A stretch of 64,000 nucleotides of DNA from contig CM037861.1 of NCBI GenBank assembly GCA_021292105.1, forward strand, positions 48,498,634-48,562,633. The letters run 5' to 3'. Positions 1-64,000 of this stretch are shown here, one piece after another. The position numbers were made by a program, and so were the translations under genes. This stretch comes from Anadara kagoshimensis (lineage: Eukaryota > Mollusca > Bivalvia > Arcoida > Arcidae). Numbering within the stretch: position 1 is the stretch's first letter; each line of letters opens with the position of its first letter. Below the pieces are notes generated by a model that worked only from the letters and a program-made list of their open reading frames with translations, was not told the DNA's origin and made no database searches.

Positions 1-245
1 CTGAAAGCTGAAAGCCAAATGACAATTATAAAATTTCAGGCCAACTGAAAGCTAATGTCAATTATGCTCTTAGCTTTAATTTCAATTTAGCTAAAAGCTG
101 ATAGCTAAAAGAAAATTATGAATTTCAGGTCAACTGAAGGCTAAATGTCAATTATGCTGTTAATTTAAATTTCAATTTAGCTAGAAGCTGAAAGCCAAAT
201 GAAAATTATAAATTTTAGGCCAACTGAAAGCTAAATGACAATCTG
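1..245. repeat. 90-bp tandem repeat, about 2.7 copies, cut by window edge
   Basis: The block TTCAATTTAGCTA recurs at about 81 and 171, and the motif AGCTGAAAGC/CCAACTGAAAGC recurs with a 90-bp period. The array probably starts left of the window. Confidence 0.7.
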
Positions 246-984
246 CTGATAAAGATAAAACACAGGGGCTTGCTTTTATTGAATACAAATCTTTCAAACA
301 ATATATTTTAGGTACTGGAAATCTGTTTATAAAGCACTACTTAATGAAATTATTAAATGACCTTGATCTTAGGTGTTCAGCCATTCATGCCAATTTATTA
401 TCAAGACAAAATTATCAAATTACCTTTTCAATTACATGATAAAAATTTGATATTTGGAAACTGATCTATATATTGACACCTTATGTCATGAGCAACAACT
501 TTATTGTTATGAACTTGATGTGCTTATTATCAACTTACCTTGTCGAGTATGTCAACAAAATTATATATTTTGAACTTGATCTATATATTGCCTCACTGCT
601 AGATAGGGTCAACTTTCTTCACACATGACATAAATGGTCAAATAATTGACCTGTGCTCAGTGGTTTAAAACTCTGTTAGATTAACCAAAATGGTTAGTGA
701 AATTTCAGAATGTTAATAAAATTAAAAATATTCAAATTAAGAATACATTTCTGGCTTTAACTGCCTCTGTTTGATAATAATAATTGTGTACATTTAATTT
801 TGAACTGAATTTTCAGAAATGTTATCTAAAACACAAAATAAAAATTTCAAAAATATTGCCTAAAACACAAAATAATTTTTTTTTTACTAACAATCTGATT
901 AAGCTAACAAAGCATTGAACAACCCGACCCTGATCAACTATGACTTAAGTGATTTCAAACTAGACCTATATATTATCAATTTAC
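246..984. other. Anonymous intron sequence left of exon 12
   Basis: AT-rich sequence with no supported coding, RNA or repeat feature other than short homopolymers. Confidence 0.5.
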
Positions 985-1212
985 CTTATCTAGAACAGCC
1001 TTCTCTCTTATCAACTGTTGTTCCATTTCTTGTTCCAGTTTGAATGATTCAGCCATTTCACTTTTTATTTTTTGAGCATTTTTCTGTTTAAGTTCTGATA
1101 AATTCTGTTTTATACGTCTGACAGTTTGTTCCTGTTTCTGTCGGGTGTATTCAGCGTTACGTACAGAGTTGTAGAGATTTTGTTCATAATCTTCTCCTTT
1201 AGTTACCATTTT
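985..1212 (-). CDS. Coiled-coil gene exon 12 (last exon in window)
   Basis: Acceptor ATTTCAG, 228 nt, phase 0 at both ends, donor GTAAAT. Encodes residues 429-504 (starts KMVTKGEDYEQNLYNSVRNA, ends EKAVLDK). The donor shows that at least one more exon lies to the left of the window; I see no coding match in 1-984. Confidence 0.78.
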
Positions 1213-4200
1213 CTGAAATTATAAAAGAAAAAGAAATAAATCTCGCAGCTCAATAATATGTACGATACAGTAAAACCTTATTATAATGCCCCTCGACAAC
1301 TTTGCCACCTTGCATATCACACATTGTATTATGAAGTCCTAAATCTGTTTTTTTCTGTTTTTCTTGACAAGTCCACCATGATTTATCCCCAAACCTTTAA
1401 AATTTGACTGAACAAATGGCTGCAATGAACAGAGGTTTTTTGTATTTGAAAGCAAGAGCAATCAATACCACACAGCAATAACTCACAATGCAACAATATA
1501 GAAGAAAAACCACAATATTTTGAGGCCAATGATAATTAAAGTTATCAGAAGACAATGCAGCTCACTGAATATCTAATTTTATAATAAAAATTAAAAAACA
1601 CTCTAAAATTTCAACATAGGACATTGAGTAGACACTGAATGAGGGCCAAGGTCGACCTGAGATTTTCATATTTGAAAAGCATGGGACTAGCAACATCCTT
1701 GCCCAGTTAGATGTCACTGTTCTGGAGAAGTTGTTTAAATGATTTCCGACCTTGTGCAACAAATGATGGCTGATGGACAATGGTTGATGGGCAATGGACA
1801 AAAGAGCATTTGATTAGCTCCCCTTGAGCTTTCACTCAAGTGAGCTAAAGACGTTGTGTGACCTCTGAATCTTGCATACTGATGTATCAATTTCATGTAA
1901 CATAATTATTGATATTGATTTTTATTAAGTGTGCTAAATATAATGAAATTTTCAATATATTGCCTGCATGAAAAATTTCTTTACAGGAAAAACTAATGAT
2001 GTTCTCTTAAAAATTCAAATTCATGACCAGAGGGAAAATAATATGTTACAAAAATCAATTAAGGTTATCCAAATGTGATGTATTACATCATTTATACTTC
2101 TAAATAACATAAACACCTGAGATAGCATCAAAAACACTGCAAAAATATAGCCCTAAAAAATAAAAAATAAACTCCAGTAAAAGATATAGTTAAGATCTGT
2201 CTTTCACAATCATTAAATCGTAACATCATATAGTTATTGAATAACAATCAAATAGCACTTGACAAAAAGAGCACCTGTTTTTCATTTATACAAAAAGAAA
2301 GTTGTGGCATTTAAATGCAATCTTAAATCTACAGTTTCAACTCAAAGAATATAATATTCATCTGCAAAATGACATGCAAAATTTTTTAAGAGGACCGTGA
2401 AAGCAACATATGCTCACCTGACAATGACTTGCATTTAGTTTGGTAACCTCTAAGTTTTCTTCAATAATTTGACCTACTGACCTAATTTTTTTTATCCATC
2501 ATGGTTCACATGCACATTTGGTGTACCTAATGTAAAGAAGACAATTTTGTGCAAGTTTGACGAAGAGTGACCAAAACATTTTGCTTCTTTCTAGAAGGTT
2601 AACAAGGCTTTTGTATTTTTGTGCTTAGTGACTTCCTTTTTACACAACATGAACAAAATATGAATACAACCTTTCTGTCATCATTCTGAACAATTTTGAT
2701 TAAGATTGGCAAAAAACAAAAAACAAATGGCCTCTGACAAAAAAAGACCTCTAAAGTGTAATGATTTTTCTACTGTTCCTCCTAGTGGCTTTCTTCTTTC
2801 CCCTATATGGCCCATATCAGAAAATGACTTTATTTTTGTCAATAGGATTATTATGAAAAAGTATGAAGACTGGGTAAAAAATGTGGCCTCTAGTGTGTCA
2901 ATAAGTCTTTCCTCTAGTGTGTCAATATGTCTTTTCCACAGTTTGACCTTGTGCCCTATTATTGATCCAATATGTCGAACATATGAGCATTATTTGGCAA
3001 CTTGACTGGGCTTGTACCAAAAGATTATGCTTTGGCAAATTTAAAGAATATTGAGAAACCAATGTAGTCTCTAGTGTTTTAACAAGATTGTTTTCTTTGA
3101 CTTGAGAAAATATTAGCATAATTAACCAGAAATCTTTTAACAAAAGATATTTCAACTTGGGTCTCATAATTCCAAAAGAGATAAAAAATAAAAATAAAAT
3201 CAGCCAAAATAAATATTTTTGGCAGCTCTTATCAATTCTTTTTTTTTTGAAAAACAAAATGAGCATCTACAAAACCAACAGTAATGATCAGATTGGTGTA
3301 ACTAGTTCAACAGTCCTGGCGCAGTTAACAAATTTCAGAAACCTATCATTCAATATATCTGAAGTGGTCATCATACACTGCACATGCACTGTTGCACAGT
3401 CTCTAGCTTTTAGCCCTTTTGGTGGCTCTGATACATTGTACATGCATTGCTGCCATGGCTTATTGAAAAATGTAGCCCTATTGGTGGCTCTGATGTCTGT
3501 CAAGTACATCTCACACAGCTGCGAACATTCTTTCATCTTAAATTAATTCTATATAACTATAAAAGGAAACAAACGTAATGAAACTGACATATTTTCACAC
3601 CACAGCTGTTGTAAGACTTCTTCCTGTGTTATGTCTATACATTGTTAAATTTTAAAATGGACATCTTTATTTGAATTTATTGCTAAGTAATTTTGTGTAT
3701 CATCTGAACTATTAAAACACTAAGACTCAAAAGTTCACGAAAAAAAGTTTTTTTTAAAGATGTACATGCTTTTGACACAAAATGGAAGAAAAGACCTACT
3801 ATCTTTTCTATCTGTGCATCATATTGCGATATATATGAAGTGTCAATCAAGGTAATACTTGGGTTTCTGGTTACCAGTAAAATTTTATTAAAATATTAAA
3901 ATGTTTTATGAGTGTCTTAAATGTTTTGCGAGGTCAAGATGCATCAGAAAATCAAAGTTTAAAAAAGGATCTGGACTTGCCAAAGCTTGAGTTTACCATT
4001 AGTTTGTTTTATGGAAGCAGTTTTTTTTTCAAATTAAAAGCATGATTTTGACTTGTCCCTTAACACATATATTGCTTAAAATTAACAAATGCTAATAATG
4101 AAATGTTCAATAACCCTAGCCATTTATCTTGTGGTATACAAAGTATTTTGCCAATCAATTGCCATTTTCTGGCAAAAACAGAACAGTTATTTAAACTACA

Positions 4201-7200
4201 ATAATAGTTAAACTACAGTAGAAACTTGAATCAATTCTAGGATTTGTTAAGGCAGATTTTGGTATTACAAAAGAATTTGGTGATAAATCTGGAAGACTAA
4301 ATAAAAGAATTACCAGTAGACTTTGGGACTTCCAAATACTATGACAATCAGGGAGCTGGTGGCAAAGTTATAAAGGGTCTTTATAACAGGGTTTTACTGT
4401 ATATAACATGATCCTTCTGTTGCCATAGTTACTTCAATCAAATAAAATGTTTAATTATGTTTTACATGATTGTAGAGAATTAATAAGGATTTAAAATCCA
4501 AAAATTCTGGGCAGGTCTTTTTGTTAAAAAAGTATGCAAGAATTGACTCCTGTGATGTTTTGGGCGGGTCTTTTGTCAAAAAACTATGTATGAATTGACT
4601 CCTGTGATGTGTTTTTGAACTCCACTGATGTATACTGTTATGCGACCAATGAGGTGTACTACACAGTGACAATAAGAATGGGTAATTGATCCCATCACCA
4701 GCGATGAATTTTAAAAAACAACTTTCTGTTCATTCAAAAATTCCAGGTAATTTTATACTACAGGTTTGTCCTATTGTAGTCTTAATTTGTTAGTAATTAT
4801 ATATATAATAAATCATCATACCTCCTATCCTGTTTAACAACACAAATAACGTCATCAACATTCTTTTTTTAGGTTCTTTCGCAATTAACTTCTAGAAATG
4901 GCATGTAAAAAACAGGTACAATGGGGTATTTATTTTTACACATGACAAGTTTTTTAGTTTGTTTCTGAATAACCTTCTAGAAATAATCTCAAAATAAAAA
5001 AACATGTGTAATTTAGGTATTTTTATCTGTTTTTTTTACAAATATTTTTTTAGGTTGTTTCTCAATTAACTTATAGAAACCACACAACCAAAAAACAGAT
5101 GTAATTTTGTTTAAATTTTTTTATTTTTACAAATAAAAAGTTAAAAGATTTAAAGATTGTATTTTAAGAAAAAAGTGAATTCACCAGAGGAATACTAAAA
5201 ATAGTTCCACCATATAAATATAAATAATAACAAAAATCACCTGATCAACAAATTAGATTTCAGTTTGAATGAGTTTGACTGACAAGATACTATTTATAAT
5301 CTGCAATCAATAAAATAATTGTCCTGGTGTCTATTTCAACACAAGTTAATGGGTTCATTTGTGAATAACTTTTGTCAACAAAATAGAGGTGAAGTGAAAT
5401 AAGGAGAAATCTATTTGAATAAAGATTGACTATACAGCCAAACCTGTCCACTATCAAAGTCACCTAAGGGAACCAGTAAACATGGCCTACATGGGCAGAT
5501 GACCCTTATACACAGGTTCAAATAACATGAATAAAGAGCAGATGCCGTCAAATCTGATTGGCCTTCAAAAGAATGTGGTCCTTATATAGAGGTAGTCTTC
5601 AAGTTTGACCACATGATATCAATGCCTCAATGTAGCAATGTAACATCATGGTCAAATGAGGCAATGTAACATCAAGGTCAAATAAGGCAATGTAACATCA
5701 AGGTCAAATAAGGCAATGTAACATCAAGGTCAAATGTGGCAATGTAACATCAAGGTCAAATGTGGCAATGTAACATCAAGGTCAAATGTGGCAATGTAAC
5801 ATCAAGGTCAATGAGGCAATGTAACATCAAAGTCAAATGTGGCAATGTAACATCAAGGTCAAATGAGGCAATGTAACATCAAGGTCAAATGAGGCAATGT
5901 AACATCAAGGTCAAATGAGGCAATGTAACATCAAGGTCAAATGTGGCAATGTAACATCAAGGTCAAATGAGGCAATGTAACATCAAGGTCAAATGAGGCA
6001 ATGTAACATCAAGGTCAAATGAGGCAATGTAACATCAAGGTCAAATATGGCAATGTAACATCAAGGTCAAATGAGGCAATGTAACATCAAGGTCAAATGA
6101 GGCAATGTAACTTCATGGTGAAATGAGGCAATGTAACATCAAGGTCAAATGAGGCAGTGTAACTTCATGGTGAAATGAGGCAATGTAACATCAAGGTCAA
6201 ATGAGGCAATGTAACATCAAGGTCAAATGAGGCAATGTAACATCAAGGTCAAATGAGGCAGTGTAACTTCATGGTGAAATGAGGCAATGTAACATCAAGG
6301 TCAAATGAGGCAATGTAACATCAAGGTCAAATGAGGCAGTGTAACTTCATGGTGAACTGAGGCAATGTAACATCAAGCTCAAATGAGGCAATGTAACATC
6401 AAGGTCAAATGAAGCTGTGTAACTTCATGGTGAAATGAGGCAATGTAACATTATGGTCAAATGAGGCAATGTAACATCAAGGTCAAATGAGGCAATGTAG
6501 CATCAAGGTCAAATGAGGCAATGTAACATCATAGTGAAATAAGGCAATGTAACATCAAAGTCAAATGTGGCAATGAAACAATAAGGTCAAATGTGGCAAT
6601 GTAACATGATGGTCAAATGTGGCAATGTATCATTAAGGTCAAATGTGGCAATGTAACATCAAGGTCAAACAAGGCAATGTAACATTAAGGTCAAACAATG
6701 CAATGTAACATCAAGCTCAAACAATGCAATGTAACACAAGATCAAACAAGACAATGTAACATCAAGATCAAACAAGGCAATGTAACATTATGGTCAAATG
6801 AGGCAATGTTACATCAAGGTCAAATGAGGCAATGTAGCATCAAGGTCAAATGAGGCAATGTAACATCATAGTGAAATGAGGCAATGAAACATCAAAGTCA
6901 AATGTGGCAATGAAACATTAAGGTCAAATGTGGCAATGTAACATCAAGGTCAAACAAGGCAATGTAACATCAAGGTCAAACAATGCAATGTAACATCAAG
7001 GTCAAACAAGACAATGTAACATCAAGGTCAAATGAGACAATGTAACATCAAGGTCCAATGTAACAATGTAATGTCAATGTCAAATGTGGCTTTTTAACGC
7101 CAAAATTAAAATAAACAAAAGTGATAGTAATGGATTGCAATTCTACTATCTCAGAGAAACTAGGATAAATTATTGGCGAATTAAAATGATTTAAGAAAAA

Positions 7201-10200
7201 TCTGGCAGGTGTAAAATAAGGCCAATCACAGTCTTCACCATATCCAATCCCCATAGGTAAACATGTGACCTAGTCTAAATTGTCAGAGAAACTGTGATAA
7301 TTTACCGGTGGTGCATCATCAAAAGACGGGAGTTAAGTGATACGACTTAATAGAACTTGGTCTTACTATACTATAGGGCTGATAAAATCAGTAATTAACC
7401 AAGTGTGAGATGATTTTATCTATCTTTACCTACCTCAATGCTCAAAAGGATAACTAATTCCATTTACAACTTTATTAAATGGTGAAATTCCACATATAGT
7501 TATTACATCTCTATAATCATTTTTAAGTTTAAAATCATCTAATATTACCTCTTACAGCTAGGTGCTATTGTGTTTATCAAAGGTGTTATCAATACTAGGT
7601 GATGACAGTTTATTATCTGCTTATATTACATAAATAAATAACAATTTATAAAATACACACACTTTGTTACACAATATATACCCTCCTTGAAAAAACATTC
7701 TATTAAAGTCTTATATAGTTTGTTAAATTCACAAATAAGCAAGACCATCGCTTGCAAAATATATACCCTCCTTGAAATAACCATCTATTAAAGTCTATTG
7801 CGTGCAAAATACCCCACTGAGGTTTTTTAAATGTTAAAGATAGCAATTTCTGGCCTTTTCAACAAAATACTCAAATACAAACTTGACCTGGAGTTTATCT
7901 AAATACCAATAAAATTGGTAGAAAAAAAACCAAAAATTAATGTCTGGAAGTGGAAAAATTTGTGAAAAGAACACTGACAGACAAAACAGGGAGTCACAGA
8001 CCAGACATGAGAGGGGTGGGGTTGTAAACAATTAATATAATTTATTTTTAATTTAGATATTTAGTATCAACTTTGTGTCAAATGTTGTGTCCTGTAGTTT
8101 CTGAGGAGATGATTAAAATGTAAAAATTTCATACAGGGTATATTTAGAACAGTAAATCGTTGCAATAGCTTTGTCTCAGATGACCCCAAAAGCTTAAGAT
8201 ACTGTAAATTGGAAAATTTTCGCAATCGTGTTATTTTGGCGTAAATTTGCGAGTGAAACAAGTCGCGAAAATAAGCTTTGCGAAAAATAAGCATTAATAA
8301 AAATTATAACTACAGAGTTTCGATCACGCGAAATTAAAAGAAGCAAATAAATATTACAGTGTGTTCACACGAAAATTTCCCAATCTACAGTACTGATAGC
8401 TGATACTCATATCAGGGTACCACATTAGCTGTTCTACATAATCCGGCAATATAGGACTCATCTAATTGGAAAAATCATTTTCATTTTTTGTTATGGTTAC
8501 ATAATACCCCCTAAATCTGTCTTGTCAGTACAATAATTTGCAAGTCATGAAAAAAAGAGAGATAAATTTGATTACGTCAAAAAACGTAAAAACAGATAGT
8601 ACAGTAAAACCTCGGTATAATGTCCCTCGATATCTTTGCCACCTCGCTTATCGCCACACTATTTTGAAGTCCCAAAATCCATTTTGTTTATGTTTTTCTT
8701 TATGGGCCTCCCTCCATTTATCACCAAACCCCTTTATAACGCTAAAATTTGACTGAACAAATGGTGGCGATGAATCCAGGTTTTACTGTATTTTGATTAG
8801 AGAAATGCCGATAATCATAATAAGGTAATAATGGGAGTGATTAAAACTAATCAGTTACCAGGTTTTCCAAATGAAGCAAGTAAAATACCTATGTGACAAT
8901 TGGAAAATTGTGACAAAATCTCTGAGTCTATGATGTGAAAATTATCATAATGATAAAATTTACAAGGACTTAATAGATGTTAATTCAATAATTGCAGAAA
9001 AACAGCAATTTAATATTTATATGGAAATAAAAAGCCACTAATTGTTTATAGTAACATCTGGTTTTTTGTAAATGTTTTGTCTCTGTGGAGGGATTCTGCT
9101 TGTTTGTCATAATAAAAGTCTCCCAAAAACATATTGTCTTACACCTTCTTCTTATTATTTATCTAACATTAGACAAGTTTTTCTATCTGATTTGATGAAA
9201 TACAAGTTTTATCGAACAAGCATGATACAGAATCTTGTATCACCACACACTGTAGTGATACAACATTGGCGGTAAAGCGCACATGCACTTTCTCATTGTG
9301 ACGTCATTAGGGAGTCTTCGATTTGTCAGTCATAACATAGTTCGGTGGTTTTCTGTGGTAAAATGTAATTTTTTCACAAAAAGTATTGTTTTTTTCATTA
9401 TTTTAAATAACCTAATTGGAAATGTTAGATTAAAATATTATAATATACACAGTGTGTATGTACAACCTTCGTATCAGGTCTCGTCCTTTTTTTGTAGCTG
9501 TATCACTACTCAGCGCGCAACAGCGACTCGTAGTGATACGGCTACGAAAAAAGGACTTGACCTGATACTGAGGGTTGTACATACACACTGTGTATATAAT
9601 ATGTATTTATTTACAAAATACAAGGACAAAATGGGGTCACCAGTTCACTGGAGATCGAATCGCTTCAGTTCACAATTTTCTGTGAAAAATTACTTTGCTG
9701 TGGCAAATTTCGATATAAACATTTTTCAAAACATTCTGCACAAATGTTAACAGTTATTGATCATGTGGTACGCTGGTGAACTCTATTTAATGGAAAGACA
9801 AATAACAGTAATAAATATCCTAAATCACTGAACTAATACAAAAGTCCAAAACTATGACAAATGGTAGCCATTTTGAAAATTTTAAAACTCTTAATACACA
9901 TCTTCTGAAGGTGGATAACCAGATTATTAACAAAGAAAAATATCCAACAAAATAATGAATTCATTACAATTTCGGGCATATTTTTTGCAGGAAAGCTGAA
10001 ATTTACTAATTTTAGATGAAATTAGACTTATCATAACTTTCTGTCTCACAAGTCATATGTCAAGAATTATCCAATCTTTAAAAGTCAAAATTCCACAAAA
10101 AGTTTTGGTAAGGTGTAAATAATATCCAAAATTTGTGAAAACCAATTTGACTTAGGTGAGGAAATGTAATAACTACCAAAAAATCATTCCAACATTCACA

Positions 10201-13200
10201 AGGTTTTATATATATCACTATGTCTTGTCAATAAATAGAAACATCCCCAATGAATCATTAAATGAAATATTAATTGCTAAAAATCCAAAAGAAGTTAACA
10301 AAAACAATCAGAAAAACAAATGGGGTTCGCCGCTGTACCACGTGATACCCTCCAACGTTTGTGCGGAACACTTATTTCAAATGGATAGGGAATCGCATGA
10401 GATTACGTTTTCCCGCGAAAACGACGTCATTCCGGGAATCTGTGATGTTGACGTTTTCCAAAACGTTCCGCACAAATGTTAAGAGGTATTGATCACGTGG
10501 TAGAGCGGCGAACCCCATTGAGACTGATAATAAAACTGGGTATTGATAATTAAATAAGGAAATCTGTAGTTTAATGTTCAATTTATTATTTTCCTAATAA
10601 ACTACAGACAACATGATTAAAACTTCAAAATGAGCATCAATGGCCAGTCAGTATTTTCAATTCTTTGCTATAAGATAAAGTATTATGATAAATTTCAAAA
10701 GAAGTTGTTTTTGGTTGTTAAAAATGATGCCGATATTTTTGCGAAATCGCCACTGCTATATAAAGAATGATATACACAGATGTGTTTAAGAATTTTCTTT
10801 AGAAACAAAAATGAGTTTTAGTACTTTTCCAGTGTTTATTTCATTAGCTTATTAAAGGCATTTTCCATAAAAAAAATATACACATATATTCTTCACTGAA
10901 GATGTTGAAATAAGACAAATAACCCAATTTTGAAAATATTTTCAATTTGTGGAGTATCTCATTTAAATTTATTAACTTTTTATACAACAAATTGCATTAC
11001 CATTCAATAAAGTTGAACAGGTTGAATTTATAAAGGTAATACAACACAAAAGTAAATCTATACTGCAATTACTGTCAAACACATCAATAAAACAATATTA
11101 AAAAAAGTTTAAAGGTCCACAAATATTTTTGAAACAGAAAGAAAAATGGTGTATTATTAAAGAAAATACTAAAATACACAGCTGTAACCCAGTAGGGAAT
11201 TAACAATTAAGAATTTTATTTTGTTATATTCTACCCCCATGAATAACCAAAAAATGAGAACTTGTCATCCTTGGATAAAATGTGGATAATAAAATATCCA
11301 AGTGAATGTCCACTTGTGTATCAGAGAATAATTCTAGTGATATTTTATATACTGTACAGGCCTGTCCAAAGTTTAACACTAAGCTAGGGAGTTAGTGCCA
11401 AAATGGCAGCTCATCTAGGCTCCATGTTAGTTACTGTATAATGCTTATATTTCACTGTGGTTTTATTTTTGCTATATTCACGGTCCAGTGTATTCCCAGG
11501 AAAATAAAACAATCGCGAAAATACACGGGTAATTATCAGACCAATGATCTTGCTAGAGCCGTTTTCCTTTAACCAGATAAGGCCGTAAAAATATGACACC
11601 GTGAATGCACTAGTCATCGTCAAACCGGGAAAAGCTGACACCGTGAAAATAAAGCATTATACAGTATATCTTGGCAGCTGCTATATCTATCTCTGGGCAG
11701 TTTTTCAGTCTCTTGCTATCCACATTACAGCCATGTGGCAGTTAAGTTTCAACTCTTTTTTTGTTGGCTCGGTGTTAAACTTTCGACAGAACTGTACTGT
11801 ATGTTGTGCAGATGGTGATAGCTTTAAGTTCTTTTGGAAGTAATAATAATTCTATATTCATACATCAAGTTTAGAGACCACCAAAGTCAAAAAATGTTTT
11901 TAAATATAATAGAATTGAAATAGTAAATTTTCTGATTGAGATTCTTAAACACCCAGCTTGATATGGTTTTAATATCATAATAATAAGCAAATCATATGTG
12001 TGATATATAAAACCTAATTCAATCAGCTCGGTACAGGGGTCCAGCACATAGGTCATGTCTAGTACCCAGCTTGTCACATACAATATCCCAAACAATATGT
12101 CCCCATCAATAGAAATATTTTCATGACAGAGTCCGATTTGTGTTTTAAAGTTGTGTACCTGTATTTTATTGATGTAACTAAATAAGAATTAATATCTTTA
12201 GCGGCAGGTGCCCATAAATAACTTGTCAGCCTACTAGAGTATAAAATGTACAGAAGATCTACTGAGGGAGGAAAAACGCCATATTAAATCTCTGTATAGG
12301 TAAACAACACTGAGCTGTCTGCTTGACCTTTCATTAGGAATATTCATATTCAATAAACGGGTAGTGTTAATATTCACACATATACATATCGCCCATGATT
12401 AGAGTTCACATCATATTGACGAAATACACACACATGATCTCTTCTTAAATTTACACGTTCATAATGAATATTAAATCAAAGGTCAAGCGGACAGGTCAAT
12501 GTTGTTTGTCTATATAAAAGTATAAATGTATCTTAAAATTAACCCTGAAAATTGATTTGTCTTTTAACTGAGTATTGATGTTAATATTAACTACATTTTC
12601 ATGTACCTAATTCAGCGTGTTTCATAGCAGAAACTCAACAGACTATTAAAACTGTCCTGGCGATCTATTGTCTTAATTGCAATGTCCACAATATCTGCTG
12701 CTGCTGCTGCTATTCTAAACCAGACATAGAGTGGAGTAATAATATTTTATACCAAAGTCAAGAATATTTCACTTTCTGTAAACATAAATATATTTTCGCC
12801 GTGTACTAATTTCCACTTATTTCGCAGTCATTTGTTTTGTGCTAAAGTGGAGAATTGAACAGAGTTGAGTTGAGTAATGGTGTTTTACATCCCGGTCAAG
12901 AATATTTCACTTATATTGAAATGTTACCAGCTATAGGCAAAGGTGCAGAAATTTTGCCTTTTTGTTGCGCTGATGGCATTATACAGTAGGGTTCTTTATC
13001 TTGCCACTCCTACTGTGACCTCATTTATTTAAGTTCCATCCAAAGGGACTGTGACTTCAATTTTGTAATGCCGAGTGCTTGGTGAAAGAACAGTCACTAC
13101 CCACTTTTAAGTCTTGGATCAGACCCGTTTGGATTGAACCCACAACCTCCTCCCACTTACAGAGCGAGCACTCTACCAACTGAGCTACCACAGTGGTGGG

Positions 13201-16200
13201 AATTGAACAGACAAACTTTCTCAAACTATTTAAACATGACAGCCAGATTTAAAACTGGTAAAGTATGGTGTTCAAGAATCATTTTTATTGCTAGACATGC
13301 AGTCAATCTCAGTATTGATAAAGTGCAGTGTCCAAAAATCAAAGTGCTAATGATACTTAGTGGTTTTAAAAGTGCTAGACATGGCAGTCAATCTCAGTAT
13401 TGGTAAGATCAGTGTCCATGAATCATTATTTGTGGTGTGTCGTTTTTTGGGATTGAAAAAACAAAAGTGCTAATGATATTTAGCAGTTTAAAAAGTTCTA
13501 GACATGACAGTCAATCTCAGTATTGATTAAGTTGGTTTGGCAAGAATGAAAAATACCAGTAATTATTTTGAATTTAAAAGTGCTAGACATAACAGACTAA
13601 TTACCTACCCCCCTCTTCTTCACCAACATCATCATTGCTAGGATGGGATTTTTATGCAAGCTAATAAAATGGCACTTCTTGCTTTTAAAAGTTCAGTGGC
13701 TGGCCATTATAACATCAAAGTACATTTCAAATTTTGAATTGGTTGTCTAAATTAAGCTTAGGTCAAAGCAGCAACATTAAGTTAAAGTTAAAGTCTGTCC
13801 CGAGCCATTAGGCCCATCAGGCCGGAGCTTATCCCGGTTTCGGTGGCATTAAGCGACTGAGAGTACAAGACTCTCCCCTGAATGGGACGCCGGTCCATCG
13901 CAGGGTTAACCCCCAGCATTTTGCTGGTACTCATTTATTTTTCAGCTGAGTGAACTGGAACAACATGAAATTAAGTGTCTTGCTCAAGGACACAACACAT
14001 TGCCCGGTCCAGGGATCGAACCCACGACCTTCGAATCATGAGTCCAATGCCTTAACCACTTGGCCACGCGCTTCCACTAAAGCAGCAACATTACCAGACA
14101 ACAAAACAAAACCTTTTAAAACTGTTCACAGATTGCTAGATCAATTAAATATGGCCAGTAAAATTTCAAATGTGACAAGCAAATATAGAATCCAGTAATG
14201 ATATTAATTGATACAACCAAAAATCTGTAGAAACTCATGTCCTGATACTGTATAACACAAAATGTTGGTCATTGCAAAAAAAAACTTAGAATAACCGGAG
14301 CAATTTTTTTTACATCATTTCTGGTCACAAAATTGTCCCTTACCAGTATTTAGAATTACCATGACCACCAAATGAAATGTCCCTAGGACACTCATCAAAT
14401 GTACATACCTGGAAGAACTTGAGTGAGTCTTCATGCTCACGTCGTTTCTGATCATTAAAACGTTTTTTAAATCTTGCTTCCCATACTGCCTGTTGTTCCT
14501 GCTCTTTCTCTTTCTTGGATTTCATTGTGGTATGGAGTAGGTTTATTCTTCGTGCATTATGGGCCTGAAAAATATTAATTAAATTTTGATATTAATATCT
14601 AAAGCCCTAGCTCAAATTATGGTTGCTGCATCAAACAAAACTAACAATATAAAACATAGTGGAACACTTGAAAAAAACTAGAACTGTCTCTTGAGAGCCA
14701 ATATGACCTTGGTTTAAGGTCATGACACACCTTTGGACGATGAAGATTATTCATGTGAAGTTTTATGACAGTCGTCAAAAGCAATTATTAGAAAGGCCCA
14801 GACATGATTTTACACGGACAGACAGATGGACTGACCAATGGATAGATCAATGGATGGACAGAAGTGGTGATTCCTATATACCCCCTCAAACAAAGAGATA
14901 CCTGAAAAATGGAAACCTGTCTAAGCTGATCCCCAAGTAAAATGGTCAAGAAGGTGTTTGGTTTAAACAAATTGCAATGTACCAGTATATTATTTTAGGC
15001 AAAGACTAAGGTGGTCAAATATACAAGGTAAGGCATTGATATTGAAATACCAACAGAATAAAGTAACAGTCAAATGGAACCACTACTCACTGGTGTTCAG
15101 GACAAAGTCAACACTAGGACTTCTCTTGAAGGCCAAATACCCCCTGCCCCCAACATCTACAAGGGTTTAATGTTTTCTTGCGGTCTTGATCTTTTCTACA
15201 TGAACTTGGTTCAAGATCATGACACACCTTTGGACCATAAACATTATTTGTGTGAAGTTTTACGACACTCGCCCAAAGAAGCTATGAGATAAGGCCTGGA
15301 CACAATTTTACAGGGACGGACAGACAGACAGACTAACAGACATGGTGATTCCTATATACCCCCTCAAACTAGTTTGGGGGGGAGAGGAGATAAAATATAT
15401 GGGACGGTTTGGTTGTGTTTAATCTTGTGATTCTCCGAAGGGGAAGGAGTAGTGTGCTTTCTGTCAATTCAAGTCAAAACCTGGATAAGCTGTGGCTTAT
15501 TAAGCCTACACACATTCAGAAGAGAAAAATCAATTTTTTTTTTAATGGTGCAAACTAAAACTTAATTGAGATTCAAATTACAATTATAGTAATTTTTTTA
15601 TATATGATGATGAGAATGTCTTTGGAGGTCTCTGCGACATCATAGCCTGTCACCACTTATGCAACAAAATAAGGCTAGGTAAGCTATCAGAGTGGGCATG
15701 TACTCGTAGATATATGACTAATGACACATAATTTCATACAAACACAATGCCTTAATGCACTCAATTAGAAAAATATGACTAATTTTAGAGTACTATAAAC
15801 AATTTTTTTTTTAAAATTTGTGGCTATTTCAGACAATTTAACAAGTTACCGGTACACATATACAATATAACACACCCAATTAGAACAAAAATTTCTAATT
15901 TTAGAGTACTGTCAACAATTTTTTTTTCTCAACTATTCGGAAAATTGAACAAGTTACGGGTACACACATACTATATAACACACCTAATTAGAACAAAAAT
16001 GACTAATTTTAGAGTTCCGTAAACAAAAATATATTTAAAAAAAAAAAATCTGCTATTTCGGAAAATTTAACAAGTTATGGGTACACACATATTATACAAC
16101 ACACTCAATTAAAAAAATATGACGAATTATATACAACACACTCAATTAAAAAAATATGATGAATTATAGAAAATGTTAACAAAGATATTAAAAAATTTCT

Positions 16201-19200
16201 CGGCTATTTTACAAAATTTAACCAGCTACACATGTACTATACTGTATATCTAACTACCCTATTACTTAGTATGAGAGAAACAAACACCTGCTTCAGAAAT
16301 AGGTAAAAGAATTATTATGGTCATTTGAACTTTAAATATAAATATCAAATTAACATTCAATTTTAAATTGAAATCTTTACATAAATTTTCTATTCATTTC
16401 ATATAATGCTACTAGGATTTCTTTTATCTGAGTGTTAAATGGGTTTAATCAAAATTTATAGTACCATTCTAAAGACGTAATCAGTTAGAAAGAGTAAATC
16501 TTACTTAATAGTGGTAGGCTGGGTACCAGGTCCGACTTACGCCACAAACCAATTACGATAAGATGTAACCCACAAAAATATGTCAATTTTAAATTAAGGA
16601 TAAAAAAATTAAACCGCACGATGATTTTTGAAAATCAGATTTCTGTTTTTCTGTCGTAAGCTTCATTAAATGGTAATAATTTTGTCTAATTATGTTGAAA
16701 AAATTAAATTAGTCCACCTTATAAAGCCTCTAAGTAAGGCGTTCTTTGTGACATGTACTTCATTGAGTATAAGTGTAGCTATGCACATTAGCAATGTCCG
16801 TTCATTCTGTCATTTTCCCCACAATCTCAGCATTATAGTGTAACTATGACCTAATTTCTTTGTTGCTGAAAAATTGTTATTTTAAGAGTATGAATTACCA
16901 ATTTATGTCGGTAATCCCGAATATAATGAACATAAAGACTTATTTAAATTTCATTGATAAAATTTAAAGAGAATTTGTATTTTTTGACCTGCTAGGGATC
17001 AATTACTTTATCAAAACAACTAAAGCATTAATACAAAATTTGAATGACTTATTTACAAACCATTTTACCAGTAAATTTAATCAAATGAGATCAAGGTTTT
17101 TAATCAGTTGCTGCTAAAATACTGGCTCTTTTAATCATTCACAAGAGAAATTTGAGTTTTTAATAAAACACCTGCCTGTCTAAAAATTTGTCAAAAGTGA
17201 CAGGTCCTGACATACTTGGAGAGTAAAGTTTAGTTTGTTTTTCAAAGTTTTCAGAAAAAACTTACAAACAATGTGACATGTACATGTAAACAGTTATTGA
17301 TAGATCTATTCTGACTTGCTATTTAAAAAAAAAGAACTAGATAATAAATAACCGTTGTCGTCACTAAAATTACATAAAAAAGTGTCACAAATATTAATTA
17401 CGGTATACCAATGCAACCAAGATATGTTTCACATGAAGTTTCATTAAAATCTGGCCAATAGTTTTGAAGAAGTAAATTGGTTTAACATGTCATATGGTTT
17501 TTTTCTTTTCTGTTTTTTTGTTTGTTTTCTTTTCTTGAAATCTGTTATTCTTGAAAATGCAGCAGAACATTGCACAGATAGAAAGCGCTTAAACAATGCG
17601 CTTCAAAACCTGAAAATCTAAATAAGTGCATCCTATTTTGTCATGGAGGTGCACATTTTCTTAAGGAAGAGTTACATCCCTTGTCTCTAACAACCATCCC
17701 CACCCCAAATATTGGCATTTTTTTAGATAAGAATGTAAGGTCTTTCAAAACCAAAAAATGTGCAGCTTGATTTCTATAATGGTGAAATATTATTCACCAG
17801 ATTTTCAGGTTTCAAAAACATATAAATTGTTGTATGAGATCTAGAGCTGCCTAGTGACCTGCAACCTGCTTTTACACGTGAATTGTAGACCCATCAAGAA
17901 GGGGACTGACCCACAAATGACCATACAGTTTTGGGATTTGCAGTGCTCATTCATTACCATGCAATTCCACATGTAATCACAGTAAATTTGAGTTATTACA
18001 TGGGTGGACTAAGGGTGTAATCGGGATTAAATTTGTGCCGGTAGTAGGTTAAAAACCACAAAATCACTGTGCACATATACTGTATCCATTTCTCTGTTAA
18101 ATCACACCTCATTTCATCATAATGTAATTTTCAATTATTTCCGGGGGAGGTGCACCAAGCTTAAAAGTTCATGACACCCCTTAATTTGGTGGATCTTGGT
18201 TGGACCCGCAACTATACAATATTGAGTTGGCAGCTCTGTTAATCTAAAGGTTCTTACAGGAACTATGACTCCTGATAAACTTTTCCTGTTCTTAAGATCT
18301 CATTACACATCTATGTCATAAAAAGGGTAGTGTCTTCTCAAATAAATGCCTACATATTTAGACAAATTAAAAAAATCATTTTCAAGATATTAAAGAGAAG
18401 AAACACAGGGCTCTCCTTGTATTAATATAACAGCCAGGGTTGGTTTTGATCTTAATGATCAGTTCACACAAAAATGTTAAAACACAATGTGATCATATAA
18501 ACCAATAACTTTCCTTTTCAGGCCAAAATTCACGGGTAGATTCTAAACAATACCAATCATAAACTGTATGTGGTATATTTCATTTAAAATGCATACTTTG
18601 ACCCTCATATCATGTTAAATATGAAACGTGATCAAGTTTTTTTTTTTTACCATACCCTAGAGTTGGGACAATGCCGCCTTAAAATATAGGTCCTGATAAA
18701 CCCGAGCACTAAGTGAACTGCAGACTCACAAAATGTTGATTATTAAGACATCATCTGTAATGAAAACATTAATAACTGATTTTCATCTTTATGGAACAAT
18801 TTAAACTCCCACCTTATCAGTCAACAAACTGGTTTTCAAGTTTGCAAGTTTGAATTTTTTAACTTTTTAAAAAAAATGCTATGTATATGAAAATTAAATC
18901 TACAGGAGTGACAAGTTTTTCCTTTACCAGCTATGGGTGGTATCGCATATTGTTTTTCATAACATCAGCAATTTTTTCAACTTATTAGTGAAGTTTTTTT
19001 TTTAATTTCAAGTTTAAGCGGTGCTTGTGAACTAGTGTGCACTAATAAAGGAAATATTCTTTTACACATGTACTTTATTGTTCATATACCAGTAATTGAT
19101 GAGGTCACTACATAATTACATTTCAAAAATCAACATTCAAATTCCTGATCGACCCCAAACCACATGACAAACAAATTGAACAAAGAGCCTGAATAAACAA

Positions 19201-22200
19201 AATATGCTGTAGCCAAAATTTGTCAAAATCACCATGGCAATAACCCCAGAACTGCTTGACATGAAATTTAAACTTGACCTGTAGTTAATGCATATATATC
19301 CAAATTCCAAGCATTATTAAAACCATGAAATTACCAAGCAAACTGAATAATTCTTTTGAACTGGGATTTGCAACTTCAATTGAGTAATGGTGTTAAACGC
19401 CCCAGTCAAGATTCTTTCATTTATATAGTGGCGGTCAATTCAGCAATAGTGGAAGAAAACATTGAGAAAACCAACAAACTTCAGCAAGCGAACTCACAAA
19501 CTTTCTCAAGCTAGGATCAGGCCAAGTTAATTTCAAACATAGGCATTAGCACATGGTTTGAACCACTTGGCCACTGCCCAAGTTAGGTTTGAACCTAATT
19601 GGAATAAAAATTGATAATTTCTTGATTGAAATGAGTATCAACTTTACATACACAAGTAATTTTACACATGTAAATATGACTCTATGTGCTTTGATCAATA
19701 TTACGTATTTCAGTATGTTTTATATACATGTATATAAAACTTGTAATATGTGTACCTTTAACCAGACAACTTCGGTAATTACGGTAATTACGAATAATCA
19801 CTGATATTTGTATAACAGGTCAATCAACAAAATATCGTGACAAAACTTTTTTATCACAAAACAAAATTATCGTGAAATAATAAATAAAGATGAGTTAAAA
19901 CTCTGTGGGAGAAATGTCTTCTATGATTTATCACCCATTATCAAATTGACAACCATTACAGAAGTGTCAGATCAACTTTACAGTTTTATACAATAGAAAA
20001 TATGTATTCTTCTTATCATTAGGGAGAGTAATTTTTCAAAACTATCATTAGTTCATTAAGCTTAATTAGCCATAACTTGACATTTTGTTTAAAAAAAATC
20101 CTGGTGATCTGATGATAAAAATCATGAATGAATAGTTAAATACTAACAAAGTCATTAAGATTTGTTTGTAGGTAAAGAAAAAATCTGAACAATTTTTGTT
20201 ATTAAACCATGTTATATCCAATAATATCTATGTTATGTTTTCACTTCTGGTGGCAAAAATAGCAATTGGCAACTGATTTCTGAGAAATTGGATGAAATAG
20301 TAACCTATTTTACAAAATTTATTATAAAAAAAATCTTTAAAATGGACTATACTTTCACAAAAAATAATATGATAAAAACCCCAGAACTGCTTGATCCACA
20401 GTAATGGAACTCAAATTTAAACTCGACCTGTAGTTTATCAACATACATGTATATATCTAAATTTTGTGAATTCCCTCACACTAAGGAGGTATCAGTGGTT
20501 GAGTGGTCTAAAGTTTGTGCTTACAGATCACAGCACCTCTCATTACCTAGGTCCAGACACCATTTCGAGCAGATACTACTGGTAGTTTCAGATTATTTTT
20601 CAGTTTGCTTGGCAAAGGTTGATAGTTTTCTACAGGCACTCCAGTTACCTCCACCAATCCAGAACTGACCGCCTCAATATGGGTAAAATAATCTTGACTG
20701 GGGTGTTAAATACTATTTCTCTACTCCAATATAACACACATTATTAAAACTATGAGCTTTGTCAAGTTAAGTGACTGAGTGGTCTAAAGTGTGTGCTTAC
20801 AGATCCCAAGACCTCTTACCTAGGTCCACAAACACTATTTGGAGCAGATCCTTGTTCCAGAACATTTTTCAGTTTGCTTGGCAACGGTTAGTGTTTTTTC
20901 ACAGGCACTCAGGTTTCCTCCACCATTCCAGAACTGAACACCTCAATATGGGTGAAAGAATCTTGACTGGGGTGTTAAACACTACTAGTAATACTCTACT
21001 ACAACATTCCACGCATTATTGAAACTATGACCTTTGTCAAGCTAACTGACAAACTGTAACACTTGGATCTACAGAAGTTATAAAATTGACAACCATTAAC
21101 AGAAGTGTCAGATCAACATTACAGTTTTATACAATAGAAAATATGTATTCTTCTTATCATTAGGGAGAATAATTCAAAACTATCATTAGTTCATTATGCC
21201 TAATTAATCATAACTTGACATTTTGTGTTAAAAAAATCCCAGTGATCTGATGATAAAAATCATGAATTAAAAGTTAAAAACTAACAAAGTCATCAAGATT
21301 TGTTTGTATTTAAGAAAAAAATCTGATAAATCCTTGTTCATAAATCAATAATATCTATGTTTCTATTCTTGGTCGCTAAAATCACCATTGGTGATATATT
21401 TTTAGAAGGTAACCAAATTTAGCACAATTGTGAAAAATTCAAACAAAAATGAACTTTAAAAGGGAATATATTTTAACAAAATTGTGGAAACTGGGCTTCT
21501 ATTACAACACATATGCTTTTGCTTCTACTGTTAAAAAATACCAGTGTACCATAATTCTTTGATATATTTATCTTATGGAAACATTGGAAGTAATAATTCC
21601 ATAACTCATGGTTTATCACTTGTTGCATGAATGGTCCATTTCTGGGGCTATCTATATATGGTTATCATTGCAATGCATCACTGAGCATTTGCCTAGAAAA
21701 CAATTTCTCTTTATATAAAGAAAGCATTTATCAGTTACATGAATATGATATTTACATGTATATAATATTAAATATTGAATCTAAACCAATATTGTTTTGA
21801 CAATCTCAATTCCATTTATTATACATTCAAATTCCCTATTCTTTGTTACAAGCAATGGCTAAAACAGCTTCCTAATAGTTTAACAGTCTAGCAAAAAACA
21901 ATTGGACTTTAAATGCTGATGCCCATGCAGGGGTATGACATAAGATTTTTTACCCAATACAGAAGAGGACTTTACACCCCATTCAAAAATATTTCATCTA
22001 TATATCACTGCTGTGACATTGGGCATCAGTTTATAAGGTCTCTTCCAAAGGACCCTGGCCCTCTGTAAATGCAGAGTGTTTGACAAAAGAACTGGCACTA
22101 CTTATTTTTCAAGTCTTGGGCAGGCACTCGCCAGGGTTCAAACCCACAACATCCCACATACGAAGCAAGCACTCTACCAGCTGAGCTACAGTAGTGGTGA

Positions 22201-25200
22201 GAAGATGGGGTAGAGATATATGGCTAAGTGGATATGGTTGCTGACTGAAGAGTAAAATGCTGTGGTTTAGATACCTAGCTGAGCTGCTTTGTATACACAT
22301 GTTCTAGCAAAAATATTTATTAACACAGTCCACCAGATACCAAATGAATTGTGAATTAGTATAAGTAAATATACATAGACTTTTGTGAATTAGTATAAGT
22401 AAATATACATAGACTTTGGGTTAAGCTTGTGAAGGACAGCTGTCCCATCAAAGTGAGGTATTGTGCTCTCAGTTTTTATGTTACAAGAACTAGGATAAAC
22501 ATAGGCTTGATGAGCCCAATGACTGGATGAGCTAAATGGCTTGAAGAGCCCATAGAAATGTTAAGCCTATTGGCTTGATGAGCTCCCATCTGTTTCATGG
22601 TGATGAACATATCAACTTAATGAGTCTATAGGCTTAATAAGCCCATTGGCTTGATGAGCCCATTGGCTTGATGATCCTTTAAGCTTAATAAGTCAATTGG
22701 CTTGATGAACCTGTAAGTTTGATGAAACAATTGGCTTGATAAGCATGTAGGCTTGGGATAGCCTTGGGACAGCAAAAGAGCTAAGAGCTAAAAATGACAT
22801 AAATTCTGAAAGCTTTACATTGTCAGTGGAAGCAATATTCTGTACAAACATTATGGGTTATCACAGTGTACATGAATGTATATCATTGTATGAGCTATAA
22901 TTGGTTCTTTTTAAGAGCCACCCACATCCACATCATCTGTTCAAACACTTGTAAGACAGAATTAACAAAGTCAAGTTTCTGAAATTTTAAAAATAAGATT
23001 AGCAAATAAGTGAACATGTTACGTTTTTCCTTCATTAGGATAATGAATCATTTTGAAATTTAAACAAATAATGTTGAGATTATTATGTTTTGAAGCGTCG
23101 TTAAAGATGATTGATTACTCAAAGTCAAACAAGATCTTGTATTTTCTTGTCATTGTTTTAGAATCAATCACCTGTTCAAACATTTAAACGATCATCAAAG
23201 GAAGGGTGGTTATAAAACATTTAATTGAATAAGATCCAACATGACAATCAGGGTTAAAAACTAATCCTGTTACAAATCAAATTCAAATATTTCACCAATC
23301 TGAATTATTTTGTTTATTTGTAGGAAAAAGGTGGTCTTTAAGTTCACGATAAAATTTAAAAAGTCCTTAGAACAGGATATAAAACAATTATGTTATGTTC
23401 GGAATCTATAACCTAAAATGGCCGACAGGAAGGAAATGCACCACCACCATTCTGCATTAAGTAAAATATATACAGACTATCTACACCCCAGGTTATTACA
23501 ATCACTTTCTTCCCGATACAATTAATGTTAAAATTACTTCTGTAAATCAGGACATTTTAGAGTGAACTTTATTTTCGTGTAAATTCACAAGAGTAACAAA
23601 ATGGGAAAATAAAACTTTTATGAAGAATTTGGATATAATTCACATGCATTATCACTGACTGTCATCCGATGATGATGGGGGTGGGAGTGCTGGTGATATA
23701 CTCTCCGTCACTTTAAACCAATGTGGTAGCTCAGTAGGTAGAGTGCTCACTTAGTTAGTGTGAGGTTGTGGGTTTGATTTCCTGCCAGGCCTGACCCAAG
23801 ACTTGAAAGTGTGTTGTGACTTTTCTTTCGCCAAGCACTCAGCATTACAAAATGAAAGTTATGGTTCTTGCAGATAAGAACTTAGAATAAACTAGGAAAT
23901 GTGAAATATTATTGACTAGGACGTTAAGCACCATTACTCGATTCACTCAACCTACTCACTGTCACTTTATGCCATTCATGCTATGCACTGGCCCGGTAAC
24001 CCTAAAATTTTCAGGTCTGGCAGTAACCATTTGTACCTTATTTTGCTAATTCTAAATTAAATCTATATTTCCTTTTAAACAAATATTGTGATACACTAAG
24101 CACTGTTTCACATGAACACATATTGTGTGGACAGAGACATAGCTACTCCATGACTAAAATATCATTCTCTTTATAGAACAAGACTTTAGACTTGTTACAA
24201 ATTTAGAATACCATATTTACAGTCAATAAAATTATCTCATTTTGGAGAATAAATTTGCGACTTGAAGATCAATTTAGCTGAAAATAACAAGATGGATGAT
24301 GTGCATATTGGGTAATCTCAGAGAATTTTAAAATAGAAACAAAAATTGTTAAACATATTTTATAAATGTCCATCTTTCATCATACTAAATAAAACATAGA
24401 AAATGAGCATCTTAAAATGCTTCAAGTGAACTATTCTCAATCTGTCTATTGATTTTAGTGAGAATATCATTTGTACCTCAGGCATTTTTATAATAAAAAC
24501 AAAAGCTATAAATATGACAGAAATATTTCTTCTATACCTTGATTATTTCAAATATTTTGATCTTTTTGATTTTTATTTAATTCATGATCAATGATCAAGA
24601 CTTTGAAGATTTTTGCAACCAGATTTTAAGTTTATAAATAACCTGGGACAAATTCATGTTCATCTTCTTTTCCTGTAAATTCTGTCAGTTCTGGAATAAT
24701 GGGGAAATCAGAGTTACTACATACAACACTACGCCTCATCCACACAGACAACTATTGTTCATCTTTGATGTTTAGAGACAGTCGTTTTTATAAATAACTT
24801 TTATACTTTTTAAATTTTTGAAACCTAATATTGATATTTTATTTTGAAAACAAAAAGCGCATCTAAAAATAATTTTAGTTTTATTTTTACTTTTTCCGTC
24901 ATTCTCCTACATAGAGAAAATTTTACAATTTTTACTTAAAATCGGCTGTAATATGTCCCCTTGGTGACCCCATATGCATATATTAAAAGGTTCAACTAAG
25001 GTCAACAATTACAATGCAAATCACTTATAAGTTATATATTACACTTGTTATTGGAATCGGTTTTCACAAAATCGTTTTAGATGACGTGAAGTATGTAATT
25101 TTGAAGTTTTGAAGTGTTTTGATTTGTAAAAAAGCATTAGCATCACATTATTTGAAAATAGACAAACTGATTAGTCTATGACACAGGCGTGATTCAGGCG

Positions 25201-28200
25201 TGAATATCAATGTTTTAGAACATGGGGTCCAAAACGGGTGTCTTAGTTCTTAGTCTAATCACGATAGTTGTAAATTTGTTGATTTTTGCTCTATATACAG
25301 AAATAAATGTAATTATTTCAATTTTTCTTGTATTTTTCCTTGTTAGTATTTTTGTTTTTAAACACAAATATTGTGGTTATTTTATGAGACACCAAATGAT
25401 AATATAGCAATTTTAGTTAATGACTGTCTCTAAGTATAAAAGACGAACAATAGTAAACTGTAGTAAGTGAACCTACAAACTTTATCACATTAGGAATTGT
25501 TTAAGTGGGATTCAAATCTAGGAGATGAAAGGCTCCACCAAAGCCCCTGGTTACAAGGCACCACCAAGGCCCCTGGTTACAAGGCACCACCAAGACCCCT
25601 GGTTACAAGACGCCACCAAGACCCCTGGTTACAAGACACCAACAAGGCCCCTGGATACAAGACAAGATTGATATACACTATTGAGACTTCTGATTATACA
25701 TTTCTGAACTTTGAACAGACACTAGATAAAATGACAAAACGGATGATATCCAGTGGCTTTTGTAGGACTTTAACCATCTAACCAATTTATAACTAGTCGT
25801 CCCTAAATTTGCACATAGTATCAAAGTTTGAAGTACCAATGATGTGACAACTAATATCACACATTCTAAAGTTGGTTATGACACAAACAAGCCATAAAAA
25901 GGTTGACAATTTAAAATTTAGGGCTGACTGGCAGGGTTAAGATGGCTCTCCTTTCTGTGATCTACCCTAAACATAACCTCTAATCCGATGAAATGATTCT
26001 AAGTGTTTTTAAGTTAAACATTAGTTTTTTATAGGTCAACCTTCATTGATTTCCACTGAATTATTATAAATCATACAAAAATGCAGAATTTTGATCAAGT
26101 GGCAGACCATAAAAATTATGAAAGCATAAATTATACTATTAAAAATACATCACATATACTTATAAGGTACAACATATTTTCAAAGGTCAATGTCTCTACC
26201 TTAAAGCTGTACCATATATATCAAATGTTTGTATGAACAAAGTTGAATCAACATATTTTCTCTATTGCCCCTAAATTGCCGATTCCCTCCATATCACGAA
26301 ATCAAGAAAAATACACCCCCACCCTTTAAGACATATGTCAATCCTTGAAACAAGTATCAAACTCATTTATGTGGAATGTTTATTTGTCACATTTTGTGTT
26401 AAAAACAAACTAGAAAATAAAAGTACAAATAAAAACAAGACCCCCATGGACCTTTTGCTCACCTGAAGATATGTCAAATATCCCTTGCAGAAGTTAAATA
26501 GTCTGTTGCATTTATTAAAGGGACAATCAAAATGTTCCCTTGCTTGGACCCCATTGCCAAAGTTATTTTCAAATTAAATATTAGTTTTCATAAGAAACCT
26601 TCTTCATAAAATAACTTATGTCTAGCTACAGTATATTTACATACAGTAAATCTGAATTGCACACCTGTTTTTACTTGTGACCAAGTTTTATGAAAATCTG
26701 CCAGTAGTTTCAGAGATAAATTGAAAATGTTAAATTTTATGCAGCAGACAACGATGAAGACAACAATCTCAGGGTTCATGCAGACATTTGGACTCCAAAT
26801 TTAAGGACTTTTAAGGGTCTTATTTGCAAATTTAAGGCCTAATCAAAGGGACAATTTTAGCAAAAAAATATTGGTGCAAAGGTTATTAAATAAATAAAAA
26901 AATTTACTTATGTGTCCATAGTAATGACATTTGAAGTGGAGGTTGGAGTTTGGTGGTCGGGAGAGCCAGATACCTTTAAATTGCTCATTTCAATGCAACT
27001 TTTTAATTAATTTATTTATTCGGTCTAATTTATTTATATATAAGTGTATATCAGTCTATTCGCAACCACTTAATTTCAAAATACAGACACCCAACTGGCC
27101 AAATTCAAGGGCTTTTTTGGGCCTTCAGGACAAATTGAAGGGCTTTTTAGGGTCAAACTTGTTTTTAGGGACTTTTTAAGGCAAACATCAAAATTTAAGG
27201 ACTTTTCCAGGCCTGTACGTACCCTGAAACTTATTTCAGAAAATCTCTCTTGAGACTTTGGCTCAGGTGGGTTAAAAACAGATTTAACATTTTCAATCAT
27301 GAGAAATATAAAATTAACCTAAAACAATATATATTTAAAAATTTAGTTTTACAGATGCATTTATCAATGTTTACATATGTAAAAATTTTTTGGAAATCTT
27401 AAAATAATTTTACATACAGTCCAACCTGCCTTAAAGGCCACCTCTATATAAGGATCACCTGCTTAAAAAGGCCAGTAGAATTGTATCCCAATTGTTTCTT
27501 ATTCATATTATTTGCACCTGTATAAAGGCCAATTTTACTGGTTCCCTTGGGTGGCCTTTATAGACAGGTTTGTCTATGTTTATTTTGATTTGTGGATATC
27601 AATTAATTAAAAATGCATGTGTAAAAATAGTGAATAAATATAGAAACATTGCATCATACTACAACAGTAAACTTTTAGATTGGTCTATTATATGCAAAAC
27701 TAAATTTATACAAACAGGTGTTTGGAAATTCTTAAAAGTTGAAAAATTTGCTGAACAAGGCGTACCATAGCAAATAAAATAGACACGAATATGATCATTT
27801 TATTTCAAAATTGTTTTGAGTGCAAAACATGAAAATTAAAGAAGAGCGGTAGCTACCAGGCAATCCTCTCTCATACAACCTAACACCATACCTGTTCAGG
27901 TGTAATTAATTTTTTTCACAAAGATTAATATCAGGTAGATTAAGTGTTCATATTACAGTTTTAAGTTTTTCTGTCAATGTTTAAAAGATAAACATGAGTG
28001 TCATCACTGAATGTCTTCAGTGGATAATTACAAAACATGCTTTAAATATATAATTACCCCCCTTGTCATGTACAATAATATCCCGCCAGAATAAAACATC
28101 TTCATTATCTGTATAACATTACAAGAAACCTTGATCTAAATCGCTTTTAAAAAATGAATTAGTCGGTTTAAATGAAATTTTATCTTTTTATTTTCTATCT

Positions 28201-31200
28201 GCCACTACATGCCACCTATCTGTACAGCTTGGGGTGTAGATCACAGACAATGGTCTAATTTTATCCCACTTTGTAGAATCATTATGATATATCCAGTATT
28301 TAACCCCCCAAATATTGCACCCACATTGCAATGTTTCATTTGATAAATGCTTTAACTTTTCAACTGAGTTTAAGATAAAAAAAGAGTAAGACTTAATTCT
28401 AAAACACAGACAGACACTGCTATTAAACTATATATAAACTTGAAAAACAGTAAAGTTGGGTAAAAAAAATCAGCAGATAAAATTTTGGCTCAAAGGTTGA
28501 CATTGGTTTATTTATAAGACCTATCAAAAATTTCATCAAGATTCTTTTTGTTAAAGCAGATTAATGGAGATTTACAACCAAGTCAAGATTTTTTCAGTTA
28601 CCGGTATATCGAGGAGGTGAGTTCAGGGATGGTGGGGAAAACCTGAGTTCCAAGAGGAAACCATGACCTTTAGTAAGTGAACTGACAAACTTTCACACTA
28701 GAATATGTCTGGAGTGGGATTCTTGTGAGAAGCTCTGTAATCTCTGCAGGCACACTTTAAACCATAGATTTAGGTTTATGTTGCTCAGCCTTCTAATTGT
28801 AAGTCTCCTCTGTAGCAGCCACAGGTGGCCTACTCTTTTTAAAACTCTACAGGTGTCTAGCATGTACTGAGACATGGGACCTCGGTTTTGAGTTTCATCT
28901 GAAAGGCTACTGAATAACAAGCTTTTAACAGCTCTAATAGGAGATGAAAATCATATCAGAAAATTTCCATTTCCCGTGTGAGGTTCGATACCACAACCCT
29001 TAATTTTGAAAGCCAGTGACAGTAACACTCGGCCATGTCCTCTCCACTATCTGGAGAGGTAGGCTGTAGCTGAATCTGAACTTGTGGTTGAAAGGTGGAC
29101 TGTGGTTACTTTTTAATAAGACTTCATTGAATCAGATTAGTAAAGCTGAGCGGTCTGAGCGGTCAATTGCCTATCAAATATGTCATCTAGATTCAAATCA
29201 GAGATCTGCAAGTGGCAAGGGGATTAAACATAAAATCAGACAAATGAATACAATGCTTATATGTAAAATGGAACATGGCAATCGAATATTCAAAGGGCTG
29301 TCTTAAATATATAAAATAGGATAATTCAATATCCATTGCTTATAAAACAGTACATGGCAAGGGAATATTCAAAGGGCTGTCTTAAATATATAAAATAGGA
29401 TAATTCAATATCCATTATTATAAAACAGTACATGGCAATGGAATATTCAAAGGGCTGTCTTAAACATATAAAATATGATAATTCAATATCCATTGCTTAT
29501 AAAACAGTACATGACAAGGGAATATTCAAAGGGCTGTCTTAAACATAAAATAAGACAATTCAATATCCATTGCTTATAAAACAGTACATGGCAAGGGAAT
29601 ATTCAAAGGGCTGTCTTAAACATAAAATAAGACAATTCAATATCCATTGCTTATAAAACAGTACATGGCAAGGGAATATTCAAAGGGCTGTCTTAAATAT
29701 ATAAAATAAGACAATTCAATATCCATTGCTTATTAAACAGTACATGGCAAGGGAATATTCAAAGGGCTGTCTTAAATATATAAAATAAGACAATTCAATA
29801 TCCATTGCTTATAAAACAGTACATGGCAAGGGAATATTCAAAGGGCTGTCTTAAATATAAAATAAGACAATTCAATATCCATTGGTTATAAAACAGTACA
29901 TGGCAAGGGAATATTCAAAGGGCTGTCTTAAAATATAAAATAGGATAATTCAATATCCATTGCTTATAAAACAGTACATGGCAAGGGAATATTCAAAGGG
30001 CTGTCTTAAATATATAAAATAAGACAATTCAATATCCATTGCTTATAAAACAGTACATGGCAAGGGAATATTCAAAGGGCTGTCTTAAACATAAAATAAG
30101 ACAATTCAATATCTATTGCTTATAAAACAGTACATGGCAAGGGAATATTCAAAGGGCTGTCTTAAACATAAAATAAGACAATTCAATATCTATTGCTTAT
30201 AAAACAGTACATGGCAAGGGAATATTCAAAGGGCTGTCTTAAATATATAAAATAAGACAATTCAATATCCATTGCTTATAAAACAGTACATGGCAAGGGA
30301 ATATTCAAAGGGCTGTCTTAAATATATAAAATAGGATAATTCAATATCCATTGCTTATAAAACAGTACATGGCAAGGGAATATTCAAAGGGCTGTCTTAA
30401 ACATGAAATAAGACAACTCAATATCTATTGCTTCTATGTTTAACACTATACTTTACTTATTATTCACTATATACAATATATAGTACGGTTAAGAACTTAA
30501 TAAAACTTTCAAATTGTTTGACTGTCAATTTCTCATAGTCATAGAACAAACTACTGATTCAAATAATCACAACAGAAGAGACTCTCACATTTCAAATTTT
30601 AATGTAAAATTTGAAACAACCCCTTAAATATCCAAAAATCTAATCATAATACCTTTGATCTTGTATTCGACTGTCAAAAAGCAAAGAAAATTGGTCCTCA
30701 TAAAAAAAGGTTCCATTCTATTAGAACATTTTAACATGAAAATTTCTATTATAATTATAACAAAGATGTCGTTTTCAAAAGAAACTGAAACCAATTGATA
30801 TGACACAGTGTAAATCAATAATTTTTACCAAATTAATGTTTGTTCAGGGATGGACCATGACATATTATAGAGTATCATTATTGAAAGGACATAGATCTTT
30901 AGATTTTTATATACGGTACAGACCTGTCGAAAGTTTAACACACTGAACCAATGCATTTGTGCAGCATATCTGGGACTCTTGTTACCTTTATCGACATTAT
31001 TTCCGCAGATGTTATCTGCTTCTTAGGCTCTCTAAACACTTGCTATCCATACCTCGGCCACTCTGTAGCACGAGATGCGATTGCTTTTCATTAGCTCAGT
31101 GTTAAACTTTCAACAGGTCTGTACTATTATATACAATGTATATATATCTACTAAGATTTATTTTTGTACAACAGGAATACATACACTAAATAAAAACTAA

Positions 31201-34200
31201 AACATTTATACAAAACATCTTAGTTAAAGAATTTGTACATTTTAAATTATTATATCTATTTTATATAAGATCAAATATATCTGTTCAAATAGCTCAAATT
31301 CAAGTGGGATTGTTGTTAAAAACCACAACGCACTAAATGCCATTATGTCCAATACCTGTCAGGAAAAAATAAATGTTATCATCTTCCTATTTAAACTATC
31401 TTCTGTAGATCCTTCATGTACATTGTGTTTTTGCAATATTTAAGAAATAAATTTTTATTCATTTACCGTATTAATCAGGGGTTCAAAAATATGTTTTGGA
31501 ATGGAAGGTCAAGGACTTTTTGCCTTTACTTTTGGCAGGTCCCACATTTGGTTTTGAAAGTTCCATATTGACTTGTTTTTTTTTTACCACAGAGTTAGAA
31601 AAATCTGAAAATGGGCCCGGTGAAAATCGGCAGGCCCATCAGACTTTTTCAGTTATATCAAGGGTCTCAATGTAAAATCATAAGGTCTCGGACCCAGGGA
31701 ATGTTAAACCCCTGATTAATAAAATTATTGATTTTTATTTTTTGGTCTGGGAAAAACTTTTAATGGAATAATTGCAGTGTTGTCTCATCATGCAATGTCA
31801 CTTAAATAAAGACACGTTACTTAATTAAATCTATTTCCTTTCAATTCCTGGCATTTTGAATATCATTGTGATAAGATTTACAATCGGCATTGGACATTTG
31901 ACTGAAAGAGTGAAAAAAAAAAAACCCAAAAACCCAAAAAACAAAACAGATGTATGAGCAACAAATGGATATTTAAACGACATTCCAAATATATGGTAGA
32001 CATTTGAACAAAATGTTTTCTTAACCTTCTCCATTAGCCAGACTGAAGTCTGCTGCCCTCTGCTCATCGCGGGGATGTAGAAGAAAGATTTTTAGCATGA
32101 AACTCTAATATCAATGGATGACTGCAGTAAAACTGTTCATTGAAATGTGCATGAAAAGATTCTGGTCCATTAATTGTTCTACTAGGTTTGGATGGAACTT
32201 CATCCCACAATTTAGGGAGGAAGAGTGATTTACCGGTAAACTGTCGCTCAAATGTCCATCATAAAATACAGGTAATATCTAAAATCTGTCACTCAAATGT
32301 CCACTAAAATCATCTCTCAAATGTTCAAAAGGAGGTTTTTTTTTTTTAATTTTTCCTCAAATGTCCTGCACTCATAATATTTGCATGCAAGAAACACAGA
32401 TAGAAATTGCAAAGAACCAATACTATTTTTACTTTCTGATACATTGCTCTCTGATGAATTGAAATTATGAAATGTGCAAAAAAAAGTTTAAAAGTTTATG
32501 AAATGCAAAAGCTAACATGTATGGGATATTGCAAATATTACATGTCCAGAAAGTGTGTTAGTATAAATTTGTGACAAAAAATACGGTGATTATGTTACAT
32601 TATTTTGAAAAATACTTCCTGCACTCTAGATTGGGAAAATTTTATACACTCAGAAATTTGAAGTTCTTACAAAAATATCAAGGATCTTCATCACAAATGT
32701 GTTCTACAATGACTATATCTGAATTTTTGTCAGGTCTGGCCAGTCATTTTGACTTTTGGAAATTTTAGTCATTTTTTTCCAAGGGAAACAACCCTTGTTT
32801 GGTCGTAGTTTTAGGCAAACAAAATCACTAAAATATGTTACAATTAGCAATTTATTGTATTCCAAACATATACTGCTGTGTGACATGAAATCAACATAGA
32901 TACAGGTGTTAAAACACACCTCTAACATTGTTTTTTTTTTAATTATTTTTTATAAAAGATAAATGTCCAAAGAAAGAACCTTGGATAACACCATTAATCA
33001 TAAATATTAATTTTATCCATTTCATTTCATAAATATTAAATTTATCCATTTCATATTTTTCACTTTCAAAGAGAATCATGGTTTGAATGTAACAGAGAGT
33101 TTCTTGAAAGGAATTCCAAAATAAAATTAGTATTTTAACAATATATGACATTAACATTAATAATAGCCACATTAGACAGGTGTTCAAACACTCCTTGATA
33201 AGAAATTCTTTGGTAAAAGGAATAACAAAAATGAATTAACCTTGATCAAGGTTGATCATTAATGTTATATATTTTTATTCATTTTTTCACTTTCAAAGAT
33301 TAACATAGTGTAAGCATTACAAAAATTTCCTGAAAGCAAGAAATCTTGGCGCTACTGGTCACTTAGTATACTTCCGGTTTTACAACTTACCGTAAATGTT
33401 GAAAAATGAACTAAGTCAGTAAACAGTAATTATATGTCTGGCAGACTAGAAATTGATACTTGGGGCAAGGGGCCTCATACTGAACTCGCATACAAAATTT
33501 CAAGAGGCTGTGTTGAGTAGTTGCTGAGAAAACTGTTTTGATACTTTACATGTTTTTCAGCAGTAAGAGAGATAACTCTTTGGATTTTAATCACCAGAAC
33601 TATCATTGATTAACTCCCTTGACCCAGACATTTTGAAGAAATTATTATTACCATAAAAAATTTGAAAGAGTTGAGTAATGGTGTTTAACGTCTCAGTCAA
33701 GAATATTTCACTTATCGAGACGTCGCCAACTATAGGCTAAGATGCAGAAATTTTGCCTGTGTTGCGCTTATGGCATTATACAGCAGGGTTCTTTATCATG
33801 CCATATATACTGGGACAGGAGACCTCGTTTATTTAAGTTCCCATCTGAAAGAGCCGTGACTTTCATTTCTTAATGCCGAGAGCTTGGCAAAAGCCACTTT
33901 CATGTCTTGGGTCAGACCAAGCCGGGGTTCGAACCCATGACCTCCCACTTAGGGAGCAAGCACTCTACCAACTGAGCTACCGCAGCGGTATTACAATTTG
34001 AAAGAGAATAATTGTTTTTGTATAATAGCTTCCCTTGCGTTAATTTTGAGACAGATTTCTGCAATAATGCCTCTGTGGCTTAAAAAACATATGGTGTACA
34101 ACTGGGTTCTACATAATACTCCTTATTAGTTCCGTGGAACAATTATTTCCATTTAATTTGTAATTTCATGAATTGGGTAAAGCAACTTTTAAGGGAATGT

Positions 34201-37200
34201 GTGATAAGTTTTTCTAAAAAGAATATGAAACAATAGGTCATACACAAAATTCAGGTGGCAGCGTTCAATCTATGATTGATCAGATGGCGATTTTCAAAAA
34301 CATTCATCTAAAACACTATAATATCAGCATTTTTGCATTCATGGAATGTTAAATATGGCTCATTAAGGCCTTAACAATGGAGTTATTTGGCAAACTAGAG
34401 GCTCCCAGGAGCCTGTATAGCTCACCTAGGTAGAGTTGTTGCAGAATGAAAATCAACAGATTGTCTAATGTTTAAATAAATGCTTGAAATTTATTACACA
34501 ATATTTATTTCTATCACAAAATTTCAATATTATTTTCTTTCAAAACTAAACCATATTTCAAAATTTTGAGACAATACATACCAAGTATCATCAACTTTTC
34601 ATGTATAATACCTGAGAAATTTTCCTTATCCAAAAACTGGTCAATGGACCATAAAATTAAGGTCAAGGACAAAACATTTTTGAATGCAGATGCTATTTTA
34701 AAATACCAAATGTAAAGACCCAATGACTATTATGGCCGAGTTTGGTTCCAATTGACTCAGTAGTTTCAGAGAAAAATATGTTTGAACGTATGTTCCCATA
34801 GGGTCCAATGTTAAAATATGTTCTCCACTGACGGCCATCTTGGATTTTGTGTGGCCCTCAAAAACACCAATGTTGTAGGACTATTGTGGCCAAGTTTGGT
34901 TCCAATTGGCTTAGGGGTTTTAGAGAAAAAGATCTTTGAAATTGTTCCCATAGGGTCCAATGTTAACCTATGTTTCCCGTTGGCAGCTATCTTAGATTAG
35001 GTGCAGACTTAAAAACAACACCACCCAAAGACTATTGTGGCCAAGTTTGGTTCCAATTGGCTTAGGGTTTTAGAGAAAACGATCTTTGAAATTGTTCCCA
35101 TAGGGTCCAATGTTAACCTATGTTCCCCATTGGCAGCCATCGTGGATCAGGTGCAGACTTAAAAAAACACCGGTTTCAGAAGGTACCATCTAAGGACTAC
35201 TATGACCAAGTTTGGTTCCAATTGGCTCAGTATTTTCAGAGAAAAATATCTTTGAACGTATTTTCCCATAAGGTCCAATGTTAAAATATGTTCTCCGCTG
35301 GTGGCCATCTTGGATTTGGTGTGGCCCTCAAAAACCCCAATGTTGAAGGGGGCCATTCAAAGACTATTGTGGCCAAGTTTGGTTCCCATTGGCTAAAGGG
35401 TTTTAGAGAAAAAGATCTTTCATATTGTTCCCATTGGGTCCCATGTTTACCTATGTTCCCCGCTGGCCGCCATCTTGGATTAGTGGAGACTTAAAAAAAC
35501 ACCGGTTTCAGAAGGTACCATCTAAGGACTACTGTGACCAAGTTTGGTTCCAATTGGCTTAGTAGTTTCAGAGAAAAATATCTTTGAACATATTTTCCCA
35601 TAGGGTCCAATGTTAATCTATGGTCCTCGCTGGCGGCCATCTTGGATTAGGTACGGACATGTTGGACACAATTTTTAAAGTAGACCAAATAAGGACTGTT
35701 GTGACAAAGTTTGGTTGCAAATGGCCCAGCGGTTTCTGAGGAGTTGATCTTTAACTAGGGACGGACGACGACGACAATGACGACAGATGCCAAGTGATGG
35801 CAAAAGCTCACATGGCCTTTTAGGCCAGGTGAGCTAAAAAGGGGTTAATGGCTCCTTCTAGAATGAACATGTGGTTGGTATCAAGTTGCATACATGTGGA
35901 ACTATTTGGCAAAATAAGGAGTTAATGGGTGCTTTTAGAATGAACATGGGGTTGGTATCAAGTTGTACACATGTGGAACTCATTCTTTTTCTTACTTGTA
36001 TGATCTAAGCAGGAAAAACAGTGCTTACCTCTAAGTCTTGTTCTATTTGTTTGGCTTTAAGGTCCATCTCAGCATGGAAAGCAGCTTCATTAAGTTGTCT
36101 TTGTATGTTAGAATTATCATCTAATTTAAACTGGGTGTCTGTTAAATGTCTCTGCTCTATAAATACAATAGACATATACCATACAGTGTATATATATATA
36201 TACATAAATTAACACCATTTTGTGTTTTTAAGGATGATCAAATTTAGGAAATGCAAAAACAAGCAAATTTAATAATAACAATTACAGTCTAAGGACCATA
36301 ACTCCTAGAAGAATTAAAAACTAATTCAGGTTAATAATATGCACATCTCCTATCACTGTTGATGTGTTTCATGAAATAGTGCTTCATAGTTTTGGAAAGT
36401 TTCTCTGATAAGAAGAGTCTGGATTGATGGAAGGACAAAAGGAATGATGGAAGAATGGAATTTAAAAACTTCGAATTTAATATCCTCTCCTTTCTTTGAA
36501 ATGTCGGAGCAGAGATTCAAAGTAATTTTTGTAATGGGAGGTCTAGGACCTTTTGCCTTTGTTTTTGGCATTTCCCAAAGAAGTTTTGACAGTCCAATAT
36601 CACATTAAAAGGTTCATGTGAATTATGTTAATATGTAGAAAAAGTAGTATTATCCTGGTAAAAAGATGAAAAGTCCATCAGACATTTACAGCTTAAATAT
36701 CAAGGGTCCCAATGTAAAATCAAAAGGTCCTAGAATTTTGAACCCCTGGGGACAGTAATAATAACACCACTATACCGGTAGAAAAACTGCTAGCAAACAA
36801 AATGATAAATTTTCTCACAATGCCAAATTGGATTAGAACCTAGGGCAGTGGCGGATTTAAGGAGGGGTTTGCGGGGGTTGCAACCCCCCCCCTTTAAAAA
36901 TTTAAAAGAGAGAGAGAGAGAGCTATTGACTGATGTGACCTGTGACCCCCATATGTTAATGTAACAACCCATTTCTGTATACGTGTTGTTCCGGATCATG
37001 TTTACTAGACACCATGTCTTTGGAAGCTCGCGCCTTTCGCGCTCGCACCTAGCATTGATATACTAGTAATTCTCAATCCCCCTTTCAAAAAATCCTGGAT
37101 CCGCCCCTGTAGGGGGTGGGAGGCATGTGATTTGTAAGCTAGTACTTTAGATCACTTTGCCAATGAGGTTAAAAACTATGAACTTACTATCCTAATTAAC

Positions 37201-40200
37201 TAATTAACTATTATTACTTACCATCTCGCTGTTTAATGGCTAGATGTGACTTTGTTAAGGCCAGATCTGCACTTAGTTTTCTCTTATTTAATTCAGCAGC
37301 CTTAGTGTCACCATCACTTTTCCTATAAATGTAAAATAATGTACATGTTATGTACATACTTGATATAGGAAATACACTTGTATCAATAAATCAAAATTAG
37401 TGGAGATCAAATTTAGTATGCATGAAAAGTGTTTTGAAACAACCTTCAGGAATGGTATTTACTGCAATAAAATCTCGATTAATTGTCACCATTTGTTTAA
37501 TGAAATTTTGTTCATGAATCGCAAAATTTTGTAAGCGAGTTTTTACTAATTTTCTGTTACGTTTAAAGCAAAAGAGCAATTGCAGACAGTTTACTAGTCA
37601 ATCTTTTATGTTAACTTAATGCATTGCATGCAAACAAAAGGTTTCTATGCAGCTCATGACCTGCATTTCAGGCTTCAATAGTTGAAAGATCTACCCTTGA
37701 TATAACAGATTATACTCACATTAATTTGTTTTCAACATCCCTTACAGCATTAAGGTCATCATTAATTTTATTACCAGTATCTTTTTTATGATCCCTAAAA
37801 TGAAAAGAAAAAATTAAACTGAAAATGTAAACAAGAAATGAAAAATCCAAACATTTGTTTTTGCTTCATATGTATAAGAACATGTTCTTATGGAATTTTA
37901 CATTCTAATCAAGCATATTGTTTACTTCTACCATAGGGAGTGTTTTGGTAAAATTTGCTGGTCCTAAGTCCAGTGAAAGGAAAGGGTTGTGTGTAGGCCA
38001 GGGTGCCAAGTAAATTACATCTATGTTACAGTAACTGAAGGGGCAGTTGTGGAAACATTATACACATCATAGAACTAAAAGGACTTAGACCAAGATATTG
38101 ACTTAAACAACTAAAACAGAAGTTCAAAACTATGTGATTAATTACATGTTTATAAACAAATTTACAATAAATAAAGTAAATATGCTTGAACACATGGAGT
38201 TTTCACCTAGTTACCAAATTTTCTTCCCAAACTAAGATCCCAAGCTGAAATCTAGCCAACAAGCTAAATTTTAAAAACTTGTAAAACTAACAAGCTAGAT
38301 TTATAAAACTTATGAAAATTGTTGTAGAAAAACTAAAATTTATATGTATAATACAATGCTGTTGTTTGTTGTAAACAATTTTCTCACACGTGACATGGAA
38401 ATTCTTTGTTTTTACCCATGTGGTATTTCCTTGTCTCACCCTAGGGTTGAGACAAGCAACACACTACATCTGAATAAACAGCTGCATTCTGTGACCCTAG
38501 AGGCTTTTAAAGGATTTTTTAAGGAATAAGGTGTGAGGAAAAGAATCAATCGCTACTGGTCATATGAGATAGGAAAATCTAAACTCTCTATCTTATATTA
38601 TTGGTTCAGAACTCGGCAAGCCTCATTCTGTACCAAATATATAAGACCTTGGGTTGAGATTTCCAGAACTATTAAAGCCTCATTCTGTACCAAATATAGA
38701 AGACTTTGGGTTGAGATTTCCCTATCTCATATGACCAGTAGTGATAGATTCTATTATTACAATTCCTCTGTAAGACTGTAAATACTTTCTGTAGTTAAAA
38801 AAATCTGATACACATACAAGGAGCATGTTAAACATGTTATAAGACTATGGTATATCTAGGGGATGTATAAGTAGCCTTTCCCCTTGAACACTAACTTGTA
38901 GCATGAAGAAAAAATATTATAATGGGGCAAACCTTACTTTTTACTATCAAATTTCTGTACTCTTGCTTTCTGTGATTCCATATTTAGTGTAATGGCTAAC
39001 TCTGCAAGTTCCTGTTGTAACTTATGTTGCTCTTCCTGTGTGGTTAAAAATAAAAAATAAACTAACATTGTGATTAAAAGATACAACTTTAATCATAGCT
39101 ATGGCCAGTTGAGCTAAGTATTGAGTAAACAAATAACTATTGATGCTAATAAAAACAATTCATAAACATAAAAGTATCTTGTAAAACCTATATATGAAGT
39201 TTGAGACTTACACATATAGTCATATACCCGTAATTTGTTGTGTGTTCATCTTAGATGAAAGATGGTGTCCTAAAGACAATTTAATTTGAAACGATAGTTT
39301 AAAGATATTCTGGAACCAGCTTTTGACAACATGCATTCAATTCGGTTGAAATATTAGTGCAAATGTATTATATTGATCTAAATGGGGTATAAATGGTAAC
39401 ATTAATTAAAACTTGTGTGCAGATTTCTGTTATGAGGTATTTATTTGGCATTTGTAATCCAGTCAGTGTCTATGTCCAATTCCAAGAAAGATAATTGAAA
39501 GTAGAAGAATAGTTGAACAAGTGCACATTCTGATTTTGTGTCCATGCGTAAAAAAGCATGACTTGCCTCTTTAGATCTCATCTTAGATTCATATTCCTGA
39601 TTCATTCTTTGTACTTCAACTCTTTTGAGTTCTATTTCGGTCTTCTTGGCACGATACTGACGAGACAAATCGCCCCTGAAGGAATAATTCATTCAATTTT
39701 TAAAATAAAAGATGGAAATTCGCAACTGAAAACATGTACTTAGTAGTTGATAACAGAACCAAGAACTAAAGCCATATACAAGTTAATGATAGAAACAGTC
39801 AACTAAGGCAATACAATGAGAAGATAAATGCTGATTATAAATCTCTGACTTTGGATGGGCACTGGAGTAAATTTCCAGTGTTACTGTAAAGTTATAGCAC
39901 TCAACCATCAACCTTACTTTTTTTACAACCATTAGTCCATAAATATGCACATTTAAAAAGTAAAACATATTGCATACTCATATATATAGATATATATATC
40001 TGTAGCCTAGAATATCTACTGTATTTACTTTAATTTTGATAACATTACATATAAAATTCTCCTTGAAGGAACATGTTTTGGAAAGTCTGATGATAAAATC
40101 GATGACATTTCTTAAAAACAACTCTATTGTCGAAATTTAAAATACTAACATTTGAAGTGCTCTTTTTCTTTCTTCTCTTTTGTTTTCTTGCTCTTTTAAC

Positions 40201-43200
40201 TGATTTTTCTCAATTCTGCTTTTCATTAACTGAAATGAAACAATGTTGATAGAACAACAAATCAGATAATATCTTAACTCCTACTTTTCAATGACAATCA
40301 AGTATCTTTGGTGAATATTTATAGAAAAAAAAACTTTATACAACCTGCATTTTTAAAAAATCTGGTGTATAAATTTGAAATACTTTGTACAATTAACATC
40401 ACATGAGATCTAAATCATTTAGTCACAATTCTACTATGTTCATTTATACAAGTAATTTGTTTTTCTTCATATTTCCTGAAAATATGGCCTGAAGTCTAAA
40501 GAAATGGAGACATATAAGCCTAATGATCAATGCTGCTGTTGAACACAAGCCAGAAACCGTGAAATGACCTTGAGGCTAGATCAATACAGAGATATCTAGA
40601 ACGAGGATGAATATTTTTCTGTCCAGAACGAGCTTTAGCAAGTTCTGGACATTGAAAACATTCATCCTCATTTTAGATACATGTATCTCTTGTCTTACAC
40701 TGTGATTGGTATATGATTCTTTTCTTCATAAATTTGTAACATGAAAAAGTGATTTGTAAACAAATATTTGCACTAAATGTTCAGTTTTCATGCCACCCAT
40801 CAGTGCCTTCTGAAAATGATGTCATCGAATTCTGTTGACGTTCCTACGTAAAATGATTATGATGTCATCAATTTAGTGTCCGTAAGTTATCGCGTTTCAT
40901 CCGGAATGCCTTCTATTTTTTCATAGAATCAAATTAAGAAGTCAGAGAAATCCAACTAATGCAGGAGATGGTTCGTGTGATGTGTCTCAACCAGGGCGAG
41001 ACAGGGAAGTCTAGCACCGGTGAAAAAGCTGGATCCCCTTGTCACAAGTGTGAGAAATATAATTATAGCCCAACAAACAAAGATAAGGGGTATATAGAAA
41101 TCACCGTCCATCCCAATATCATGTCTGCTCCATATCTGCCATGTCTATGGATGGATTTTGAACAATTTTGACACAAATGGAAACAAACATAAGTGTCTCA
41201 TACCAAATGTACTTGCATAGTTCAAGGGAACATGGTCAACTCTTAGAAATAATAACTCGGCAATTTTGGTAACAGGGATATTCGTCTGTCAAGAAACTGC
41301 TCTACCTTTCCATTGCTAAGATATCAGTAATTAGGTAATACAACTTACATCTTCTTTCCAATGTGTGTGTTCCTGTCTTAACTTGGTATATTTCTGTAAA
41401 CCTTGGTTTAATTTTTTCTCTTCTGCAAGACGTTTTTTATTCAGAGCTACAAGATAAATTGTATATCTAGTTATATGCCCTACAAGACTTGTTGTTTTTA
41501 AAAATCAAAACAAATGGATCAAACAAACAAATTTTAGAGTCAATGTCAAACAAAGCTGTATAAATCCATAGAATGGGGTTTGTCAGCATATCATATGATA
41601 CACATAATGTTTATGTACACAAGAACTATTATTTCAATGGAATATATGCAAATGCATGAAATTGATGTTTCTGTTAATAACAACGATATTCTGAGAATTG
41701 TGACATAATTTTTGTTGCGTGATTTTATGGGATATTGTTCATGTGGTATGTTGATGCATCCTTTTCGATTCTAAGAATTTTTGCAATGTAAAGCTTGCCA
41801 GTCTTAAATCTTCTTCACCAATATCAAATATACAGATTTCTTTAAATAACTTTGTAAACTGGTACATTGTATATACAGTATGAATAATTCTAATTGGGGA
41901 GCTTGGTGGTAGTAGTGTAAAGTGCTGACTTGTGGATCACAGTTTGAATCTCACTCATTGGGATCCTAGTGTGATAAAGTTTGTCATTTCCCTTGTCGAA
42001 AGCTTGTGGTTTCTCTGGGCACTCCAGCTTCTTATACCATTTCAAAACTGACCACTTAAACAAAATAATCTTGCCTGGACATTTAACACCAAGACTCCAT
42101 TCAAATCTCATTCTAGGGTTGTTTTTTTACCTCTCCATAGAGACCAGTCTTTTTTCAAATTTTCACTGGAGGTGGAGATTATTTTAAGCAAAGTGGTTAT
42201 TATTGAAATCAATCAAAATAAATTCAGTGAATACATTAAATTAAATATACCGGTAGTAAAACCTTGATTCATTGTCATCATGTTGATGTCATGGGGTTGG
42301 GGGTGGGGGTGAGGGTGGTAGTTTAGAAATAGTTCAAAGAACAACTTATAAAGAAAAAAATATAAGAAATAGGTTTTGGAACATCAAAGCAGTGTGGTGT
42401 TAAGTTATCAAATGACAATATAACAAGGTTTTACTGCATGTGACATAATTACATACCATTTTCAAAATCTCTAAGTGTATGTCTAACGGCTCTCTGATTT
42501 TTTATAATATCTCCCTCTACTCGCTTTAGTTCTCTCTCTTCCTGTTTGTGTTGCCACATATGATCCTGAAAAAAAGTAAGAAAACCTAATATTTGATCTG
42601 TACATTCAAAACTAAACGATTAATAATGAATCATAAATACAGGTAGATGGACAAACACTATAAATAAATGAAATTATGGGACAAGATTTTGGTATTCAGT
42701 TTTAATTTGTTCATTTTGATTTGACCATATATATACATGTGTAAAGTTATAATGATTTTAAGTAAAGTGTGAAAACCTGTTTGTGCTGCAAATAAAATTT
42801 AAGCTTTATGAAGCAAAAGGGATAACATCACTTCCAAGGAAATGCTCATCCACTGCAAATTTACATCTCTCTCCCCCCCCCCCCTTCCCCCCTCCAATTT
42901 CTACTTGTTGGCATCTATGTGATATTAAGTTTTCAAATTACATGTACCATAACATGATGGTATATGACAAGTTGATGACTCCCAAGGCGTTTTTTTTTTT
43001 CACAGAAAATTGAGTACAATACATAACACCAGCCAAACTGATGAACCAATGGATTTCACTCTTAAGTTTTTTTTTTTTTAAATTAAACTACAATGTGCTC
43101 AATTTCTTGGATCTTCACTTAATTTTACCTCAAATTAAACTGTTTTCAAACAAATAAAAGTTCCCCTAAAAAGCTACAACTGTACAATTAACAAGTGGTA

Positions 43201-46200
43201 AAATGATTACATTTACTGTAGATTCATAACTTGGTTTATCTTTAATCATGCAACTCAAACCTCAACAAACAAATACAAAAGTGTTTTCATGCAGAAAATA
43301 AACATATTCTGATATTGACTATGATTTTTTCAATCAAAGGAAAGTTCTTTATGAATGAAAGAAAACATGCTTGTCAGTGTGGTTCACCAGGGTACCAAAT
43401 TATACCCTATAATGTTTATGCAGAGCAATTATTTCCATTGGAGATGGAATTGTGTCAGTTTACGTTTCCCCAGAAAAATGATGTTATTCCAGGGAATTTT
43501 GACATAAATTTTTCCAAAACATTCCACACAAACATTAAGGGGTATTGATCACTTGGTATGCTGGTGAACACCATTGATTCCTAGCTATGTACATGTATAT
43601 GGTTTCCTTAGTTTGTTTTTTTAACTCAAAATTTCACATGTATACACAAAAATTATTTTGTCAGAAAATGTATTCTCAACAGTCAACTAAACTAGTTTTT
43701 TTAAAGTTGGAACATGCAAACTGTGAAAACATCATTTTTTTAAAATTATAATCTTATCAAAGACACTGAAAGAGCATATGTTTTTGAACAAATAATGAAA
43801 ATTAATTTTCACATAGAAATTCAAACTTTAAAACAACTATGCCAGTCAAAATTATACAAACAGATGCTGTGATCAAAGGGAAACTAGTTGTTTTAAGGAC
43901 AAAATGATACATTTTAGATATTTCTATACGTTTTTGGAAGACAAGTAACATGATTTTATTGATATATTCCTTTTCCCACATTGGCTTTTGAATGACTGAA
44001 TCAGGTTTTTCACCCCAGTCAAGAATGTTACCATCTCATGAGGTGAAGTGACTGAAAATTTTACATTTGAAGCAGCTGCTTTGAAGTGTGCTCAGGTCAA
44101 TATGTAAGGAGGGGACTTTGGCTTGTTATACCTACCATGACATGAGGTATCACTTTATTAAGTCTCTTTTGAAGGATTATTGCTTTTACATTGTAGTTTT
44201 AAATGGTAAGTACTCTGTGAAGGAGCAGTCACAACTTATTTTCAAGTCTTGGTCAGACCTGGCCAGAATCAAACCCTAACCTTCCACTTAGGACATTAGT
44301 GATTGAGATGCATGCATAAAAGTTCACATAAAACATAATATAAGACATTGCTACTGTTTCATGCTAGGAAGAGAAAGGGAGATAACTGAGGATTTCTGAT
44401 TTCAGAGTTTGAAAGAAAACATGACATGAGTGATATAATAAAGGATAAACTACCATACATATATACAAGACAACCTACCACAACCAACTATATCAATACA
44501 TACTGAAAAATAAACAGGTAATAACAAGAACCAAAACCAAATTTACATACGTATAATAGTATTTGAATTTAAGTACAGAAATAACAACATAAAGAAACAT
44601 GGAAATAACATACATGTATATATCAGTATTTGAATTTAAGCATGAAAATAACAGTACATGTATAAAGAAATATGGAAAAACATATAAAAGATGGAACTTA
44701 CAATATACATGTACATTAAATATGACAAAAATGAATGGAGAAAATAAATGAAATAGTAGACTAAACAAGTAACTAGGGTTGAACTATATAGACATACAGT
44801 ACAATATTGTACCCTAAAGCACTTAGTACTGATATACTAACAAGATGAAATTATAATACAGGTACTATCAGGTAAAAAAAGCTGCATCTTAAATTGACTG
44901 ACAGAATAAAGAGAAATGAGATGTAACAACAATATGCATGTAAGCCTGGACTGAACAACTCGGAGCTATCGATCTTAACCATTATATGAATACTTAAATG
45001 CCTACATAAGTGTTAGGTATTAACAATTAATGGATCGCCGGCCACGCCCACAATGTTCCGACAAAGGCCTGGCATGCTTGAATTACACACAATAAGAATG
45101 AAAACTCAGCCTGAATTGTGCTATTTAATGACGACACTGATGCTGGTACATGTATATCATTAGTTGTCATGACACTGCTTTGGTACCATGATGGCGGCCA
45201 GTGTCAGATCATTGTGGACGTGGCTGGCGATCCGTCAATTGTTAGGATAGCTTTGATAACATTTACTTGTCCTGTTTGATTTTGCATTCTTTGTCTACAA
45301 TTTTTAGTTTGCTTATGAAGTAAACTTATTCTAACATAGCAATTGAAAATAATTTACATTTTTTTATTAAAACAAGTAAAATATCTACTACATCACAAAA
45401 AGGTAAATGTTATAAACCTTTAGACCAACTTATCATGAGTATGGCAACCTAAATCCATCACTTAGGACAGTAAACAACAAACAGAACAAAAACATCAATT
45501 TAAACAATCAACATTAAAAAAAATTAAATTATACACCACATGATATACCTTACTAATATATAAATCATAATTGGTTGAACTGCATTTTCAGTCAATTGAA
45601 TTTTTTTTACATTAATGAATAACCACAGAATATGAATTACCAATAGTGATATACACATGTATCAGAGACATCATATTGTACCAAATTTTCCCTCAAAAGC
45701 CCATAATTGTGTAATATTTGTGCTTGGAATTATTATTAATACTGGTTATGTTAATAAATATTTTCCTAAAATTAAACTTTAAAAATATCATTTTTTTCAT
45801 AACCCATACTGTGTAAAAATGCAATGGCTACCTATTACTAAAACAATTCTTTCAAAAAGTGACCTTATTTGGCAGATTTTTGAAAAGGACTACATTTTCA
45901 CGAAATTGTGAAAATTTGGCTGTTAATAATTTTAATTTGTGAAAACCTGGACAATAATGAGAAAACAGGCCTGAACATTAGTAAGTACCATGTGGTGAAT
46001 GGCTAAACTCATTGACAAAACAAAAGAACAAAATTTTAAACAAAAACATAAATTAAACAATGAACAACAGAAATGAAAAAAATAATATAAAAATCAACAA
46101 AAACATAAATGAACAAATATAATTTATGTTATTTACTTTAGCTTCCTAGAATGAAATGAAAAACAAAATTTAAATGAAAATTAATGAAGTGCTAACATTA

Positions 46201-49200
46201 CACCAAATTGAAAATTATGAGGTGCCATTTTACTAATATCACTAGTTCAGTGACAAAGAAATGATGATAACAGGGTTCATACAGACATTTGGACTCAAAA
46301 TTTAAGGACTTTTTAGTGTCTTTTCAAGGTCTTATTTGCAAATTTAAGGCCTAATCAGAGAGACAATTGTAGCAAAAAGATATTGGTGCAAAGGCAATTA
46401 ATTAAAAAAACAAGAGGCCCATGGGCCTTAACGCTCAACTGAGGAAGAGTACATATCTTATGCAGAGGTTAAATGGTCAATGACATTAATAAAAGAGAAT
46501 ATCAAAATTTTCAGCAGTAAGGGCCAATAATATGCAAGTATTTTTGCAAATTAATTATAATAATTATTATATAAGTGTGCTATATTATATATTTAAAGTC
46601 TAGCTACAATATATTATTTATAAACAGCTAAAACATCTGTATATTAAAATGTGCATTAGGCCAATACCTACAATATTCCAATATACATGCCTATACAAAG
46701 AGTTTATAGTTTTTGAGATAATTAACCATTTAAGTATTCGTTTGCATCTATGACCTTGACCTTTGAAACTATGACCTTTATTCATATATCAAAATGATTG
46801 TTGTGCAAATGCCTACAATATTCCAATATACATGCCTATACAAAAAGTTTATAGTTTTTGAGATAATTAACCATTTAAGTATTCGTTCGCATCTATGACC
46901 TTGACCTTTGAACCTATGACCTTCATTCATATATCAAAATGATCATTAGGCCAATAATTACCTTATTCCAATATACATGCCTATACAAAAATTTTTTAGT
47001 TTTTGAGATAATTAACCATTTAAGTATTCATTTGCATCTATGACCTTGACCTTTGAACCTATGACCTTCATTCATATATCAAAATGATCGTTGTGCAAAT
47101 GCCTACAATATTCTAATATACATGCCTATACAAAAAGTTTATAGTTTTTGAGATAATTAACCATTTAAATATTTGTTCAATTCTATGACCTTGACCTTTG
47201 AACCTATGACCTTCATTCATATATCAAAATGATCGTTAGGCCAATACGTACCTTATTCCAATATACATGCCTATACAATAAGTTTTTAGTTTTTGAGATA
47301 ATTAACCATTTAAGTATTCATTTGCATCTATGACCTTGACCTTTAAACCTATGACCTTCATTCATATATCAAAATGATCGTTGTGCAAATGCCTACAATA
47401 TTCTAATATACATGCCTATACAAAAAGTTTATAGTTTTTGAGATAATTAACCATTTAAATATTTGTTCAATTCTATGACCTTGACCTTTGAACCTATGAC
47501 CTTCATTCATATATCAAAATGATCGTTAGGCCAATACGTACCTTATTCCAATATACATGCCTATACAAAAAGTTTATAGTTTTTGAGATAATTAACCATT
47601 TAAGTATTCGTTCGCGTCTATGACCTTGACCTTTGAACCTATGACCTTCATTCATATATCAAAATGATCGTTAGGCCAATAATTACCTTATTCCAATATA
47701 CATGCCTATACAAAAAGTTTATAGTTTTTGAGATAATTAACCATTTAAATATTCGTTTGCGTCTATGACCTTGACCTTTGAACCTATGACCTTCATTGAT
47801 ATATCAAAATGATTGTTAGGCCAATACCTACAATATTCCAATATACATGCCTATACAAAAAGTTTATAGTTTATGAGATAATTAATCATTTCAGTACTTG
47901 TTTACATCTGTGACCTTGACCTTTGAACCCATGACCTTTATTCATATATCAAATTGACCATTGTGCCATTACCTACAATATTCTGATATACATGCCTATA
48001 CAAAAAATTCATAGTTTTGCAGATAATTAACTATTTTGGTATTCTTGGACATCTGTGACCTTGACCTTTGAACCCATGACCCTGATCTATGTATCAAAAT
48101 GATCGTCATGTCAACTGAAAATCCTACGCTATTATCACAAGAAATGTTAAAAAAATAGCATTTTTTATCAAAGGTCAAAAACTGGGACATGACCTTGACC
48201 TTCGACCTTGACATCAATTGAAAGAAAATTGCAAGACAAGATCAACAGTGAAAACTCCATACAATTATCTTCAGTCGTTATGAAGTTATAACAATAAATG
48301 TCTCATTTTAAAAATTACGTAATTTTACGCAAAAAACGCGTAACCTATTTTTCGTCTAATTTTCATGAAAAACACAATTTTAATGTTCCCAGGTATGCTG
48401 AATCCAAATATCCAATCAAAATTTGCCTGCACCTTTTGGTTTCAGAGAAGAAGATTTTTTTGTCTTTTTGCTATTTTTAGTAACAGCGGCAATCTTGTTG
48501 GGCGTGGCCAAACCCCGAACACAATTTTAAAAGGCTGTTACCCAGGCATGATAATCACCAAGTTTCATCAAATATGGCCCAGTAGTTTTGGAGGAGAAGA
48601 TTAAAATGTAAAGTTTACACACGACGGACGACGCACGACGGACGACGGACGGTGATAGATTGCAATAGCTCATCTGAGCCTATGGCTCAGGTGAGCTAAA
48701 AAACCCAATTATTTACATGTCCATAGTAACAACACTTTATAAGTGGAGGTTGAAGTTAGGCGTTTGGGAGACCTAGGTACCTTTAAATTGCTCATTTCAA
48801 TGTAACTTATTAATTAATAAATTAAGACACCCAACTTTCCAAATTCAAGGGCTTTTTAGGGCCTTCAGGATAAATTCAGGGGCTTTTTTGGGTCAGACTT
48901 GTTTTTAGGTTTTTTTTTAGGACAAATCTCAAAATTTAAGGACTTTTCCAGGCCTGTATGAACCCTGGATAGGCGCTAATTACATTTGACATCACTTCTT
49001 TGATTATTAAAGAGATATCACTACCAATGCTATTGAATTTAGTGATAAACATTTCAATTTTTTACCACTAATTTAATTACTGATATCACTAAAACACAGA
49101 ATAAATTGACTATTAAAGAAATATTACTATCCATTCAACTTAATTAAGTTATAAGTAATTTAATTTTTGTTATCACTAATTTAAAGGTCACCGGTCACCA

Positions 49201-49982
49201 AAAACCGAATTTTTTTTAGTACTATTTTCCCAAGGATTACATAATAAAGAGTCGATTTAGCCACAAATAACATTTTTTAATCATTTCTGTCATTAATTAC
49301 AGCGTAAAATAAAGTCCTAAAACTGTTGAAAAACAGTGTTATCTCCCTTTGGTAGTAAAAGGGCATAAAACCGGAAGTGACGCAGAAGGTGTTATAACAG
49401 CTATTGAGTAACTGAAGCTTGTATAGTGAACTGTATTTATTACCCAGATTTATCAATAGTAACTTCTTATTTTTATATATATATTTGTTTATTTTTAGCA
49501 TTGGTTATATCAATTTCCTTCAGCAAAAAAAAAAAAAAATAAAATAAAACAAAAAACATAATAATAAGAAAGAAAGAAAGAAAGAACTGTGAAGTATGAT
49601 TAACTTTTACTAATACTTTTACAAAACATAATTTTACATTTATTTATTTATTTTCATCATTTCTTTTGAAATTTATTTATTTATTTATTTTTATCTAGTT
49701 ATCACAACTAAATAATAAAAAGAACACAAATTTTCGTTTTTTATTTAAAATATAATTTAAATTAATTTGGAGTTATTTATTTATTTATTTTCATCATTTC
49801 TTTTGAAATTTATTTATTTATTTATTTATTTTTATCTATTTACCACAAAGAATTAATAAAAAGAACACAATTTTTTGTTTTTTATTTAAAATATTATTAA
49901 TATTATTTTCATCAGACATATAAAACCCTGTTTTCATTAATATTTAATATCATTTTAATTATTTTAATATCTCTTTTGGGGT

Positions 49983-50025
<43 letters not shown>

Positions 50026-53000
50026 TTTCGGCGAACTAATAAACGGGCAGAGAGAGAGAGAGAGAGAGAGAGAGATTCTAACAGGAAAGAATATGCACAG
50101 TCACTTTAATTTTTGTATAACAAGCAATTTTCGAGTTCTTTATACCGGAGTCCGTAGGTTTTTTCGTCTTCTCTCTAGAAACAGCTATATTATGACCTCA
50201 AATTGTCCGAGACCTGTAGTTTTTTTTTGTACAACAAAATATCAAAATACGGGTTAAAAAATAACTTCTTATTGTCTCTCATATCAAATATTTCATCCCA
50301 GGATAAACGTTTATAAACAATTTCCGATTTATAATAATAATGAAAATTGAAGTTTATGTCAGTGCGTAATTTAAAAAAGAATTATTTGTCTATAAGTCTT
50401 CATGTTTGATTCTCTTTAAATTATTTTCAGTGTTTCCATGATAAAATTTTAAAAAAAAACTATTTTAAAAATTGTCATCATAATAACAATAGTACTAATA
50501 AAAATAACAATACGCCTAATTGTAACTCGGATCAAAATGTGATACCAGTGGGATTATGCTCCAATAAATAACGTCTAAACCAAAACACGAGTAAAACTTT
50601 CTTTCATTTATTCACAATAAATTAATATCGTTTAAAGTGTGATTTACACACCGTCACATACCAGTAATTAAAAGATTATCAATATGCTACATTGGGAAAC
50701 ATCCTGTTTAGAAGTAGACATCTATCACCTGTAATCAACAGAGTTCCAATATGCAACATTAATTGACACGTGTGTACATCTTTATGATATACCCGGTAAA
50801 TGTTATCTGTCATTTTTGATAGATTCTGAAAATCGAATAAATTAAAGTTAAATAAGATTGGTTGATTTGAACAAGAGACATGCAAGTCTCTGTTTGAACG
50901 TATGAACTGGTGAACTGATTGAATTACGGAATTAAAGTAATTTTAAATTAAAATTGATTAAAATCGGTGATTTTTTATTTGACAAAATTTATTAATAATA
51001 ATTAGTCTCAAATAATTACACCACTCTTATTTCCCTGACTTATCTCGTAATACTGAAATACATTCAAAACTGCATGCAGGACTTGTCTAAATCTGGCTTT
51101 AATTTGTTTTGAAATTTGTGAAAAAAAAATTGTTTATCGTTTATTGTGGTATTATTATTGTCAAACTTCAAAAAATATATCATTTTGACTTGAAATCAAA
51201 CTTTAAAACCCTTCAAAATGCCACACAAACCTCCATTTAACATATAGATACATATATAGGTTATGTGTCTTTCCTCAGCAGCTTAACACCATGTACGTCA
51301 TCAATTAGATCGCCGGAAAGTTACGAGCGGTGTCGGAAACTACCGAGTATTAGCAGTTCCTTCAGGTAAGGTTTTAGTGTATTACAGGTAACTGTAAGGT
51401 GTGGGAAACCACCAGACACATCAATATTGATCATTCTACCCAAAGGGATGAAAAATACAAAATTGATAAATTTGGTGACCGGTGACCTTTAATCAGGGAT
51501 ATTACTAAAATAGTAAATAAATCTAGTAAAATGGCACCTCATAGAGAATGCAGGTTCGACCAGCCTTAACTTCCGTGATTTGTTCATATTTGCATTTTAC
51601 AGAAACTATTCATAAGAATCTGTTGTGCTGGTTGAGACATCCTATTCCGGCCCATCACGAGGTAAACCCTGAAACTTAAACCCCAAAGTGCAAATAATGA
51701 AAGCGTTTGTCTACATAAATGTGCTGCTACATTTTTTTTGTAATTTGCTACCCGACAATTACACCTTTACGATAACAAAATCTCACCTGTACTTTATCAA
51801 TTAAACTGCATTGCTTTAAAATATAAATGACGATAATCAAGTTGTTTTAAATTTAAAAGATTATTGGTATTACAAACATGCAGTACCCTCCACACCAAAT
51901 AACAATAATGATTTCTTAAAAGGGCTATCAAAGGGATAGTCTTAATCACATAAACACTAAGTCCTTCAATAAACTTTATTTAAAAACTTCAAAACTTCAA
52001 CACAGACATCAATGCTTACATGGGGTCATTGATGTTTACATTGGGGTGGTTTGAGGGGTATGACATAAATGCTTCTGTATGTTAAACAGGTGGGCCTGAA
52101 AATAGGGTCTTTAAATATTGTTTAAAAATTGAAATGTTGAAGTATGACAAGACTGATTCCCCAAAATCCTGTCGTCAGAGAATATCTTGGATATGTTATT
52201 TACAGGTCTCAGTAACCAGGCAGGGTTTCATCATGTAGCTGGAAATTGGTGAGGTCCTGCAAAATGTACAGACCATATTATGAACTTGTTCCAATATTAG
52301 TAATAAGAAAGTTTAGCGTCATAGCTGTCATGAAAACTTATTCTCACAATATGTTTTCTATAATGAAGACTTAAGTACCACACATATACATATATATGAC
52401 TACTGTACATAACATTCTAATCTTTTAAGTGAGGTGAATGTTCAATGTAACACGCTGATGACACAAAACTAGATTAAAATAAAAATATCTGTCTCTATAA
52501 CTATATAGTTACCTCAATAACTTTAACTTTCTTATTATAATCTTTCTTGTCTCTCTCAATTCTACTAGAAAGGGAGACAACTGAGGGTCTACCTCCATCA
52601 TAAGAAGACCGTGCCTTATCCCTCTTCTTCAGCGTATAAGAGTGAGTGTATCTCCCAGAGTCCAAAAATCCCTCAGGACCAACTTTCCTGTCTTGCTCCC
52701 TATAAAGAAAAAAAAACTGCATTAACAGCTTGTCTTATGCCCAGACCTTTACATAATCACAACAGTAGGTATATGTTATAGTGTTGAATAACTGAACAGT
52801 TCTGCTTACCAAAATTGGCCCACTTAGCAAAGTGGTTTATATGAAAAAATTGCCATTTAAAAAATATATAAATAAAATACCTCTTCAAATAAAAATCTTT
52901 TCACAGATGTAAAATTTACTAACACCTGTATTGTTATTTTCTCATTAAAAAAAAATATATATATATACCCAGTGATCTAAATGAAATGTTATTGAATGTT

Positions 53001-53431
53001 AACAGTGAAGAAAGGGAAACTTGTTTTGATTTTCTTTTTAATTCAAGGTCTGTATATCAGTTCTTTCAATAAATTTTAAAGTAGAAGACAAATTTCTGAA
53101 AGAAGGCAGCAAGGACAGAATATTATCCATTGCAAATCATACTCAGAAAATGTAAATTCAGTGAGAGTAGCCAACAAACTTATCTAAATCCGAACAAGTA
53201 GAGGACAACCTTTGTTGCCTTTCTGGTTATATTGAAACCATTGATATATATTTTGTTACATGTATCTGAAAGCCATTTCTTTACATACCTAAGGAAGGCA
53301 GCATAAGCCTTGCTGTGTGATTTATCCTCATCTTCCTTAGACAGGTTTGGTGCACTACCAGGCCGCTGTATAAGACTGTATCTACTATGTATTAATGGAC
53401 TACGTTCAAACGGAAGATCTGTCAAAACCAT
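985..53431 (-). CDS. Coiled-coil protein gene, 12 exons seen, 3' end beyond the window
   Basis: Joined exons on the minus strand, in order of translation: 53431-53289, 52699-52513, 42565-42457, 41446-41349, 40229-40150, 39675-39567, 39035-38938, 37794-37720, 37322-37222, 36156-36029, 14564-14409, 1212-985. They total 1512 nt, 504 codons, with every phase matching across every junction and no stop. The first 48 residues are a polar tail containing RPGSAPNL; residues 49-110 are basic and Ser/Arg-rich; from about residue 95 to 504 the chain is a nearly unbroken run of Glu, Lys, Arg, Gln and Leu, typical of a long coiled coil, with no signal peptide, membrane segment or enzyme motif. A consensus donor follows the last exon, so the protein continues to the left. 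I do not recognise the family. The composition and the divergent position next to CFAP299 are compatible with a ciliary or centrosomal structural protein, but that is inference only. Confidence 0.85.
1266..1444. mobile_element. MITE, TACAGTAAAACC family
   Basis: Left end TACAGTAAAACCT and right end AGAGGTTTTTTGTA form degenerate inverted termini; the body (GCCCCTCGACAACTTTGCCA) matches the copy at 8600-8790. TA at both ends fits a mariner-type MITE. Confidence 0.65.
1800..1847. mobile_element. Relic of a pearl-like element 3' end
   Basis: Hairpin TTGAGCTTTCACTCAA followed by GTGAGCTAAA resembles the 3' terminus of the pearl-like elements at 34.4 and 46.4 kb. The rest of the element is not recognisable. 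Confidence 0.35.
2388..3100. mobile_element. Possible decayed pearl-like element
   Basis: AAGAGGACCGTG followed by GCTCACCTGA resembles the 5' terminal layout of the intact elements elsewhere in the window. The remainder has degenerate internal similarity (repeated 'cctctagtgtgtcaata' near 2886 and 2911). Weak call. Confidence 0.3.
3101..4213. other. Anonymous intron 11 sequence
   Basis: AT-rich. Contains a short duplication of TTGGTGGCTCTGAT near 3419 and 3481. No supported gene. Confidence 0.4.
4214..4401. mobile_element. MITE, TACAGTAAAACC family
   Basis: Starts TACAGTAGAAAC and ends GGGTTTTACTGTA, a degenerate inverted pair of the same family as 8600-8790. Confidence 0.55.
4402..5600. 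other. Anonymous intron 11 sequence
   Basis: Contains a repeated ~70-bp motif 'gcaagaattgactcctgtgatg' near 4530 and 4590, three degenerate copies of 'ttctcaattaacttctagaaa' between 4870 and 5090, and a MITE-like stretch at 5435-5605 starting CTATACAGCCAAACCTGT. No gene supported. Confidence 0.4.
5622..7090. repeat. 26-bp satellite array, about 55 copies
   Basis: Head-to-tail copies of a 26-bp unit, core GGCAATGTAACATCAAGGTC. Variant units (CTTCATGGTG at 6111, 6163, 6267, 6345, 6423) recur at multiples of 26 bp, showing local higher-order structure. The ends, before 5700 and after 6540, are more diverged than the middle. It lies inside intron 11 of the coiled-coil gene. Confidence 0.95.
7091..8199. 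other. Anonymous intron 11 sequence
   Basis: Includes a short duplicate ('atataccctccttgaaa', near 7676 and 7760). No supported gene. Confidence 0.4.
8200..8392. mobile_element. MITE with inverted termini TACTGTAAATTGG
   Basis: Left end TACTGTAAATTGGAAAATTT and right end GAAAATTTCCCAATCTACAG pair as inverted repeats of about 23 bp. The body has several CpGs (TTTTCGC, GTCGCGAAAAT). Confidence 0.7.
8600..8790. mobile_element. MITE, TACAGTAAAACC family (best copy)
   Basis: TACAGTAAAACCTCGG at the left, CCAGGTTTTACTGTA at the right, 191 bp, TA at both ends. Related copies occur at 1266, 4214 and 42252. Confidence 0.75.
8791..9435. other. Anonymous intron 11 sequence with a small hairpin
   Basis: A hairpin TTGTATCAC/GTGATACAA sits at about 9235-9265 and shares the TATCACTA motif with the foldback that follows. 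No gene supported. Confidence 0.4.
9436..9603. repeat. Near-perfect foldback (inverted repeat), about 165 bp
   Basis: Two arms of roughly 70 bp (outer ATATACACAGTGTGTATGTA, inner GTATCACTA) face each other around a ~20-bp loop containing CAGCGCGCAACAGCG. Only a few mismatches separate the arms. It is probably a foldback MITE and could fold into a long hairpin RNA if transcribed. Confidence 0.85.
9631..9786. mobile_element. Decayed copy of the GGGGTTCGCCGC MITE
   Basis: Aligns with 10320-10518: ATGGGGTCACCAG at the left, CAAAACATTCTGCACAAATG and GATCATGTGGTACGCTGGTG at the right. It has an internal deletion. Confidence 0.65.
9787..10319. other. Anonymous intron 11 sequence
   Basis: AT-rich; nothing supported. 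Confidence 0.4.
10320..10518. mobile_element. GGGGTTCGCCGC MITE, youngest copy, CpG-rich
   Basis: Terminal inverted repeats ATGGGGTTCGCCGCTGTACC and its complement at the right end (GAGCGGCGAACCCCAT), 199 bp. Body has many CpGs (TTTTCCCGCGAAAACGACGT). Diverged relatives lie at 9631, 43379, 56893 and 62859. Confidence 0.8.
10519..11349. other. Anonymous intron 11 sequence
   Basis: Very AT-rich; nothing supported. Confidence 0.4.
11350..11801. mobile_element. MITE with AAAGTTTAACAC termini, interrupted by a second MITE
   Basis: Left TACTGTACAGGCCTGTCC then AAAGTTTAACAC; right GTGTTAAACTTTCGACAG then ACTGTACTGTA. The family also occurs uninterrupted at 30912-31126, which serves as an empty-site reference. 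Confidence 0.7.
11432..11666. mobile_element. Inner MITE with TACTGTATAATGC termini
   Basis: TACTGTATAATGCTTATATT at the left and AAAGCATTATACAGTA at the right form inverted repeats of about 28 bp. It sits inside the MITE at 11350-11801. Confidence 0.75.
11802..12865. other. Anonymous intron 11 sequence
   Basis: Contains a (CTG)5 microsatellite at about 12699-12714. No gene supported. Confidence 0.4.
12866..13198 (-). mobile_element. tRNA-headed SINE, type 1
   Basis: Read on the minus strand it begins with a tRNA-like head (GTAGCTCAGTTGGTAGAGTG, box A; a degenerate box B follows) and ends with a tail containing CTTGACCGGGATGTAAAACA. The tail also ends the other SINE types here. Several of its shadow ORFs are not genes. 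Confidence 0.8.
13199..13789. other. Intron 11 sequence with a degenerate ~120-bp repeat
   Basis: The phrase 'ctagacatg.cagtcaatctcagtattg' recurs near 13292, 13375 and 13498 beside 'aaagtgctaatgata', so a degenerate tandem duplication is present. No gene. Confidence 0.5.
13790..14080 (-). mobile_element. tRNA-headed SINE, type 3 (Leu/Ser-like head)
   Basis: On the minus strand: head GAAGCGCGTGGCCAAGTGG, box B GGTTCGATCC, then a conserved body (CTTGAGCAAGACACTTAATT; GGGATAAGCTCCGGCCTGAT) of a kind found widely in marine invertebrate genomes. Nearly complete and little diverged. Confidence 0.85.
14409..14564 (-). CDS. Coiled-coil gene exon 11
   Basis: Acceptor TTTTTCAG, 156 nt, donor GTATGT, phase 0 at both ends. 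Encodes residues 377-428 (starts AHNARRINLLHTTMKSKKEK, ends HEDSLKFFQ). It is isolated between introns of 21.5 and 13.2 kb; assignment to this gene rests on strand, phase and the same charged-helix composition. Confidence 0.75.
14650..14905 (+). mobile_element. Pearl-like element fragment with ACGG/ACAG-type tract
   Basis: Begins AACTGTCTCTTGAGAGCC, contains ACACGGACAGACAGATGG and ends GATTCCTATATACCCCCTC. A related copy lies at 15105-15390. Confidence 0.5.
15105..15390 (+). mobile_element. Pearl-like element fragment, second copy
   Basis: Shares ATGACACACCTTTGGAC, GGGACGGACAGACAGACAGA and GATTCCTATATACCCCCTC with 14650-14905. It ends in a palindrome CCCCCTCAAACTAGTTTGGG at 15358. Confidence 0.55.
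15391..15744. other. Anonymous intron 10 sequence
   Basis: AT-rich; nothing supported. Confidence 0.4.
15745..16260. repeat. ~124-bp tandem repeat, about 4 degenerate copies
   Basis: Each unit holds CAATTAGAA-AAAAT-ACTAATTTTAGAGT, an oligo(T) stretch, a CTATTTCGGAAAATT-like block and ACAAGTTA-CGGGTACACA. The last copy also contains a short duplication at 16107-16160. Confidence 0.75.
16261..19377. other. Anonymous intron 10 sequence
   Basis: About 3.1 kb of AT-rich sequence in which I see no gene, RNA or clear repeat. Confidence 0.4.
19378..19580 (-). mobile_element. SINE, type 2 (TGGCCAAGTGG-like head), decayed
   Basis: Minus strand: head GGCAGTGGCCAAGTGG, body with CTGAAGTTTGTTGG, tail CTTGACTGGGGCGTTTAACA. 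Confidence 0.6.
19935..20345 (+). repeat. Direct duplication, copy 1
   Basis: About 400 bp aligning with 21075-21480 (shared CAGTTTTATACAATAGAAAA, ATTCTTCTTATCATTAGGGA, GATCTGATGATAAAAATCAT). Confidence 0.8.
20485..20715 (+). mobile_element. SINE, type 2
   Basis: Head GTGGTTGAGTGGTCTAAAG, core CACTCCAGTTACCTCCACCA, tail CTTGACTGGGGTGTTAAATA. Box A is recognisable; box B is weak. Confidence 0.75.
20768..20995 (+). mobile_element. SINE, type 2, second copy
   Basis: Head AGTGACTGAGTGGTCTAAAG, core CAGGTTTCCTCCACCATTCC, tail CTTGACTGGGGTGTTAAACA. Flanks (CATTATT-AAACTATGA) match those of the copy at 20485, so it was probably duplicated with surrounding DNA rather than inserted separately. Confidence 0.75.
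21075..21480 (+). repeat. Direct duplication, copy 2
   Basis: Matches 19935-20345 at 1.14 kb distance with scattered substitutions and small indels. It supports a local segmental duplication that also carried the SINE. Confidence 0.8.
21960..22200 (-). mobile_element. tRNA-headed SINE, type 1, decayed
   Basis: Minus strand: head GTAGCTCAGCTGGTAGAGTG at the right end, body with AAGACTTGAAAAATAAGTAG; tail degenerate. Confidence 0.65.
22338..22416 (+). repeat. Tandem duplication, 35-36 bp, 2 copies
   Basis: GTGAATTAGTATAAGTAAAT followed by ATACATAGACTTT occurs twice in a row. Confidence 0.8.
22490..22765. repeat. Degenerate ~20-bp minisatellite (GGCTTGATGAGCCCATT)
   Basis: Roughly a dozen imperfect copies of GGCTTGATGAGCCCATT. 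Each copy contains GGCT...AGCC, so units are partly self-complementary. Confidence 0.75.
22766..23719. other. Anonymous intron 10 sequence
   Basis: Nothing supported. Confidence 0.4.
23720..23955 (+). mobile_element. tRNA-headed SINE, type 1
   Basis: Head TGGTAGCTCAGTAGGTAGAG, box B GTGGGTTTGATT, body with AAGCACTCAGCATTACAAAA, tail TTGACTAGGACGTTAAGCAC. Confidence 0.75.
24751..25454. mobile_element. TIR element with 33-bp inverted termini
   Basis: Left ACTATTGTTCATCTTTGATG then TTTAGAGACAGTC; right GACTGTCTCTAAG then a matching complement ending GAACAATAGT. 704 bp. An ORF at 25222-25407 inside it encodes 61 hydrophobic residues with about two membrane-like stretches, but no homology is recognised. 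Confidence 0.7.
25541..25672. repeat. 26-bp tandem repeat, 5 copies
   Basis: Unit CCACCAAGGCCCCTGGTTAC plus AAGGCA. The period is not a multiple of three and the reading frame changes between copies, so it is not a protein repeat. Confidence 0.85.
25673..26433. other. Anonymous intron 10 sequence
   Basis: Nothing supported. Confidence 0.4.
26434..27278 (+). mobile_element. Small pearl-like element carrying a MITE insertion
   Basis: 5' end ACAAGACCCCCATGGACC with TTGCTCACCTGA; 3' end GACTTTGGCTCAGGTGGG followed by TTAAAAA. The body holds the phrase TTATGAAAATCTGCCAGTAG typical of this element group. Interrupted by the MITE at 26770-27226. Confidence 0.65.
26770..27226. mobile_element. CAGGGTTCATAC MITE (uninterrupted copy)
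   Basis: Left CAGGGTTCATGCAGACATTT; right AAGGACTTTTCCAGGCCTGT then ACGTACCCTG. The termini CAGGG...CCCTG look hAT-like, but I could not find an 8-bp target duplication. A second copy at 46271-48967 has a large insertion. Confidence 0.7.
27415..27576. mobile_element. MITE-like element with ACCTGCCTTAAAGGCCACC termini
   Basis: ACCTGCCTTAAAGGCCACCT near the left end pairs with GGTGGCCTTTATAGACAGGT near the right end. Confidence 0.55.
27577..28599. other. Anonymous intron 10 sequence
   Basis: Nothing supported. Confidence 0.4.
28600..29046 (-). mobile_element. SINE type 2, split by an unrelated insert
   Basis: 28600-28735 matches the SINE body (CAAGAGGAAACCATGACCTT; AAGTGAACTGACAAACTTTC) and 28974-29046 looks like its head (GGTTCGATACCACAACCC; CTCGGCCATGTCC). 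The 240 bp between may be an insertion. Confidence 0.5.
29262..30422 (+). repeat. 77-79-bp minisatellite, about 15 copies
   Basis: Unit contains AAGGGAATATTCAAAGGGCT then GTCTTAAATATATAAAATAA and TTCAATATCCATTGCTTATA. Two variant classes alternate: TAAGACAATTC and TAGGATAATTC. In the first class TGTCTTA pairs with TAAGACA within each unit. Copies are very alike, implying recent homogenisation. Confidence 0.95.
30423..30911. other. Anonymous intron 10 sequence
   Basis: Nothing supported. Confidence 0.4.
30912..31126. mobile_element. MITE with AAAGTTTAACAC termini (uninterrupted)
   Basis: ACAGACCTGTCGAAAGTTTA at the left pairs with TAAACTTTCAACAGGTCTGT at the right. Same family as 11350-11801. 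Confidence 0.8.
31471..31719. mobile_element. MITE with TTAATCAGGGGTT termini and TA duplication
   Basis: Left TTAATCAGGGGTT, right AACCCCTGATTAA, a perfect 13-bp inverted pair, flanked by TA on both sides (31469-31470, 31720-31721). Alternatively an hAT-like element starting CAGGGG. A relative is at 36512-36748. Confidence 0.7.
31720..33667. other. Anonymous intron 10 sequence with small local repeats
   Basis: CTCAAATGTCC occurs four times between 32248 and 32365, and 'ttatccatttcat...cataaatatta' is duplicated around 33000-33050 with a further echo near 33275. No gene supported. Confidence 0.4.
33668..33990 (-). mobile_element. tRNA-headed SINE, type 1
   Basis: Minus strand: head GGTAGCTCAGTTGGTAGAGT, box B GGGTTCGAACCCCGG, tail CTTGACTGAGACGTTAAACA. 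One of the best preserved copies. Confidence 0.85.
34389..35838 (+). mobile_element. Pearl-like (Helentron-like) element with ~160-bp internal repeats
   Basis: 5' hairpin GGCTCCCAGGAGCC followed by TAGCTCACCTAGG; 3' GACGACGACGACAATGACGA tract, hairpin GGCCTTTTAGGCC, then AGGTGAGCTAAAAA. TAGCTCACCT near the 5' end is the complement of AGGTGAGCTA at the 3' end. About seven internal units (see next entry). No protein coding capacity, so non-autonomous. Confidence 0.8.
34727..35720 (+). repeat. ~160-bp tandem array inside the pearl-like element, about 6-7 units
   Basis: AAGTTTGGTTCCAATTGGCT recurs at about 34739, 34893, 35044, 35208, 35376, 35542 and (degenerate) 35708. Each unit also carries CCCATAGGGTCCAATGTTAA and GGCCATCTTGGATT. 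Confidence 0.85.
35834..35985 (+). repeat. ~80-bp tandem duplication flanking the pearl-like element
   Basis: GGTTGGTATCAAGTTG and GAGTTAATGG-GC occur twice; 'ttatttggcaaa' before the element belongs to the same repeat. Confidence 0.7.
36029..36156 (-). CDS. Coiled-coil gene exon 10
   Basis: Acceptor TTTATAG, 128 nt, donor GTAAGC, ending in phase 0. Encodes residues 334-376 (starts EQRHLTDTQFKLDDNSNIQR). The following intron is 21.5 kb long. Confidence 0.82.
36512..36748. mobile_element. MITE related to 31471-31719, older
   Basis: Shares GACCTTTTGCCTTTGTTTTT and CCCAATGTAAAATCAAAAGG with the other copy; right end TTTGAACCCCTG intact, left end decayed. Confidence 0.6.
36846..37109. mobile_element. 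hAT-like MITE with CAG(T/G)GGCGGAT termini
   Basis: Left CAGTGGCGGATTTAAGGA, right TCCTGGATCCGCCCCTG. Flanks share TAGGG. Contains (GA)n at 36908 and a CpG-rich block at 37027-37050. Confidence 0.7.
37222..37322 (-). CDS. Coiled-coil gene exon 9
   Basis: Acceptor TTTATAG, 101 nt, donor GTAAGT, ending in phase 1. Encodes residues 300-334 (includes AAELNKRKLSADLALTKSHL). Confidence 0.8.
37720..37794 (-). CDS. Coiled-coil gene exon 8
   Basis: Acceptor TTTTTAG, 75 nt, donor GTGAGT, ending in phase 2. Encodes residues 275-300 (DHKKDTGNKINDDLNAVRDV). It is too short for a long-ORF search and is found by phase and splice sites. Confidence 0.78.
37795..38552. other. Anonymous intron 7 sequence (between exons 7 and 8)
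   Basis: Nothing supported apart from the adjoining foldback. Confidence 0.4.
38553..38741. mobile_element. Foldback MITE with CTACTGGTCATATGAGATAG termini
   Basis: CTACTGGTCATATGAGATAG at the left pairs with CTATCTCATATGACCAGTAG at the right. Inside, a ~60-bp unit (GCCTCATTCTGTACCAAATA) is duplicated. Confidence 0.75.
38938..39035 (-). CDS. Coiled-coil gene exon 7
   Basis: Acceptor CACACAG, 98 nt, donor GTAAGG, ending in phase 2. Encodes residues 243-275 (starts EEQHKLQQELAELAITLNME), a classic heptad-like helix. Confidence 0.82.
39567..39675 (-). CDS. Coiled-coil gene exon 6, GC donor
   Basis: Acceptor CCTTCAG, 109 nt encoding residues 206-242 (GDLSRQYRAKKTEIELKRVE onward). The donor is GAG|GCAAGT, a GC-AG intron with an otherwise consensus 5' splice site. 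Phase 0 here joins exactly to exon 7. Using no GT donor nearby would preserve both the frame and the following acceptor. Confidence 0.8.
39676..40149. other. Anonymous intron 5 sequence (between exons 5 and 6)
   Basis: Nothing supported. Confidence 0.4.
40150..40229 (-). CDS. Coiled-coil gene exon 5
   Basis: Acceptor ATTTCAG, 80 nt, donor GTTAGT (a less common but acceptable variant), ending in phase 2. Encodes residues 180-206, a Lys/Glu/Arg-rich helix (KNQLKEQENKREERKRA). Confidence 0.8.
40589..40689. repeat. Imperfect hairpin, about 100 bp
   Basis: GAGATATCTAGAACGAGGAT and CTGTCCAGAAC on the left pair with GTTCTGGACA and ATCCTCATTTTAGATAC on the right. Probably a MITE relic. Confidence 0.6.
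40690..41348. other. Anonymous intron 4 sequence
   Basis: Nothing supported. Confidence 0.4.
41349..41446 (-). CDS. Coiled-coil gene exon 4
   Basis: Acceptor CTTGTAG, 98 nt, donor GTAAGT, ending in phase 0. Encodes residues 147-179 (includes KRLAEEKKLNQGLQKYTKLR). Helix-prone and charged. Confidence 0.82.
41895..42108 (+). mobile_element. SINE, type 2, decayed
   Basis: Head-like GCTTGGTGGTAGTAGTGTAA, core CACTCCAGCTTCTTATACCA, tail CTTGCCTGGACATTTAACAC. Confidence 0.55.
42252..42438. mobile_element. MITE, TACAGTAAAACC family, decayed
   Basis: TAGTAAAACCTTGATTC at the left and AACAAGGTTTTACTGCA at the right. Confidence 0.55.
42457..42565 (-). CDS. Coiled-coil gene exon 3
   Basis: Acceptor TTTTTTCAG, 109 nt, donor GTATGT, ending in phase 1. 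It encodes DHMWQHKQEERELKRVEGDI and then a helix to residue 147. High charge and regularly spaced Leu/Ile/Val mark the start of the continuous coiled coil. Confidence 0.82.
42566..43378. other. Anonymous intron 2 sequence
   Basis: Poly-C/pyrimidine tract at 42866-42896. No gene supported. Confidence 0.4.
43379..43575. mobile_element. GGGGTTCGCCGC MITE, CpG-depleted copy
   Basis: Aligns over its full length with 10320-10518, but most CpGs of that copy are TG or CA here (for example AAACATTCCACACAAACATT). Confidence 0.75.
43985..44300 (-). mobile_element. tRNA-headed SINE, type 1, strongly decayed
   Basis: Tail complement ACCCCAGTCAAGAATGTTAC at the left; body GTCTTGGTCAGACCTGGCCA at the right. 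Head not readable. Confidence 0.45.
44301..45019. other. Anonymous intron 2 sequence with a ~70-bp duplication
   Basis: AGTATTTGAATTTAAG followed by AAATAACA and TACATGTATA occurs twice between 44559 and 44665. No gene. Confidence 0.45.
45020..45244. mobile_element. MITE with GGATCGCCGGCCACGCCCACA termini
   Basis: TTAACAATTAATGGATCGCC at the left pairs with GGCGATCCGTCAATTGTTA at the right, inverted repeat of about 36 bp, 225 bp in all. Confidence 0.75.
45245..46215. other. Anonymous intron 2 sequence
   Basis: Very AT-rich; nothing supported. Confidence 0.4.
46408..48698 (+). mobile_element. Pearl-like (Helentron-like) element with ~146-bp internal repeats
   Basis: 5' ACAAGAGGCCCATGGGCC hairpin, then CGCTCAACTGAGG; internal array at 46640-48110; then GACGGACGACG tract at 48621-48650; 3' hairpin GAGCCTATGGCTC and AGGTGAGCTAAAAA. 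Layout is the same as in 34389-35838 although the body sequence differs. Contains no transposase or helicase ORF. Confidence 0.82.
46640..48110 (+). repeat. ~146-bp tandem array, about 10 units
   Basis: ATATACATGCCTATACAAAA recurs at about 46681, 46827, 46971, 47117 and onward every 144-147 bp. Each unit also carries TGACCTTGACCTTTGAACCT and TTCATATATCAAAATGATC. The last two units (after 47830) are the most diverged. Confidence 0.92.
49185..51488. mobile_element. TIR element flanked by TTAA
   Basis: AGGTCACCGGTCACCAAA at the left is the exact complement of the right end (TTTGGTGACCGGTGACCT); TTAA flanks both sides (49181-49184, 51489-51492). A TTAA duplication is the hallmark of piggyBac-type insertion, but the TIR does not start with the usual CCC, so the class is uncertain. 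No transposase ORF. Confidence 0.75.
49560..50076. repeat. Microsatellite cluster: (GAAA)n, (ATTT)n, (AG)n
   Basis: GAAA repeats at 49570-49587, several TTTA runs between 49640 and 49830, a long ATTT run at 49982-50030 and AG repeats at 50050-50074. The block 49635-49720 is duplicated at 49765-49850. Confidence 0.9.
51544..52512. other. Anonymous intron 2 sequence next to exon 2
   Basis: Nothing supported. Confidence 0.4.
52513..52699 (-). CDS. Coiled-coil gene exon 2
   Basis: Acceptor TTTATAG then 187 nt encoding residues 48-110 (starts EQDRKVGPEGF, ends KKVKVIE). The donor is GTAACT, phase 0. The segment is basic and rich in Ser, Arg, Tyr and Asp, so it looks like a flexible tail leading into the coiled coil. 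Intron 2, which follows, is 9.9 kb and holds the transposon nest at 46.2-51.5 kb. Confidence 0.82.
52700..53288. other. Intron 1 of the coiled-coil gene
   Basis: GT-AG intron of 589 nt; nothing else supported. Confidence 0.6.
53289..53431 (-). CDS. Coiled-coil gene exon 1 (start codon)
   Basis: The ATG at 53431-53429 has a good animal start context (A at -3, G at +4) and is the first ATG in this frame after an in-frame stop near 53494. The exon encodes MVLTDLPFERSPLIHSR and continues to residue 47. It ends CTTAG followed by GTATGT, a consensus donor, in phase 2. Upstream non-coding exons cannot be excluded. Confidence 0.8.
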
Positions 53432-53569
53432 TTTGTAACTTCCCTGTTCAAACTCTTCAAAAAAATGAATAATGACCCAATTAAGCACATTTTAATGATC
53501 AAGTATGAACCATCATCATCTGAAATCCCCATTATCTTGAGCTAATCAACCATCTGTCAAGTCCGGCCG

Positions 53570-53780
53570 GCACATTCTTCCCTCCTTTTTTTTTTAATTT
53601 AACCACCTTGAATTCAAACCACCAAGTTCAACCCTGGGACCAAACTGTTGTTAGCCCACTTCCCGGGAAAGGAAAAGCCCCCAAATGTAACAGGAAAGGG
53701 AAAAATGCAGTGCTAAGTAAGGACTCAAACCTCAGACCTTTTCAATACTGACTGAGCTAATCGGCCACATGTGGAGTCCT
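53570..53780 (-). mobile_element. Possible SINE relic with Leu/Ser-like head
   Basis: Ends in GAGCTAATCGGCCACATGTGG (minus-strand head containing GGCCGATTAGCTCAG) with an upstream body near 53640-53720. Family not assigned. Confidence 0.4.
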
Positions 53781-53821
53781 GCCCACCACATTCCTCTCTC
53801 TTTTTTTTTTTTTTTTTGATT

Positions 53822-55472
53822 CCAGCCCGTCACACACTTATATTGAGGCAGTCACTTCTGGGTGGAGGAAAATGGAGTGCCTGGAGAAAAACACTGACCT
53901 TCAGGAAGTGAACTGACAAACTTTTTTGTACCATAGGGTATAGTCCGACTAATCAGCCCACTAAAACCCCATTTTAATTTTTTGACTTTTTGGAGGTTTG
54001 TGGTCTGACAGCTTCCATTATTGAATTCTTGAAATTTCTGGCAAAAACGGCAGAAACGAAAACACGAGTCGATAATTTCCAGTATTTCCTTACCTCGCTC
54101 TTGTTGACTACATGGAACATGTCCTAAAACATTATTCTACCGATCCATGCTTAATTTTTAATCAAAATCCATCGATATCGGTAGAAATACAAGGTTTTCT
54201 GATGTCTCGTCAGCTCTCTGCCACTTTCGCATCGTGAAGACATTACTAATCTGCATTGACCAATCAGATCGTGCGTTGCATTTGGATGGTGAAACTCACA
54301 GTTCTATCTTTGGAAAGCACATGGCGATGTTTATTTACATTAACGATTCGCATTATTAATAATATTTTCACACGTATAACATATTATTTTAGTTATTTTA
54401 TTTTCATCAATATCATGTGAAGACATGTGTACTATAAATCCAGTGAAGATTTCTCATCTTTTTTTCTCTCGTTTATATCTAAATTATTTTTTCTTTCAAA
54501 TTTGTTAATATTCTATCATATCTGGGACTTGCATGTTCTCCTGAAATGCTGTCAAGTTTTTTCCAATATTTTGTAGATCGTAGAATTATAAGTTTTTAAA
54601 CCAGTTGTAATATATAAAATTCAATACAAGAGTACTTGCCCGCAAGGTCATTAAAATTAATTCTCTTATATTCATCCCGACCACACTGTAATTTTTGTCA
54701 TAGGGTTCAATTTTTAACTGTATTTTGCGTGAACATACATATATACAAGGAGGTGCTAAATTCTTTCTCTCCAAAATTACTGGAATAATATTTCCAGGAT
54801 ACTAGTTCAGAAAAAAATGAGAGGGGTCAAGAATATAAAAATATACAGAGAAGATCGCGACTACTCCATATAAATCAGACAATTATATCTCTAAATATTT
54901 TGAATGCATTTCAATGTTACCTTTTGTAAGTACATGTATTAAACGCCATGTAAAACATCCTTAATAACGCGAATTACCAATGTAAATAAACATCGCCATG
55001 TGCTTTCTAAAGATAGAACTGCGAGTTTCACCATCCAAATGCAACGCGCGATCTGATTGGTCAATGCAGATTAGTAATGTCTTCATGATGCGAAAGTGAC
55101 ATAGAGCTGAAGAGACATCAGAAAACCTTGTATTTCTACCGATATCGATGGATTTTAATTAAAAGTTAAGCATGGATCGGTAGAAAAATGTTTTAGGAAG
55201 TGTTCCATGTTGTCAACAAGAGCGAGGTAAGGAAATACTGGAAATTATCGACACATGTTTTCGTTTCTGCCAATTTCGCCAGAAATTTCAAGAATTCAAT
55301 AATGGAAGCTGTCAGACCACAAACCTCCAAAAAGTCAAAAAATTAAACCGTGGGTTTAGTGGGCTGATTAGTCGGACTACATAGGGTATGGACCCAAGTG
55401 CCATTTGAATCCAAATGGTGAGAGACACTGTGGTTCATAAGACAAAAGTCAAGAGTTCTAGAACACTTGGCC
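53822..55472 (-). mobile_element. SINE type 2 split by the foldback element
   Basis: 53822-53940 holds the SINE body complement (GGTGGAGGAAAATGGAGTGC; AAGTGAACTGACAAACTTTT) and 55389-55472 the head complement (ACACTTGGCCAC). The foldback element lies exactly between them. Confidence 0.65.
53941..55379. mobile_element. MULE-like foldback element with ~420-bp TIRs and 9-bp TSD
   Basis: Left arm 53941 to about 54363 and right arm about 54958 to 55379 are inverted copies with few differences, starting TAGTCCGACTAATCAGCCCA. The 9-bp sequence CATAGGGTA flanks both sides perfectly (53932-53940, 55380-55388). Very long TIRs plus a 9-bp duplication are typical of Mutator-like elements. The ~595-bp centre has no meaningful ORF, so it is non-autonomous. 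Confidence 0.88.
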
Positions 55473-56368
55473 ACAAAGGTACTTAGGATTCAAAATGAGA
55501 GCGGAACTTTATGGAAGCAAGGTGGTTTATCATCCAAGCAGACAACAGAAAATACTATAAAAGTCAGTGCATCAAGTGGCTGTAACAGTAATGATCGAAC
55601 ACTTCAAATGCACGATTCAGCTACTTCTACACAGTTTAAAGCCTGTCTTTTAGAAAGCTGTTTGTTCAGGGTTTTTTCTGTTGTGTTCAAGTGCCAAATA
55701 AATGATCAGCTGATTTTATCCAAAAAATGACAGTGAACAAGTGAATCTTATGTCAAATGGTTCTTACATGACTCAATCAAAAAATGCAAATCTCAGCAAT
55801 TATGACAAAAAGTCTATAACTTGGTGTTGAAGAGAGAGGGTTGTTATTGACTAAATGTTGGCTATCATTTGTAGCTCTCACCCTTTCACGTGCTTATCTA
55901 GAGCACAGCATCCCCCGCCAGAATCGTTGTCTTGGAGATTTGTTTACAATCTGCGAGATCGAGAACTAGAACGAGATCGGAAGTAACTTGGTTCCCAATC
56001 AAGTGTTAAAATGATTGCTCGGGGCCGTTAAAATAAGACAGCTCTTCGTGAAAAAGCGCCATCTAAAAATTCAAATAATTTTTACTTCCGGTTAAAATCA
56101 TTTGACAGGGCACCGGTTATTGTTATGGTTACTTATGAAATCCTCCGCGAAACTTTACAGAATTTTGTTAGTGATATTTCTAGTTATTCCTTGTTGGATT
56201 AAAATTTGATTAGTGGGAATACATTGTCATATTGATATAATTTGATTGCCATGATCATTTTCTTTTCAGATTTATTTATTTAACAAAGAAATTGAACTAT
56301 ATTACACATTGTCTTTTCTTGTAGCGGATTTACATTAAGGTGTTGTTAGGCATGTAAACAACCTGAAA
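55473..56368 (+). promoter_or_regulatory. CFAP299 upstream region
   Basis: Sequence between the SINE/foldback unit and the start codon. The part from about 55900 to 56110 is richer in CpG than its surroundings (for example around 55940-55980), as expected near a promoter. No clear TATA box is placed. No ORF is supported here. Confidence 0.35.
56119..56132 (+). promoter_or_regulatory. Candidate X-box (RFX site) upstream of CFAP299
   Basis: ATTGTTATGGTTAC matches the X-box pattern RYYNYY-N2-RRNRAC except at one base and lies about 240 nt before the start codon. RFX factors commonly drive ciliary genes through such sites. A one-mismatch hit in AT-rich DNA can be chance. Confidence 0.3.
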
Positions 56369-56476
56369 ATGGAGGAGGAAGTACCCAGTGGAAGTGATAA
56401 CATTGTTGCAGAGTTCTCCACTTATGAAGATTTTCTGGATTCCCAAATTAAGGATATAGATTTGTTTTATCTAGAG
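56369..56476 (+). CDS. CFAP299: CFAP299 exon 1
   Basis: ATG in context AAAATGG, 108 nt, 36 residues (starts [20 protein letters not shown], ends DLFYLE), donor GTAATG, phase 0. The [10 protein letters not shown] block is a family hallmark. Confidence 0.93.
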
Positions 56477-59400
56477 GTAATGAGAAAAATCATGAAGTGA
56501 TTTTAAAATTTCTGATACTGTCTAAACAGAGTTCAGAAGTAACCTCTTTTCAGCATCCCCTCTATCACCTGAGAGTGTGGCCATTCCCTCCTGGGCCTTC
56601 TCAATAAATTTTTTGGGGTTAACCAAAATTGTCATGGTTGCTTTTTAACTGCTGACATTTGTTAAATTGTATAAAACCGTATGTGCATTGTATTTTAGTC
56701 CTTTGTCAGGCTTGTCATTCATAAACTGATAAACAATTGGTTATATCCTGGGTAATACACAAAATCCATGTAATAATGAAGCTAAAGTTATCAGTGTTAT
56801 TGTTTCTGTATTCCAGAGGAAAATAGTTTTTTAACTAATGATTACTTTGGGTCATTATAAATTAGAATTAATTATGCACTTACCAACAGCACAATGTGGT
56901 TCGGCAGTGTACCACATGATACCCTATAACATTTTTGCAGAACAATTATTTCCATCAGGGATGGAATTCACATTTTACTGTAAAAATATGTTACTCTGGG
57001 AAACTTTGTTGTAAATGTTTTCCAAAATGTTCGGCACCAACATTAAGAGGTTTTGATCATGTGGCATGCTAGCGAACTCAATAAGATAAATTAGATAAAT
57101 GTTCCACCAATAAAACAATAGGATTTTAACATGTAAACATGTAAGTTTATTCTAAGCTATTTGTCTTATGATGGTTAGACATTTTTTTATATTACTACTA
57201 TCATAGGCAGAATTTCACCCATGGTGGAACTATAAAAAATGTCTTACCATCATTAAGGCAGATAGTTCAGCCTAGTAATACTATGCTTTTTTTTACAACA
57301 GCTGTAAAGAGAGTCATTGTGCTTGATGTTAATTTTAGTCTCTAAGTGATGATTAACATTGAAGTAATAAGCTTCTTAAGTGTTTATAAATGTAAATAAA
57401 AAAACAATAAGTGCAATGTTATGTACCCGAAGATATTTAGCTTTAATTATACAGTGTATAATTGTTCAAATAACCTGTTTTAGACTAACTTTAATACATT
57501 TTTTATCAGGATGAGGAACTTGCACGACAGGTTGTAGAACTGGGTTACAGAGGCAGTGGGGAAGTTTTAAAAAGAGAGGAATTTGAAGCAAGAAAACAAG
57601 CTGCAGAAGCAAGTCGTCTTTCAAAACGTAGTCAACAAAAGTATGTCTTCATTGATATAAATGATAGTGTATACAAACAGTACATAATATTGTTTGTTTA
57701 ATTGTCACTTTAGTACAAATTGAGCATTGATTCTTATTTTAATTTCATTCATTGAAAATTGACACGATTGAAGACTGTGCACACAGTGTAACTCCTGTAG
57801 CAATTACTATTATTGTGCATGGTTTTGTTTGCCTAAAATTATTACTGAATAAAGGTAATTTCCCTTGGGGAAAAATTTAGTTAATTTAATCGCTGAAATT
57901 CCCAAAATAAATGTGACATACTAGCAATTTAAGTCTATTCGTCCTTACCAACAAAATGTTAGATATTGTCACAATATAACATCTTTGCAAAGAGGATCCT
58001 AAGCTATTGCAAACATTTAGAATTTCAAATTTTCACAATTCAAAAGGCAAAAGGTAGATTTTTAAAAATATTACCAAATCACTGGTTTATGTTGTTATTG
58101 CAATTTTGCTTTCAGTAATATAAAATTAGCAGTTAACACTAATGTTCATTGAGAATCAAAAGCACAAAATGAATTGACTGAAATTAATGGTAGGGCTTAA
58201 ACAATATGCAATCAATCAACTTATTAATGTCATAATTTTAGACATAAGATTTGGTTTTGACTGGTACTAAGATTTTTTTTTATTTGTAGAACTTTAGCTA
58301 GTTCAGGTAAAGAGATAAAGGATCCATTTCTAAAAGCTCTTGCATCAAAAGAAGAAGAAAATAGAAGTGGAAAAAAGACAGTAAGTTTAACTGAATTCTG
58401 ACAAAAAAATTGTTTGCTCTAGTATTTTAAGAAAAATCGTCCCCATTTTATTAGGTTGATTTGAATCAAATCACTGGCAAATGTTTTAAACATTAACATC
58501 CAGAGTCATCACCACTACAATAATAACAAGAAAAAAAAGAAGGTACAAGTGAAGTGAAGTAATGGTAATTTACAACCCAGTCAAAATTATTTCACTTATA
58601 TCGAGGTGGTCAGTCCATAAATGGTGGCAGAAACAGGGATGTCTGGAGAAAACCACCAACCTTCGGCTAGCAAACTGACAGACTTTCTCACAATAGGATC
58701 TGTCCAGAGTGGGATTCGGTCCTAGGCAATGAACTTGTTGAGATTTAGTTGTTAGGCAATGTCACCTACTGGACCATTATAGTTTTTATTCAGAAAAGAC
58801 AAGTTAAATTTTCTTTTCGCATAGGTTAATTTAACAAGCAATTTTAGTTATTGCTTCATTTAGTTGTTCATTATAGGTAGCTTTTCAGTTTACTCATTGA
58901 TAGTTTTTCACAGTTTTTTGTTGTTGTTTTTGTTGTTGTTTTTTGAGCACATGTAAATCTAACAAAAAATATAAAACCTAGAAATTAGTAGTTTAAAACC
59001 TGTGGTTACCATGCAGTGATAAATGAGGTTGCAGATTGAAGGTATATACAACTTTTATAATAATATTTTACTACATATAGTGTTATTTTATGATAACCAA
59101 TAACCAAATATACATTTTTTTTAATTTACAGACTAATATTTATAAGAGATAAATGCTAGAGGTCAAGAAATCTCAGGATATATTGACTTTGCCCACAGAC
59201 TAAAGACAGAAGATTTTGAACCATATTTTTCTGGCAGAAAAAGACTTTTACCAAGGAAGTCAGATCTGAGGTAATCATCTCTGAATGATATACTCTTTCA
59301 ATTACAAGAAAATATTGATTCAATACTATAAAATATTGCTGAATATCAACATAATCAATTTTATGGTCATTCTCTCCATAACTGCTCATGTGAGATAGAG

Positions 59401-61692
59401 TTTTTTGCCATGTAAGATATATTTCTGGTCAGAGACTTGAATGAAATGTTCAACCCCTCAAGTGAGATTTCCTCATTCAACATAGACACTCATAATGGAT
59501 TTTTATAGTCATATTTCTAGGTTTCCACAAATTAAAAATTATTACTAGCCAAATTCCCAATATAGTCCTTTCTAAAGCATTTTTTAAAAAATCTGTTAAA
59601 TGGGTTACTATTTGAAAGAATTTTTCAGAAATTAGTAGCCAATGGGGACTTTGGCTAACAGTGATTGAAACATAACTCTCCTAACTTATTAAGGATTCTT
59701 CCAATTTTGACCTTAATTTTCCAATCTTTGATCTCCTGCTTTTTAGCGAAAAAACTACCTAACAGACAATTTCCACAGATTTTGTAAGGTATAAGTTTAA
59801 AACCAAATTTCATACTTTGACTGCAGTTTTCACAAAACTGATCAAATTCAAATTGAAATGGGGGGGGGGGGGGGGGATAACCAAACCTGTCTAATGTTTG
59901 TTTTATTAATGCTGAACATATAACTGGTATTACTAAATAATATCAATAGGCTTACTTTTTATCCAAACATGAAAAAAAGTGAAGTATTTCTGCATTTTTG
60001 CCCTTTATAAAGAGGCATATTAATGTAACGTCAGATTTCCATTACCTTATGTCTTTATTTTAGAAATAACTTTCAATTTTAGATGCAAATTGAAAGTTAT
60101 ATCTTATATTTACAATATTAATCCTTGACATTTCTGTTAAGATTTGCAAAAAGCCAAACATTTAATATTACAAAACACTGGTTTTTATTTCTTATCCGCT
60201 GGTTTTGTCAGTGAATGGAACAGCACCATTGATCCTTCAAGACCTTAAGCCATACTTTTTTGATGTCATTTCATCATGTCAATGCATTAAAATTAGCTCC
60301 GACCAAAATTGGACTCGGCGAGAGGGTGACAGGTCATGAGTGCTAATTTTTTTACGAGAGGTTGATAGGTCATGCTAGTTTACTGAAATGTAAACATTAT
60401 TCTTATCAATAAGTTTATGTAGAAAAAAACAGTGATTGTAAATATAGACAATAAGTCCTTATATGGAGGTGGTGATAAAATGAATTCCTTTTACCCTCAT
60501 TTTGATACAATAGAAAATGCTATTTACTCCAGACCCATCTCAGTTTTGCTTTTAATTACTAAATATTTTGTTTATTTATCATTGCAGTTTTTACAACTGG
60601 GAAACTCAGTTGTCAACTTCAAATCCAACACCAAATTACCAAGTTATAGCAGAAAATGCATCAGGATTATTATTTAAAAACAAAAGAGATAGAAAATTAA
60701 TCAATGTTGATCCAAAGGTAATTTTTTTTCATTGTCTTACAAGTGTTTTTCAAAAGGTCCAGGCCACAGCTCCACGAATATTCCTTTTGAAAGGAAGAGT
60801 GTTCTTCAAAATGACACCTGAAATTTATTAGTAACAATCATGAAGCTGTAGCCTGGGCCTTATATCTGGGAAATAGCAATAGAATTGGATTTAATTTAAG
60901 GAAAATTTTAGGAATGATTGTGAAATTAGAGTTTTCCCATGTGACTTGTGTGAATACACATGTTTAGGTAATGCAAAGAACTAATGGTATGATTAGGTAT
61001 TGCATCAAATGATGTCAATTTCAAGTCTGCAAGACATCTATTACCTGTTTACCGACTGTTTATTTTTCGACAGTTACAGTCACTAGTTAAAGTTAACCAT
61101 GTTAAAGAGGGGGTAGGCTAAGTGAGCTGTAGCTCACAAATTTCTTGTTGACTAACTCTTAAACATTATTGGTTTCATTGTATGCTTTGTGATATATGGT
61201 TTTTACTTGTTTGATGAAATGCATTTGTAATTTGTGAATATTTTAATGAAATGAAACACAAACATACCGGTTCATATCCAAATCACAATCCAAAAAGTAA
61301 ATACTTTGAAAACTGACAAATTAGGTTAAACATGGGAAATGAGGTGAGGTGCTCTGGACAGGTAAGCACCACCTGTTTAGCTAGCTACGTCCACCAAATA
61401 TAGTCAAAATTTAGAATGAAAGGAACATGGAAATATTGGATGTCAAATATATCTTGGTTAATTTTGGATACAGAGACATCATATTTATGAACAATTTTGT
61501 GATGACAGCCATAAACAAAAAAGTTACAGTAAATTTTACTATGTATTATTTATAAAGCAAGTAATTAATTCAGTATCATTATTTGTAATTACAGGCTGAA
61601 TATCCAGGAGATAATACAAAGAGGATAGTTATAGAAACACCCAGATATACCAGGTTGTCATATACGATCACACAACACGTAGGAAAACATGA
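56369..61692 (+). CDS. CFAP299: Cilia- and flagella-associated protein 299, with three frame breaks
   Basis: Six exons: 56369-56476, 57510-57640, 58290-58380, 59132-59270, 60588-60717, 61595-61692. The product matches the CFAP299/C4orf22 (DUF4464) family from end to end: [10 protein letters not shown] near residue 20, [15 protein letters not shown], then [50 protein letters not shown] and INVDPK. The length, about 233 residues when the conserved frame is followed, agrees with the family. CFAP299 proteins are linked to motile cilia and sperm flagella; no catalytic activity is known. All introns have GT-AG borders. Exon 4 lacks 2 nt at 59138-59141 and 2 nt at 59150-59153, and exon 6 lacks 1 nt at about 61650-61652, relative to the conserved frame; each lies in or beside a homopolymer. 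Either the assembly has indel errors or this copy is newly broken. Confidence 0.93.
56477..57509. other. CFAP299 intron 1
   Basis: Holds the MITE at 56893-57082; otherwise AT-rich sequence with nothing supported. Confidence 0.6.
56893..57082. mobile_element. GGGGTTCGCCGC MITE, partly CpG-depleted copy
   Basis: GTGGTTCGGCAGTGTACCAC at the left and TTTTGATCATGTGGCATGCT then AGCGAAC at the right match the 10320 copy. Confidence 0.7.
57510..57640 (+). CDS. CFAP299: CFAP299 exon 2
   Basis: Acceptor TTTTATCAG, 131 nt, donor GTATGT, ending in phase 2. Encodes [20 protein letters not shown] and then [10 protein letters not shown], both strongly conserved in the family. Confidence 0.93.
57641..58289. 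other. CFAP299 intron 2
   Basis: AT-rich, nothing supported. Confidence 0.6.
58290..58380 (+). CDS. CFAP299: CFAP299 exon 3
   Basis: Acceptor ATTTGTAG, 91 nt, donor GTAAGT, ending in phase 0. Encodes [20 protein letters not shown] and [10 protein letters not shown], matching the family's TL.SAGK..D.F...LA..EE.NRSGK stretch. Confidence 0.92.
58549..58770 (-). mobile_element. SINE, type 2, in CFAP299 intron 3
   Basis: Tail complement AATTTACAACCCAGTCAAAA at the left, body complement GAAAACCACCAACCTTCGGC, head decayed at the right. Confidence 0.65.
59132..59270 (+). CDS. CFAP299: CFAP299 exon 4, two frame breaks
   Basis: Acceptor AATTTACAG, donor GTAATC. Read straight from exon 3, the frame reaches a stop after six codons. 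The conserved peptide is present but split over three frames: the first three codons in frame, IFIRDK in the second, and [17 protein letters not shown] onward in the third. The observed length of 139 nt is 4 short of the 143 nt that would restore the phase needed by exon 5. The gaps fall in a T run and an A run. Confidence 0.88.
59271..60587. other. CFAP299 intron 4
   Basis: Contains a run of 17 G at 59860-59876. No gene supported. Confidence 0.6.
60588..60717 (+). CDS. CFAP299: CFAP299 exon 5
   Basis: Acceptor TCATTGCAG, 130 nt, donor GTAATT, ending in phase 0. Encodes [20 protein letters not shown] and [20 protein letters not shown] followed by VDPK, the best conserved part of the family. 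Confidence 0.93.
60718..61594. other. CFAP299 intron 5
   Basis: Nothing supported. Confidence 0.6.
61595..61692 (+). CDS. CFAP299: CFAP299 exon 6 (C-terminus), one frame break
   Basis: Acceptor ATTACAG. The first 18-19 codons ([19 protein letters not shown]) are in frame, then the conserved C-terminus [13 protein letters not shown] and its stop at 61690-61692 appear one nucleotide out of frame. Without correction translation runs on to a TGA at 61730-61732 with an unrelated tail. Confidence 0.88.
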
Positions 61693-61772
61693 TGATTCTA
61701 GCTGTTACTGTGTTTTTATATCTGAACTTTGATCATGCATTAAATTATGAACTGTTAATGTCTTATTGTGTA

Positions 61773-61791
61773 AATAAATTATGTAAATAAA
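61773..61791 (+). terminator. Two AATAAA polyadenylation signals of CFAP299
   Basis: Two AATAAA hexamers lie at 61773-61778 and 61786-61791, about 80-100 nt after the CFAP299 stop, followed by AT-rich sequence. Position and spacing fit the 3' end of this transcript. Confidence 0.65.
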
Positions 61792-62065
61792 CTAAAAATA
61801 CTGAAAAACTTTTTATAAAAGTTTTGGAAATTTTTTTCTTTTGGCTCACCTAGGAAAAAAAATTGCTTGGACAGGATAAAATTTGTTTTGATAAAATAGT
61901 TGCATGATTCTAATCCATCAAACATATTCAGAACCTTTAAAAGAGTATATTAACTTCCTTGTCCTCTTTGTGATGATCACCACACAGGGCTAAATTCTAG
62001 TTATGGTAGCAAGCTTTTTTATACCCGACATGGCTGCTTACTGTGAATGAGTTTTTATTTAAGGT

Positions 62066-62402
62066 TGTCTGCGGTAGCTCATTTGGTAGATTGCTCTCTC
62101 TCTCTAAGCTAGAGGCTGTGAGTTCGTACCCTGGCACGGTCTAACCCAAAACTTGTAAGTGGGAAGTGGCCGTTATTTCCCAAAGCACTTGCCATTACAA
62201 AATGCAAGTCATGGTTCTTTTGGTTGGGACCTTGAAATTAAAGAGGTCCAATGTCACAGTAGGCATGGCACTATAAAGAACCCTGATTTATAATGCCATA
62301 AGCGCAACACACAGGCAAAATTTCAGCACCTTTGCCTGTAGCTGACGATATCTTGATATAAGCAAAATATTCTTGACTGGGACATTACACACCATTTCTC
62401 AC
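62066..62402 (+). mobile_element. tRNA-headed SINE, type 1
   Basis: Head GCGGTAGCTCATTTGGTAGA, box-B-like GAGTTCGTACCC, body with AGCACTTGCCATTACAAAAT and GCCATAAGCGCAACACACAG, tail TCTTGACTGGGACATTACAC. Confidence 0.8.
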
Positions 62403-62858
62403 TCACTAGTTACTGTTGACTGGACATGGCTGCTAACTATGAATGAGTTTTTCTTTTAGGTTGTCTTTCCTTTCGACTGGTTCCCTTTCAATGTTTATGG
62501 ATCCAGGCCCCGATTTCATAATCATTTCTTAACTAAGATTTTCATCAACATAGATTTGGCAAGTTTTGACAATTTTTGTAGGAACTAAAATTTAACATGT
62601 TGACAAAATACTAATACAAATGTTATAAGCTTGAAAAGATCTTCAAAATGACACCTTAAATTCTCAAATATCTAAAAAATATTAACATATTATTAAGATT
62701 TAAATTTGTCAAATTTAAGTGAAGGAAAATATTTTTACGAAATGTTTGTGAAACTGGTGCCAGTATATTTTGCTTTGATTTCGGAGTTAATTATTTGCCT
62801 CCCCTGCATACATTTTGCATAAGGAATATTTTTACAAAGCATGGGACTTACCAATAAT
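62403..62858. other. Anonymous intergenic sequence
   Basis: Nothing supported; a phrase near 62405 ('ggacatggctgctaactatgaatgagttttt') repeats 62027-62060. Confidence 0.4.
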
Positions 62859-62928
62859 AGAGTTTGCCAGTGTACCACATGATACCCCATAACATTTCTG
62901 CAGAACAATTAATTCCATAACAGATTAA
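62859..62928. mobile_element. Left half of a GGGGTTCGCCGC MITE
   Basis: GTTTGCCAGTGTACCACATG and CATAACATTTCTGCAGAACA match the first third of the family; the match stops where the pearl-like element begins. Confidence 0.65.
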
Positions 62929-63999
62929 AACAAGAGCACCGCCGAGTGGTGCATTATACGCCCGTGTTATATTGATCGAGTAGTACTATTTACTGAGAAG
63001 TATAAGTACAACTAGGATATATGTATGTAAAAATATATTGCTAAATGGATAGTGGTAGACTGCTATATAATTCATATTCATTTCCAGGAAGGAAGAAGTT
63101 TAAAATATAATGTTAGGTCATGCCAGTGATAAGTTGTAATTCAAATTTGCACGAGATATTACCATTAAGGTGTAACTGTATAACAAATTTCATTTAAATC
63201 CATGTTTTTATTGTCTACTGAATGGAATACAAACCACATGGTCATACATACAAAAATTTCTAAGTTAAAAAAGGGGCATAACTCCTCCAAAAATAATCTG
63301 AAAAAGTTGTAATTCGAACTTGCACCAGATATTAACATCGTAAATGTGTATACCAAATTTCATTTGAATCCATAAATAGTGATAGGCTCTAATGATCGGA
63401 AACCACATGGTCATACATACAAAAATTCCTAAGTTAAAAAAGGGGCATAACTCCTCCAAAAATAATCCAAACAAGTTGTAATTCGAACTTGCACCAGATA
63501 TTAACATCGTAAATGTGTATACTAAATTTCATTTGAATCCATAAATAGTTGTAGGCTCTAATGATCGGAAACCACATGGTCATACATACAAAAATTTCTA
63601 AGTTAAAAAAGGGGCATAACTCCTCCAAAAATAATCCGAAAAAGTTGTAATTCAAACTTGCACCAGATATTAACATCGTAAATGTGTATACCAAATTTCA
63701 TTTGAATCCATAAATAGTTGTAGGCTCTAATGATCGGAAACCACATGGTCATACATACAAAAATTTCTAAGTTAAAAAAGGGGCATTACTCCTCCAAAAA
63801 TAATCCGAAAAAGTTGTAATTCGAACTTGCACAAGGTATTACCATGGTAAAGCTGTATACAAAATTTCATTTGAATCCATAAATGTTTGTGGTCTCTATT
63901 GAACGGAATACAAATTGTTAACAGACGCCCGCCCGCCCACCCGCCCGGACGGACAGCACCGTAACATAATACGTCCCGTCATATGACGGGCGTATAATG
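62929..63999 (+). mobile_element. Pearl-like (Helentron-like) element with ~170-bp internal repeats
   Basis: 5' ACAAGAGCACCGCCGAGTGG hairpin (GCACC/GGTGC) followed by CATTATACGCCCGT; GCCCGCCCGCCCACCCGCC tract at 63925-63947; 3' hairpin CCCGTCATATGACGGG and ACGGGCGTATAATG at 63986-63999. CATTATACGCCCGT is the exact complement of the 3' end. The element seems complete just inside the window edge. Confidence 0.8.
63145..63905 (+). repeat. ~170-bp tandem array, about 4.5 units
   Basis: AAAAAGGGGCATAACTCCTC recurs near 63269, 63437, 63608 and 63777, together with CATACATACAAAAATTTCTA and AAATTTCATTTGAATCCATA. Hydrophobic ORFs across these units on the minus strand are a by-product of the repeat. 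Confidence 0.92.
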
Positions 64000-64000
64000 A

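What the first reader, a model, noticed from the sequence alone, without database searches (positions are those of the whole stretch)
46216..51543. Four-level transposon nest in one intron
Seen: an outer TA-flanked element (46218-51541) contains a CAGGG-type MITE (46271-48967), which contains a pearl-like element (46408-48698), which contains a 146-bp satellite; the same outer element separately holds a TTAA-flanked element (49185-51488) with microsatellites in its core. The order of insertion can be read directly: outer first, then MITE and TTAA element, then pearl-like element. The uninterrupted MITE at 26770-27226 acts as an empty-site reference.
Basis: seen in the sequence. Interest (0 to 1): 0.7.

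Follow-up and report, generated by a model that had tools for sequence, protein, structure and literature searches.

The report
Nested transposons with natural empty sites
A stack of ordinary non-coding jumping genes sits inside what looks like a gene's intron in a probable clam genome, and a second copy of the same stretch in the assembly lacks the two youngest insertions, so much of the order in which the stack was built can be read directly.

Summary
It holds four insertions on two branches (outer ⊃ MITE ⊃ pearl-like; outer ⊃ TTAA element). The tandem repeat (145 bp, 10.1 copies) is part of the pearl-like element, not a further insertion. The decisive evidence is a second, inverted copy of the locus 2.28 Mb away on the same scaffold. 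It keeps the outer element and the MITE at about 97-98% identity but has clean empty sites for the pearl-like and TTAA elements. The second copy is most likely the other haplotype, left uncollapsed: two of three RNA-polymerase second-subunit loci are also doubled on one scaffold. The inner layers would then be heterozygous insertions. The pearl-like element resembles Helentron-derived HINEs, the TTAA element non-autonomous Kolobok; the MITE mostly shows 5-bp target duplications, and the outer element is an unassigned TA-flanked TIR family. The nest lies between two probable exons of a minus-strand gene. It is well resolved but ordinary in kind. One unusual detail: the MITE's A-tract was hit twice independently by pearl-like elements within 20 kb.

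The parts
46216..51543 (.). Outer TIR element with its TA flanks (TA 46216-46217 and 51542-51543); about 320 bp of its own sequence once the inserts are set aside
   Evidence: 20-bp perfect TIR; TIR 97 hits vs 8 control; four paired relatives of 202, 544, 511 and 932 bp (pairs read; fetched; compared); also present in the second copy
46271..48967 (+). CAGGG MITE (about 400 bp of its own) interrupted by the pearl-like element; imperfect 5-bp target duplication GATAA/GATAG
   Evidence: Ends; exact 5-bp duplication in 8 of 12 independent family sites; present in the second copy
46410..48702 (+). Pearl-like (HINE-like) element inserted in the MITE's A-tract; edges uncertain by about 6 bases within the A run
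   Evidence: Empty site in the second copy; terminal stem-loop z -5.99; 2,816 genomic copies of the 5' end at up to 3 mismatches, control 0
46640..48106 (+). 145-bp tandem repeat, 10.1 copies, inside the pearl-like element
   Evidence: TRF; two other copies of the element carry 6.8 and 4.1 units
48666..48702 (+). 3' terminal palindrome of the pearl-like element (15-bp stem, 3-nt loop), then an A run
49181..51492 (.). TTAA-flanked element (AGGTCACCGGTCACC... termini), flanking TTAA copies included, with a 141-bp repeat and microsatellites in its core
   Evidence: 22-bp perfect inverted repeat; single TTAA in the empty copy; 17 of 19 fetched relatives begin exactly at TTAA-AGG with unrelated flanks; core repeats
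26770..27226 (+). Second MITE copy; empty here, but filled by another pearl-like element in the second copy of the locus
52513..52699 (-). Probable host-gene exon upstream of the nest
   Evidence: Splice-bounded open frame; 2 of 2 differences between the two copies at third positions
42457..42565 (-). Probable host-gene exon downstream of the nest
   Evidence: Splice-bounded open frame; 3 of 3 differences between the two copies at third positions

Best explanation
Four non-autonomous transposons inserted one after another in an intron of a minus-strand gene. First came a TA-flanked TIR element, then a CAGGG MITE with a 5-bp target duplication. The locus then diverged into two copies, most likely the two haplotypes of the sequenced animal, both of which ended up in the assembly. 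After that split, one copy received a pearl-like, Helentron-type element in the A-tract of the MITE and a Kolobok-type TTAA element in the outer element. Shown here: the boundaries, the families of repeats, the two empty sites and the two-stage order. Inferred: movement in trans by a Rep/helicase (pearl-like), a Kolobok transposase (TTAA) and unidentified transposases (MITE, outer), and the haplotype status of the second copy (I put that sub-claim at about 0.75).
For: The second copy aligns to 46001-46413, 48698-49184 and 51488-51800 at 97.8, 97.5 and 96.8% and lacks just the two inner elements. The TTAA empty site has one TTAA where the filled site has two. All three pearl-like filled/empty pairs compared sit in A runs. 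Family divergence agrees with the order: alignments of 150 columns or more between the outer element and its fetched relatives are 58.9-68.0%, MITE copies are 85.0-91.9% from the nest MITE, the 39 best-scoring other pearl-like 3' ends are 96-98%, and TTAA left ends are 96.0-99.2% in the 19 fetched copies. The last two sets are the best scorers of 1,702 and 1,139 candidates, so they lean high. Haplotype reading: the RNA polymerase second-subunit domain (PF00562) gives one intron-bearing locus on C1 but two on C9 (about 0.17 Mb apart, opposite strands) and two on C14 (2.0 Mb apart, same strand); a probe at C5:47.60 Mb has a 98% same-strand copy of 2,278 of its 3,000 bases at 49.66 Mb.
Against: No empty site was found for the outer element or the MITE, so their order rests on containment alone. 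The TA duplication of the outer element cannot be separated from its TIR. Precise excision could mimic the empty TTAA site. The mismatch rate over the whole chain is 4.2% (2,550 of 61,309 columns), high for two alleles, though it includes poorly aligned repeats. The doubled RNA-polymerase loci were not fetched, so their identity to each other is unknown. Two other doubled stretches fit less neatly: one on C12 is 100% identical over 3,147 bp, one on C19 only 86.3% over 636 columns. No read depth is available.
Confidence: 0.87

Rival explanations
1. The 46.27 Mb copy is a true inverted segmental duplication, and the pearl-like and TTAA elements inserted after the duplication. The insertion order is unchanged, but the inner layers are paralogue-specific and need not be polymorphic.
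For: The colinear copy is inverted and spans at least 80 kb; the mismatch rate of 4.2% is on the high side for alleles; doubled stretches elsewhere range from 86.3 to 100% identity.
Against: A C5 probe and 2 of 3 RNA-polymerase second-subunit loci are also doubled, 0.17-2.1 Mb apart on the same scaffolds and in either orientation, as expected of uncollapsed, shuffled haplotype pieces.
Confidence: 0.22
2. The second copy once carried the TTAA and/or pearl-like element and lost it, so the empty sites are secondary.
For: TTAA-targeting elements of the piggyBac type can excise without a footprint (recalled).
Against: Rolling-circle elements are not known to excise precisely (recalled), and both sites would need seamless loss. 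Clean one-sided differences between the copies run in both directions: 5 window-only and 9 copy-only among 14.
Confidence: 0.06
3. The nest moved or was duplicated as a composite unit rather than built in place.
For: The outer body occurs at two places.
Against: Both places share flanks far outside the outer element, and the second lacks the inner elements. One search showed no third place.
Confidence: 0.01

Closest known systems
HINE / Pearl elements of bivalves (non-autonomous Helentrons; PMC7492417 and PMC4067079, passages read)
   Same: Left and right modules around a short array of satellite-like repeats, subterminal inverted repeats of about 11 bp, 3' palindrome, no target duplication, insertion in T/A runs.
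   Different: Unit of 145 bp and up to 10.1 copies, whereas a passage read in PMC7492417 gives up to six repeats of about 160 bp for Pearl. The left end carries a 14-bp palindrome of its own rather than an inverted repeat complementary to the subterminal repeat. The nest copy's subterminal repeat has one mismatch. No autonomous partner was sought.
Non-autonomous Kolobok elements such as T2-MITE/Xmix (PMC6004289 and PMC9587614, passages read)
   Same: TTAA target duplication, termini 5'-AG...CT-3' (RR...YY), simple-sequence repeats in the core, no recognised transposase.
   Different: About 2.3 kb with a 22-bp TTAA-inclusive inverted repeat. The long terminal direct repeats that define KolobokP were not noticed, but were not searched for. 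No transposase relation was shown.
hAT-type MITEs (recalled consensus)
   Same: CAGGG terminus and short target duplication of 5 bp.
   Different: hAT duplications are usually 8 bp (recalled). No transposase link was tested.
TA-targeting (Tc1/mariner-like) MITEs (recalled)
   Same: TA at both ends and short TIR.
   Different: The TIR starts TGAGGTGCC, and the interior holds diverged ATATCACTAATTC-like repeats (read). Superfamily not assigned.

Membership tests
HINE (non-autonomous Helentron) | Insertion without target duplication into T/A runs | tested here: met
   3 of 3 filled/empty pairs lie in A runs with no duplication beyond differences in the number of A
HINE (non-autonomous Helentron) | 3' palindrome able to form a stem-loop | tested here: met
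   15-bp stem in the nest copy, z -5.99, 0 of 200 shuffles fold as well; the site B copy has lost one arm
HINE (non-autonomous Helentron) | Subterminal inverted repeats of about 11-13 bp | tested here: met
   11 bp perfect in site A, 10 of 11 in the nest, not found in the 3'-truncated site B; 0 of 1000 shuffles of the nest ends reach a perfect 11
HINE (non-autonomous Helentron) | 5' inverted repeat complementary to the subterminal repeat (or, in some families, palindromic subterminal repeats instead) | tested here: inconclusive
   In 3 of 3 copies the best close inverted pair at the left end is a separate 14-bp palindrome AGGCCCATGGGCCT, not a complement of the subterminal repeat; PMC4067079 passages describe families with palindromic repeats in place of it
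HINE (non-autonomous Helentron) | Ends shared with an autonomous Rep/helicase element | not tested
   No partner search was made
Kolobok (non-autonomous) | 4-bp TTAA target duplication | tested here: met
   One TTAA in the empty copy, two in the filled; 17 of 19 fetched relatives start at TTAA-AGG
Kolobok (non-autonomous) | Termini 5'-RR and YY-3' | tested here: met
   AG...CT; criterion from PMC9587614 passages
Kolobok (non-autonomous) | Ends shared with an element encoding a Kolobok transposase | tested here: inconclusive
   Three long or variant copies (L052-L054) show no transposase-like frame by eye within the element; no profile search was run on them
hAT-type MITE | 8-bp (5-8 bp) target duplication | tested here: inconclusive
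   14 loci, 13 with both ends, 12 independent: exact 5 bp in 8 (two of them in simple TA or A runs), 6 bp in 1, 11 bp in 1 (L005=L006 counted once), 5 bp with one mismatch in 1, none in 1
TA-targeting TIR element | TA target duplication | tested here: inconclusive
   TA at both ends here and in the 4 fetched paired relatives, and 87 of 97 TIR hits begin with TA, though the search pattern itself held TA; no empty site was found

The most novel reading that the evidence does not exclude
The A-tract of this MITE family is a recurrent landing pad for pearl-like rolling-circle elements. Two MITEs 20 kb apart were each hit at the homologous tract, one on each copy of the locus, so MITE spread would steadily create targets for Helentron-type elements and the satellite repeats they carry.
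Probability: 0.35. Interest if true: 0.4.

Novelty: new member of a known kind. Interest (0 to 1): 0.3.

Why it matters
Nested transposons are common, and order by containment is routine. What this locus adds is a natural pair of filled and empty sites for two layers at once, plus 12 further clean one-sided differences in the same 80 kb (14 of the 31 gaps in the chain). A heterozygous, incompletely collapsed assembly can thus be used to order insertions and read target duplications without a second species. It also warns that such assemblies may double genuinely single loci.

Tried and rejected
Treating the 145-bp array as its own insertion layer: rejected, because two other copies of the same element carry the array with 6.8 and 4.1 units. 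Using the 26770 MITE as the empty site: replaced by the second copy. Reading long or variant TTAA copies as autonomous: L052 (4.0 kb) and L054 (5.3 kb) carry internal extra sequence with no transposase-like frame by eye, and L053 is a diverged copy of about 2.26 kb. Giant-palindrome reading of C5: the 47.60 Mb probe matched on the same strand, not mirrored. The second probe, at 48.90 Mb, fell in a tandem array and was uninformative. Pfam on five frames of the nest: no family. Host gene: exon pieces joined by hand gave only one Pfam hit below its cut-off (E 0.078) and no solved-structure match, so the gene is unnamed. The frame filter used to find exons passed 48 of 323 frames, plus-strand ones included, so only the splice-bounded frames are used as evidence. 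Species: not identified; the bivalve reading is an inference from pearl-like elements, genome size and scaffold layout.
Full report
Setting. The window is G000:C5:48498634-48562633 of a 1.115-Gb genome in 36 contigs. The pearl-like elements and the layout of the scaffolds suggest a bivalve, which is inference.

Observation. The inverted-repeat search gives a 20-bp perfect repeat at the outer ends (46216-46235 / 51524-51543) and a 22-bp perfect repeat at the TTAA element (49181-49202 / 51471-51492). Both CAGGG ends of the MITE are at 46271 and 48967. The tandem array is 46640-48106, period 145, 10.1 copies.

Second copy and empty sites. A search with the left end of the nest found C5:46268423-46268620 on the other strand at 98%. 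Comparison showed 46001-46413, 48698-49184 and 51488-51800 aligned to it at 97.8, 97.5 and 96.8%, so it lacks 46414-48697 and 49185-51487. The base-level alignment shows a run of A where the pearl-like element sits in the window, and one TTAA where the window has the TTAA element between two. The colinearity, inverted, continues for at least 80 kb and is limited by what I fetched. The chain has 32 aligned blocks and 31 gaps; 61,309 columns align with 2,550 mismatches (4.2%). Of the 31 gaps, 14 are cleanly one-sided (over 100 bases on one side, none on the other), 5 window-only and 9 copy-only; the other 17 have sequence on both sides (ends printed). Several of the 14 have transposon-like ends and short overlaps that look like target duplications.

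Outer element. Its TIR has 97 hits at up to 2 mismatches in the genome, four of them the nest and its second copy, against 8 for the reversed pattern. Facing hits define elements on C4 (202 bp), C18 (544 bp), C19 (511 bp) and C15 (932 bp); a facing pair 5.06 kb apart on C10 was not fetched. With three single-ended loci these four make the seven that I fetched. They share the ends and a diverged repeat-rich interior: alignments of 150 columns or more are 58.9-68.0%, shorter ones up to 95%. The outer body (48968-49180) has two places in the genome, the nest and the second copy. No empty site for the outer element was found.

MITE. The 40 best of 1,707 candidates were scored, and an internal exact 15-mer occurs 623 times against 2 for the control. 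Of 14 loci looked at, 13 gave both ends; L057 did not. L005 and L006 are one duplicated block (100% over 3,147 bp), so 12 sites are independent. Of these, 8 have an exact 5-bp duplication (L004 and L064 in simple runs), 1 has 6 bp, 1 has 11 bp, 1 has 5 bp with a mismatch and 1 has none. The nest MITE is 85.0-91.9% identical to these copies and 87.1% to the 26770 copy. Its own flanks read GATAA/GATAG. The 26770 MITE shows no clear duplication in the listing.

Pearl-like element. Three filled/empty pairs between the two copies of the region (nest; window 18873; window 26898) all sit in A runs. The 5' end (40 bases, up to 3 mismatches) occurs 2,816 times, control 0. Of 1,702 candidates the 40 best 3' ends were scored; the 39 others are 96-98% identical to the nest copy. 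The 3' palindrome folds at z -5.99. Subterminal repeats are 11 bp perfect in one copy, one mismatch off in the nest copy, and not found in the third, whose 3' palindrome is truncated. The left end carries a 14-bp palindrome instead of the 5' inverted repeat described for HINEs. Most features match the HINE description in the passages read of PMC7492417 and PMC4067079, so I call it HINE-like.

TTAA element. The left end (250 bp) and the right end (343 bp) each give 40 scored matches from 1,139 and 1,202 candidates. Pairing the two capped lists by eye, 19 other loci have both ends 2.1-2.5 kb apart, and a few have them 3.4-12.7 kb apart. In the 19 fetched relatives (the best scorers) the identity to the nest copy is 96.0-99.2%, and 17 of 19 start exactly at TTAA-AGG with unrelated flanks; L034 lacks the first 12 bases and L041 the first 3. 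PMC9587614 (passages) gives TTAA plus 5'-RR/YY-3' as the Kolobok signature. PMC6004289 (passages) describes Kolobok MITEs with simple-sequence cores. No coding frame was recognised.

Order and age. Outer and MITE were in place before the two copies split, and the pearl-like and TTAA elements came after. Their mutual order is not resolved. Family divergence ranks the layers in a compatible way but does not date the insertions themselves.

Allele or paralogue. A 3-kb probe at C5:47.60 Mb has a 98% copy (2,278 of 3,000 bases) at 49.66 Mb on the same strand, so C5 is not one large palindrome. PF00562, for which three genes are expected in an animal (recalled), gave one intron-bearing locus on C1, two on C9 about 0.17 Mb apart on opposite strands and two on C14 2.0 Mb apart on the same strand, besides one match on C22 that looks bacterial (28 matches from 34 candidates). 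I did not fetch these loci, so their mutual identity is unknown; exon scores within each pair are close. Doubling of such genes on one scaffold is best explained by uncollapsed haplotypes. Other doubled stretches are mixed: 100% over 3,147 bp on C12 and 86.3% over 636 columns on C19, while the L003/L004 and L007/L008 comparisons showed only shared repeats. PMC9646362 (passages) reports k-mer heterozygosity of 3.57% and haplotype-specific mobile-element insertions in a pearl oyster, so the divergence here is plausible for alleles. I give the haplotype reading about 0.75.

Host gene. Splice-bounded open frames on the minus strand at 52513-52699 (187 bp) and 42457-42565 (109 bp) flank the nest, and their phases join. 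Between the two copies they differ at 2 and 3 bases, all at third positions, with no gaps. Other frames along the minus strand look similar, but the filter that found them also passed plus-strand frames (48 of 323 in all). The gene could not be named.

Recurrent target. The exact junction MITE-to-pearl-like occurs three times in the genome: the nest, the second copy's 26770 MITE, and C14; control 0. The two pearl-like elements in this region are different insertions (92% identity, 10.1 against 4.1 repeat units). A rough expectation from 2,816 elements, half in each orientation, and 623 MITEs with 26 positions each is 0.02, or about 0.07 if there were 2,000 MITEs (my arithmetic). The excess is partly post hoc, since the nest itself is one of the three, and it is what a preference for A runs would give.

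Print. Six literature searches listed known HINE/Pearl, Kolobok and haplotype papers. Nothing describing this nest was seen in the listings, but the library is partial. Verdict: real, well resolved, ordinary in kind.

Noticed in passing
G000:C22:11302-12450: An intronless match over nearly the whole RNA polymerase beta-subunit domain (positions 4-373 of 373), with a 728-aa open frame and one TGA inside the match; this contig is probably bacterial contamination or a symbiont.
   Followed up: no
G000:C5:48825920-48916775: A probe at 48.90 Mb lies in a tandem array with spacings of about 4.4 and 6.3 kb, with 97-100% copies on C16, C17, C9, C2 and C19; possibly a multigene repeat array.
   Followed up: no
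window 53942-55379: Window-only insertion of about 1.44 kb with an overlap of about 10 bp (CATAGGGTAT) and inverted ends TAGTCCGACTAATCAGCCCACTAAA; another TIR element absent from the second copy.
   Followed up: partly
window 11734 and 20954 (insertions in the second copy): Two copy-only insertions of 313 and 363 bp with 13-15 bp overlaps and a GTTGAGTTGAG-type end; they look like SINEs.
   Followed up: no
window 18576 (insertion in the second copy): Copy-only 853-bp insertion with TA overlap and CAGTTGAATCTCGTTATCTCGAA-like ends, a Tc1/pogo-like MITE by appearance.
   Followed up: no
G000:C12:17511976-17515122 and 17791369-17794515 (L006, L005): 3,147-bp blocks 279 kb apart are 100% identical, a further sign of duplicated stretches in the assembly.
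   Followed up: partly
G000:C19:10203180-10203800 and 10577200-10577810 (L050, L051): Two outer-family loci 374 kb apart are inverted copies of each other, flanks included, at 86.3% over 636 columns.
   Followed up: partly
L053, reverse complement, about 1469-2020: Next to a TTAA-element relative lies a 184-aa frame that looks like a retrotransposon RNase H region (read by eye, not searched).
   Followed up: no
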